Assembly (NCBI GenBank): GCA_026120185.1
Contig: JANUWF010001497.1
Location: forward strand, 1,848,501-1,912,500
Reading direction: 5' to 3'
Length of the DNA stretch: 64,000 nt
Source of the DNA: Voacanga thouarsii
Lineage: Eukaryota > Streptophyta > Magnoliopsida > Gentianales > Apocynaceae
Under the pieces are notes generated by a model, which worked only from the letters and a program-made list of their open reading frames with translations, was not told the origin of the DNA and did no database searches. This document shows positions 1 to 64,000 of the stretch, one piece after another. The translations under genes and the position numbers were made by a program. The number at the start of each line of letters is the position of its first letter. Position 1 is the stretch's first letter.

Positions 1-560
1 TCACCGACCATATACTATATTTCACCAAAAGAGACAAACAACAATCTTCTGTTTGTATAAACATATAGAATCAACACCTACAACCACATATTCCAACAAC
101 CAACGCGTGCTCAGCAGATTTCAAAAACCACTAACCACATGTCTCTCAATTTCATATCAAATAAAATAGAAAATAAAAAAAAAGGTAATAGAGTTTTAGT
201 TAATTGCAGAGAGGAGGTGTGTTGACCTTAGAAAAAGGTGCTTGACTAGGTTTTAGTTGAAGTTTGGTAAGGATTAAATTCTCGGGAAGTTCAGCCTTAC
301 TCGTTTACAGATTGACAATAAAGGAATCTATGAATACTAGGGTCATGGAAGTCTATTGATTTGCACAAAGTGAAGATTGCAACTGAGAGGAGGAGTCTTG
401 ACTTTTTAGTTTGCAATGGAAAGAAGAATATAGTGTTTTTATATTAACTACGAGTTCTTGAAGAGAAAATGGAAAAAAAATAATAATAATGTGAGAGGGA
501 TTTGGTCTTGATTGAATAATGTGAGATCGAGAGTTCTAGATGGAAAAGGGAAAGAAATCT
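1..560. other. no gene recognised
   Basis: I see no coding sequence or repeat that I can name. The short open frames here are AT-rich and show no family motif. The stretch ends at the CACTA terminus at 561. Confidence 0.5.
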
Positions 561-1784
561 CACTACTAGAAAAAAGTTGATTACCAACTGATAAAATCTG
601 TTGGTATACTAGATTACCAATAGACTCGCAACAGATTTTGGTCAATTGGTAAAATGCTTGCTAGAAATTCTTACCAACAAACTTTTTTTCAAGTCGGTTG
701 GTAGTTACTAACAGATTGCATAGTTGGTAACATTACATTTCAGTTGGTAATGCTTTTTTGTTGGCAATTTTGTTAAATTACCCACAAACAGACAAACTGG
801 TTGGTAAAATTGTTGGTAATTTTCCTATTGATTCTTTTGTTGGTAATTTAGTTGGTATTTTTTTTTCAATTGATTAGTTAGTTGGTAATTTTCCAACAGT
901 GTATTAGCTGGATTTTTTTTTTTGTTAGTAAATATTATACATTACCAACAGCCGCTTTAATTGGTACTTAGTTGATAAATATCTAAAAATACCATGCCAA
1001 TTAAGAGCTTACCAACTAAAATTCAGTTGGTAATGTTGTAGTATAAAAATACTCTGCTATTGGTAGGTACCAACAACAAATCTATTGGTTTTTTCCAATA
1101 GAAAATTTGTTGGTATACCTGTTAGCAAGCAACTACAAATTTCTATTGGTAACTAAAATTACCAACAGATTTTCTATTAGTAACCATATAATCTATAATT
1201 TACATATTTGATAAAATAATCCTGCATAATATTAAAAATGCATCCATATCAAAGGTCATACACCCATATCAACAGCATATCAACATCCATAATTCACGCA
1301 TTTAAAACACTGGCTAAACTAACCACCTATATCAAAAGTACATCAAACTCTGATATGGAACAAAAATACAAATAAAGTCAATTTTTGATATGTTGAAAAT
1401 AATATTTCACTTTGAAGTATCCTCTCATTTGAGTTCCTTGATTTCTGATGTTAAGGAATTCACCGTGGATTGTAAGCATTTATTCGCTTCTCCTAATTCT
1501 TGAATAGCCTTGTAAATTGATTCACCAACAACTTGAAATTCTAATCTTTGGACACATTCTACAGATTGTGATGATGAACAAGATGAAGAGGATGGCTTGT
1601 ATGCAGTAGATTTCTCTAGACAACTTAAATTGGGGGATTCCATGCCATAGACTGTACTGCCCTTTTTTGGTGGCCCTACAACTCGCAACCAAATATCAAC
1701 CTTGTTAACTAGTTTAGGTTACTCTCCTTCATGTGTTTGACTTGCAATTAGCTCATTCTCTTTTTGCAATTCCTCTTGGTGCAT
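561..1784. mobile_element. CACTA (En/Spm) transposon fragment
   Basis: The sequence begins CACTACTAGAAAAA at 561, the usual terminus of plant CACTA elements. It is followed to about 1180 by many copies of a TTACCAAC / GTTGGTAA word in both orientations, which is the dense subterminal repetition expected of this superfamily. A transposase remnant lies at 1425-1784. I found no matching opposite terminus (TCTAGTAGTG), so the element is probably truncated or too decayed to close, and its right limit is uncertain. The trinucleotide before the terminus is TCT, a possible half of a 3-bp target duplication. The family assignment rests on the terminus, the subterminal repeats and the neighbouring transposase remnant together. 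Confidence 0.7.
1425..1784 (-). pseudogene. CACTA ORF1-type transposase, C-terminal remnant
   Basis: Reading the minus strand from 1784, the frame encodes a glutamate/glutamine-rich start, then WLRVVGPPKKGSTVYGMES, then a serine-rich segment and a heptad-like C-terminus ending IKELK. This matches the C-terminal layout of the plant 'Transposase_24' (Ptta/En/Spm) proteins: a conserved VGPPKKGxxYG-like block followed by a coiled-coil tail. An in-frame TAA at 1721-1719 separates the two parts, so the reading frame is broken. Upstream exons were not recognised in 1785-2576. The family call is from memory of the motif and would need a profile search. Confidence 0.6.
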
Positions 1785-2576
1785 AGACCATAACAATGAC
1801 AATAGCAAAGTGTAAATAATCAATTCTAGCCTTGTAACATTTCATTTCATTATTTGTCTATCAAGTGTTCGAGCAATTTTGAAAGATTCCTAGCAAGAAT
1901 ATATTTATTTGAACTTCACTATAGACAAATAGATTTCTTGAATGTCGTGAAGTAACAAAATTGATAGAAGGCAAGTGAAAAAGCCACCACATTTTTTGTC
2001 CCAGAACATGGAATGTTAATAAAATATGACCAACAAGGTTTTTATGGCACAAGACACGCACACTATGTTATGAAATATTTAGGGAAAAAGTAAAGACGTG
2101 TCAAAACTTTGCATAGGACTACACTGCAAATGATACAAAACATCAATTTTTTGTATTTTTCACTTATAATATAACAAAAAACTAAATTCCAATCGAAACC
2201 AAGAAAAATTCTCAGACAAAAAGTATCATTACATGAAGATAGACAATTTATACACGTCATAACAAGAAATGTCATCCAACCTATGATGAAAAGAAATTTG
2301 AGTTTGGAAGTTATGGACCACTAAGTGCAATGAACTCTTTTGGTAGAAACAATAGATATTGTTATTTTAGGTGCAACATAACCAACTTACAGTGATTTTC
2401 CATTTAGATAAGCAATAATAATCTTAACAACATTATCTTTATTTCTCAAATACAAGAGATGTACACAGCAAGTGAAATTACCAAAGGAACTCCACGCAAG
2501 ATCCTTATAAATTGGTATGGACTGCCTATGGCAGTAGTCAAAATGTATTTTTACAAATAAATATCCATAAAATATA
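1785..2576. other. no gene recognised
   Basis: AT-rich spacer between the transposase remnant and the crooked-neck-like relic. It may hold intron sequence of that relic or more of the CACTA element, but I cannot assign any of it. Confidence 0.4.
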
Positions 2577-2668
2577 AAGGGCGGAATAATATAAAGAAAA
2601 TGCTGCCCACAACAATTTTGGCATGTCTAGTACAGGCTGATCAATATCAAGCTCAAATAGGGCTCTAG
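2577..2668 (-). pseudogene. crooked-neck-like splicing factor relic, downstream part
   Basis: The minus strand encodes RALFELDIDQPVLDMPKLLW, close to the RAxFELAIAQPALDMPELLW stretch of eukaryotic crooked neck / CLF1 / CRNKL1 HAT-repeat proteins, which act in the spliceosomal Prp19 complex. The similarity stops after LLWAA at a likely exon boundary. The upstream part of the same exon lies 9.2 kb away at 11857-12005, because Copia-1 inserted here; TCTAG (2664-2668) is the left copy of its target duplication. This is a broken gene fragment, not an active gene. Confidence 0.7.
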
Positions 2669-4548
2669 TGTTGGAATATATGCCCAAAATAGCTATGTAT
2701 TTTTGTATTTTAAAAATTAATAAAATTTTCATTCATTAATAGTTGCTTGTTTATATATATTGCACATTAAGGTTTAAGTATATTAGTAAGTAATTTATGT
2801 GATTGGGTCATGCTTTTACAGTAAGGTGTAGATTATGTGTTACTAACATATGAGCAAAAAATTATTCTTGATCGATTGATAGAGTTGGACACTTCATCAA
2901 GGTTTGGATCATTACACTATAGTTTCTAAATGGGAAATAGTTTACCTTTAACCAGTGAGTAGTCTATTTACACCAATAATATAAACGTATTTGGAATATG
3001 TATAATTGGACCACACGATAAAAATCTTATAAAAATACTAAAGTAAATAAAGATTGGTTTGCCACAGCTACTGCGTGGACGAGTATCCTCAGACTTAAGT
3101 ACAAGTTGGTAGTTTGGTGAAGTTGGACTTGTATACTTTGATGTATATTGGGTGAGATCTTATCACAAGGCCAATAACATTGTATGTTGGGCGTATAACT
3201 CTAGTTAATTAAGACAGACTTATATAGTAGAGTTTCTATATTTTATTACGTGAAGAAATCACCCCATTGTGATTGTCCGGGATAATCTAAATAATCTGGG
3301 CCCTAAAAAACATGACTAAGTATGTATACTTTTAGATAGCTCCTTGTGATAAGTGAAAACATACTGGAAATCATGGATTATCGTACTAACTATCAAAGGA
3401 TGGTAGATGTCATTGAGAAAGGTGTTAGTGCATTTTTCCTATCTCAATGATAGGTGTTATGTAGATGAGTATTTTCATCATTACACCTGTAAGTAGAAGA
3501 CTGCACTTGAAATATTATTTTCAGGGTCAATATTTCTATATGGTGATAAATAGAATATTTAAAATGATAAAATACAACTATTTGTTAGCAAGAGTATTTT
3601 AGTTATTTTAGTAGTCAAGAATAATATGTCATTTGGTCCCTAGAGTAGCTCAAATAATCTTAGTAAATTTAATTTACTACATGGGCTTATTGGGTGAATT
3701 TATTATTGGAAGAATTATTCTAGGAGTCCAATTAATTAATTATTTAGATTAGAATAATTAATTAGGCCAACTGAATTAATTAGTTTATTAATTAATTATA
3801 TTGGGTAATTTTATATTGAGTTCAAATAGATTAATTAATTAATAAAAGAGCTAATTTGTTTGGTTTATTAATTAATTGTCTTTGGTAATTTTGTAGTGGA
3901 CCTAAGTTGATTAATTAATTAATAAGAGAGCTAATTAATTAGTCTTTGACTAATTAAGAAAAGTCTTGGCCCACTAGGGTTTGTGTGTAGTGGCTAATAG
4001 ATTTTAGAAACCTAGGATTAGCCACCATTTAAAAATAAATAAGGAAAAATGAAAAACGAAATTAAAAGAAAAGAAGGCCAGTTGGTTTTAGTTAAAAAAG
4101 GAAAATGAAAGCTACGCATCACGTGTGCCTGTACAAGGTTGACCAAATTTTTGAACGAAACAAGAGATAGGTTTTTGGGTTTTCTTTCAAAATAAAAGGC
4201 CACCATATTCTTACTGTTTTTCCTTTAACGTTTAACTGTTCCGTTTTTCTTCCAACCTACTTTACCCTAGTTTTACTTTTACCGATAGATGTCCATAGAG
4301 ATTAAAAAATACTCTGGAAGGTTAAGAGCTAGCAAATGTGGTAAGTGTTTGATGCGAAAGAGCCGACAGTTAGCTGGTGTTACCGTGGAACAAGTAAACG
4401 TTCCAATTCAGAAAGTGTCATCAAATCCGAATCTAACTCTAGTTATTCAGGTAAAACGCCCTGGAAATAAGTATTCCTAAATTTTGGCTCGGAAAAAATT
4501 TTAATATGCTATTTTACGCTGCGTATTTAATTTTTTTGCGGTCCTTCA
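2669..4548 (+). repeat. 5' LTR of Copia-1
   Basis: 1880 bp, TG...CA ends, matched along its length by 9941-11856. It contains the block TTTAACCAGTGAGTAGTC and a long run of AATTAATTA-rich sequence, both also present in the solo LTR at 55440-60169 in reverse orientation, so the two belong to one LTR lineage. A short ORF near its 3' end is listed separately. Confidence 0.92.
4352..4480 (+). other. short ORF in LTR, RKSRQLAG motif
   Basis: An open frame runs from 4289 to the TAA at 4480. From the internal Met at 4352 it reads MRKSRQLAG and then a variable tail. It ends 68 bases before the LTR end. The solo LTR at 55440-60169 has a comparable frame, MQTRRSRRLAG, ending 67 bases before its own LTR end. 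The equivalent frame in the 3' LTR of Copia-1 (around 11660) has stops. Function is unknown; it could be a short leader ORF or the start of a protein that once ran into the internal region. Confidence 0.4.
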
Positions 4549-4550
4549 AG

Positions 4551-4563
4551 TGGTATTAGAGAC
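4551..4563 (+). other. primer binding site of Copia-1
   Basis: TGGTATTAGAGAC lies two bases after the LTR end and resembles the TGGTATCAGAGC complement of initiator tRNA-Met used by plant copia elements, with one or two changes. Confidence 0.75.
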
Positions 4564-5390
4564 AGGTTAAATCTAGGAGCTTGCTTAGGGTTAATAACAA
4601 AAAAAAAAATATGGTTTCTTTATTAATAAAAGTATGATATTTGTGATTGTATGAATCCCTCGTGATTTTTTGATATGGGTAGATTTTTTGTACGCCTCGC
4701 GTGTGGAGGCATAGGCACCTATTATTTATTTTTTATCGCTTTCCATAGAATTCTTGTATGCCTCATTTTGAAAGGCATAGGCATTTGAAATTGTATTTCA
4801 ATTTATTTTACGAATTCTTGTACAAAAAAGAGAAGGGTGCCTGGATAAATGCTGAAAAGCCCTAAAGGAAATTGTGAAAAATGAAGGAAAATGGAGATGT
4901 GGAAGGGAGAACCAACTGCTGCCAGCTGGCTAGCAAGCCACGGTTGGCTGGGGAGATTTATCTCCCACGACTCGCAGCCAGCTAGTCTAGTAGCCGCTCA
5001 TGGCTGGAGGGATTTTCTCTCCCAGGAAATGTGCCTGGCTTCTTAAAAGCTGTAGCTGGTTTCCAATTTTGCAGACTGAGAAAGCGTACCAGATCAAGTA
5101 GTGCTGCAGCTGATTTCTCTGTTGTTAATTCAACGAAGCCATGGCCAATTCAAGTGAAGCCATGGCCAGCTTGTGACACAGTGGACTGGTTTTGTACGAG
5201 TTTCGGTTCTTCTGGTTTGGGCTTTTTCTAGACTTTTTCCTATTCCATTTTTCTTGTGTTTTCTTTTCTTTTGGGGCCCATGTAACATAGGGTTATTTTC
5301 TTGTAATGGTTTATTTATGAAATTAAATAATTTTGCATGAAATGGATAGTATAGGTGGAACCACCTTAGGATTAAACAAGATTGTTTTAA

Positions 5391-5425
<35 letters not shown>

Positions 5426-6366
5426 GTTTAATCCATTATTTGGTCACATAAGAATTAAAGGTTAGAAATAGCATGTAAAAAGTTTATTTTTTTTGAGCAT
5501 GTCTATTTTATTTAATTTTTGTGATAAAATACACAAATGTTTTTGAGAAATTAATTTTTTTCTGTAGATAAAACAATTAAGGAAAACGTTTAAAAATGGA
5601 ACTATGTAATTTAAAATAAATTCATGGTTTTTTCTTCCAAAGAGTTTTTTTCCTTGACTTGGAGAATAATTTTGAATTTAAGTATTTTAAATTTAATTTC
5701 TAGAAAATCGTTTTAACTTAAGTAGTGAAAGAAAAATTCATAGTTTATTCTCTTAGAGGATTTTATCCTTGACATAGAAAATAATGGTTAAATTTCTGGG
5801 GTTTCACTAAAGTTAATAAAAATCAATTAATTTTAAAGAAATGTTTTTCCTAAAAACCTATTTTTTTTTTCTCAAAAGATTAAATGGGAGGGGGGTTTCA
5901 ATAGCCCCACAGCTCCCATCATGGATTCCTGTTAGAGATTGTGGATTTCCTCGCGTTATTCTGAGCATGACCCCCTATATAATAGATTTTTACGAGAATG
6001 AGGAATTATATTTAAAGCCTAAAATAAGTGTTAGTGTCAGCCAACCTATCGTTGGAGGCATTAATGCTGGATTATCCGTAAGTGGTGAGAGTGGTGACAA
6101 TCCTATTGATGGAACTATTTTTGGATCATTACCTATTAAAAAAATTTAATTTTGCGATGGTTATACACTTAACTTAGAGAAAATTGTTAATTTTCATACG
6201 AAGCTCTATCAATTTTTCTAATAGCTATTTTTTTCATATATTTTTTTTCATAATGGTTTTAATAGGTTAACCATATCATGGAAATAATATGATATTTTAA
6301 ATGTGCATTTCTATATATTTTTCCAAAGAAAATAATTTTTCTGAATGAAGTTTTTTTTTCCAATCA
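4564..6366 (+). other. Copia-1 untranslated leader
   Basis: No gag similarity is seen before about 6367. The leader holds an imperfect tandem duplication at about 4919-5025, in which two roughly 55-bp units each carry a CAGCTGGCTAG-like core and end CTCTCCCA or TATCTCCCA. It also holds a TTA microsatellite at 5395-5424. The frame at 5841-6149 (102 codons) has no recognised domain and probably is not a gene. Confidence 0.5.
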
Positions 6367-7208
6367 ATAGAAATGTTTGGTTTCAGTTATTTGTCCATTA
6401 TTCTCAAGGAGAATAAGTTAACTGGACCTAATTATGTGAATTGAAAAAAGAATCTGAATATAGTACTCACTACGGAGGAGTACAAGTATATTCTGACCGA
6501 CTCCTATTCTAAAATTGGAGAAGATTCCATGGACCTGGATTATGAGGCTAAGAAGGTATAGAGGAAAGATGATGAAATAGCTCGATGCTATATATTGGCT
6601 TCTATATCTAATGTTCTCCAATCTAAGCACGAAAACATGCCTACTACATATGATATCAATGTTTCGTTGCATACTATATTTGCTTATAAGAGTCGGCCTG
6701 TAAGGCAGGAAGCTCTTAGAGTAATCATGAATATTAGGATGGCTGAGAGAACATCGGTTTGCTAGTATATGTTCAAGATGATTGCTCACTTCAGGAGGCT
6801 GAAGTCTTAGGGGCAACAATCGATGCTAAGAGCTAAATTGACATGGTTCTTGAGTATTTGCCAAATTCGTACTCTCAGTTCAAGTTAAATTATAATATGA
6901 ACAAATTAAGCATGTCTTTTCCAGAATTGATGAAAAAACTTCAGGCTGCTGAGAAAATAATAAAGCCTGAGTCAAAGATTTTTGTTACTCGTTCTAGTTC
7001 ATCGTCTAGAATTAGCCCTAAACCTAAGAAGTTCAAGAAGAAGAAGGCCCAGAATAATACAAAGGCCCAGCCAAAGAGATCTAAGTCTGGTCTGTCTAAG
7101 CCCAGTGACAAGTCCAAGGGCAAATGCTTTAAGTATGGTAAGAAAGAACACTTCAAGAAGGATTATCTGGACTCCTTGGCCAAGTTCCCTTCAGATATTA
7201 CTCTATAA
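6367..7208 (+). pseudogene. Copia-1 gag (UBN2-type) remnant
   Basis: Reading through several stops and frame changes, the plus strand gives LTGPNYV, then YILASISNVLQ, RQEALRVIMNIRMAE and LNYNMNKLSMSFPELM, in the order of the UBN2/Retrotran_gag domain of plant copia elements. The last 366 bases (6843-7208) stay open and end in a lysine-rich segment with a zinc-knuckle relic, CFKYGKKEHFKKDY, in which the second cysteine has become tyrosine. The protein is therefore broken and its nucleocapsid motif is damaged. Confidence 0.85.
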
Positions 7209-7227
7209 TTAGAGTCTATATTTTTGG

Positions 7228-8257
7228 TTGGGTCATTATCCACTTGGATTATTGATTCCGGAGCCACTGGCCATCTCTGTAACTCTTTACAGGAGTTCAG
7301 CAGGATAAGGCGACTCAATAAAAGAGAACATGGACTAAGAGTGGGCAACATAGTACAAGTATGGGCCGAAGCATGGGAGATTTAGAGTTTTTATTTGAAT
7401 ATAATAGGATTTTAGTTTTAAAAGATATTGTATATGTTTATAGTTTTAAACAGAATTTGATTTTCAGTTTCAAAATTTATTAATCAAGGATATTCTGTTT
7501 CTTCCTATTCTGGTATTTCAATCAGTATAGAAATAGAAATATTATTTGTTTTGAAAACATGTATGGGAAACTTTTTGATATTAATCATATTAATTATCAA
7601 ATAAATAACACTTAGTAAAAACCTAATAATAAGAAGAGAAATGCCATATCAAATAACTCTTATTTATGGCACTTGAGATTAGGATAAATAAATCCTAATC
7701 ATATTCAAAGATTAATCCAAAATTGATCTTCATTGAAATTGGAGGAATGGCCTCAGTGTAAATCTTACTTGATGGGTAAACTGACTAAAAGGGCATTTAC
7801 TCAAAAGGCGGAAAGGGCCAACAAAATATTAGAGTTAATTTATACTGATGTTTGTAGTCCTATGCCTTCTCCTGCTAGAGGTGGCTATGAATATTTCATC
7901 ACATTTATAGATGATCACACACGTTTTGGTTATATTTACTTGATGAGGTATAAGTCTAACTCATTTGATAAATTCAAGGAGTTTAAGGCTTATTTACTGA
8001 CGAAAAGAAGTAAGCTAGACCCAAGATCAGAATTGTGCTACTACGTAGGATATCCAAAAGGAATAAGGGGTGGATACTTTTATCATCTCCAAAAGCAAAG
8101 GTTACTTATTAGTACTCGTGTTATATACTTAGAGGATGAACAAAGTGTGTCCACTAAGGTTTCGAGTAAGGTGAAATTGAAAGAGAAGTTGATCGACACT
8201 TTAACTTCTAGTACCCTAATTGAGGAACCTAAAGAGGCACAGCCAGATACAAAATGA
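7228..8257 (+). pseudogene. Copia-1 protease and integrase remnant
   Basis: The aspartic protease signature WIIDSGATGHLC is at about 7240-7275, with the catalytic DSGA at 7254-7265. After a badly shifted stretch, a GAG-pre-integrase relic (LWHLRLG) leads into an open frame at 7733-8257 with the start of the integrase core: YTDVCSPMPSPARGGYEYF and FIDDHTRFGYIYLM. After FKEFKAY the sequence jumps to RSELCYYVGYPKG, which belongs beyond the catalytic core. The third acidic residue of the DDE triad and its surroundings are missing, so integrase was deleted internally. Confidence 0.85.
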
Positions 8258-8419
8258 AGCATGTTGTAGTAGGAGGATATCTAGGGTTCTTGAAAGATGG
8301 ATTGGAAAAGCCTTTAAAGTAGTCTCCCACCATCAGGAACAGACTCCCACTAGATACGATGAGGTTATTATTGATGTTGATATATACAAATGGCAAGTAG
8401 TAATAGATATCGAGATTAA

Positions 8420-9920
8420 GTTTATGTAACTCAATCAAGTTTAGGATGTTATCATTGTACCTAAAGGGATTAAACCTATAGGGTATAAGTGGGTATATAA
8501 GAGAAAGAAAGGTATGGATAAAAAGGTGAAAACCTTTGAAGTAAGGTTGGTTGCCAAAGGTTATACTTAGAAAGAATTGATCGATTATGAGGATACCTTT
8601 TCACCTATTGCCATGCTTAAATCCGTACACTTTCTCTTGACCATCGTATGTCATTATGAGTACGAGATATGGCAAATGGATGTCAAGATAGCCTTTTTTA
8701 ATGCCAATCTTAGTGAAGACATCTACATGACTCAACCTGAAGGCTTTATTGTGAAAGGCCAAGAGCATATAGTTTGTAAGCATAAGAAATCTATTTATGG
8801 ATTTAAGCAAGCATCACGAGCATGAAACATACGTTTCAATGAGATTGTAAAGTTTTATAGATTCATACAAAATGTGGATGAACTATGCGTGTATAGAAAA
8901 ACAGATGGCAACAATGTGTCTTTTATAGTATTTTATGTAGATGTCATTCTACTTATTGGGAATGATATAATGACATTATCATCTATAAATGTTTGACTAT
9001 CAAGTCAATTTAGTATAAAAGATATGGGAGAAGTTAGCTACATTTTTTAAATAAAGTTTCTTAAAGATAGGAAGTAAAGAAAGTTAGGTTTATCGTAATC
9101 TGCATACATTGATAATAGCTTGGCTAGGTTTAGCATGGATTAGTGTAAAGGGACAATCATACCCTTTAGGCTCGGATTAACCTTATCTTCCAAATAATGT
9201 CCTAAGACACCGAAAGAAAAAGAAAGAATGAGTATGATTCCCTATGCCTCGGCAGTAGGAAGTCTCATGTATGTCATTCTTTGTACAATGCCAGATATCT
9301 GCTTTGCAGTAGGTAGAGTTAGCAGGTATTAGTCAAACCTAGGGAAAGAACATTGGCAAATTGTAAAGTATATTCTCATGTATCTAAAGGGAACTAGGGA
9401 TTATATACTTGTTTACAGGGCTGATGACTTAGTTCATACCGATTACACGAACTCAGGCTTCTAGGCAGATAAAGATGAAAGAAAATCCACTAGTGGATAT
9501 GTTTTCACTTTGTCTAGAGGGGCTATTTCATGGAGGAGTGTTAAGAAATCCTGTATTACTGATTCTACCATAAAAACTAAGTATATGGCAGCTTCAAAAA
9601 CTTCTAAAGATATAGTTTAGCTTTGAAAATTTCTTACAGAATTTGGAGTTGTGCCATAAATAGATAGGCTCATTACTATATATTGTGATAATACTGGAAC
9701 TGTGTCACAATGTACGGAGCCAAGAAACCACCAGAAGGGCAAGCACATTAAGAGAAAGTATCACTTAATCTGGGAGTTCATCGAGAAATAGGAGATTATG
9801 GTTGACCAGATTTCCTCTACAAATAATTTGGCAGACCCATTTACCAAGCCTTTGACAGAGAAGGTGTTCCGAAGATACTTCGATGTCATAGGGGTAGGCA
9901 CATATGGACTATCATAGTCC
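8420..9920 (+). pseudogene. Copia-1 reverse transcriptase and RNase H remnant
   Basis: The RT begins near GIKPIGYKWVYKRKKG. It continues with QMDVKIAFFNANLSEDIYM, KSIYGFKQASRA and an FYVDVILLIGND block, where the catalytic YVDD is changed to YVDV. The RNase H part shows SAVGSLMYV, STSGYVFTLSRGAISWRSVK and NNLADPFTKPLTEKVF. At least ten in-frame stops are present, many at places where the family has Trp or Gln (TGG to TAG/TGA, CAG to TAG). The polypurine tract before the 3' LTR is weak (AGTAGGAG at 9931-9938). Confidence 0.88.
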
Positions 9921-9940
9921 ATTTAGTACAAGTAGGAGTT

Positions 9941-11856
9941 TGTTGGAATGTATGTCCAAAATGGCCTATGTATTTCTGTATTTTTAAAATTAATAAAAGT
10001 TTCATTATTTAATGGTTGTTTGTTTACATATATTGCACATTAAAGCCTAAGTATGTTAGTAATTAATTTACGTAATTGGATCGTGCTTTCACAGTAAGGT
10101 GTAGATTATGGGCTACTAACACAGAAGCGAAAAGTTATTCTTGATTGATTGATAGAGTTGGGCACTTTATCAAGGTTTAGATCATTACACTATAGTTTCT
10201 AAATGGAGAATGATTTACCTTTAACCAGTGAGTAGTCCACTCACACCAATAGTGTAAACGTATTTAGAATACATAGAACTAGATCATGCAATAAAAATCT
10301 TTATAAAAGTACTAAAATAAATAAAAATTAGTTTATCGTAGTTACTGCGTGTATGAGTACCCTAAGATTTGAATATAAGTTGGGGGTTTGGTGAAGCTGG
10401 ACTTGTATACTTTAATGTATATTGGGTAGGGTCTTATCGCAAGGCCAATATCCTTGTACGTTGGGTGTATGACTCTAGTTAATTAGGACAGGCTTATACA
10501 ATAGAGTTTTTATACTTTATTACGTGAAAAAAAATCACCCTATTGTGATTGTCCTAGATAATCTAAATAATTTAGGGCCCTGAAAAACATGACTAAGTAT
10601 GTACACTTTTGGGTAGCTTTCTGTGATAAGTGGATACATACTGGAAGTGATGGATTATCGGACTAGCTATCAAAGGATGATAGATGTGATTGAGAAAAAT
10701 GTTAGTGCATTTTTCCTATCTCAATGATGAGTGTTACGTAGAGGGATATTTTTGTTATTACACCTATATGTTGAAAACTGCACTTGTAATATTATTCTTG
10801 GTGTCAATATTTTCATATAGTGATAAAGAAAATATTTAAAATGATAAAATACAGTTATTTGTTAGTAGGGATATTTTGGTCATTTTCGTAATTATGAATA
10901 ATAAATCTTTTGGTCTTCAGAGTAGCTCAAATAAGCTTAGTAAATTGAATTTACTATATGGGCTTATTGGGTGAATTTATTTTTAGAAGAATTAGTTTAG
11001 GAGTCCAATTAATTATTTATTTGGGCTAAAATAATTAATTGGACCAATTTAATTAATTAGTTTATTAATTAATTATCTTGAGTAATTTTATATTGGGTCC
11101 AAATGGATTAATTAATTAATTAAAGAGCTAATTTATTAAATTAGTATATTAATTAATTATCTTAGGTAACTTTATATTGGGCCCATATGGATTAATTAAT
11201 TAATAAGAGAGCTAATTAATTAGTATTGAACTAATTCAGAAATGCCCTAGCCCACCAGGGTTTGTGTGTAGCGGCTAATAGGTTTTAAAAACCTAGGATT
11301 AGCCACTACTTAAAAAGAAATAAGGAAAAGAGAAAAAGGAAATTAAAAGAAGAGGAGGCCAGTTGGTTTTAGTTAGAGAAGGAAAAGGAAAAGTTAGATG
11401 TTGTTTATATAGGCATCACGTGTGCCTATACAAGGTTAATCGAATTTTTGAACGAAACAAGAGATAGCTTTTTCAATTTTTGTTCAAAACAAAAGGCCAC
11501 TATTTTCTTACCGCTTTTCTTTCATTTTTTCTTTAACATTTAGCTCTTCCATTTTTCTTTCAATCTTCTTCACCCTAATTCTACTTTTACCATTTGAGGT
11601 CAATAGAGGTTATAGAATACTCTGGAAGATTAAGAACTAGCAAACGTGGTAAGTGTTTGATGTGAATGAGCCGGTGGTTAGCTAGTGCTCTTACAGAACA
11701 AGTAGACGTTCCAGTTCAGGAAGTGCCGTGAAACCTAAATCCAACTCCGATTATTCAAGTGAAATGCCCTAGAAGTAAGTATTCCTAGACTTTGGCTCAG
11801 AAAATTTTTTAATTTGCTGTCTTCTGCTTCGTATTTAATTTTTCTGTAGTCCTTCA
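9941..11856 (+). repeat. 3' LTR of Copia-1
   Basis: Starts TGTTGGAATGTATG and ends GTCCTTCA, followed directly by the target duplication TCTAG. It aligns end to end with 2669-4548 with many substitutions and small indels. The short ORF seen in the 5' LTR is interrupted here. Confidence 0.92.
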
Positions 11857-12200
11857 TCTAGCTCATTCTGTTTCAGATAAGGATCTTTCAAACTTTGCAT
11901 ACTTGCTCCATACATAGCAATTTTTTGGTGACCATTGCAAATGCTTCTCATATAGCTTTCGACAACGATCAAAATGACCAATTTGTAACACTATCTCAAT
12001 TTATTTTTTTAAAAATCTGCATTTCGATACAAAAATATTTAAGAATATGATAAACATGCTCAATCAATCCAAGAGAGATAAATTGATTCACAGGACAGGA
12101 AAAAGCATCACTGCCAATAAGTAACTTTATGTTGCCTTCTCTTTAGGAGCTCTGCCAATTGCCTTTCCAAGGATAATCTATTTCAAACTCACTGTCCATG
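11857..12200 (-). pseudogene. crooked-neck-like splicing factor relic, upstream part
   Basis: The minus strand at 12177-12130 encodes ILGKAIGRAPKEK, and 12005-11870 encodes IEIVLQIG followed by [18 protein letters not shown], then VWSKYAKFERSLSETE. These are successive parts of the HAT/TPR-repeat core of crooked neck proteins (family consensus ILGNAIGKAPKDK and [27 protein letters not shown]). Defects: a TAA near the start of the second block and a TGA at the place of an Arg codon just before the target duplication. Because the stops lie in the original gene sequence, the gene may have been dead before Copia-1 landed. The other half is at 2577-2668. Confidence 0.75.
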
Positions 12201-12665
12201 AATAGATCTTCAGAGATAGCACAACAAATTTTTGGATACTTCTCATTTAACTTCAAATTTTCAAGTTTGGATCGGCTTGACTTAACAATTTGTAATTTCT
12301 AGAAATAGAAATTAAATAAGAAATACACAGTTTTGCAAATACGAAACTGCAGACGCAATCAAACTTACGCAAAACAAGTGTTTGAACTTCAAGAAGAATA
12401 TTCAAAGGTTAAATTGTTGGATAAGAGAATATTCCATTATACTAAAAAATTAAAGAGGAAAAAACATATTAAGCTTACCTCTGCCATTTTACTACCACTG
12501 TATCCAACTAAACTTGTGTACTTCTTTTCCCAAATGTAATATTCATATCTTCGGTGTCAACAAATCCAACATAATGCATCTACAGTGAAAGGAGGGAATC
12601 ACGAAAGGGACACAGTACATTTTTACAGAGCCTAATCAGATGAAAAGCAAGTGAATTCAAACATA
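12201..12665. other. no gene recognised
   Basis: The minus strand near 12330-12200 could hold a little more of the crooked-neck-like relic, but the reading frame does not match clearly. The small plus-strand frame at 12333-12539 shows no known motif. Confidence 0.4.
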
Positions 12666-12670
12666 GATTA

Positions 12671-14560
12671 TGTAACACCCCACACCCTAGGTATCTAGAT
12701 AGGGCAGGATATCGCCCCATCCGAAGGACCAGGGATCTTTATAATGAGGTACAAAATAAAACAAAAACTGCTAAATAAAATCAAAAGAATAATTCCATTA
12801 CATCCGTAAGCAAAACTTATACAAGTTTGAAAAATCAAAGCTAACAAGTGTCTCTTGATTCAAAACACAACTAAATAAATAAATTGGAGCTCAACCCTAG
12901 CTTCGCTCCACTCACTGGAAGAAATTCCCTGAAATCATGATATAAAAGATGTAAGATTGACATCTCAGTAAGTCCCGTGTGTGCAAATGTCAGTTATAAC
13001 CATTTCATGTATGTAGATTTATCAACCACAAAATCGTGTTTGCAAGCCAATCTCATCAATAACAGTCATACAAAGGAGCCTTGCTCAATCAATCCAAAAC
13101 AGTTCACAATAAATCACTATTTCATCACATTCACAATTCATTAAATAGGGATTAACAAATGATTCAACAACATAGTAACGCAATCCATATCATGGTTACT
13201 ACCATGATAGCTTCCCAATGTATTCTTTCAACAAAGGGAAGTGGGAAATTCACTCACTAGGTGAGATACTCCTCCATCTCTACACTCAACATTCCGGTTG
13301 TTTAATCCGGATCAACAATGTCCACATGGACCAATATGCTAGTTCGGACCGGCCTGACTAAGTAGTACTGTCGCCTCTCCAAGTTGAGTTCATCTTCTGG
13401 AGGTGGCCACCTGCCAGAAGACTCACTCTTACTTTTCGAAACTAGTACTACTAGCCTACCTCCACTAAGTACTCAACGCTCCCGGGTTAGGACAGAATCA
13501 TTTTTCTTTTTCCGAAAATCTTTGATTAGTTTGATTGCAAGACGTGGTTTTCGTAATAGCATTTTCAAAATCGTTTGTCAATAGTGTAAGCAATCGTTTT
13601 TTAATTTGAATAAATAAAATTTAGTAAATTCGTTTTGAAAATAAAACATCCACGTTTCTAATCCAAGTATCACAACAATCTAATATAACTCATCATTTTT
13701 AGTCAATGCTTAATCCATGTGTCAAAACATCATATTGACATCAATTCCAAATAACATTGTAAAAATTGCTTACAAACAAGTAACATTTATCAAAACGGTT
13801 ATGTAGGGACTTACTTGGATATATCACAGTCAAATCCAACTTAATCGGTTGCTCTAATTTCCACTCATTCCTTATCTAGAGCAAATAACCCCGCAATTAG
13901 GATTTAATGTTCCACCCATTATTTCATACAACATGACTCTTCATGATTTCTTTATTTACCTATTTCATCTATGGTATTTAATTCACTAAATCACATATAT
14001 AACTTCTTTTACAATTCTATTGATCATGACCATACATTGATCTAGATCAATTCATCACATGATATCTTTCATATTAAACTAACATAAAATCATCATAAAT
14101 AGCCCCATAAATATTAAAAGATCTCATCTTTTGCCTATTTAGCATGGATGTAGATTCATCATGACAAGATACATCAATGTCCTATCTCATACATGCTTTG
14201 TCTATGACTTTTATCAACATGTTCATCAATCTAATATATTCATGCTTTCATACTAGACTCTATAGGCATCCTTAAGCCAATATTTTGAAGTTTAAGACCA
14301 TTTAAATCAATAAAGATAGATCTTGATTACCTCTTAGCGATTTAGACTTAAATCACGGCAACTCCTTGTTGACTAGCTGGTTTCTGGCTAAATGCAAAAG
14401 ATGAAAACCATCACGCAAAAGATGGTTTTGAGGTCTTGTGCATGGTCCATCTTTGCACCATCAAGACAAACGCCAATATCTGTGACTTGGCTAAGATTGA
14501 GTTAAGGTCACACTGGGCTTGCACAATGTGTGTTTGATTGAGTAAGTTAGTTGGCATCGA
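12671..14560. repeat. TGTAACACCC-type dispersed repeat, possible LTR
   Basis: Begins TGTAACACCCCACACC at 12671, a start typical of a common class of plant LTR-like repeats. It contains blocks I recognise as recurrent in plant genomes around 13260-13480 (AGATACTCCTCCATCTC, CGGACCGGCCT, GGCCACCTGCCAGAAGACTC and CTCAACGCTCCCGGGTT). I could not find a matching 3' end or target duplication, so the right boundary is only approximate and the class is unsettled. The open frame at 13384-13584 lies in a conserved noncoding block and is not called a gene. Confidence 0.4.
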
Positions 14561-14767
14561 TCACAATTGAAAATGATAATAAAAGATATGGAAATAATAT
14601 AAAATGCTATTAAATGGAATATAAGCGATACATTTGATTGTACAAAGATTCTGTTTTATTTATACGAAAATTTGAACAAGACACTTACAGTAAGTGTAGA
14701 TAAGAGGAAATACTATATATGGCAACTAAGTAAATTTATTTCTACTCCATCATAATAATTCAATTAA

Positions 14768-15000
14768 ACTTAGGACTACAAACGAGTCGAGTCGAGTCGA
14801 GTTATAACTTATCGAGATCGAACTAGTATGAAATTTGTAAAGACTTCAACTTGGCTCGAGCTTGTTCGAATAAAAAATTTTATACTTGAGCTCAACTCGA
14901 TTTACTTTTAAGATTATTCGAACTCAGGCTTGTGTATGCTCGAATACTATTTAAGCTTTCTCGAGCCAAGCTCGAGCTCGAATTATAAATTAAATTTGAT
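14768..15000. mobile_element. hAT-like MITE fragment, GAGCTCGA-rich
   Basis: Starts TTAGGACTACAAACGAG and continues with repeated GTCGA, GCTCGAGC and TCGAA words in both orientations. This resembles plant hAT miniature elements that begin TAGGGCTGCAAACGAG. No opposite terminus was found, so it is a partial copy. Confidence 0.45.
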
Positions 15001-16049
15001 ATTTTTAGCTAAAGTAATCCCTTTAATAGTTACTAAAAGCTTAACACAATTGAATTTTTAATCCTTTCAACTTCAATTTTATAAAATATTATAATACAAA
15101 TACAAAATAGATAAAATAAATTATTAGATTAATTTTTTTAAAAAAAGATGATCAATGTCTTTTTCTTCTAAACTGAACTACTCTCTGAGGTTTTTTTTTT
15201 TTTTTTTTTTGGTTGAAGAATTTACATATTTTGATGACATATGAGGAAGTAGTTGGAATTCCTCCTAATATAAGAAAAAACTAAAAAGTAGTTGAGACTT
15301 GAGAAGCTTTGGGAAGATTACCGATCCGTTGAAAAGCCTTAAGAAGAATAGTTTAGAAATTATATTTATTCATCATATAACTAATCTTTTTTAGTGAAAA
15401 AAAGTAAAAAAAACATATTATGAATTTAATTATATGAAGTCAAAATACATCCTCCTAGTATATAAAAATTGAGCAGTTGTGTTTATTAGATTGTTTTTTT
15501 TTTAATTGAATTCTATGTTTTGTGGTTTTAAACTTTTTTCATCTATTTATTTAAACACAAGTTACAATTAAGTAATTAATTATTATGAACAATTTATTAT
15601 TAAATCTCTTTTTTTTTGTTGAAAAAAGTAACATAAATTAATTTTGATGAAAAAAATAATAAACTTACTCTAAATAAATTCATTGATAGAAAAGTTACTA
15701 GATAAAAAGAAACGCAATGGTTATAATTGTTTTGGCCAACTATAGGAGATTCAAGGTGGGAATGAAAATAAGGATAAAAATTAGACCAAATATCTACTAA
15801 AATTTCATAATGAATAATGATTGACTTTTTGTATTATGGAGTTACAATAATGTGATATTAGTAATATAAATTAGTAAGAATATTTCAAGGTACTTTAGCG
15901 CCCGCCCCCCCCCAAAAGATTATAAGGTACAATAATTTTTATTATCAGTTGTATAATTATTTTTTGGTAAAATTATAATAAATTACATATTCATATAGAT
16001 ATAGAATACACTTGTGTAATAAAATTTATAAATATATTTTCATTGTAAT
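15001..16049. other. no gene recognised
   Basis: AT-rich sequence with a T homopolymer at about 15189-15210 and a C run at 15904-15913. I see no coding or RNA-gene signal. Confidence 0.5.
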
Positions 16050-16051
16050 GA

Positions 16052-17140
16052 AGATAGCTATAAGATCCCAGATAAGGATCAACTTATCAACAAAATCCAA
16101 GGATCTTCATGGTATAGTAAGTTTGACATGAAATTTGGATTTTGGCAGGTAAGAATGCATCCAGACTCCGTAAGTTGGACTGTATTTTCTTGTCCTGAAG
16201 GACATTTTGAATGGCTTGTTATGCCTTTTGGTTTGAAAATAGCTCCACAAGTTTTGCAAAGAAAAATGGATAATATTTTAAGACCTTACTCAACTTTCAC
16301 TTGTGTTTATATAGATGATATTCTTGTTTTTAGCAAAACTGAAAATGAACACAGAGCACACTTACATACAATCTTTTCATTGTTTGAAAAACATGGCTTG
16401 ATTGTTTCTAAAAAGAAAATGACTTTATTCAAGAAAAACATTAATTTTCTTGGAGCAGAAATTGGCCATGGTAAGATTAAACTTCAACCTGCTATATCTG
16501 CAAAAATTTTAGCTTTTCCATATAAAATGGAAGATCTTAAAACTTTGCGAAGTTTTCTTGGACTTCTCAACTATGCCAGGCCTTATTTGAAAAATATTGT
16601 CATACTTACTGCCCACTTTATAACAAAACATCTCCTAAGGGTCAAACACATTTTAATCAAGAAGATATTGTTTTGGTTAAAAAGATAAAAGATATGTGTA
16701 AAACTTTGCCAGAATTAACTCTTCCATTAGATTCAGATTATCTACTTGTAGAAACTGATGGATGTGAAACTGGTTGGGGTGGTATCTTATTGCGAAAACA
16801 ACATAAATATCTCCCAAAAAACACAGAACTTATCTGCAGGTATGCCTCTGGAAAATTCAGAGAAAAAGGTCATGTAACTTCCTTGGATTATGAAATACTT
16901 GCAGTACTATATTGTCTAGATAGTTTTAGATTCTGTTTATTAGGCAGACCTGAAATAACTATCAGAACTGATTGTGAAGCAATTGTTAAATTTACAGAAC
17001 AATCTAAGATTACTCCTAAAGGGCTATCTTACAAACGATGGCTTAAATTTACTGATTGTTTGTTAAAACAAGGACTTAAAATTTCCTGGGAGCACATTAA
17101 AGGCCCCAAAATGCTGCTGCTGATATTCTTTCTCGACTGA
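16052..17140 (+). pseudogene. pararetroviral reverse transcriptase-RNase H, disrupted
   Basis: The RT starts mid-domain, with FDMKFGFWQVRMHP, WLVMPFGLKIAPQ and the catalytic YIDDIL at 16308-16325. The connection region follows (LRSFLGLLNYARPYL), then RNase H with VETDGCETGWGG and SLDYEILAVL. A one-base loss near 16605, relative to the inverted copy, shifts the frame and splits the protein into frames 16128-16688 and 16673-17140. The N-terminal part of the polyprotein is absent. The family call rests on the YIDD motif and the lack of any integrase after RNase H. Confidence 0.85.
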
Positions 17141-17153
17141 TTGTTTAACAGGT

Positions 17154-18501
17154 ATGGCAGACAGATGCAAGAAGAAAGCCTCAACACTCAAAACAATGAA
17201 GTTTGGGACTCATGAACTTCTGATTCATTAGAATTCCAAAACTCAATTCACTTCAAAATTAAGGAAGCAATTGGATGAGGTCCAATGTTGCCTTCTCGAT
17301 AATTTATGGAATCTGGTCACTCCACCAGATTAGTCAAACTCAAAAGTGATTTTAATATCATGCCTTACTAACTATTTTCTTGGTATTCTTGAAAATAGGA
17401 GTATACTCATATTGGGTTTAAATTAAGCCGTATCCTATCAAAGGAACCTCTTACAGAGGATTCTATGAACTTTTAGAAGCTTTGGAAACCACTAGACAAC
17501 GTGTGGGACCAAACTTCTTTATTTCTCAAAACTTGAAAAACAGGCCCTATGGTTCAATATGCCAGCAGGGTAGAACATTTGTTCAAACTGTTACTTCTTC
17601 ATCTTCTACTAAGGCCCCTACTCACCAGACATCTTCTTCGTCCGAGCCAAACACTAAATCTAGTTCTTCAATAGAAATAGTGTGTGAAAAATACTCAAGC
17701 CTCGGTAACCCGTCTCATGGGGAATCTGCCAAAGGCCCTATTAAAGTATGGGAAAAACTTCCTTATCCTTTACTAGGCCAGATCAAGGTTATAGTAGAAT
17801 ACATCAATATTCCCAATATGACTGCTCATTTTGACTTCCTTAAAGAAGCTCATAGGAATTCCATTCCTGAACTTGTAGGCATCTCTCTCTTTTATAAGGT
17901 AGAGTATGCGCAGAGAAGACCTTGCAAAGGCCGTTTTAGCCAATGTAGAGCGCAAACTTCTGGATCTAATCCAGGACTTTCATATTGTAGATGTCAATTG
18001 GTCTATTCCATCCAGAAGGCAAATATTGATATCAGTTTATTCCCCACACTTTATTTTTCTGGAGTAGAGATTACTCCAAGCTCTTTAATGACTTTCGGGT
18101 TATTAAATTCACTTATTGTGGATGATATAACCTACACTATGGATCTTCCTCATCCTTTAAACATAATTCTAAGAAAACTTTTTCATACGTTTGAAGGACC
18201 AGCCCACTTGTTCATTGAAAGCTCTCCACCAGAGTGGATAGCCGCAAAAAGTGAACCAACTAAACACTTTATCAGAATCAGCACTTTGGAAATAGGATTA
18301 CTTCCTGATTCAGATCTTGATCCAGAATGGGAAGCTGGAACCTCACTTGATTACCAACTAAAGCACTGGCATGCTAAAATGATTGGGACAAATTGGAATT
18401 TTTTAGCTAACGATAAAACTGAATTTTGTTTAGTAGGAGAAACCATGCTGAAAAAATATTACTGGCTGAAAGAATTCGATACAATATTTCTTCCATTCTA
18501 A
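17154..18501 (+). pseudogene. pararetroviral second ORF, TAV/viroplasmin-like
   Basis: An ATG at 17154 overlaps the end of the RNase H region. Early in-frame TAG codons stand where the inverted copy has Gln, and a further shift precedes the long open part at 17482-18501 (339 codons, starting in frame with ETTRQ). The C-terminal part has a serine-rich segment and then an unrecognised globular region. In the inverted copy the matching N-terminal part contains CYVLFTGEHVGVYFDWAE, which resembles the viroplasmin / RNase H1 N-terminal fold of caulimovirus inclusion-body proteins. The role is inferred from this motif and from gene order. The copy is not intact. Confidence 0.6.
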
Positions 18502-18649
18502 TATTTAACTTCATATCCAGGTCTAATACAACACTATGAAGAAAAATATCCCCAACATATACGGGATATAGCCTCTATATCAAGATCAGACTCTGCTAGC
18601 CAATCAGAAGAAGAAACGGCACCAGCAACTCCTTTAAAGTGATAATGCT

Positions 18650-18960
18650 AGGACCCAGGCCTGCTTTTCTGAAAAGGCAAATGACTTCTACTTTTTTGAA
18701 AAGGCAAACGACTCTTACTTTACCAAGGAGACAAAGGACACTCCACTCAACCTCCGGACTTAAAACAAAGTTTTGAAATCCGCAACAGTACTTCTCACCT
18801 ATATAAGGACCTCATTTGTAACTAGATGGCATAGACAGAAGCATTCAATCCTTCCTCCTTATACATCTATGTACTCAGAGTAAATCCTTCTTGTAGAGAG
18901 AGAAAGTTGTTAGAACTTTCTTCTTCACTTGTAACCACTGATATTATGTATCAATAAAAA
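18650..18960 (+). promoter_or_regulatory. pararetroviral intergenic promoter and polyadenylation region
   Basis: Between the second ORF and the next ORF lies a TATA box, CTATATAAGG (18799-18808), followed by a pyrimidine- and A-rich stretch and an AATAAA at 18953-18958. The roughly 150-bp TATA-to-AATAAA spacing matches the short terminal redundancy (R) arrangement of pararetroviral pregenomic RNA promoters. An imperfect tandem repeat with the core GAAAAGGCAAA lies at about 18670-18710, where upstream activating repeats would sit. Activity in the plant is unknown. Confidence 0.55.
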
Positions 18961-19334
18961 GCTCTATTTCAAGTTCTTCCATCTTTTTCTTTTCCTTTAA
19001 GGGTGTTGAACACTTGTTCTGTTAAAACTGTGATTATGGATTTGAAGGAGCAAAAGACGTAAGGCTAGGAAAGGGGAAAGAGTACCGCCAGAGCCTAGAA
19101 GAAGCCAAGGGAAATAGTACCATCCGTCAACGCTGACAAGGTGAGTTCTTTTCAGATCATTTTTTTTTAACAGTTTTAATCTAAGGAACTTGAGAAGATT
19201 CTAGTTCATCTAAGGAAGAGATAAAACATGAAAGAACTTTGATTTTGATATATTATTTTGATACATACTATCTGTGTTTACTTGAAAGAAGAAAGTTACT
19301 CGCTATCTTTCTTTCTCTACTCTTAAAAATCTTT

Positions 19335-19733
19335 ATGTGTCTAGAAAATACTTGCTTAAAAACTTTGCATGCTAGGGGTTTAGTTCCTAGCTCACTTTGG
19401 TATGATTATCATAAACTCATACATATGTGTGAATCCATGATAAGAACTCCTACTTATTTTTACTACTACTTAAATCAGATAAATAAACTGAATACTATAG
19501 AAGTTTGTGATCAAGAACTTATTTCTTTACAAATCCAAGTAGAAACTTATGTCCAAAAGTTTCAACATTTTCAAAAAGAATTCCAGAGATGTAATCCTCC
19601 TTTTCATCCTTGGGTTCTTGACTATGTTCTTAACACTCCCAGAATAAATTGGTATATGTTTGAATGCAAGATACTTTCTTTGTACTATCAACTAAAAATA
19701 TTGATAGTTCAAACTCATAGGAGCCTTCTCTAA
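19335..19733 (+). CDS. pararetroviral ORF after the promoter, unassigned
   Basis: An open frame of about 133 codons from the first ATG (19335). The frame is open further upstream without an ATG. It lies downstream of the promoter and leader, in the position of the first ORF of several Caulimoviridae. It is rich in Tyr, Leu and Cys and includes LQIQVETYVQKFQHFQKEFQ, a likely amphipathic or coiled-coil helix. I recognise no movement-protein or coat-protein motif. It may be a small virion-associated type ORF or a truncated relic. Confidence 0.35.
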   Translation: MCLENTCLKTLHARGLVPSSLWYDYHKLIHMCESMIRTPTYFYYYLNQINKLNTIEVCDQELISLQIQVETYVQKFQHFQKEFQRCNPPFHPWVLDYVLNTPRINWYMFECKILSLYYQLKILIVQTHRSLL

Positions 19734-20040
19734 TCTACTTGTTCAACTAGTCAGACTACATGATTGGTATCTGTAGGAAGACTATGCAACTCTGGGATAG
19801 ATTCTTAGGTCTATTTCTAGAGCCACTGTATAGTAGACAAATGTTTTCTTATGAATGCATGCTGATCTACTTTACTTCCATACTTATATCAGTCAAACCA
19901 CATATCTCCCATCATTTGGGGTATATAGGCTGGAAATAGATCGCCAAGCCAGTTGAGGTTGTGCCCTCAGATTACCCTTGCGGAACCGGCGGTTAGCAAC
20001 AAACCTTAAGTTTGTGAGGCACCATTGTCAATAAAGGCAT

Positions 20041-20720
20041 TTAACATTTTAGTAAAACCATGAATGTTAACTTGACAAGCAACCTGAGTTTGTGTAAGAT
20101 TTGTATTACACATTGTAGGTTGAGAAGTAAAAGTACAGGATTTGTCATCTGACTCATTATTGACAATGCCTTTTTGTTTTTCTCTATAGGAATGGTTAGA
20201 GAAATCAATGTCTGAAATTGATTTTGATTCAAAATAATTTTCTTTAAATTGAATAAATTGAAGTTATAAATCATTGAATTGAGTTTCTAGAGTAGAAACC
20301 CTAATTTGCAGAATCCTTTGATTTTGTCTGGTGGTTTCCAAAGCTTCTGAAAGTTCATAGAATCCTTTGTAAGATGTTTCTTGGATAGCACATGGCTTAA
20401 TTTCAGCCCAATCAAAGTATACCCCTACATGTTCACCTGTAAATAAAACATAGCAAGAGAATTTCTTTCCTTGGGGGTTTTTCAAGAATACCAAGAAAAT
20501 AGCTAGTAAGGCATGATATTAAAATCACTTTTGAGTTTGACTGATCTGGTGGAGTGACCAGATTCCATAAATTATCAATAAGGTAACATTGGACCTCATC
20601 CAATTGCTTCCTTAATTTTGAAGTGAATTGAGTTTTGGGATTCTGATGAATTAGAAGTTCATGAGTCCCAAACTTCATTGTTTTGAGTATTGAGGCTTTC
20701 TTCTTGTCTCTGTCTGCCAT
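20041..20720 (-). pseudogene. pararetroviral second ORF, inverted copy, frameshifted
   Basis: Starts with an ATG at 20720 just after the RNase H end. The first 95 codons are open, a frameshift near 20490 follows, then a second frame to 20264 contains CYVLFTGEHVGVYFDWAE (viroplasmin-like), and a third to 20041 is AT-rich. This copy keeps Gln codons that are TAG in the plus copy. It is truncated at the junction with the plus copy. Confidence 0.6.
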
Positions 20721-20733
20721 ACCTGTTAAACAA

Positions 20734-22200
20734 TCAGTCGAGAAAGAATATCAGCGCAGCATTTTGGGGGCCTTTAATGTGCTCCCAGGAAATTTTAAGT
20801 CCTTGTTTTAACAAACAATTAGTAAATTTAAGCCATCGTTTGTAAGATAGCCCTTTAGGAGTAATCTTAGATTGTTTTGTAAATTTAACATTTGCTTCAC
20901 AATTAGTTCTGATAGTTATTTCAGGTATGCCTAATAAACAGAATCTAAAACTATCAAGACAATATAGTACTGCAAGTATATCATAATCCAACGAAGTTAG
21001 ATGACCTTTTTCTCTGAATTTTCCAAAGGCATACCTATAGATAAGTTCTGTGTTTTTGGGGAGATATTTATATTGTTTTCGCAATAGGATACCACCCTAA
21101 TCAGTTTCACATCTATCAATTTCTACAGTTAGATAATCCGAATCTAATGGAAGAGTTAATTCTGGCAAAGTATTACACATCTCTTTTATCTTTTTAACCA
21201 AAACAATATCTTCTTGATTAAAATGTCTTTGACTCTTAGGAGATGTTTTGTTATAAAGTGGGCCAGTAAGTTTGCCAATATTTTTCAAATAAGGCCTGGC
21301 ATAGTTGAGAAGTCCAAAAAAACTTCGCAAAGTTTTAAGATCTTCTATTTTATCTAGAAAAGCTAAAATTTTTGCAGATATAATAGGTTGAAGTTTAATC
21401 TTACCATGGCCAATTTCTACTCCAAGAAAATTAATGTTTTTCTTGAATAAAGTCATTTTCTTTTTAAAAACAATCAAGCCATGTTTTTCAAACAATGAAA
21501 AGATTGTATGTAAGTGTGCTTTATGTTCATTTTCAGTTTTGCTAAAAACAAGAATATCATCTATATAAACACAAGTGAAAGTTGAGTAAGGTTTGAAAAT
21601 ATTATCCATTTTTCTTTGAAAAACTTGTGGAGCTATTTTCAAACCAAAAGGCATAACAAGCCATTCAAAATATCCTTCAGGACAAGAAAATGTAGTCCAA
21701 CTTAGGAGACCGATGTCTAGAGTCTGATCACTAGATTGCCTCGAGACCAAGCAGTTGTTCCACATGCATTTTGCATTCCTGCTGCTCAAAGTTAGAGTAT
21801 TTCATATCTTGTGCTTTAATAGTCAAATCAGGATTAATGATATCTAGTTTGCAGAAAACCTTATCTTTCTCCTAATATTTTAGGGAGTTTTCTCCAATAA
21901 TTTCTAACTTTTCAAGCCTAGAAATAATGTCTTCAATGGGCGCATTGAGTTGTAGGTTTTTCAGGATCATCCTAGGATTTAGATAAGTATCTATTTCTTC
22001 AAGAATTTCTCCCGAAATCAAGTCATAATTAGTATGGGTATCAATACACAAGAGATCTTGGGTATCTAATGCCTCATAACATGTCAGATCTATGCTATAG
22101 CTACAAGCCTTCTTTTCAGCTTGAATTTTAGCATTAAAAGTGTTCTTTCTTTTACATGATCCTGGAGGGTCACATAAACATTCATTCTCAAAAGGAATGG
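20734..22200 (-). pseudogene. pararetroviral polyprotein part with RT-RNase H, disrupted
   Basis: From 22200 down to about 21790 the minus strand encodes a linker that ends KLDIINPDLTIKA and a region like the start of a viral RT domain. The sequence then jumps to WTTFSCPEGYFEWLVMPFGL, so the N-terminal part of the RT is deleted at about 21720-21780. YIDDIL and the RNase H start follow. A stop after EIDRCETD at about 21097 (a Trp codon in the plus copy) splits the RNase H. There are two long open frames, 21789-21097 and 21084-20734. Confidence 0.8.
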
Positions 22201-22239
22201 GAATCAGGGCTTAGGTTGTGGTGTTGTCAACAAGGGGGG

Positions 22240-22316
22240 ATGTATACATATATATATATATATATATACATGTACTGTACATGTATATACGTATATACAT
22301 ATACATATACATGTAT
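22240..22316. repeat. alternating purine-pyrimidine tract, left of mitochondrial insert
   Basis: A (TA)n run is followed by mixed TACATG and TATACG words, almost perfectly alternating purine and pyrimidine. A longer tract of the same kind flanks the other side of the mitochondrial insert. Confidence 0.75.
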
Positions 22317-23026
22317 CCCTAAAAGGAAGCACCTTTTCTCGATTTTGTGCACGAAGAAAGACCCGTAATTCAATCGGTTACCCCAAGCCAGTCGAATCAA
22401 GAGATGGAGAGAGGAAATAGGAGAAAACAAGATCTGTTGGGCCTTACTTTCTGAATCTTCAGTACCACTACCCTATTTGGGCTTAGGGGGAGGAATAGGA
22501 AATCCCAGTTTTGAAGACAAAGATTGAAAAGAAGATAGCTGGTAGGAAATTCCTTTGTTTGCTATTTTTAGGGACCCTATTCCCGGAAAGCCAATAAAAA
22601 GCCTACGAGTTGCCCAGAGAAAGAAAAGAGATTCCCTAAGGGCTGAAGGTGAAGGGCTTGACCTGCTATAGATCTAGCAGATGGGAAAACTATAATATTT
22701 AGATTTCGCAGGTCTTTTGGAGGCCTTGACCTCTCCTCTCAATAAATAGGCTTTTTTCCCTTCGCTTCATCATAAGCTGTCACTGAAGAGGCTGATGCCG
22801 ACAATCAGCTTATCTGCAAGAGAGAACCCTTAGCGGCCTCGCCGCGGATGGAGAGGGATTCGAACCCCCGATATTTCTATCAATACTTCGGTTTTCAAGA
22901 CCGACTCTTTCAACCGCTTAGACATCCATCCCCTTCACGCTTCGCCCGCCCTGTCTATTCGCGCGCTGGTAGGTATGGGCTTATCTATGTGATTTGCTAC
23001 GCTTGCTTGCGCCTATCGGCTGATTC
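22317..23026. other. nuclear mitochondrial DNA insertion (NUMT)
   Basis: About 700 bp of more GC-balanced sequence contains a plant mitochondrial-type trnS(UGA) gene with its flank. Base composition differs sharply from the AT-rich surroundings. I recognise the tRNA as the mitochondrial form; the flanking sequence is called mitochondrial by continuity only. Both sides abut alternating TA/CA/CG tracts. Confidence 0.7.
22846..22931 (-). tRNA. trnS: tRNA-Ser(UGA), mitochondrial type, in NUMT
   Basis: The minus strand from 22931 folds as a class II tRNA. The acceptor stem GGATGGA pairs perfectly with TCCATCC. A D-arm with AAGCGGTTGA, an anticodon loop CTTGAAAA with anticodon TGA (22897-22895), a long variable arm and a GGTTCGAATCC T-loop follow. 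The 86-nt length fits serine. The sequence matches my memory of plant mitochondrial trnS-UGA. Lying in the nucleus, it is probably not processed for mitochondrial use, and expression is unknown. Confidence 0.85.
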
Positions 23027-23775
<749 letters not shown>

Positions 23776-24052
23776 GTCACATAACTGTCACCCCTTTCTT
23801 TTTCTTGGTCTATTTCTTTCTGGGGAGATGAGATTTGAATTAGAATTGAAAAATAAACACAAACGTGATTTTCAACTCAAGACTTATTACTCTGCAAAAG
23901 GCATATTCACCAACTGGGTTAACACTTTATCATCAATAGTTTCGTTCAGTTAGAACAAAGAAACATTCAAAAAGCAAAGGTTAAAAAGTTGAAACTACAA
24001 CTTTCAGTAAGATCTTGAAATTTGCAATTTGTGCTTATTCACTTAACAAGTT

Positions 24053-25806
24053 TCATAGAGATTTCATTCGAAAAACTCTATTATACCAAATAGAGTGCAG
24101 AATCATATGAAACAAATCATATTTTACAGGATCAGCATGCCAAAGAAAATGTTTCTGTACCTCTTTCACTCTCTTTTGCATCTCAAAATACTTTTCTGGG
24201 GAGATAGAAAGAAGTGTACTCTTCAAGTTGGGAATGTCCTTCTCTGAGATGAAAACAGCAAAGGATTCCCAATTCAAAATCTAAAACAAAGGAGGCACAA
24301 AGTTGTCAGATATTATAACTGGAACACACTCATAGGGGATAGATTCCATAACTCGCGGGCTATTGACTGCATACCCTCTTGCACAAATGCAATACTTGCT
24401 GCTCTTCATATGCTGTATGTAATTCTTATCACCCCTCACATGGGGCATTCGAGCAAAGATTCTCATGTCGGTATCTTTTCCCCAGTGATATAGTAGTATT
24501 GGACAGACATGTCCGTGCATATAACCAGCAAAGAAAGCTAGGATTGATCTTTGAGAAGGAGGCTCACCTCCAATATCCTTGAGAGGATTTTGCGCTGATC
24601 GGACATATGTTGTAGGAAGAGAAACATCCTAGCCTATCTCAAAACCAACTCTGACATCAGCATTGCAAAGTGCTCTAAGGCTATTCCTAAGAAGACCTCT
24701 AGTTTCAGCAGGGGCCTGAAAAAAGAGCTTTGTCACAAATCTCGTCTTCCATCAATATGGGAGAATAGAAAATAAGAGAATCTTTCTTCACACGTTCCAA
24801 TAGCTCAGGCTCAACTCTATGGATAACAGACAACTTTCCAATAATTTACAAGATTGCTTATCAAATTGGGATGGTGTTTGTTGTATTCCTCATGAAGAAC
24901 ATGCGTGATGAAATAAATCAAAATGATGCTCATGTAAAGGATTCACATGTTCCTAATGATATTAGTCGTGAGAACTCAAATAAGCTTACAATGACATACC
25001 CAATCATGGCAAGCAGCCAGGAAATGATCTTCTCCATCAGTTCGGTTCCAGAAAGGATACCTTTGGGCAAGCATATCCACATAATTCCTCACGTACTTTA
25101 TAAGGTTATCACGACTGTGTGAATGACGCTTATAAAGAGTTAACTGTAGCAATCGTGAACTAAACGGTATGTAAAACAGGTGAGCTTTTGCAGGATCGTC
25201 AGCCACATATTGTTTATTTGATTCCAATAGCTTTAAAAACCATCCCTCAGCTGCATATATCCCTTCAAGAATTAAGTCATGGAAAATCGGTTTTTCACCT
25301 TCCTTGTAGATGTAAATTTTGAGCATTTTCTCCATTAATTCATAGCTGCTGCAAACACAACATGATGTTCAGTAATAAACAGAAGAAAACCATCACGTAT
25401 TTGCTTTGAGCTAAGTGATAGCTAAATAAAAGATACACTTAAGTTGGAGGCTTGGATACTTCTCTATGTGTGAAAGAGTACTTGTTGCAAGAAATGCATA
25501 TGAGAGTCATGAAGAATTGAGAAACACTTGAAAGAGAGAAACATGGTGCAAAGCTAACTCCCAATTTACAACTAGGAAAAATAGTGCGTTTCATGTTAAC
25601 AACCCTTATCCATATGAGAGGTGATAGCTTTTAGAGCTTTCAATTTCTAGTTTCTTAGTTTTCTTCTCCCACTTGGATCCTTATATATCTTAAGGCTCTA
25701 TTTAATCTAAATAAATGACAGAAAGTTTAAAGCAAAAATAGAGCAATGAATTGTAAGATGAGGCATATATACAGCAAAGTGACACAAATAATCAGTAGTC
25801 TCAAAC

Positions 25807-25841
<35 letters not shown>

Positions 25842-28800
25842 CAAAACTAGATACAATTTCAAAACAATAGAAACTCATCTGCTAGCACAGACCTTGCACT
25901 TTCGGTTCAAGCTAACATCTTGGTGAGATTATGTGAAACACTATGTTAACATGAGCTTCATTAGAGTGCCATTGCTCAAGCAGGATATATGATCTACCAT
26001 CAGAATATCCCGTAAAATATCTTCCTAAAGAAACAAATAAAAAGGGAAAAAGAACCAGTTATACATCTCATTTAACACATTTCTAGTAGCATTTAATAAT
26101 ACATGCCTTAATTGAGTGAATAGACTCCAACACGTAGTTTGTTTTACGTATTTTGAATTCAAATGCATTTGGATAGTCAAGCCACTCAATATCTACATAG
26201 GAACTACTCTTGCCCTACTCAGCATCATCAGTGCAAGCAAGGCAAACTAACAACCAAGCAACGAACTGTATGTAGTGCTAAGATGATCAATCAATTTTCA
26301 CAAAAAACAAGATGGAATTTTGCTTCCCTGGAGATAAAACCCATTAAGAAAAGAACTGTAGCCAAGTCTGGAATATTCTGTCTTAATTCTATTATGTAGG
26401 AGGGAATTGTTCATTTAACATGGAAAATGTGGGGAAGCAACCTTATTGGTATTGAAGAAGGGCAGGTTGTATGGTTGGCAGTGGAATGATTTGTGAGACA
26501 GTTGCTCAAATGAAAACTTAACATCCTTAAAGCAAATTAAAAGAGCTACTGAATTTAGAATGCATATAGAAAGGTGGGAAAATATATACCTAATAAAAAG
26601 TTTATCAGGCAATTGAAAGTGCAATATGTCCTCAGGATCTATAATAACACAGAATCTCTTAAATTTGAAAGGCACAGTTCGCTTGCCTCTTATGAGACTG
26701 AGGTGGTGCATAGATGAGTTATGAAAGAACAGAGCATAATTGGTCTACAGCCCCAAGAGGAAGACTCTTCCAGTGGATAAGGAAACAAAGCAAACACTTT
26801 ATCGCATTATAATCACCAAGGGACAACTAATGGTCAAGCTGCTTGAGATGAGATCTCCAGCATCATAATCAAAATAATAAAAAAGATTGAGTTAGTTCTA
26901 ACTCTCTTTGGCTTGATAACAAGCTTCCTCTAGGGCCTGCAGAAGAATTTTTCCATCAAAGTTTGCCTATAACTCACCCTTCTTGAAAGCTCCTATGGTT
27001 TCTAAAACAGTTGGTGAAAAATGGAATCCCACATTGGAAGAGACTAAAACAAACAGGTTAGAGATTTTATAAAAAAAATAAAGCCTACAAAATCTTGCTT
27101 AAACTCTTTTTGGGTGATTCGATTGGGTGGCTGCTAACGGCACGAGTTCTCCAGCATGATAACTGCTTGAAAGCATTTAAAGTGGATTGAGATTTTCCAA
27201 TCTCATTCCAAATCAAAATTTTACTTTAATTCAAATATATTAATATTTTATATATTTTTCATTTCTCGAGAGTTACTATCTACTCACAACACATCATATT
27301 CTCTCTCTTGGACCCCACTTGAACCCACACATTTAATAATTTTTTACAAACTCATCTCAAACCAATTCTTATCCATTTACAGCCTAAATTTTAGATGTGA
27401 GGTTGTCAAGGTTCATTCTTTCCCAAAGAAATACTGGAGTCAGGGGTGATAATTCCTAAGTCTCAATTCCTAATAACCATTTTTAAGATATATTAAACAC
27501 CGGCTATGAACATGTTGGACATTAATGAAGATAGGTATCAAAGGACTTGTGAGTCCATTTGTTGGAAGGCAAAACGCAATGGTACCTCTGCTCTTGGTTA
27601 CTTCATTTAGCACATCAGATATAAAAACCACAACTGAATATTAGATCACTTTTTATCATCAGAAAAGCAGCCCCAAGGTTGGTGTTGCAGACAGAAATTT
27701 TTCTTGACAGTGACTGGAAGGTCACTACTTCCAACACATGAAATCAGTCTCACTGCAGGAATAAAATGGTACTTTATGCTGTACACAACACAAAGTAGGA
27801 TTTCAGGACTTAGTTTGCAGCATAAAAATAGCCCTAAATGCACAGCCAGAAAAGTTGACAATTTTGGAGGTTACAGAGTACATCAGAGAAACCTTTTATT
27901 TGTGTACTGCAGTTTAAACCTTACCCTTCCTAACTCTGTCATGTTAAGCTTGCCTGCATTGCATTTTTGGACAGGGGGGCTGATGAGAGTAAAAAATTAT
28001 GGCAAGCACCATTTGTACTTTAAAAAAAAAAAAAAAAAATCTCCATGATATTGTTCATATGTTAAATGGTTGACGCTTCATGCACTCTTTTCGGTCACAA
28101 ATGGATGTCCCTCTTTCTTGATATAGATGATGCCTTTTTTATTTGAAAAGATTAATTTTTTATTATGCAAAAAAGAGAGAGTGTGTGTGTGAGAGAGAGA
28201 GGGAGAACCAAGGTTGATTGTCAACAGTTAGGACTGTACCTTTGAAACATTGAAATATTCCGATAGATAGGTGCATAAAGTCCTGCAGCATTTTCAACTG
28301 TCGCTGCATCCAGTATGCATGATTTTGCATAAAATAGTTCCCGGTCAGCATTTGAATAAAATTTTGGAGTCTGCAAAAGAAACAGCACAATGAAATGAAT
28401 ATCTCCTCAAATTAAAATCACACGGATTAGATGTGATAAACTTCTTGGCATGCCTCTAAATGAGGGGAAGAATGACTTTGCAGCAACAAGTCATTCATCT
28501 CAGATATGGAAAGTCTATGCAAAGTTGAAAAATCAATTGGGGAACAAAAAGTTCTCTGAGTTGGGCTTTGTTTGCCATCTGTCTTGAGCTTACTTTTAAC
28601 ATTATTCTGCACCAAAGAAAAGACAGGACCCACAAGACTTACCAAGTCAAAACTTCTAGGAGAGGCTGCAGGCGGTAATGAAACTGCAGGAGTTAATGCA
28701 ACAGTAACTGTTTTAGAAACAGAACCCAAGCTTGCATTTGAACCCATGGATGAAGAAAATTCCTCTATTTCTTTCTTTTCAAAGGCATTTTCAACAGGAG

Positions 28801-29161
28801 CATTGGGATTAGGTGCCCTGGCCTTCTCTATGGAAACACTAATTGCTGAATCGTTTACATCCTCAGAGTTCAAACTGTTACTCTTCCCTGAGAAATCATC
28901 GAAAAAGGTGCTATTACTTTTCAATTCTAGATCTTCATTTCCACCAGTGGAATATGTACTTGTGGCAATACCAGCAGATCCGGAATCAGAATCATTCCTA
29001 GCCCCAAATTTCAATTTCCCAGACAAAGCATATTTTCCAGTGAAAACAATAGATGATAAGATATTACCATTTGGGAGTTCAGTGAACTGAATTACCACAA
29101 CTACAGAAAATGTTATTCCAACAAGCCAGAATAACCGCAAAAATATTGATCCTTGGAGCAT
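24053..29161 (-). pseudogene. GT47 exostosin-family glycosyltransferase, tandem copy with two nonsense codons
   Basis: Likely a type II Golgi membrane glycosyltransferase related to Arabidopsis At3g07620/At5g03795-type proteins. Predicted exons on the minus strand are 29161-28442, 28370-28240, 25348-25000 and 24715-24053. These total 1863 nt and stay in phase. Exon 1 has a signal anchor (LFWLVGITFSVVVVIQF, residues 8-24), a Ser-rich stem and SISEMNDLLLQS. Exon 2 encodes ADRELFYAKS and LYAPIYRNISMF. Exons 3-4 hold the exostosin domain (YELMEKMLKIYIYKEGEKP, HLFYIPFSSR, FWNRTDGEDHFLAACHDW). Exon 4 has TAG at 24631-24629 (Lys in the paralogue) and TAG at 24283-24281 (an acidic residue in the family), so the last part of the domain would be lost. 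The exon 1 donor is weak, intron 2 is 2.9 kb, and exon 3 has a CAGCAG double acceptor. It is a tandem duplicate of the intact gene at 36005-32995. Confidence 0.88.
25811..25838. repeat. (TA)n microsatellite in intron 2 of the GT47 pseudogene
   Basis: Fourteen TA units. The rest of this 2.9-kb intron (25349-28239) shows no gene or element that I recognise. A GT/GA-rich run lies at 28170-28202 near exon 2. Confidence 0.9.
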
Positions 29162-30204
29162 ATTGTAAGAAATTCTCCAGTAAGTACCCAAATGTAGAAA
29201 TGACTGAATTAGTTATTAGTGCAAATCAAATATATCTTTTTCCTTTGATTATTTCAGGTCTCAAATCAAATTGCAGATATAATTCAAACTGTTTACAGGT
29301 TAGACGCTGCAGTACCTTGGTGAAACTTCAGATAATTGTTTGAAGATCACATTCAAAGAAGATCGTGGGTTCAAACATTTTAGTATTGAAAATGGCAAGC
29401 TTCAGAGCAGAAATCATGATATTTCAGGTATTTCAGAGATTTTGAAATTCTCGATCAATGTAGGAACAGCATCACCATTCTTGTTGATGACCATTTCTAC
29501 GCAAGCCATAACTCACTACTTTGAACCATATCATAAATTGATGAATCCCATTAGGAAACACCGGAGGCTTTCAAGGAATTCTAGAGTTCACAACCTGCAG
29601 ACTTTCATTCTACTTCAGGATTCACCGAACCTAATTCATTGGAACCAATATTGATTTCTGACTAGCAAAGTTTGAAGAAAGTCTTTTCACAACCATCTAT
29701 GAGGATTTACGCATCATACTGAGCAAGAAATCCACAGCAAAACTTCAACCAGGATTGCTGAGTAGTATGCACTGGAATCACCTGATACTAACATTATAAG
29801 AATCTCAAGACAAGCGTTAAGTACTAAACACTTAGAAACGAATTCACAAGTGCAATCCATCAAACCAAACAAGGAAGCACACTTGAATTTACACAAGATG
29901 CAACCTCCTATTCTCATCTAATAGACCACATTTCATAAGTTTGAAGTCAAGTACTGTTTATGTATAACCATAAGGCAGATAGAATATTGTTTCATAACTA
30001 AGTTACACATTGAGATCTCATATTTCTTCACCCCAATGTACTAAATATGGTGTCAATGCACCAATTGATGAATGCCTAGCCAAACTCCTCCTGAGTGAAT
30101 TTATAAGCATCGTGCAATTCCACTGTTTTCAGAAACAAATAATTTCATCCAAACATCAAAATCTTGTTTCATGAATCAAGATCTCTATAATCCAAATACA
30201 AAAC
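29162..30204. other. 5' flank of the GT47 pseudogene, no gene recognised
   Basis: Presumably the 5' UTR and promoter area of the pseudogene. Open frames at 29110-29654 and 29714-29917 show no family motif. Confidence 0.4.
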
Positions 30205-31237
30205 AGAGTGGGCTGCTGCTATTGCAGGTGATTGTTTGAATTGGAAGCACACTCTTCAGCCAAGAGATATCGTAAGACCTTATATCAAAGTGGACCTTCA
30301 TAATGATTTGAAATGTTCTTTCTTTTTTGACCAATGGCATGCCCATGGACCTCTCGTTTCAGTTGTCTCCGATCATGATTTTTTAAGTTTAGTGGCATTC
30401 GTCTTAAAGCTCCGGTGGTTTATGTGATTTCTGTGAACAATTGAGTATGACCTTCTGGAAGAAAAAATTGATCTCAATTGCAGAAAAAGATTGAAACTAT
30501 TGACTGTTAGCCTAATGGGGACATGGACGATAGGGTTGTTTGGGCAGGATTCGTTTTTTGCTAAAATTTTGTCATCTAATACTACTTATCTTTATTGGCC
30601 TAACCTGGTTTGGTTAAAAAAAAATCTATTCCTCATTGTGCCTTTATTCAATGGTTGGTATGTAAAAACAGACTGTCCACCTTCTTAGAATGAGAAAAAA
30701 ATGGCAGGTGGTGAAAGATTCTTCATGTAGATTAGGTATGGGGGCAGAGAAGTCCATAGACCATGTATTCTTTGTTTGTCCTTATTGTAGTGCTGTATGG
30801 CTACACATTCAAAATGATGTGATGTTACCCTCATGTTCCGGTAATAGGTCACAAATACAACCATGTGAAATAAGGAAATGTGGTTCAGGTTTTTCTCATC
30901 ATGTGGTTTGAAAATTAGCTGTATCAGTAGCCATTTATCAAATATGGAGAGAGAGGAATTGTCACGTTTTCCAGCATAAGGCTTCTTAGGTGCAGGTGGT
31001 GGAAAAAAGCATTCAAATGGTGCCTCAAGAAGCAATCAACTCATGGAGAAGGATTCCTAAGCTTCATCAAACTGGATATTGGCCCTTAGTCAAGGAGATT
31101 GAAATATTTTTCAGAGTCCACCCCCTCCTTTCTCTAATTCTGGTGTTACTTATTGAAGGTTTTAAGCTTGAGCTTTCTAAACTCCTTGACAGTGATCAAC
31201 AACAACAACAAACACCGGCCCAGAAAAAAAAAAAGGG
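30205..31237 (+). mobile_element. 5'-truncated LINE, RT zinc-binding (zf-RVT) region and poly(A) tail
   Basis: The plus strand encodes RDIVRPYIKVDLHNDLKC followed by FFFDQWHAHGPL, and later WPNLVWLKKN, then in another frame GAEKSIDHVFFVCPYCSAVW. This is the order of the zf-RVT domain found at the C-terminus of plant L1-type LINE reverse transcriptases (GxxTxxHLFFxCxxSxxVW). The frame is broken by several stops. The sequence ends in a run of A at 31226-31236, fitting a LINE 3' tail. The RT core itself is absent. I could not read target-site duplications. Confidence 0.7.
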
Positions 31238-31822
31238 ATGAAGGCTTAAGAGTTGTTTCGGTATCAGATATATTCAACTCATTTGAACAAGCAAGTTCTT
31301 AGTCTGTCAATCCATGAGGATGGCAGCTTCTTCTTTCTGGCACTTGAGAAAATAAATTCAACCCATCCAATGTTCCACATGCACAATAACAGCCCTCAAA
31401 AGAAAATCCGGCTACCGTCACTTTCTACTCCATCACCCAATCCAGCAAGTTTCTTGTGATGAGATATTGTCTAATTCACAGCTATATGCATGTTTTTCCC
31501 TGATTTCCTCTCTATTACCCCCGGACCATTCCTTTCTCCATGGAACACGTAAAATACTAAATACTTTCGCATCAAATCTCACCTTAATGCTTCAATTTTC
31601 TATCAGCCCATAACAACCCTCTACCAAGAAAAAAGTTAATATCCACGTAAAAGTCGTGGGGTGGTTCAGAATCTTGAAGTTATTAGTTTATTCCTAATTT
31701 AAACACAGATCGGCCCTTCACATTCTTAGTGTTCATAAAGTTGTTCTTCCTTCAAAGGTCAAAGCAAGAGAGAAATATTTAGCATCAACAATAAAGAATT
31801 CGAATCAACAAAGGAAATAATG

Positions 31823-31905
<83 letters not shown>

Positions 31906-32994
31906 GACAGAAAATTTATACAGTAGGAATCAGGAAAGATTCTCAGATTTCATTTTGTCGGGAATATGACAGAGAACAAGAATATGATAATTCCAGAAAT
32001 AGAATGGAATTTAAAGCCAAAGCATAATATAATGATATCTTTCACTTACAGTGACGGTAGGTTGATCAGTGATCGTCTTGTTTTCTCTTCCACCAGATGG
32101 TAAAAGACCAATTTATGCATATTTAGCTTTCAGCTTCGGGATTGTTTGATCTGATATACAGAAATTGTAGGATAAATTATAAATATAACATACATTATAT
32201 AAATATTATATAAAATTATATAAATAAATTTTAAAACAACAAAAATTATTTTTATTACAATTTTTTATACACAACTATTTTTATACGAATTATTTTTTAC
32301 AATTTTTAATTTAAATTGTAAAATAATCATACATATCATCCTACTATTTGGTATCTATAGATTAAAAAAATTAACTAAATAATAACCATAATTATCTCAT
32401 CCTTCTTATCTACACTTTTCTCTCATGGGAGTATATTTTTTCTTTTTACTCTTGTTTTTACCTCATATACTTCTATTATTCAGAGTACATTTTTGAAAAG
32501 TTCCAATTTATATTCTTTCCTTTCTCTAAAATAAAAATTACCATCATTATTGTTATCATATTCTATAGGTTTTATGAATAAATGTCCAAAAAGAAAAATA
32601 GAAGAAATTGTCATTGATCCACCGTCTTATTGTTGCCCCCATAACTTTCTCAAAATCAGAGATATTATGTGGTGCAGCAGCTGCCTGCAGCCCCATGGCA
32701 GAGTGTGCATGGTAACCTGAAGAAAGACTCATGGTGGGAGATCATTGCCAACACAAAAGAAGAAATAAAAAAAGGAAAATAATTTCAGTGTCGCTATATG
32801 TACAGTAATACCTATTCATAGCAATGAACAACATTCATGAGCTCCAAAAGGGCTGTACAAATTTACACTTGTTGCAAGGCTCATCCCGCATCTCTAAAAG
32901 CACTATCTTCTATAAAACTTTTAAAGCGCTATCTACTGAGAAAAAGAAAACAATGAGCATGTACAGGAAAATCTTGCTAGTTTTCTTTACATTA
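31238..32994. other. intergenic, with (TAA)n microsatellite at 31820-31904
   Basis: No gene recognised. The microsatellite has about 28 units. 32160-32580 is very AT-rich. The last part, close to 32994, is the 3' flank of the GT47 gene. Confidence 0.6.
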
Positions 32995-35900
32995 TCAGCT
33001 AGATCGTACTTGAAAAACTCTATTGAACCATACTGAGTGGAGTATCATGTGGAAAATATCATACTTCACAGGCTTAGGATGCCACAGAAAATGCTTCTGT
33101 ACCAGCTTAACCATCCTCTGCATTTGTAGATACTTCTTCTTTGGAATGGACAGAAGAATATTTTTCAAATTCGGAATGTCTTTTTGCAGGACAAAAACTG
33201 CAAAAGACTCCCAGTTTAAGGTATCAAAGAAAGGAGGCACAAAATTGTCAGATATGATCACAGGAACGCACTCGTAGAAGATTGCTTCGACAACTCTTGG
33301 ACTGTTTACTTCAAAACCTTTTGCACATATGCAATACTTACTGCTTTGCATGTGCTGGATGTAGCTCATCTTACCCTTCACATTAGGCATCTTGCCAAAG
33401 ATTTTCATGTCAGGATCTTTGTTTTCCCAATATTTCAGCAGAATTGGCCGGAAATATCCGTGCATGTTTCCAGCAAAGAATGCAAGGATGTGACGCCTGG
33501 AAGGATTTTTTCCTCCAAGTTGTCGAAGGGGATTCTGAGGAGATCGCACATATGTCTCTGGGAGCGACACATCTTTCCCAAAGACAAAACCTTCCTTGAC
33601 ATCAGCGTTGCACAGGGCTCTTATGCAATTTGCCATGATATGTCCTGTCTCTGACGGGCCCTGAAAAGAAAAAGTTTACCTCTTAAAAGAGAGTTATAAC
33701 ATTCTCATAATTCGAAGTATTTGACTGGCAGAGTAGAGCTGGAAGTCAAAATGTAGATATGTTATGTTAAAAAGAGTGAGAACCCTATCTGAAGAACTGT
33801 AACTTTAGAAGAAACTCATTTTGAAGCTTTGGGCATGTAGAGTAACTAATAACGGATGAATATCCATGAGTTACCACATGCCACCCATAATGTCGCAGAC
33901 CATTGATTTAAAAATGATAAAATAATTATCTCAGACATACCCAATCATGGCAGGCAACAAGGAAATGGTCAGATCCACCTGTTCTGTTCCAGAACTGATA
34001 CTTTCTTGAGATTACATTAATGTAATCATCCAAACATTTAATCAAATTCTTGCGGTTGTGAGAATTAGGCACATATAATGTCTCCTCCAACATTCGTGAA
34101 CTGAAAGGTAGGTAAAAGAGGTGAGCTTTCTTTGGGTTTTTAGTAGCAAATTGTTTGCTTACTTTCAGCAGCTTCATAAACCATCCCTCAGAAGCATATA
34201 TTCCTTTAAGCACTGGCGTATGGAATATTGGTTTATTTCCTTCTTTGTAAATATAAACCTTCAGAGTCTGTTCCATTAATTCATAGCTCCTGCATTTGAA
34301 TAATTTTAAATATTGGATCAGTTCATTTTAATACTGTAATACATGATTTACTGTGGGGATGAGCACTATGTAAATATAAACATTGCAAAATGAGATAGCT
34401 CAGTATCACTTTTACATAAGTGATTAATATCAATTATAAGCGTAAATATGTTGATATAGACAAAAGCTAAAAAATGTGAATGGAGGATCAAAAAGACAGC
34501 TTACTCGTAGCCTCTCCTGTGCTGCAAGTTTGTTAAATGACAGTGGAAGGCTTAAGGTGTTTGCCAACATGAGCAGGGTCAAAATTAGTTAAGGAAATAA
34601 GATGTACATTGTCTGGATGTTCAAAGCGTCCAGAAAATGTCATGAGAGTAAGCAAGCAATTCTAAAAAGTTAGCAGAAGAAGATACATACTTCGGCAAAT
34701 CAAAAATACACTTGGGCTGGAGAAGCCATTCAAGCGTAAATGGTAATCTGATTTAGATGTAAAAGTACCCAAAAAACCAGACAAAATAGAGATGTGTAGT
34801 GGTAATAGTAAACAGCCGATACAAACTTCTTCTGTTGAGAATTTCACTGGCATACCTTTTAAACATGGATAAGTTTCGAAAAAGTGGAACATATAGGTCA
34901 GGGTCATCTTGAACATTAGGAGCATTTTCAATTAGAGACTTAACACGTCGTAATTCTTGATCTGCACTAGAAGTCCATCGTGATTTCTAAAGATGACATG
35001 CAGGAAGCAACAGGAAAAGGGAAGTGCCATTAATATCTGTTAAGAAAGTGCTGCTAATATCTGATAGATAGGTTCACAATCGCAATGAGATGGAAAACTT
35101 TCACATACCACTGAATGAGGTGAAGTGAGACTCTGAAGCAGCAAATTGTTCATTTCAGATATTGACACTACAGCACCTTCAAAGCCAAGAGAGCTTTCCT
35201 TGATTTTGGGATACTGACGAACATCAAGAGTAAAATTAATCAATGAGGAAATGTCAGTCTTTGGCAACCCAGGATTTTCACTTTTCTCAACCGTTTTGGT
35301 TGCATATCTCTTCACAGAGGTTGCATTAGGATTGAATAAAACAGGAGTCCTCGGATTTCTGTTGTTGTCTGCCGGGGATGTCAAAGGAGGTGATAAATCT
35401 AGTGGTTGTGCTGAAACTGAAGGGCTTGAAATGCTACTACTTTTAACTTCATCTACTGTTGAGGTTGAAGCAACAAGTGAAACATTATTTCTAGTACCAT
35501 ATGGTGTTGCTGTTGGTACTGGTGTTGGAGCAGTGGAATCATATTCCCTAGCCTTTTCTGGTGCTAGAGTATCATTTCTTCCCATGTTGTCCATTATTTG
35601 GTTGTCATTTAGTTCTATGAAGTCCTTGGATGGAGATTCATCTTCAGGATCAGCATTATCAGAGATATCATCAGATTTTTCATTTTCATCTTTTCCATCA
35701 GAAAGCTCAGACACATTAGCCATATCATCAACGGTACTTGGATGAGTGAAGTTTAAGACTTCAGAAAATGTCAAATTTCTGTTATCTGATGAATTCTCTA
35801 TCTGAAAGCTGCTTGATGAATTCCCAACAGAGAAATTGCCCACGGATGCTACTTTTGTCTTGCCAAAAGATGATAAGGACAAAAAAACATTTCCATCAAG

Positions 35901-36005
35901 AAGCTCAAAATACTGAACTATAAAAACCATGGCAAACACTAATGCCATTAGCCACAGCAGCCTCCTGCCTTCCATAGGGAATTTAAGTCGAAGCACATTA
36001 CCCAT
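32995..36005 (-). CDS. GT47 exostosin-family glycosyltransferase, intact
   Basis: Predicted type II Golgi glycosyltransferase of family GT47 (exostosin domain), close to Arabidopsis At3g07620/At5g03795/At5g25310-type proteins. These are thought to build cell-wall or glycoprotein glycans; the substrate is not known from sequence. Exons are 36005-35109, 34986-34856, 34289-33941 and 33660-32995, all with GT-AG borders and conserved phases (0, 2, 0), giving 2043 nt or 680 aa. Residues 16-33 (LLWLMALVFAMVFIVQYF) form a signal anchor. A low-complexity Ser/Thr/Asp stem of about 240 residues ends in ISEMNNLLLQS. The exostosin domain runs from about residue 345 to 640: ELMEQTLKVYIYKEG, AHLFYLPFSSRMLE, FWNRTGGSDHFLVACHDW, YCICAKGFEVNSPRVVEA, CVPVIISDNFVPPF, LNWESFAVFV. 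It is the only apparently functional gene in the window; it lies next to its pseudogene duplicate and shares exon 2 (131 nt) and exon 3 (349 nt) lengths exactly. Confidence 0.93.
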
Positions 36006-36800
36006 GTTAAAACAGCAATGCTACCACCCCTATACAATTCCACAGCCACAAAACTAATCAGTTACAACATCTGCTCCCTTATTTCTCAAATTCAATTCAT
36101 TCTAGCCTCAAATGCATTAATACAGCCAAATACACAACGAGAAACAAACCCCAATTTTGATTAACTAAATTATCCAGTAAATACAAATGGTATATGCAGC
36201 TCTGGTAAAGAAATTACATTGTTAATGACAGGAAAACGCAAATTATGATATTAATGCTTCCAATAATTCAATTTCTACAAATTCAACATGTATCGTCATA
36301 TATTTACAAGGGCTATACAGTGAAACAAAAAACTGATACTTGGATATCCAACAACATTCTGTAATCATTGTGTTATTATACTTCATATAAAACCATTCCC
36401 TACATGCGTATCTTGCGTGTTCAAGAATCCGAACTTTAAAAATAAAACCGACAAATCAAATCCCATGAAATGATTCCTTCTCCTCTCCTTGCTCTGCATT
36501 TTTCCAGCATCCAAACAAAATCTAATTATACCCTAGAAAGAACTGCTTCAACCTCAACATTCATAAAAGCAGATTATAGATAAAATCGAAATAAACTTTC
36601 AAACATGAGCATGCTTCATAAGCACACAACTGCTCTGTACCTAAACGAAAGACAATTTCAAGCAACCAATAGAATGGAATCCATTCCATAAAACAACAAC
36701 AACCCGAGTCATTCAAAGGATAACTCACCAAGAAGAGTTGCTGAAAGATTAAGAAATTGCTTCCAATGCTACGGCCTTCTGGGTTGCACAATGGCAGAAG
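36006..36800 (-). promoter_or_regulatory. 5' UTR region of the GT47 gene, possible UTR intron
   Basis: On the minus strand TCTTCTTG is followed by GTGAGTTA, a good donor at about 36727, and GGTGGTAG at about 36024 could be the acceptor just upstream of the ATG. This would make a roughly 700-bp leader intron. It is inferred from splice-site fit only; no transcript evidence is available. Confidence 0.35.
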
Positions 36801-38850
36801 CTTTCTACTTGAGACCGCTTACTTGCAATTAAACTAGACTCAAAAGGTAAAAGAGTAAAGATATGCAGAATCATAGATCTGGAAAATGTTGCCAATTAGT
36901 CAGCCAATTATTGTGGCCAGATTTCCACAGTTGAGCTGACATCAAAAAGCTTATCTCTTCAGTGGAAGGCTCCTTCTCAATTCCCATAAAGATACGGGCT
37001 TTCACTGCAAAGGCACCATCTGTCCCAATTCCCAGTCTTCAAAGACTAACGTGTCCACTAACGGTTTTTGCCTGTCTGAATTCAGAATCCCTGTTTACTT
37101 TTCTTCTTTTATAAATATTACTCGTTTCAAAATACTATATCATGAATTTTTTTACACATATTAAATATATTAAAAATAATATAACAATTTAAATAAAATT
37201 TTTATTTTAATTATATTAAAAATATAATAATTATTAATTAATGAAAATTTTTAAGAAGTGAGAAGAAAAAAAAATTTAAAAAATTATATAATTGACTTAA
37301 AATAAATAAAGATAAAATAAAAAAATTAATTATTAATTTTAAAAATATATATAAATAAATATTTTAAAATAAAATAAAAAAATTTATAAATAAATATTTT
37401 AAAACGAAAAAAATATAATATTAATAAAACACTGTTAAAACATGTTTCATTTCTCTTTCCTACCCTTGGAAAGAGACCAAGTCATGTATTTTTTGAGGTG
37501 CAAATAAAGTCTTGGTACGTATAACCAGTGGGACATATACCGTAGGCATGGGAATGTCGGAATATACCTGTAAGAAAGAAGGCAATGGCTGTGGCAATCA
37601 CCTAGCCAAGCCAGGTTAGACAGAATTCCACTCCACATGTTCTTGACCAAGGTTTCCCTCATTTTTACGTTTCTCCTAGGCATTCAACTACTTTATTTTT
37701 TCCTTTTTGTTATACAGTTTTGTAATCAAGGTAAGTTAGTTAATGTTACAAAAAATTTTAAAGGTGTCTTTCTTTATGCAAAATTTGGCATTTCTCTCAC
37801 TTGATTACAGTAGAAATAAGAAAAAAATTAAATTATTATTTTATACACATGAAAGAGAAGGCAGATGAAGCAGCTGATAATATTCCCAAACAGCTCATTG
37901 AGGTGGACAGATTAGAGAAAGTAAATTGTTGTATAAAGCTTTAGTTTTAACTAATTCTATTATAAAATATGAACTAAATTTACTCAAATCAAGATTCACA
38001 TTGACAAAGATCTATCACAAACAAGTATACACACCAAACTGTATGAAATTATACTTACAAAATATTTTTTCGGGATTTTTAAAATAAATACTACTTATTA
38101 GATATGTAAGGATATCTGATTTAAATCTCTAAATCAATTAGTTTCCACATTTTTTATGAATAAATTTTTAACTATAGGAGCATGGTAAAAAATACATATC
38201 CAATCTAATACTAATATTTTTCTTCTTTAGTAAAAAAAAAAAAAAAAACCTTCTGATTAAAAATTAGAGAGACAGATAGGTCTATTGTTGTTTGGTTATG
38301 ATTAGAGAGAAAAATACAACCACTTTGTCTTACCTCTGCCTTGGCCTTTTCAGTCCAGTTATGTCTCTCTCAATCATATTCTGGAAAACCCACAATGAAT
38401 GGATCGTCTTAATTATTAAGGCATCAGTGCTACCAAGAATGGTCCCTTTTCATTTTTTTTTCCCTGTGTTTTTAATTGTGAAATTATATATTTTTGCATG
38501 GTCTTATGTCCATACTAACCTCAGGCCTAGGCTGTGCTTGGATGGAAAGAAAGAAAAAGAGAAAAAGATAGCGATTGAAAAAGATAAAGAAAATAAGAAG
38601 AGAGAATCCAAAGATTGTTGTGAAGGAAAAAAAAAAAAAAAAGACAGTATTTGTCAGCATATTTAAGATGGATGGACTTAATATATTTTGATCAAATATC
38701 ACTTATATTGTAAATTACACATCTTAAGAATATACAATTTAATTAATATATACAAAATCATAGTAACCAAGAATGAATCAATTTTTCATATCAAGATTGC
38801 TATTAGTTTTTTATTAAAAAATCGATAAAATATAGAGAAAAAGAGAAAAA
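36801..38850. other. intergenic, no gene recognised
   Basis: Contains the likely promoter of the GT47 gene, a very AT-rich low-complexity block at about 37110-37440 and A homopolymers at 38230-38247 and 38626-38642. Open frames at 37447-37683 and 38292-38666 have no family motif. Confidence 0.5.
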
Positions 38851-39190
38851 TATTATAAAATTAGGGTAGTGTTAGAATAAAATTTACACACTACACACTA
38901 AGAAAATTCTAACTATTCTTTGCACAAGAATTTCTCTCTTTCTTTCTCTCACAATTTTCTCTAATCTTTCTTTCACAAAATAATGGTGTATTACAAGCTT
39001 AGAGAATAACTCTATTTATAGAGCTCTAATTAGTGGAATACATCATGCCATACATCATCTTCCACTAATCTCAATTAGTGGTGTCTCCACTAAATGGTGG
39101 ACATCCAAAAAAATCTTCTCTAATAATTCACATAAATCCATAATTAGTGGAGCCTCCACTAATTAATGGAGATTCCAATAATTCATAATA
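38851..39190 (-). repeat. 3' LTR of Copia-2 (element on minus strand)
   Basis: 340 bp, aligned over its length with 44005-44344. Its ends read TATTAT and ATAATA on the plus strand, where the partner has TGTTAT and ATAACA, so the canonical TG...CA is lost at both ends by single transitions. The purine tract CCAAGAGAGAG (minus strand, 39201-39191) abuts it. Confidence 0.88.
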
Positions 39191-39315
39191 CTCTCTCTTG
39201 GATGTCCATCCATTACATAAAGAATATGCCTCGTTAAAACCTTACTAGATAAAAACCCAGTGAGAAAAAAAATCTAGTGAAGGAAAAAGAGTACACTATT
39301 CTATATGTCTGTTTA

Positions 39316-41485
39316 TTACTCTCCCTGATGAGATGATTCCTTTAAATCTTTAAACCGACGCATACCGATTTTATATCTCAACTTTTCAAATGTTGCAGTC
39401 GGTAAAGTCTTCGTGAAAATATTTGCGAGGTTGTCACATGACCGAATTTGTAGCACATCAATTTCACATTTCTTCTGGAGTTCATGAGTAAAGAAGAATT
39501 TTGGTAAAATATGTTTTGTCCAATCTCCTTTAATATGTCCTCCTCGTAATTGAGCTATGCAAGCTGCATTGTCTTCATAAAGAGGAGTTGGAATATCTTT
39601 GATTGATGATAATCCACAACTTTCTCGGATATAATGAATCATGGATCTTAGCCATACACATTCTCGGCTTGCTTCATGAATGGCTATACTTTCAGCATGA
39701 TTTGAAGAAGTAGCTGTTATAGATTGTTTCGTAGAACGCCATGATATAGCAATATTTCCACATATAAATAGATAGTCCGTTTGAGAACGTGCTTTATGTA
39801 GATCAGATAAATAACCAGCATCTGCATAACCAATCAATGTTGGGTTGGTTTTATTTGAATAAAATAATCCGAGATCAATTGTACCTTGGAGATATCGAAG
39901 GACTTGTTTAATTCCATTCCAATGTCGTCGTGTTGGTGAAGAACTAAATCTTGCTAATAAATTGACAGTAAAAGTAATATCAGGTCGTGTATTATTAGCA
40001 AGATACATCAATGCACCAATTGCACTGAGATATGGTACTTCAGGACCAAAGAGTTCTTCATCATTTTCTTGAGGTCGGAAATGATCTTTATCCACATTTA
40101 ATGATCGGACGATCATTGGAATACTCAATGGATGTGCTTTGTCCATGTAAAATCTTTTTAGCACTTTTGCTGTATATGTTGATTGATAAATAAATATTCT
40201 ACTTGCCAAATGTTCAATTTGTAAACCAAGGCAAAGTATACTTTTACAACCATCCTTGATGTCGAATAATCAATTGTTTCTTAGAGCTCTTCAGGAGTTC
40301 CAATAAGATTAATATCATCAACATATATAGTTAATATCACAAATTTAGAATCAGATTTCTTAATAAAAACGCATGGACATACCTGGTCATTTTAAATCTC
40401 GCTTTCAATCAATTTTCACTAAGATAATTGAACCGCATGCGCCCAGATGGCTTCAGGCCATATAATGATTTCTGCAATTTGATGGAGTATTTTTCACGAG
40501 GATAATGTGTATATGCTTCTGGCATATGAAATCCTTTTGGGATTTTCATGTAAACATCATTTTCTAAATTTTCATACAAGTAAGCAGTGACAACATCTAA
40601 TAAGCGCATATCTATCTTTTCATGTACTGCCAAACTGATAAGATATCGGAGTGTAATAGCATCAACAACAGGAGAATAAGTTTCATCATAATCAATACCT
40701 GGTCTTTGTGAAAAATCTTGGGCTACTAATCGCGCTTTATATCGAACGATTTCACTTTTTTCATTGCGCTTTCGTACAAATATCCATTTGTAGCCAACAG
40801 GTTTTACACCTTCTGGTGTTCGGACTGCAGGTCTAAAGACTTCACGTTGTGTCAGTGCATTTAACTCCGATTGAATCGCATCTTTCCATTGCAGCCAATC
40901 TTTTCTATGCCGACATTCATCAACTGATATTGGTTCAGGATCATCACTATCCTGTATAACATCAAGAGATATTATATGCAAACATATGATCAATAATTGT
41001 TTCTATCCGATTCCAACTTCTACCAGAAGTGGTATAATGGATAGAAATTTCAGTGTTACTTTCATTTATGTCTGGTTCTTTGTCATAAGTTTTCTCTTGG
41101 TCTTTATCATTCTTTACTTTAATATGATCATCTGGACCATTAATCATCTCTTCTTTCGAGGATTTTTATCTTTAGAACCAAGAGGTCGGCCATGCTTCTG
41201 GCAAGCTTTTGGCTCAGCAGCTATATGTAAAATCTTTTGTTCTGTTGGAACTTCAATTAGAATAGGAGCATTTATAGCTGACATATGTGATTTTGTTACT
41301 CTTCTAGAGTCAACAAAAGCGTCTGGCATTTGATTTGCAATGCTTTACAAATGAATTATCTTTTGAACTTCAAGTTCACACGCGCTTGTATGCGGATCAA
41401 GATAATTTAATGATGTTGTGCAATCACGATCTTTCTTGTACTGTTTTTGTTCTCCCCCTAATTTAGGGAATAATGATTTCACAAG
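39316..41485 (-). pseudogene. Copia-2 reverse transcriptase and RNase H remnant
   Basis: From 41485 the minus strand encodes the pre-RT linker (SLFPKLGGEQK, CELEVQKIIHL, MPDAFVDSRRVTKSHM, GRPLGSKDKNPRKKR). RT follows in 40993-40409 (PVGYKWIFVRKRNE, YSPVVDAITLRYLI, LLDVVTAYLYENLENDVYMK, KLQKSLYGLKPSGRM). The catalytic YVDD is at 40326-40315 in a shifted stretch. RNase H is 40209-39316 (YLSAIGALMYLANNTRPDI, SWRSTKQSITATSSNHAE, NNLANIF-like NLANIFTKTLPTATF). Upstream integrase and protease are absent. A few frameshifts and stops show that it is inactive, but the frames are longer and better kept than in Copia-1. Confidence 0.9.
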
Positions 41486-41499
41486 AGAATAAGAAAAGA

Positions 41500-43150
41500 A
41501 ATATAAGAAAATGATGACAAGCAGGAAATGCCAAGAAAAATATCTCTTTTTTTTTTCACTCTTCCCGGTACCGACTTTTCCTCTTCCTCTCTTGTCTTTT
41601 CTTCTCCTCCGACCCTCTACCTACCATCTACCTCTTCTTCTTCCTCATACAGATATATATATATATATATATATATATGTATCGATATATATCTCAGTCA
41701 TCAGTCATTAGGAAATATCAAAAACAAAAATCACAAAGCAGATATGGAGACTCGTAATTCATTTGAGACATGGTCAAATTTTGACTCGGTTTCTGCAACA
41801 GATTTTGATGTATTTTCCTTTCCAAACCAACCGCTTCTGCCTAATTTGAACACAGAAGATTTTGATATGTTTTCCTTTCCAAACCAATCGCTTCTGTCTA
41901 ATTCGAACGCAGAAGATTTTGATATGTTTTCCTTTCTAAACCAACCACTTCCTCCTAATTTCAGGTGAGATACCTTTGAGGGCTTCCATTTGTTTTTAGT
42001 ATGCTTGATAATGAAATTAAACTCTCTTTTGGTTTATTTTTGATGTAAATCAGTGGAAGTTTTGAACATACTGCTTTGGACCAAGTTGATCTGCCCCTAC
42101 AAGAGACTGCTTTTGATACTGTTCCTCTTGATGCTATTCCTTTGAATGAAGATATGCTTATGCATGATCCATTCTACTCTCTAATGGATTTTGAATAAAG
42201 CCAGAATATGATTCCAGGTTATTATACATTTAAACATGGATTTTGAATGGTATTACCTTTACTGATATTATTTTCTTTTTCTAGGAGAAATAATGAGTGG
42301 TCTTGGCAACGAAGTTGGAGTAAGTACTCATGAAATGTTTAATATCGAAGTTCAAGATATTATTGCAAACAAAATTCCTGGGGAGAAGAAGATGATTAAG
42401 AGGCAGAGAGAGAAGAAGGGCAATAACTCCCAGACACTATCAAGAGAAACAATTTCGCAGTACTTTTACCTACCAATCAAGAGCACAGCCAAAGAACTGA
42501 ATATTGGCATAACCCGTCTCAAGAAAAGATGTAGGGAGTTATGAATTCGTCGATGGCCTCACAGGAAGTTGGTGAGCTTGGAGACCATAATCAAGAATGT
42601 TTAGGTTCTCTCTCATACATACTTATAATTTGCAAGTATGAAACTATGAAAGATTTATAAGTAAATAACCGATGATATCACTTCGATTTATAGGAGATGC
42701 AAAATAAAGAAGAAGGAGGACATATGGCTGAGAAGAAGTTGAAAGAAGCCATTGCGATACTGAAATGTGAAAAACAGTTGGTGGAAGAAAGTCCTAATAC
42801 GCAGTTAGAGGACCAAACACAGAAATTGAGACAAGCATGCTTCAATGCCAAATATAATAAGAAATTTAATTATAATAAACTTAAGGGGATCATAAAATTC
42901 CAAGACTCATTTCGCAGTAATTTTACGGCTAATTCTGCTGCTAATCTCGATGCTGGCTCAAAGGGGAAAGAAAAGGAGGAGGATGCCGAAAAAGAGGAGC
43001 TGAAGTCCATAATTACTAATTGTTTGTCTTCCTCTAATGTAAATATTGAAAAAAAACAATTACAAACATTCATCTTAAATTTGTCAGCTCAATTACAAAA
43101 GAGCAACTATAAGCATGTATCCTCAAGTTCATATGAACACTAGTGATATG
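41500..43150 (+). pseudogene. RKD-like: RKD-type RWP-RK transcription factor copy inside Copia-2
   Basis: RKD proteins are plant RWP-RK DNA-binding regulators of egg-cell and gamete identity. Exons by splice-site fit are 41744-41964, 42054-42217, 42285-42604 and 42694-43143, with phases that join correctly. Exon 1 (METRNSFETW...) has three tandem 19-residue repeats. Exon 3 carries the RWP-RK domain: LSRETISQYFYLPIKSTAKE, LKKRCREL and RRWPHRKLVSLETIIKNV. Exon 4 has a heptad-rich helix and LEDQTQKLRQACFNAKY, typical after the RKD domain. Three in-frame stops break it: TAA 42196-42198, TGA 42542-42544 within the domain, and TAG 42602-42604 where the family has Gln. Introns are retained. A (TA)n run and a pyrimidine-rich leader precede the ATG, and an AATAAA follows the stop. 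It lies antisense to the retrotransposon, between gag and pol. Confidence 0.85.
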
Positions 43151-43189
43151 AATAAAAGGTGTGATGCTTATTATTAATAGAAATATCTT

Positions 43190-43912
43190 TTTCCCTTATT
43201 ATCTTTTCTGTTCCACTTCAGGTGGCCAATATTTCTCTATGATAAGGGAAATATCGAGTGTGTCCATGACTATAACAACGGCCACTGCCACAACTACAAC
43301 TATAACGATGGCTTCTGCTGGAGCCAACAACATTCACTTCTGGGAGTGCTGTTGAGCTAATTCATCTGGCTTCATGATTTCTCAATAATAACTCATGTTA
43401 AATTTGTCAATTTTGGATATCATTTTTCTCGATATTGTTACTGCAGGACAATATTCGAGGTATGAAAAGTGGTGAATGTCTTCTCCAATATAACTTCATC
43501 AGTAACTTTTTCTCCGCAAAATTTTTAACTGAGATGTAGTTTTATACATCACGGAGTTATATTCATTCACGGTTTTAAAATCTTGTAACCTCAGGTGCAA
43601 CCATTCATACCGTGCAGTGGGTAGTACGACCATCTTCAGGTGGTCAAATATTTCTTTTAAATTTACCCACAGGACATATGGATCTTTTTCGGTAAGATAT
43701 TCCATTTTTAAATTTTCATCGAGATGACGACGAATAAAAATCAAAGCTTCAGCTTTGTGTTGTGCAGATGCACTATTATTTGCTTGAATAGTTTCACTAA
43801 GGCCTTCAGCATTTAGATGCATTTCTGCATCGAGAACCCATGACATATAATTTTTTCCAAAAATATCAAGGTCTACAAATTCGAGTTTAGCGAGATTAGC
43901 CATAGAGATCAA
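43190..43912 (-). pseudogene. Copia-2 gag remnant
   Basis: Starts MANLAKLEFVDLDIFGKNYM shortly after the primer binding site and continues with AEALIFIRRHLDENLKMEYL, DPYVLWVNLKEIFDHLK and RYEWLHLRLQDFKTVNEYNS, a UBN2-type copia gag. After 43499 the frame shifts, but the sequence still reads EKTFTTFH, LLLRNHEAR, a short Arg/His/Cys-rich segment and RYFPYHRE, which is the C-terminal gag region. Similarity ends at about 43190, right beside the 3' end of the RKD-like copy. The zinc knuckle is missing. Confidence 0.85.
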
Positions 43913-43987
43913 TAAATGCGTACCTGTCTTCTGGTTTTGTTAACGACAGAAACTCGTGCTTAGTCTTCTGGCTTTTGTACCGGTAGA

Positions 43988-44004
43988 GACTCGTACTGAT
44001 AACG
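43988..44004 (-). other. primer binding site of Copia-2
   Basis: Directly inside the 5' LTR the minus strand reads CGTTATCAGTACGAG. Plant copia elements of this lineage have CGTTATCAGCACGA here, so one base differs. Confidence 0.7.
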
Positions 44005-44344
44005 TGTTATAAAATTATGGTAGTTTTAGAATAAAATCTATACACTACACACTAAGAAAATTATAACTATTCTTTGCATAAAAATTTCTCTCTTTCTTTC
44101 TCTCACAATTTTCTCTAATCTTTCTTTCACAAAATAATGGTGTATTACAAGTTTAGAGAATAGCTCTATTTATAGAACTCTAATTAGTGGAATACATCAT
44201 GCCATACATCATCTTCCACTAATCTCAATTAGTGGTGTCTCCATTAAATGGTGGACATCCATAAAAATATTCTCTAATAATTCACATAAATCCATAATTA
44301 GTGGAGCCTCCACTAATTAATGGAGATTCCAATAATTCATAACA
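44005..44344 (-). repeat. 5' LTR of Copia-2 (element on minus strand)
   Basis: 340 bp with TGTTAT...ATAACA ends. On the minus strand it carries a TATA box in AGTTCTATAAATAGAGC and several inverted AATTAGTGGAG / CTCCACTAATT words. It differs from the other LTR at a modest number of sites. Confidence 0.9.
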
Positions 44345-46270
44345 AAAAGTATGTATTATATATTATTATTGTACTACAATTTAATATTTGTAATGTGATT
44401 CAAATTTGGAGTCAACCATCCCTTGTGACGGTTGCAATGCCTCCCTCGTACCTAAAACCACTAAGTCTATCGGTGCATGGCTGCATCCCCAGCGAACAAC
44501 ATTTATATGCTCAAATTTTCTTAGCGCTCTCTATAAGAATTATTATGAAAGGAAAGTCGAAGTTCTACATAACCAGTTTAATATGGATATATTCTTAGAA
44601 GGTGTGCCTATTTATATATTATAATTCTCATTATTAAAGATTTATTTGATATAATTAAAGTATGAAGATTAAAATTTGAATATTTTAAATATTAAATTAT
44701 AAAAATTAAAATCTGAAATGTGAATTTGAAAAATAAATTGATATAATTTATTTTTATATTATATTTTACTATAATTTAAATTACTAACATGTTTAAGAAT
44801 ATAATTAAATATTTAAAATTAATTAATCATATTTAATTACAAATAATACTTAAGTATTTTAATTACTCCAATGTATTTGATAATAAATTCTTGCTATCAC
44901 TTAATTAATTAAGACGTATTGAAAGTTTATTATAAATTTTAAATCAAATAAAAGTTATTTAAATTTGAAATCTAATATATTAAATACTATTATTATTTTC
45001 TCTTTAAATTAAATAAATAAAATATAGTTAAAAATAAATTAATTTGTATAAATAATTAATTCAATTTTCATATTTAGACTTCAAATTTCAACACTTAAAA
45101 TTTTAATTTTAATTTTATAGATTTAGTACTTAATTATTCAAACTTAAATCTTCAAAATTTAAATTTATCGAATGGCCCTAAATAGAAAAGAAAATTAATA
45201 ATTAGATGGTATTAACATATTCAAATTTCAAATTTAAATAATTTTTATTTCACTTAAAATTTGTAATAAAATTTCAATATATCTTAACCAATTAAATGGT
45301 AACAATAATTTTCTATCAAACTCACTAAATTAATTAAATACTTAATATTATATGTAATTAAATATACTTAATTAATTAGTTTTAAACATTTAATTGATTT
45401 ATCATCTAATTAAATCATGTTATTGATATTCAATAATACTTTGTTTTTAAGCCAAAGATATCTAATGCCTTTTATCTCCTATATTAACTTTTTTTTTTCT
45501 CCTTAATACATTGGGAGACAGGATTTGAATCAAAAACAAAATTTACCATTTAGTACATGTTTGATAATTCAATTAAATATTAAAATTAATTAATTAACTT
45601 CTTATTTAATTAAGTATATTTGATATTGAATAATATTATATATTTAATTATTATAATGTGTTTGATAATATATTCATATTATCACTTAATTAATTAAGGT
45701 GTATTGAATCATATTATAAATTTTAAAAGATACTTAAGTTTGAAACTTAAATAAGTTAAATACTCATTTACTTATTTCTTTTTCTTATTATATTTAATTT
45801 AAAATTTAATAAAATAAAATATAAGGATATATTATAATTAATTAAACCTTAAAATTCAGATTGCATTTTCATAATTCATTTCTTAAATATTCAAACTTTG
45901 ATTTTCAAAGTTCAACTTTATCAGATGAGCTCTTCATAACGGGTATTTCTGTACTATTGAATTTTTACCTTGTTGTTTATATTAACTTAAGTATAAGAGA
46001 CTTTCTAGGTGGTCGTACCCTCATAAGGTATTAATTGTGCTCGTTTGTTAAAATTAAAATTTGAAGACTGGAGTTTGAATATTTAAGTATTAAATTTTGA
46101 AAATTAAAGTCGGAAGATTAAATTTGAAATCTGAAGTCTAAATTAATTATAACTTATTTTTTAGACTATTTTTTATTAAAATTTAGATTAAATATAAAAA
46201 AATATTAATAATTAGATGAATACTTAATACATTCAAACTTAAATAACTTTTAATTCACTTAAAATTTATA
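44345..46270. other. AT-rich intergenic region, no gene recognised
   Basis: Low-complexity AT-rich DNA with repeated ATTTAAATT and TTAATTAATTA words. A slightly GC-richer patch at 44400-44520 has two overlapping frames but no recognised motif. Confidence 0.55.
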
Positions 46271-46769
46271 CACTACTAAAATAAGGACTGAAGCCGTCAT
46301 ATTTGACAGAACGGCCACCGTATTTGCTAAATATGACGGCTAAACGACGGTTATACAACCGTCGTAATAAGTCTCATCGCTTTTGGTCGACAATGGCTAC
46401 AAAACCACCGTATTAGGCTAATACAACTGTCAAATACGATGGCTATTTGAAAGAGTCATTTTTTATCAATCCGGAAGGTCTAATGACACGGTTTGTAAAA
46501 TCATCATATTAGTTAAAATGAACCGTCATATTTGATGTCAACTATGATAGCGTTTAACCGTCGTATTTTGTATCAAATACGACATCATTTAACTGTTGTA
46601 TTTTATGTGTCTAGCACATACGACGACTACTAGCCATCATATTGGATTATCAAATTTGACGGTTTAGACGCCGTCGTTTTTAAACTGTTATGACCAAACA
46701 CGACAGTTGTTGCCGTCATATTAGGCTTTTTTTCTTAAAGCATTTTTTATTGGTATTTGACCGTATAAA

Positions 46770-47960
46770 TATGCCTCAACCTCAATTCTGATGACCTCGT
46801 TAACATTTGCAGCAGAACTTGATGATTGACTGACTGAGGTTAGTGTCGGTCCTTTTCCCTTGTACCTAACATGACCTCTTGTTTCTAGATCAAACAATTG
46901 TCAGAATGTCTGATCATTCGCTTCCTCTGTGTGCTCAGACTCAGGCAATGCCTGCCATTCTGTCTCTAATCAGTCATACGAAATTAAGAAACAATATATC
47001 AAATTTATATTAGGTTAATGTATTATCTTTATCATATTTTAATAACTCAAAAAAATTAGCATTTAAAAATTACTTACAATCATCTCTGCAGTTAAACCAT
47101 CAGCCTACTGACCATGCCACCTTCGTGTTGCAAAGAACATATCATACTATGATGTCGGTTGGCCTTGTGAGGCCATCTGTAATAATGTGTCAGAAATTTC
47201 AAGCAACTTAGATAAATTTCAAATGAATAATGTATAAAATAAACTGAATACTTGATCATGTATAACAGAATGTGACATTCTTCCTGTGACCTGTGGATAT
47301 TCTATATGCGATCGATATTGTCTATTCCGCTCGGCCTCCATATGTGAATATTTAAAATAGTTAATATATAAAATAATTTTATGATAAAAAAAAAGAAAGT
47401 AAACAAGTTGTGAGATATCAAAGTAGTCAATTTCTATACATATGGCTTGTGTATTCTCCAAACGCCAATGATCAACTAACATCCTCCATTGATTTTCGTC
47501 AACCCATTTATCTCCACAAACAATAGGCTCCGTACTATGCTAGAAAGGAATGTAGTATCTTTGTTTCAATTTCGACTTATAATCCTTCCACGGTCCGCAT
47601 AGCATCTTCATTGTGACACTAAGTCCTTATGGTGGCATCGTAATATTGTCCTTGTACGTATTAAACAAATAATTAATTAAACAAAATGTTAACTTATGAA
47701 GAAAATACTCTTGCAAATGTTAGAATAAAATTATTTACCTGTATTTCTTTTCAAACTTTGTCTTTAAGTCTCTCAGGTATAGAATGCCAATCCCTGTAAT
47801 TCAGAGGGATCCTATTGCTCATGCATACAAAACAGCCTACCACTGAAGTGTAGCGAGACACATCTGTCCTTACAAGCCCTCTATGTTGGTTAACACCAAC
47901 ATCGTACTTTCGGAAGCCTGACTCACCCCATTCGGAAGGTAACTTTTCACCCTCACGAGA
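46770..47960 (-). pseudogene. CACTA ORF1 (Transposase_24-like) remnant
   Basis: The minus strand encodes VDENQWRMLVDHWRLENTQA, then RQYRSHIEYPQVTGRMSHS, then at 46960-46790 TEWQALPESEHTEEANDQTF and HVRYKGKGPTLTSVSQSS. This matches the layout of plant En/Spm ORF1 proteins: a W-x-x-LVxxWxxE block, then RHKxxxxSHT, then ETRGHVRxKGKGP. It is interrupted by introns and stops. Confidence 0.65.
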
Positions 47961-48399
47961 ACTCCTTGTCGTGGAACTTGCAAAATATCAATCAAAAAAT
48001 TAATAGAAAACAGTTAAGAAAAAAAATTTAATACGATTTCAACAGCCACAGATCAATTTCTCCTAATATTTACTTCCTAATAACTTAGCAAACCTGAGGT
48101 GCTAAGGTCTAAGGTAGAAGGTCCTGCGCAACTGGGACCTACATCAAGGTAGGTATGACTATCTCCTAATTGGACTCCTGATCTCTGGAGTTTGTTTGGA
48201 TAGTTGTATGTGATCTCCGACCAACATCATGTACTGGTGCTTGTGTCTCTATACCCTGTAAGGAACTAGCTCTTGATCTCAAGGTAGCTATGGCGTCTTG
48301 CATCGATCCATATTGAGAACGTTTGTTAACCATCTGCAAAATACAAAGATTTAATATTGAGTAAAAGATTTTAACAATTTTAGTACATTTAGTAAATGG

Positions 48400-49075
48400 T
48401 TAAGTGATTTACGTACATTTAAATTGCAAGTGGTATTCTTCTTCCAACTAAATCTACTTCCTTTCCAAAAATGCCATCTTTAACCCATACGACATCTACT
48501 TCATGTGAAACAGGATAAGAATCTAACTGCTGTGCGAGAAAAGTTTCTAGATCATGGTCCCTTAAGTCCACATCATAATTATTTCTTATCATCATTAGCA
48601 TTACCACATACTAGTATCTTTCTTTAGGACAACAAGAATACCAAACTTATTCTGCTTAGTTTGCTAGTATGAATAGCTCATCCAACTCTTTATTTTTTCT
48701 GTACAACAAACGGTCAAGATTCACCAAAATAAACTTTAGATCGTCAACTTTAACACCTCGATGTACATCAACCCAATCATATTTGCATAACACAAATTTC
48801 AGTTCATTACTATACCGGGTCCTTAAAATATCAGTAAGCACTCCATAGTAATTGATACCAGCTGCTACAGGATTTATAGCTCTTAGACTGGAATAACTCG
48901 TAGTATCAGCTTTACACATAACACTAGAATTTTGGGTGGACTTATTAACCTCGTAGGCTATTCTATGAAACAGGAAGCCATTCACATTACATATATTGTA
49001 GCGCAATCATTGATTGAAAGGATCATTTGCAAGCTTTTTAACTTTAATAGGGATATCAGGGCATTCTTCATTCTT
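48400..49075 (-). pseudogene. CACTA TNP2-type protein, DUF4216 region remnant
   Basis: Minus-strand 49006-48656 encodes CNVNGFLFHRIAYEVNKSTQ, SSVMCKADTTSYSSLRAINP, INYYGVLTDILRTRYSNELK and VLCKYDWVDVHRGVKVDD. This is the DUF4216 domain that follows the transposase core in plant CACTA TNP2 proteins. 48607-48419 continues with a C-terminal segment (VVMLMMIRNNYDVD). The transposase core expected upstream is not present. One stop separates this part from VKKLANDPFNQ at 49060-49020. Confidence 0.75.
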
Positions 49076-49099
49076 ATCAACCTATAATAAATATAAGTG

Positions 49100-50400
49100 T
49101 TATAAGGACTAAATGTTCTAGAGAAATTATTCACTATATTGTATATGCTTTGCTTATTGTTAGCCCTATGGGCTTTCTCCTATATTTTGACTTATGACAA
49201 ATATTGATGTGAACTAATTTGTGTAATCTATATGTGATAGGACATGTTTGACCTCTATTCTTTTAAGGCATTCAGATATAATTGTTAAGTAACTCTTCAG
49301 TAATGGAATTCAAATATGGAAGATCAGAAAGAAGATCAAAGTATATGAAGTTGCATACCAAGAAGTCCTTATAGAAGAACTTTAGACTAGAAAGTGTTAT
49401 TAAGGTATTTCTATTAATTCCTATGTTTTTTTACCTTTTGATTCAATTGATTTTTACCTCGAATCACATAAAGAAAAAGATTTCAAAGTTTTGAAAATCT
49501 CAAAATTTTGGATCGAGTAGTTTGGATGTTTTTGCATCCAAAAGATTTGTCAAAAATCCTGTAAACAGTGTTGAAATATTTTTGTTTGAAAAAGTGCTAT
49601 TTTGGACTTACCTTTTGGATGCATCGTCGTCCGAAACTTGAGTCCAAAACACGGGTGAATTTAATAGAAAAATTATAGCCATTTTATAACCGTTGGTATT
49701 TCACTTTTTGGCTTTATAAATAGCCTCTAAACAAGATTAGACATAAGATTTTTGTGACGTTCTTCTAAGAAATACCATTGCTCATTAGTTTTACAAAAAT
49801 CTCCTTTTATCAAGTGCTTCAAAGTGAATTCATATTATGTCAAAGATAAAAGTGTTTGAACTTTATAACTTAGTAAACATCTGCTCAAATAAGTGAGCTT
49901 TTACTATTCTATTGATATTCAATCTCCTCTATAGTACAAAGTTGTGGTGTAAAACCCATTTGGGGTAAACCTTGTTGTGATTGTTTGATTGAGAGGTTTT
50001 GAAAAATCTAGTGTGGTGATTCTCTCTTGTATGTGGTACAGCTTAATTTCATTAAGTGGAGTAAATGAAATTTGATTGAAAATCCTTAAGTGTGAGTTTA
50101 AGGTAGTGGACGTAGATCTTAGTACATCGAACCACTATATATTCTATGCCTCATTTCCTTTCATAAATCATTAACTGCTTTGTGTTTCTTTCTTTGTCTG
50201 AATCTGGATATATCTCAAAGAATTCTTGGATAACTTTCTTTGTCACCATAAAGTCGATCCAAGAAACTTGATGATCTTTATTATTCTGTATATCAGACGA
50301 GTTAAAAAATTTTTAGCTTGCCAAAAAAACCTTATTCACCCCCCTCTAAGGTTTTTTATTTCGTATCAGAGCCCAGTCTACATATTCTTGGTTTAACAAC
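49100..50400 (+). repeat. probable LTR/leader of a truncated copia element (Copia-3)
   Basis: Precedes a copia gag. It ends in CTTATTCACCCCCCTCTAAGG and GTATCAGAGCCC (50365-50376), a sequence context usual at the LTR/primer-site boundary of plant copia elements. The left end is not defined, and no partner LTR is in the window. Confidence 0.45.
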
Positions 50401-50418
50401 CTTGTAGAAAAGATTTTC

Positions 50419-51586
50419 ATGGTAAGCTCATCTTCTCTTTCGTATGTTGAAGGATCTTTAATAAATCGTCCTCCTATGTTCAATGGAAACAACTATACAT
50501 TTTGAAAAAATAGAATGAAAATTTATGTGTTTTCTTTCAACCTTGAGTTATGGAGTTTGATAGAAAATGGTCCTTTTATTCCGTCAAAAATTGTTGACGG
50601 TATAAAATTATCTAAACTGAATGATGAGTTTAGAGTGGAAGACAATGCTAAGATGACTTTAAATTTTTAGGTTATGAACATTTTATGTTGTATACTAGAT
50701 GCGATGCGACTGAATACAATCGAGTTATTGGTTGTGATTCAACCTATGATATGTGTAAATTACTTGAAGTTACCCATGAGGGGACAAATCAAGGTAAAGA
50801 ATCAAAATTATGGCTTCTAATTCATAATTATGAATTATTTACTATAAAGTCGAATGAAAGCATCATTGATATGTTCACGAGATTCACTAATATTACAAAT
50901 GGTCTTAAAGTCTACGGGAAGGTTTATTCCCTTAGGGAACAAAATCAAAAAATTCTAGATGCCTTACCTAAAAGCTGGCAGCCTAAAGCTCTTGCAGTGG
51001 AAGAATCCAAAAATTTAAAATCCTTGCCAACCGAAGAGCTGATCGGATCTCTTCTAACACATGAGATGAAACTTAAAAGGTTTCAAGAATCTGATGATCA
51101 TAATAAAGGCAAAAAGGAAATAGCACTGAAAGTTGAAAGTGAAGATGAAGAAAAAAGTCTATCGGACAACAATGAGGGTATGGAAATGGACAATGAAGAT
51201 TTGGCTATGATAGCAAAAAAATTTAGAAGAGTGTTTAACAAAGGGAACTACAAAAGAGGAAAGAAGTTCGTGAGAAAGAAAGGACAAACCCCAACATTCA
51301 AACCTCAATATTATGAATGTAAAAGCATTGATAATTTCATTGCCGATTGTCCAGTTGCAAAAAGTAAGGAAGGAAGAACGCTTAGAGAGAAGAAAGACCT
51401 AAAGGCAAAGAAATGTAAAGGATTGATGGGAACTTGGGACTTAAATTAGATTAAATCTGAAGATGAAAATTCTGAGAATGAAACTGCCAATATATGCCTT
51501 ATGGCCTTGGAAAATGAGATAAACTCTTTTACATCTAATTTCATATATAATTCGCTTATATCTATGACTGAAAAGCATGATGGGAT
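50419..51586 (+). pseudogene. Copia-3 gag remnant
   Basis: Begins MVSSSSLSYVEGSLINRPPM and continues MFNGNNYTF*KNRMKIY, where a TGA replaces the expected Trp. A TAG replaces an expected Gln, and a frameshift lies near 50690. The open part at 50685-51449 encodes LEVTHEGTNQGKESKLW, FTRFTNITNGLKVYGK, KILDALPKSWQPKALAVEES, a Lys/Glu-rich segment and a damaged zinc knuckle (YECKSIDNFIADC). ANICLMALENEIN follows after another stop. It is cut at 51587 by the LTR of Copia-4, with GGGAT as the possible left target duplication. Confidence 0.8.
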
Positions 51587-53344
51587 TGTTAGTATTGTGC
51601 CCTAGGGGCAATCACTTGTACATTGTATATGACACATTTTATTTTAATAAAAGGTATTATTTATCTTACAGTTTCTTTTGTTTACTTTAAGTAATATAAC
51701 TGTTCGATAAAGTCCCTAATACAATACTGTATTAAGGAAATCATGATAGAGATCATGATATGAGATTCCTACTACACTGTATGGTGTTAGTATTTAAATA
51801 GTCCATAGTCATAGTATTAATGAGATAGGACATTATTAATGCGTTAAGATTAGCATGTGTTAGACTTCCTGATTTGATCAGGCGGTGGTTCTCATAACCG
51901 TGAGTATTGAGATACTCAAAGTTAACACATGGATGCTTGTTAATGGAACAAGTTCATTGGATGACCTAACTTTGAGATAATCATATGGAAAACTATTTAG
52001 TGCCAGTGATATAATCTCAATGTAGCAAACGTATAAGTATCCTTAGACTTGAGATCTCCAAAGTGCTTTGTTTGCTGAGCTTTGTACTTTGATTTCAATT
52101 TCCAAAAATCGATCGAGGGCCGCCTCTGGGATGGATATTGGGTACATTGTGAGGTAAACGAAAGTAGTTGAGAGGGTCAATAAAGGATTCACCACTCCTA
52201 ATAATAAGGGCGAATATCTCACGGCCACTTGTAGGAATTACTACTTGAGAAGTCCTTGGCCAAGGCAATTGTGTATTGGAAATAGTTTTAATTGATACAT
52301 ATATAGAGTAGTGGGTTCCTGATACAAGTACTATTGTATTCAGGCCAGAATTATTTCTGGAGAGAGTTGGCACTAATTTCGTACTCCAAATTGAATGAGA
52401 TATTGTATGGTAAAAGGAGTTAATTGCACTGAAATTTGTTATTGAATGGTTCATGTCAAGTCACTTGACTTCTTGGACTCTTGGGTGGTTATGATGTGTT
52501 GCTAGATACTGCTCATGATATGGGAATATGAGTTTATTAATTGATGAATTAATAAACCAATCATGATTAGAATTAATAGGATTAATTCTAATTAATTATG
52601 GATTGTTAATCTCAAAGACGTTTGGATTAATTTATGTTCGCTACCAATTAACTAGGAAACCTAATAGGTCACACACAATAGAGAATTATATATTCAAGAT
52701 GTTATTTGATAACATAGTGGGGTTAATTGAGAGAAAGAGAAGTTGTTGTAGAAAAATTATAATTAGTTATAATTTATGGTCCAAATTGTAATTGTAAGAA
52801 CTTGATATTTTCAATTACAATTAAGGTTACAATTACAATTAGAGAATTCTAATAGGATTAGAATTCTCAGTTTTAGCAAGGTTTTTCGGATATATGTATG
52901 ACATAACTGAAACCCTAGGAAGAGGTTGATTCAGGAAAACCCTAGCTGAAAAACACACAAAACAACAGCCACGAACATTCTCTCTTCTCTCTATCTCTCT
53001 CGATTTGATTTTGATCAAAGAACCCTAGCCGCCATCTTTTTCTGTTAGTACAGAAAATTTTGGTACTTGAGTATATCCTCTGTGTGGATTACTGTTAGAG
53101 ATAATCATACACTGTGATTATAGTGGTTAGACGTTCAACTCACGTGGAGGTTGATCACGAGGATTGCTGGATTGTGTCTCAACTTGAAGAAGAAATTTTG
53201 TTCTTCGAACGATTACCCAAAGGTAAAAAGTTGTTACCTTTACTCTCTTTATATCTTGTTTTCTACACATAGACGGGTCCTGGGAGGGTATCTCGTTTTA
53301 TTTTCCGCTGCGCCGTATACGATATGAGCCTGAAATACCCAACA
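51587..53344 (+). repeat. 5' LTR of Copia-4
   Basis: Starts TGTTAGTATTGTGCCC and ends AAATACCCAACA, followed by a primer binding site. At 1758 bp it is long. The start resembles that of the solo LTR at 58480-59931 (minus strand TGTTGGGGATATGCCC), suggesting a related copia lineage. The 3' LTR is not in the window. Splice-like and ORF-like stretches inside are not genes. Confidence 0.75.
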
Positions 53345-54600
53345 GCGGTATCAGAGCCATGCTATGTGTGGTCTACGGACATTGTTTTGGCATGAAAAAT
53401 TGTTTTCGTGATTGTCTTTGTTTACTGTGAAAATTATTTTCACTCGAGTCGAAATCGTTTCGATCATTATGGATTAGGTCCGTAGCATAATATGATTGTG
53501 TAAAAGTCACAGCGTATTTCGAAAAGATGCTTTCTTTTGTGCTGAAAATTTCTGCGGGAAAAACGTTTTCTTGCAACATGGATGTTGCCCTTCGTTTCAT
53601 CTTAATTTTCCGTTTTGATTTTGTTTAAACTAACAAATTAGTTGTTGTTTAGAGTTTCAAAACAGAAAATACTGTTGAGAATTGTTCTCATTGAAAATTT
53701 GCAGAAGAAGAAAGCACCAAAAATTGTTTCTGGAATTTTTTTGAAAAATCGCCGCCATTGTTTCAGAACACAGGCAGCGCTGGCTTCGGCTTCCAAGCCG
53801 GTGCCGGTTTCATTCTGTTCGCGATGTCCAGAAATCGATTTTGGAAAGGAATTTTTTTTTTTTAAAACCAGAACAGAGCTGGCGCCAGCTCCGACTTCCA
53901 AACTAGCACCAGTTCTACTCTATTTGCGACTTCCACGTATTTAAAAAAAAAAATTTCTGGAACAGAATTTTGAAAGGGGAAAATCTCATTTAATGAGAAA
54001 CGGGACTCAAAAGCATTTTCTCAAAATTGGTTTTGAGACAAACAATTTTATTTTTCAAAATAATGATTTTGAAAAACAAAATTAGTGTATCTTTCTAAAA
54101 TGGTGATTTTAGAATTTCTTTCTAAAATAGTGATTTTGGAATGATAAAAGTATATGTTTATTTTGTTTAAGTATAGTCAATGGCATGGTGGATGGTTATG
54201 GACTAAAGCCAATTATATCTGTTCATGCATTTTACAGTTTTGATTTTTATGAAATAGGGCCTGCGTGTCCTACCTTCTCTAGAATTCTTGTGTAATATTC
54301 TTCTTATCTAACTCCCCTCGAATGTAACTCGAGATTTTCTCTCTTTAAGAAATTATGTAATTAGTTTACATAGGTTAGATAGGACTAGAATTATTCTATT
54401 CTGGAGATGGCGACCAAAACAAGGCGTAAAGGTAAGACCTTCTGCTTAAATCATGCATGAACACATAGGGTTAACTATATTAATTTCTTTTATGGCTTAA
54501 AGAAATTAATTTAGGAAAGGTCTATAACCATACCACGTAATCGCTTTATTACCATGATTATCAATTATGTGATTTATTGATTTTTATGCATGTCATTTGA
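53345..54600 (+). mobile_element. Copia-4 internal fragment with primer binding site
   Basis: GGTATCAGAGCCA at 53347-53359 is a good tRNA-Met primer site. The leader contains two GC-rich blocks, with CAAGCCGGTGCCGGTTTC (about 53797) and GGCGCCAGCTCCGAC (53881). A short frame, MATKTRRKG, starts at 54408 and runs into GGTAAGACC, a possible splice donor. No gag or pol similarity is seen, so the element is truncated at about 54600; the exact border is unclear. Confidence 0.55.
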
Positions 54601-55439
54601 TGTGTTCGGACTTAAGTGTAAAAATCATACAAAAACTAAACACATTCCCAATCAAGTTTAAATTAAAACGTTTAACCCAAATCACACATATGAGCAAGCG
54701 TACTCATCATTAATCGAGCATAGGGTTCAAATGAGTGTCGATCCTCAAGGAACAAGTAGACACTAATTCATTTTCTTTTATTGTTTAACTGACTCGATAA
54801 AGTGAAAAATAAATAAAAAAATTAAAATAAAGTAAATATATATACATGTCAAGGATGTAAAATTATGTAACTTAAACCATTATTTAGACAAACATGATCT
54901 TAAAGTACCCAATTTTTATCATGACTAATTATTCTCTTGACATCATGAAGGATAATATAGATTCACTTCTTTATCCAATCCATGAATTCATATCTTCTAG
55001 GTAACTTAGTATTACATATCCTGTCTCAACCAGTCTTACCCAAAAGATGCATTAACCATAGTCCTTGAGTTAATTCTCATTCCTGGTAAATTATGCATGA
55101 AATTAACTAATGAATCCATATTTTGGCAGACATCAATTAACCTTGAGTTACTTTGTCCCTACTCTTAACCCTTTTGTCCAAGCAAGTTAAAAGCTAACAA
55201 ATATGAAACTAATGAATTGAGACCACCCTCAACCCATTTGTCCAAGAAAGTTAATGGAAAGACCCAACCAATCAATCTCGTAATAAGCACAAGTAATCAA
55301 TACCAAGAATAACAATCAATTAATCAAAAGATCAAAGAATTCTAAAAATCATAAATATCTAAAACAATGTTAAATTACAATAAAATAATTAATACATCAT
55401 TGTCAAGAAAAAGAAAACAAAGTAAATGAAAGTACTCAT
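54601..55439 (-). mobile_element. Ty3/gypsy-like element fragment, left of nested insertions
   Basis: Noncoding sequence that appears continuous with 60170 onward: CTCAT at 55435-55439 is repeated at 60170-60174 around the nested solo LTR. On the minus strand it includes TTGAGGATCGACACTCATTT, a type of motif found in the noncoding part of plant gypsy elements. The assignment is inferred from continuity. Confidence 0.4.
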
Positions 55440-55506
55440 TGAGGGACGGAAAAAATAGAGAGCAGCAGTGACGGAAAAAAAAATAGAGAAGAAAAAAAAA
55501 CAAGCC

Positions 55507-55665
55507 TTAAAGGCCACACGGAAGTGTGAAGATCATACCTTTGCGCTCCTTAAGCCTTCTAGGTTGAGTAGAAGTAGATTGAACGACATGAATCTCTTCG
55601 CCTTGCCCACTTGAAGAAGCTTCTGGTTGAAAACCCGCTAGCCTTCTACTTCGCCTTGTTTGCAT
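55507..55665 (-). other. short ORF in LTR, MQTRRSRRLAG motif
   Basis: An ATG at 55665 opens 52 codons ending 67 bases before the LTR end. The start MQTRRSRRLAG resembles MRKSRQLAG in the Copia-1 5' LTR, at nearly the same distance from the LTR end (68 bases). The tail contains SSSGQGEE and RRLKERKG. It is basic at the start; function is unknown. Confidence 0.4.
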
Positions 55666-57320
55666 GAACGCCAAGCTTTCTAACTCTCGAAATATTCCTC
55701 TGCCCAATCTCTAGTCGATGAATATAATGGTGAAGAGGAACGGTCTCAAATCTCCTTAGTTCACTTGCTATTGATTAGCAAAGAAAAATAAGAAGAAACA
55801 GAGAAGAGGAAGGCTTGAGAGTAAGAGAGTTACGTGAGTTTTCCAGAGAGGGACGTGAGTCTCCTTTTGCTAGGGAAAAATTAGGGGTTTTCTCTACCAG
55901 AGACTTGTTTATTGGTTAGCCAAAACTCGGTCTCTCATTATCTGATAAACATATCCCCGGGATATCATATTTCAAAGCACCAGGATGTTATCCTGAGAAT
56001 CAGTTTGTCTTAACCCTAAACTCCTCTTAACCTATCTAGAAAAACCCTACAGTCCAAGCTATTGGGCTAAAATAATATTTATTATTTTTCTTGGACCCAA
56101 AAGGCCCAAAATAATAAACATTAATTATTTATTTCTTGGTCTCATATAAATAACCCAATAAATAATTAATAAGCCCAAATGAACCATAATAATTAATCTT
56201 TAATTATTTATTTCTTGGGCTTATATAAATAATCCAATAAATAATTAAACATTAATTATTTCCTCTAATTTAAACCAAAGTTAATTTCTTAATTATTCAT
56301 ACTGGACCTAGGCACTGAATAATTAATTAACCAATTAAACTGAGAATTAATTTCTCTCAACTCCAATTTTATTTATTTATTTATTTATTTTATTCCAGTA
56401 TAATAATAAATTAGACTTCCTGAATAAAATCAAATAAAATAAAACCCTCTTGAACTGAGACCAATTCCTCAACCCAAAATTAGTTAGGACTTACGGGCTA
56501 TTCCGAGGACCAAAAAGACATATCGCCTTGGCTGCTAAAATGACCAAAATACCCCTACTATATAAATAGCTGTATTTTGCATTTTAAATATTTCTTAATA
56601 TCACCATAAGGAAATATTGACCCCAAGGATAATGCTGCATTAGCAAAGTCTCCGACCTACAGGTAAAATGACTAAAATACCCCTCTACACATCGCCATAC
56701 ATTTAGAGAGGAAGAAGTGTACTAACACCCCTCTAAATGACATCTACCATCCTTAGGCTTCTAGTCCAATGATCCACGACTTCCTAGAGTGTTTCCGCTT
56801 TCCAAGGGAGCTACCCTAAAGCAAGCATCCAAGTCATGTTTCCCAGGGCCCTGGACATTTTAGACCATTCGGACAACCACAAGGGGCTATATAGTGCAGA
56901 AACTATCTTGTACAAGTCTGTCTTAACTAACTAGTCACACATACCCAGCATGCAAGTATATTGGCCCTACGATAGAACCTCAACTATAGCAAATCAAAGT
57001 ATATGCTTTCAATTTCGCCAGACCACCAACTCATACTCAAGTCGTAGAGTACTAGTCCACGCTGTAGTAGTAGTAGTCTAGGTTTCTATCATATAGCACT
57101 TTTAGAAACCACTACTACAGATCATGTCCTACGTATTCGAAATACGCTTATGTTATGAAGTGAGTGGACTACTCACTGGTTAAAGGTAAGCCATTCCCCA
57201 TTTGGAATTCATAACATAATAACCTAAGCATGATGAGGTTCCCAGTCTTATCAATAGGTTAAGAACAAATGTTTATGTGTTAAATAACCCGTGATCCATA
57301 CCTTACTGTGAAAGACCACC

Positions 57321-59999
57321 TAGGGGCGGCAATATTGAACACAACACGTCAACACGACACGAACACGACACGGTTATAGCGGGTTAGGGTTGGGGTTTCA
57401 CGGGTTCGGGTCGAAACAGGTCGACCCGTTTAACTTTAAACGTGTACAGGTCATAAACGGGTTCAACCTGTTTTAACCCGTTTCAACCCACGAACCCGTT
57501 TAACTTTTTTTAATATTTATATTTAATACTTTTTGTAATACCCTACAAATTTTACTATAGAAAATTAGATAATTTAATTTTTTACATGAATTAATTGAAT
57601 TAAATTTTATTATATGAATTAATTAAATTGTTTGCGTGTCTATTTTGTTTAATTATATGAGACATCTTAAAGAAAATAAATGATGTTAATGTGGTTATTT
57701 GCTTGATATATAGTAAATGAATCATTCTTAATTAATTATTATTTAGTGTCTATAATAATAATATTAGTACGAGTTGGTAAGCAACGACTTTACGCGAGTC
57801 TAAAGGGGAAAGTTAGACCTTTAAGAAATAACATATGTAATATGCCTACAGACTGAATCGAATATAGAATGAAAAGAAGTTCGTGTGGTGCATTTACCAG
57901 AGGGTAAGGTTCACTCTGCATCGATTGACCAGTTCGTATACTATGCTATTTCTGACATTGGGACAAAAACAATTTGAATTACACCCTACAAGGACAAGCC
58001 TTCCTTTCGTGCTCGTTTTTGGCTCTCCATTTGCTCTTTAAAATTCCTGGCATGCTACGACAAAATTGTTGTTCTAAATATTTATAGAAAATAATTTTTT
58101 GAATAATCCAATTTTATTGCAAAATTACATTTGTTTAGATTTTTAAGATTAAATCTTATGAATTTATTAAGATCTCTAAATATTTAGCGGGATTGTTTGT
58201 TATTTTATTGGTTATTTATGATTTTACGGACTATTTTATTAGTTTTTTAATTTTATATAATTTGATTTGATTTTTTCAAATTTTTTGTGTAATGGTGCAC
58301 AGATTGGCGGGTTTAGTAGGTATTCGGGTTGACGAATTTAATAATTATCTATTTAATTTTTGTGTCTAATTGTGTCATGTCGTGTCAACCCGTTTTATAA
58401 CACGAACACGACACGAAAATAAATGGGTTGACACGACACGACACGTTTATTAATCGGGTCGTGTTCGGGTTGGTCTGTCTGTTGGGATTCGTGGACTCCT
58501 AAACGCGGAAAACATCTACGAATCCCTCCCGAGGACCCAAGTAAACGATTAAGAAGATCTAAGCTTTAAGAGTTACCTCCGGTTGTCGTAATCGAAATCC
58601 TTCGATTCTCGTTGCGCCGTTGTACGTTCGACCCGAACAATCACCGTACGTCGCAGAGATGCGAACGTCCTCTACGGATACACACCGCGAACTCACTCGA
58701 TACCCGGGAGTGCTAGCGCCTAGGGTTTGAGAGGTTTTTTCCTTTCTCGGTAGAGAATGGCACGAATGTTCTCAACCGAAAAATTGGACTATCGAAAGAC
58801 GGCTAGGGTTTTCTTAAAAACCCTCGAACCTCTTAGAGTCCAACCCTAATCATATCTTATCATATTCTAATTTAAATTCAAATTAAATTAAAACTGATAT
58901 GATAAGATTCTGCCATTATCTCGGTAATTTAACTAATTATTTTACCGAGTCGTATTCTTATAATCTGGATATCATCCAGATTCATCGAACTCTGGTCACC
59001 GTAAAAATAACCTAACAAGTTCGCTTATCAGTGTGACCCTATAGGTTCATTTAACACCGGCAACGATGCCTAAATCGTATTTAAATGGCCCACAAGTTAT
59101 AAGCGGTTTCTAGCAAAACATTATAACTATCCAGGTTAAATGAAGATCGGTGATCTCTTTGAACCAAACCATAATTTTATATTTAGTCCCTTTGTCACAC
59201 GATATCCAGATTAAGCATAAGGCACTGAGCATGTCATCCTTATTAAGCTTAATCAATTATTTCTTGATTTCATAGTAGATCTGTTCAAACAAATGATATC
59301 AATATCTTAGATTGATATATTTGAGCACGGCCATGCATTTTTTTAACAGTCTAACTTATCAAGGGGCCCATGGATATCTCTCCCATAATTGAGAGGGACA
59401 AATTCCTTCACAATCAATCATATTCCTCTCCTTGATTTATTTTATATCCAACAAGTAGTCTAATTTATTATCTCGGTTAAAGACAACTTTAGACAATGTC
59501 AAAATATAGAATTTATCAAGTAAGAAACTATGATGAATTTAGGTCGAAGGACTTTCAATATTATTATGGCTAGAAAGTACTTATGACATATTCCATGAAG
59601 TACTCTCACAAGTGGGTCATGTCCAATACAATGTTCTCTAACATTTATTTATGTCTTGACTCGATATCACAAATATCCATGGCCGAGAAAACATAGCCAT
59701 CAAGTCACAAACATACTAATCTTAATTTATTATTATTCCAATAATAATAATCGATCGAGGACAGCTTTAGAATAGTCATTGTATTCATTGTAGGGTTTTA
59801 CTATCAAGTCACGTACTTGATGACCAACAAAACAAAACTCACTATTCATGGAAAGGAAAGCCTCATATTATTATATAAAACATAATGACAATTGTATAAG
59901 TACAAATTGACTCTAGGGCATATCCCCAACACTGTCAAGTGTAATTATCTCAAGTTGACACGACCCGCCAACCCGAACACGACACGATTGCCACCCCTA
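57321..59999. mobile_element. non-autonomous hAT element
   Basis: Terminal inverted repeats TAGGGGCGGCAAT (57321-57333) and ATTGCCACCCCTA (59987-59999) are flanked by the 8-bp direct repeat AGACCACC (57313-57320 and 60000-60007), diagnostic of hAT transposition. Subterminal ACACGACACG and ACGGGTT words occur in both orientations. No transposase is encoded. Without the solo LTR nested at 58480-59931 the element is about 1.2 kb. A TGTAATACCC-starting block near 57533 could be a further small insertion. Confidence 0.92.
58480..59931 (-). mobile_element. solo LTR nested in the hAT element
   Basis: 1452 bp with perfect 7-bp end symmetry (TGTTGGG ... CCCAACA) and the 5-bp target duplication CTGTC on both sides (58475-58479 and 59932-59936). 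Read on the minus strand it starts TGTTGGGGATATGCCCTAGA, the usual start of one plant copia LTR group, so that orientation is favoured. No internal region is present. Confidence 0.9.
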
Positions 60000-60169
60000 A
60001 GACCACCATTCACATGGATCACTTATTTAAACACAATGGGTCTGTTCCAAACGAAAAATTGTGCACAAACAAAAAGTAAATTCACAAACAATTTCTGAAA
60101 ATAAATTCTTTTATTAAAATATTCGATTTTACATCAGAAACCTAATCTAAGAGGGCATACAATCCAACA

Positions 60170-62671
60170 CTCATAGACAAGCCTCCTTCTTCTTTCTTTG
60201 AAAACCTTCTTGTACAACCTTCCTTGAATTGAAGAATGCCTCATTTGATTGAGTAATTTTCTACGATAATCAATGAATTCTCCCATTTTTCCTTATATTT
60301 CTCATCTATTTATAGGTTTAGAAAGTTCCTAGACTCGTAGGTACAAAGTTCTTGGCCAAGTAGAAGTTGAAAGATACTAAAACTCCACAGATTACCAAAA
60401 ATCGAGTAGAAAAAAATCAAGCATTGCCTTAGCTCTAGGGCACAGCCAGCGCCGCCTTGGCTCTCTGAGCCGGCACCGGTTGTGTTCTGCTTCTCTACTC
60501 ATTGGCTGATTTTTCTTCGAATTTTACACAATGTGTTCCAAAATGCAGCTAGCGCCGCCTTGACTCTTGGAGTCGGCACCGGTTCCACTCTATTTTGCTC
60601 TGCTCCACTAATTTTTCCATCGCTTTGAAGTTCGTTTCAACAGTGCATGCCGGCTCCGGTTCTAGAGCCCTAGCCGGCGCCACCTCTCCTCTGTTTTGCG
60701 ATATTTTTGTTTCGTTTTACCCTAAAAATCTGAAATAAATAACAAAATACCTTTCCAAGGGTAAAATCTCAAATATGAAGGAATATGACTAGTTATTGAA
60801 CAAAATATATTACAAATAAACCTCAAATAACTAGAAAAAATATGACTAATTTAGCCCCTAGCATATTCCCTCACACTTAGCTCTTTGCTTATCCTCAAGC
60901 AAAGTATCAAGAACAAGTAGGAAAACACAATGTTTCATTAATCACTCAATCAATTTCACAACCATATCTTTAACGCTTTCTTCATTTAAGAACATAAAAC
61001 ACATAACACTACATCTTTCACAATCAATGCAAGACTTGTGTAAGTGATAAATGACTTAGTAGAACCATCACAATACTTCACACTATTCTTAAACCATTGG
61101 AAAGAATTTAGTTCAAAAAGAATATGCATTTCATATGCTTACTTTTCATACACTCTCTCCATTAATCCGAGATATATCATAATTCTACTTAGATCAAGTA
61201 GGACTTTTAAGCTTGTAATGTAAGGCTAAAGGCTTGTAATGTAGCTTATCAAACAAAGGATATAGGAGAATCAAAAGTCAACGAAACTGAAAGTTCGCAA
61301 GAAAAGGATAAACAAAATGAATCAATAATTTCCAACTCTTCTTGCTCTCCTATTCCAAAAATTAATCAAACCATAACCTTATATAGCAATTTCAACTCCA
61401 CTCCAGCAAATCCTGCATTTTTTCTTTCTTTTTCTTTCTACTCTTCTTTATTCCTTTCACAAGATCACTCACAATTTCAGTAATGGTGTCAAGTACTTTA
61501 TATGAACTTAACTTTTTACAACTCAATCACCATTCCTTTTGTAATCTTTTCTTTCTTCATTCTATTCAATAAGTCTTTTCTCTTCTCTTTCTTTCTTTTT
61601 CTTTTTCAACTCCTTTTTTTTCTCACTCTTACTGCTGCTCTTCTTTTCTTTTCTTGTTTTCAATCTCTCTTTTCTAGCAGCTGTTTGTTTTCTTCCCTTT
61701 TCCTTTCCAACTCAACTTGTTATTGATCCATGACTGAAAGTAACAAGTCATGATCTTTATCCCTACATTCTTTCTCAACATTCTCATACATATATGTTCC
61801 TCTATCAAGAGCACAAAGATTTGGAAAATTATTCAAACTCTCAGAAACAAGTAATGGACAAAATATTGTAACGGATTTTAATAAAAGAAATCAACAATTT
61901 AGGCTAAAAAAAGGCACTAAGGATGTTATGAAAATTGGTATGCTTGAAAAGCTCAAACTATCCAAAAAATGCCTATTACCATCATTCCTAAGTTAAATCA
62001 TGACTGTCTTTCTTATTTCGCCTCGAGAGGTATTCAAGTAAGTTCTAGAATGCTCCATGAATTTTAGTAGAAAAACAGGTTTAAGAATAATACAAAGTAT
62101 TAGATCAAGAACTACTTTGTCCAGGTGTGTACAAAAAGTCATGCATAAGCCATAAATGATCTAGAACATATGTTCTATAATCTATCATAAAGACATTCAC
62201 TAAAAATATAGCTTGAAATCTAAAGAATTTCAAAAAATTTGAAAAATTTTCACTCAAAATTTTCTCCCAAGAAGGTTAAAGTATATATATATATATATAA
62301 GACTTGTCAATCAAATCACCCCCCCACACTTAAGCTAGACATTATCCTCAATGGCCAAATAAATATAACAATAACAATAATACCATGAGACTAAAAATAT
62401 AAAGGAGAAGAGATAAGAAAAACAAAATTTCATTCGGTTGGCAATGTGCTGTACAAGAGTGGAATGCTTGAAGAATGAAGCATTGCAAAGTACCTAAAAA
62501 AAAAAAATACAAAGGAAAACACACCAAAGAGTAAAAACTAAAAAAGAAAATAAAGCAAAAACAAAAGAAAGAAAATAGTACAAACAAAGGAAAGCAAAAC
62601 GAACTAGAAAAAAAAAACATTAAAAGAGAAAGAAAAAACAAGAGTGATTGAGAAAATGTAGATAAACATCA
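60170..62671 (-). mobile_element. Ty3/gypsy-like noncoding region
   Basis: Between the nested solo LTR and the accessory ORF. It contains three GC-rich blocks at 60440-60700 with CCAGCGCCGCCTTGG, AGCCGGCACCGGTT and AGCCGGCGCC. Two minus-strand motifs, CTTGAGGATAAGCAAAGAGC/TAAGTGTGAGGG (60906-60876) and GCTTAAGTGTGGGGGGG (about 62335-62319), resemble the conserved tract next to the polypurine tract of plant Tat/Athila elements. No protein-coding similarity is seen; the CT-rich frame at 61502-61726 is low complexity. Confidence 0.5.
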
Positions 62672-63882
62672 TCAGTCCTCCTCGGCATCATCATCTTCAT
62701 CATTATCAGCTGGTGTAGAGGTACTCGCACCACCATTGAGGCCAGAAGAATGCTGCCTCAACTCAGCCAACTGCTACTCCATAGTAGCTTGTCATCTCGC
62801 CATGTCATCCATAGTACCCTGCAAGCGTAGGAGTACCGCCATTTGTTGATTGAGTCGTCCCAACATGGTAGTCTCAAAATCAGTCCAGGGTTGGGATTGA
62901 GATCTGCTAGCTCGTGCACGTGTCGGTGGTGATGGTTGTTCCTCCTCCACTGTGGGTGGCCTTACCTGACCAGGTTGTTTGACCTCGAAGGGAGTTAGCC
63001 ACTTTTTTAACTCCTGGCTGTACTTGTACCCGCAACTTATAAGAGTTTGCTTAGTGACCAAATCGTGCTCAATGGTAGCCTCCATGAGCTCTCCCTCAAG
63101 ACTCACACCAAAGTCTTTTAGAATCTTCATTATAACCAAGGGAAAAATGAAGGCTTTTGTGGAGAGACGGTGATGAACAACTTCCCTAATAGATTGGATA
63201 ATCAATGGTGCAAGAGGGACAGGTAATGTGTTCATCATCCGATGCAAAATATAAGTGTCAATCAGTCTAGTCTCATTGAAACCACTAGCATGGGGTAAAA
63301 CATTAAACCCAAACATGTAGACTAGAGCTCGAAAGTTAGCTGCTAGATCATTGTTTGAATAGAAATTATTAGCTTGAAAGACATTATGCTTATATAATCC
63401 TAGGGTAGCTTTAGTCCCTCTAACATTCCAATTCGGGTCAGAAAGAATCTTTTGATTATTCACATCTATCCCTTGCCACGTATCATCGTCAAAAACCTGG
63501 AGGAGATTAGCTAATTGGTTTTGAGTGATGACAATGGGAACTCCTTTCACTTTTGTTTCAATATGTGGAAGATGTTTATTGCCCTTATCCGTCATATTAG
63601 CATAGAATTCCTTAATAAGCACGGGACAATACTTTCATTTGAATTGTACTATCGCCCCCATCCTAACCTTCTAAACATCATGCCTAATTTGAGTGCACGG
63701 TCTAAGGTGGGTGAGAAAGTATGCTCGACAATAATCTTATTAGATACTCTCCTACTGTACTATTCCTCACAAGATGTATTAGTAAACTCAGTAGGTCGAA
63801 GGAATAAATGATCAACAAATGAAGGGGCTGAGGAAGAGAAAGTTCTCGCCCTTTTAGAAGACTGACCACTTTCTCTAGACAT
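62672..63882 (-). pseudogene. retrotransposon accessory ORF (Transposase_32-like)
   Basis: From the ATG at 63882 (MSRESGQSSKRARTFSSSAP) through a TAG, a small frameshift near 63655 and a TGA where Trp is expected, the frame continues KYCPVLIKEFYANM. It is then open to 62792 and, across TGA and TAG codons, reaches an acidic end (DNDEDDDAEED) with a stop at 62674-62672. The core LIKEFYANM...VKGVPI...LANLLQV matches the 'putative plant transposon protein' domain found in Athila/Tat-type gypsy elements (consensus VREFYANM...VRGK...INxFLGL). A coiled-coil-like tail follows. Function is unknown; it is often an extra ORF beside gag-pol. Degraded. Confidence 0.65.
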
Positions 63883-64000
63883 GGTCAAGTAAGGAATGGG
63901 GGAAATAGGAAGAGAGAATAAGTAAGCTCCAAGTCTGAAAACAGGGCCACTACCATTTCAAAGATATTCCTCAAATTCAGGCAACTCTCAATCAGTCTCA
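63883..64000. other. upstream flank of the accessory ORF, window end
   Basis: No feature recognised; presumably more of the same retroelement beyond the window. Confidence 0.4.

What the first reader, a model, noticed from the sequence alone, without database searches (positions are those of the whole stretch)
41485..43190. RKD-type RWP-RK gene copy with introns, antisense inside a copia retrotransposon
Seen: copia gag (43912-43190) and pol (41485-39316) on the minus strand flank a plus-strand four-exon gene copy with an RWP-RK domain. The outer LTRs and primer site are identifiable, and protease plus integrase are absent exactly where the gene sits. Known: RKD proteins control gamete/egg-cell identity, and RKD loci have been tied to nucellar embryony in some fruit trees. 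Inference: the element captured a host gene. The antisense orientation explains why introns survived, since they would not be spliced from the element's RNA. If the family amplified with this cargo, its transcripts would be antisense to RKD and could feed small RNAs against the functional gene. Three nonsense codons argue against protein function.
Basis: partly seen in the sequence, partly recalled or inferred. Interest (0 to 1): 0.82.

Follow-up and report, generated by a model that had tools for sequence, protein, structure and literature searches.

The report
Jumping-gene family carrying an embryo-control gene
In this plant genome a virus-like jumping element has picked up a complete gene of the kind that controls egg and embryo identity and has copied it, introns included, to perhaps two thousand places, while a second, unrelated jumping element carries the same kind of gene.

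Summary
A Copia LTR element (38851-44344, minus strand) holds a complete four-exon RKD-type RWP-RK gene in antisense between gag and pol remnants; no protease or integrase domain was found. A probe across the RKD/gag junction had 2225 first-look candidates in the 1.35-Gb assembly. 40 of 40 scored matches crossed it, and 39 of 39 copies fetched from these keep both junctions. Ten of 15 LTR-bounded copies have perfect, different 5-bp target duplications; LTR divergence is 0.008-0.10. So the gene was acquired and amplified by retrotransposition, recently too. This copy has three nonsense codons, but 6 of 54 copies examined read open across all four exons. Pol looks decayed and near neutral (ML omega 0.95); RKD shows modest constraint (0.67-0.70), with ascertainment caveats. 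RKD also sits inside an hAT DNA transposon (tens of copies), whose RKD is the closest relative among those sampled and matches the captured segment from 5' flank to 3' UTR. This suggests DNA-level acquisition, possibly from hAT. RNA, protein and small-RNA activity are untested.

The parts
38851..39190 (-). 3' LTR of the Copia element (in element sense), 340 bp
   Evidence: 96.1% identical to the other LTR; ends differ from TG..CA
39316..41485 (-). pol remnant: RT/RNase H pieces and the region upstream of RT, broken by stops and frameshifts; other copies share further stops and indels
   Evidence: RVT_2 E=5.4e-33 for 40409-41002; shared lesions in 15 copies
41486..41520 (.). left junction, Copia pol to captured RKD segment; homology to the hAT-borne RKD starts at about 41514
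   Evidence: alignment of copies and of L018
41514..41743 (+). captured 5' flank of RKD: pyrimidine-rich stretch and (TA)n
   Evidence: shared by the copies and, in part, by L018
41744..41964 (+). RKD exon 1, with a 57-bp (19-codon) tandem repeat whose copy number varies between elements
42054..42217 (+). RKD exon 2 (one nonsense codon in this copy)
42285..42604 (+). RKD exon 3, RWP-RK domain (two nonsense codons in this copy)
   Evidence: Pfam PF02042 E=1.1e-20
42694..43143 (+). RKD exon 4 to the stop codon
43144..43190 (.). right junction, RKD 3' end to Copia gag; some other copies (L010, L013, L026) keep about 80 bp more of RKD 3' UTR here
43190..43939 (-). gag remnant
   Evidence: Retrotran_gag_2 E=0.0011 for 43499-43939, below cut-off
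44005..44344 (-). 5' LTR of the Copia element (in element sense), 340 bp, with TG..CA ends

Best explanation
This is one copy of a non-autonomous Copia LTR-retrotransposon family whose cargo is a whole RKD gene. Shown: the cargo lies antisense between gag and pol, no protease or integrase domain was found in this copy, all 39 junction-picked copies keep both junctions, and copies integrated independently with their own target duplications. Inferred: the segment was acquired once, at DNA level, because it keeps 5' flank, three introns and 3' UTR. The closest donor among those sampled is an RKD gene carried head-to-head with the transposase of an hAT DNA transposon in the same genome. The LTR-driven RNA carries RKD in reverse, so its introns are not spliced out and the gene survives each cycle. 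Missing enzymes come in trans from an autonomous Copia not identified here. The gene brings its own 5' flank and can yield an RKD protein from the minority of open copies. The modest constraint on RKD, with pol near neutral, suggests that expressible RKD favoured the copies that spread, plausibly by promoting egg- or embryo-like cell states in which new insertions are inherited. This last step is hypothesis only.
For: Anatomy. Amplification with the same junctions: 18 of 20 fetched places from the top of the RWP-RK list show RKD joined to Copia sequence; junction probe 40 of 40 scored out of 2225 candidates; 39 of 39 junction-picked copies have both junctions. Independent recent insertions: 10 of 15 perfect, different TSDs; LTR K 0.0082 to 0.1001. 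Single origin: the 11 Copia-borne RKDs put in the tree form one clade, ultrafast bootstrap 100. DNA-level capture: introns, 5' flank and 3' UTR shared with L018. hAT source: PF05699 E=2e-26; 19-bp perfect TIR, L018 325-343 and 7821-7839; L018 and L068 homologous well beyond RKD; 68 candidates, 40 of 40 scored on the transposase side of the junction. Constraint: between subfamilies A and B NG86 omega is 0.83 for pol (bootstrap 0.67-1.08) and 0.34 for RKD (0.28-0.52); ML omega in the same 14 copies 0.95 versus 0.67, and 0.70 for RKD in 40 junction-picked sequences; shared variants N:S 130:50 in pol versus 64:47 in RKD, p=0.015, singletons no different, p=0.66; lesions per 100 codons 1.75 in pol versus 0.57 in RKD in 13 copies.
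Against: Most copies are broken: 37 of 40 in the junction-picked set. Shared length changes do not spare the reading frame: of 11 exon length changes shared by 3 or more of 35 copies, 4 are multiples of three and 7 are of 1 bp. Some stops are shared by 2-4 copies. So broken RKDs have also spread, or hotspots recur. The first sample was chosen by RWP-RK score, which lowers lesions and dN in the domain; domain omega is 0.21 there but 0.71 in the junction-picked set. The low NG86 ratio in RKD comes largely from a raised dS (0.21, against 0.09 in pol); RKD dN outside the domain (0.080) is about that of pol (0.075). On the tree, terminal versus internal N:S in RKD is only borderline, p=0.050. hAT as donor rests on 73-80% support and the extent of homology. 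No autonomous partner was identified, and there are no expression data.
Confidence: 0.64

Rival explanations
1. Neutral passenger: the element captured RKD once and copies it as filler. Occasional open copies are simply young, and the N/S signal reflects sampling, mutation bias or constraint before capture.
For: 37 of 40 junction-picked copies are broken. 7 of 11 shared exon length changes are of 1 bp. Domain omega is 0.71 in the junction-picked set. dS is raised in RKD. Terminal versus internal N:S is borderline.
Against: In nearly the same copies (14 of 15 shared) pol shows no drop in N/S among shared variants while RKD does. Internal-branch N:S is 105:80 in RKD (54 copies) and 127:54 in pol (15 copies), p=0.009; with RKD cut to 14 of the pol copies p=0.013. 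Whole-cargo omega in the junction-picked set is 0.70 against 0.95 for pol.
Confidence: 0.35
2. The useful product is RNA: element RNA antisense to RKD, or hairpins from opposite copies, feeds small RNAs that lower RKD activity or silence the element.
For: The cargo is antisense to the LTR transcript. Vicient and Casacuberta propose a dsRNA route for antisense aORFs (PMC7264820, two of three parts of the text read). Antisense overexpression of CitRKD1 abolished somatic embryogenesis in sweet orange (PMC6090715, passages).
Against: A purely RNA role predicts no N/S contrast between RKD and pol; one is seen, modestly. No RNA data were available.
Confidence: 0.15
3. The copies are segmental duplications or one later nested insertion, not retrotransposition of a cargo element.
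For: None found.
Against: 10 of 15 LTR-bounded copies have perfect, different 5-bp target duplications next to TG..CA ends. 39 of 39 copies keep both junctions. LTR divergences differ from copy to copy.
Confidence: 0.02
4. The Copia and the hAT element each took RKD independently from a host gene, rather than Copia from hAT.
For: Copia and hAT RKDs lack different amounts of the segment between HLEF and EKK in exon 3, and the Copia branch is long. A third repeat background carries RKD too (L070; 12 of 40 scored matches of its 3' flank, itself included, are 238 bp or longer).
Against: The Copia cargo and L018 share homology from 5' flank to 3' UTR, wider than either shares with L070. Copia and hAT RKDs group together at 73-80%.
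Confidence: 0.4

Closest known systems
Antisense additional ORFs (aORFs) of plant LTR retrotransposons: maize Grande gene23, rice RIRE2, Silene Retand, PvRetro13 (review PMC7264820, parts 1 and 2 of 3 read)
   Same: An extra gene antisense to gag-pol, kept in most copies. In Grande it is transcribed from its own promoter and encodes a nuclear protein.
   Different: Those lie between pol and the 3' LTR and the review calls the origin of most of them unknown. Here the gene lies between gag and pol, its plant family is known, it keeps introns and no PR/INT domain was found.
Gene transduction by plant LTR retrotransposons (maize Bs1, rice and sorghum captured genes; as described in PMC7264820)
   Same: A cellular gene carried inside an LTR element.
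   Different: [quoted passage not shown] Here the cargo is antisense, has introns and is in perhaps two thousand copies.
Pearl millet RWP-RK genes overlapping intact LTR elements (PMC10011142, section 8 and passages read)
   Same: RWP-RK genes overlapping LTR elements and an expanded family.
   Different: A grass. [quoted passage not shown] no antisense cargo, shared junctions or hAT carrier is described in what I read (supplements not seen).
Gypsy elements with an AlkB-like 2-ODD domain in Phalaenopsis (PMC9289625; abstract, passages and section 12 read)
   Same: A cellular domain fixed in a multi-copy LTR lineage.
   Different: Gypsy, not Copia. In that screen of 121 angiosperm genomes the 15 extra domains that passed its filter were all in Gypsy-type elements, and the term RWP does not occur in the main text.
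RKD1/RKD2-type RWP-RK proteins (Cornus, Fraxinus, Nicotiana, Nyssa and others)
   Same: Homology over the four exons and the RWP-RK domain.
   Different: 40-49% identity in the 8 aligned; altered domain residues, varying exon-1 repeats, an extended C-terminus.

Membership tests
RKD subfamily of RWP-RK proteins | RWP-RK domain | tested here: met
   PF02042 E=1.1e-20; 150 scored places in the genome all over the cut-off, chosen by score
RKD subfamily of RWP-RK proteins | nearest relatives are RKD rather than NLP proteins, over most of the length | tested here: met
   the named best hits are RKD1/RKD2 or RWP-RK proteins, with up to 92% query coverage; lower down a few of the 120 listed are labelled Nin-like or NLP1-like; alignment of 9. 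No tree with NLPs was built
RKD subfamily of RWP-RK proteins | activity in egg or embryo identity | not testable with these tools
   no expression data
Copia LTR retrotransposon | two LTRs with TG..CA ends and a 5-bp target duplication | tested here: met
   window 4 of 5; 10 of 15 copies perfect
Copia LTR retrotransposon | Copia-type RT (RVT_2) | tested here: met
   E=5.4e-33
Copia LTR retrotransposon, autonomous | protease and integrase upstream of RT, open gag-pol | tested here: not met
   no such domain in the 13 minus-strand ORFs of the window copy; broken gag-pol frames in the 6 copies listed; shared lesions in pol
LTR-mediated gene transduction | many copies with the same cargo junctions at independent sites | tested here: met
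Antisense aORF under selection | coding capacity conserved as well as or better than gag-pol | tested here: inconclusive
   several measures favour it, with sampling bias, a borderline test and shared 1-bp indels against
hAT transposon (for L018/L068) | hAT dimerisation domain | tested here: met
   PF05699 E=2e-26 in L018; L068 was fetched only in part and is tied to it by homology
hAT transposon (for L018/L068) | terminal inverted repeats and an 8-bp target duplication | tested here: inconclusive
   19-bp perfect TIR in L018; with ends set one base in (326 and 7838) the flanking 8-mers CTCTTGCA/TTCTCACA match at 5 of 8

The most novel reading that the evidence does not exclude
RKD is a recurrent selfish cargo. 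In one plant genome a Copia retrotransposon and an hAT DNA transposon both carry an intron-containing RKD gene, because an egg- and embryo-identity factor supplied by the element opens or enlarges the cell states in which its new insertions are inherited. TE-borne RKD dosage could then bias the host towards asexual embryo formation.
Probability: 0.2. Interest if true: 0.95.

Novelty: new variant of a known kind. Interest (0 to 1): 0.76.

Why it matters
LTR elements with extra antisense genes are known, but the origin and role of most are open questions. Here the origin is visible: a plant transcription-factor gene, with introns and its own 5' flank, moved into a Copia element and was copied on a scale of perhaps two thousand, with an hAT element carrying the closest relative sampled. 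[quoted passage not shown] CitRKD1, PMC6090715, passages). That makes a direct test possible of whether transposons exploit germline regulators. It also warns that RWP-RK gene counts in such genomes, and apomixis candidates based on them, may be transposon copies.

Tried and rejected
Rejected: a private or later single insertion and segmental duplication. Not achieved: the autonomous Copia partner and a count of family members without RKD (probes did not complete); the host name. A matK search did not complete. The exostosin gene's named best hits include Mikania, Glycine, Cinchona, Escallonia and Coffea, which does not settle the host; Gentianales is only a guess from the full-length matches. 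No single-copy RKD1/2 host gene was found, though only one candidate was checked: L070 looked native, but its 3' flank recurs (12 of 40 scored matches, itself included, of 238 bp or longer, the other 11 at 85-93%). The ML domain omega of 0.21 is not used as evidence because the junction-picked set gives 0.71. An earlier idea that shared exon indels keep the frame is not borne out (4 of 11 events). Searches for a published RKD-carrying Copia or hAT; only the pearl millet association was found. Most subscription-journal papers and preprints are not held in that library.

Rows dropped: L009, L011, L013 and L026 from the exon alignments (aligned span over 2 kb); L018 from Copia counts; L016, L017 and L027 from the pairwise table; L009, L011, L013, L018, L027 and L028 from LTR analyses because no LTR pair or no RKD was found. 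The pol set has L026 and not L027, the RKD set the reverse. Codons with over 30% missing rows were dropped. Exon-1 repeat codons were left out of the N/S counts. In one search exon 2 of four rows (L010, L012, L019, L020) was read out of frame; the tree was repeated on exons 3 and 4 alone, with the same main clades.
Full report
OBSERVATION. The element runs from 38851 to 44344 on the minus strand. Its 340-bp LTRs (38851-39190 and 44005-44344) are 96.1% identical. A weak Copia gag match lies at 43499-43939 and RVT_2 at 40409-41002. Between them lies a plus-strand gene with four exons that join in frame, homologous over most of its length to RKD1/RKD2-type proteins, at 40-49% identity in the 8 aligned, and holding an RWP-RK domain (E = 1.1e-20). 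This copy has three nonsense codons and no frameshift. The 13 minus-strand ORFs of 50 aa or more inside the element gave no protease, zinc-knuckle or integrase match.

AMPLIFICATION. The assembly has 1.35 Gb in 1848 contigs. The RWP-RK model found 3618 first-look candidates, of which 150 were scored; all 150 pass the Pfam cut-off, but these are the best by score. Of 20 places fetched from the top of that list, 18 show RKD joined to this Copia sequence. The other two are L028, a different RWP-RK gene, and L018, treated below. A 271-bp probe across the RKD/gag junction found 2225 candidates, and 40 of 40 scored matches cross it at 97% or more. I fetched the 39 other than the window copy, and 39 of 39 carry both junctions. 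About two thousand copies is therefore a plausible order of magnitude; only 40 were scored.

TRANSPOSITION AND AGE. Fifteen copies, the window included, have both LTRs in the fetched stretch. Ten of the 15 have perfect 5-bp target duplications, all different, next to TG..CA ends; the best offset was searched, so single matches could be chance, but the ends are canonical. LTR divergence K runs from 0.0082 to 0.1001; the window copy has 0.0456. At an assumed (recalled) 1.5e-8 per site per year that is about 0.3 to 3.3 My.

STATE OF THE GENES. In the first sample 3 of 15 copies read open across the four exons with all splice sites (L021, L022, L023; in L021 part of exon 1 is read in a shifted frame). 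In the junction-picked sample 3 of 40 (window included) read open, two of them with all splice sites (L034; L049, L064). That makes 6 of 54 distinct copies. In the six copies listed gag-pol is broken into pieces, even where the LTRs are nearly identical, and pol stops and indels are shared between copies. The family therefore looks non-autonomous.

SELECTION. Evidence for: pairwise NG86 omega between subfamilies A and B is 0.83 for pol (bootstrap 0.67-1.08) and 0.34 for RKD (0.28-0.52). ML omega over the tree is 0.95 for pol and 0.67 for RKD in the same 14 copies, and 0.70 for RKD in the 40 junction-picked sequences. Variants shared by two or more copies have N:S 130:50 in pol and 64:47 in RKD (p = 0.015), while singletons do not differ, 211:73 and 123:47 (p = 0.66) (14 of 15 copies shared between the two sets). 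In the junction-picked set singletons are 147:47 and shared variants 82:50 (p = 0.0096). By parsimony, internal-branch N:S is 105:80 in RKD (54 copies) and 127:54 in pol (15 copies), p = 0.009. Stops plus frameshift gaps per 100 codons are 1.75 in pol and 0.57 in RKD in 13 copies. Evidence against: the first sample was picked by domain score; domain omega is 0.21 there but 0.71 in the junction-picked set; much of the low NG86 ratio comes from raised dS in RKD (0.21 against 0.09), and RKD dN outside the domain is about that of pol; terminal versus internal N:S in RKD is borderline (485:264 and 105:80, p = 0.050; in pol 375:134 and 127:54, p = 0.38); of 11 exon length changes shared by 3 or more of 35 copies 7 are of 1 bp; some stops are shared by 2-4 copies. 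I read this as modest constraint in the lineages that spread, followed by neutral decay after insertion.

ORIGIN. The 11 Copia-borne RKDs put in the tree form one clade (ultrafast bootstrap 100). Copies L010, L013 and L026 keep about 80 bp of RKD 3' UTR that the window copy lacks and that L018 has. So a genomic segment, from 5' flank through three introns to 3' UTR, was taken, which argues for DNA-level capture. L018 and L068 hold RKD head-to-head with an hAT transposase: PF05699 E = 2e-26 in L018, a 19-bp perfect inverted repeat ending at 325 and 7839 of L018, and homology between the two loci well beyond RKD. The hAT copies group with the Copia cargo at 73% and 80% (exons 3 and 4 only), and share the widest span with it. 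An intronless RKD copy was read (L069) and one search lists many similar contiguous matches; a third repeat background exists (L070). A Nyssa RKD query had 6588 candidates in this genome, 207 matches. Published RWP-RK counts are 13 in cassava (PMC10454212) and 36 in Zanthoxylum armatum (PMC11202622), both from the search listing.

MECHANISM. Shown: structure, junctions, independent insertions, open copies in a minority, hAT carriage. Inferred: because the gene is antisense to the LTR transcript its introns are not spliced out and the cargo survives each cycle; enzymes come from another element; RKD is transcribed from its own 5' flank, as reported for maize Grande gene23 (PMC7264820, parts 1 and 2 of 3). 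Hypothesis: RKD favours cell states in which insertions are inherited.

COMPARISON. A screen of 121 angiosperm genomes found the 15 extra domains that passed its filter in Gypsy-type elements only, and RWP does not occur in its main text (PMC9289625; abstract, passages and section 12). In pearl millet RWP-RK expansion is associated with LTR elements (PMC10011142; section 8 and passages). I therefore call this a new variant of a known kind: antisense cargo in an LTR element, with an unusual gene, retained introns, very high copy number and a second carrier of another class.

Noticed in passing
L018 325-7839 (G000:C2) and L068 (G000:C1837): An hAT DNA transposon carrying an RKD gene head-to-head with its transposase; tens of copies by probe.
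   Followed up: partly
L069 1380-1919 and G000:C817:3446976-3447545: Intronless RKD copy with exons 3 and 4 joined; many similar contiguous matches are listed in the genome, so RKD may also have spread as processed copies. Its flank matches a repeat in the window at 56188-57009.
   Followed up: partly
L070 (G000:C591:1749900-1752700): RKD gene whose four exons look open by eye, not obviously in a transposon, but its 3' flank recurs (12 of 40 scored matches, itself included, of 238 bp or longer).
   Followed up: partly
G000:C486:1180765-1182406: Two RKD genes head to head, their exon-3 matches only about 20 bp apart, without stops inside.
   Followed up: no
window 23358-23663: A further LTR of the same family, 82% identical, opposite orientation, next to a long (ATA)n-type tract and near a tRNA-Ser gene at 22844-22931.
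   Followed up: no
window 16166-17499 and 20324-21708: Inverted repeats 91% identical with RVT_1 reverse-transcriptase ORFs (E=8.6e-34 and 3.1e-25); they look caulimovirid-like by eye, which was not tested.
   Followed up: no
window 2669-4548, 9941-11856 and 56507-57314: A dispersed repeat in three places in the window, 70-83% identical.
   Followed up: no
window 24070-25353 and 32998-34294: Two related regions; the second encodes an Exostosin GT47 protein (E=1.2e-38).
   Followed up: partly
window 41800-41970: Exon 1 of RKD holds a 57-bp tandem repeat (19 codons) whose unit number varies between copies.
   Followed up: partly
RKD exons in copies L010-L025: Synonymous divergence between subfamilies is about twice that of pol and of the RKD introns; the cause is unexplained.
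   Followed up: partly
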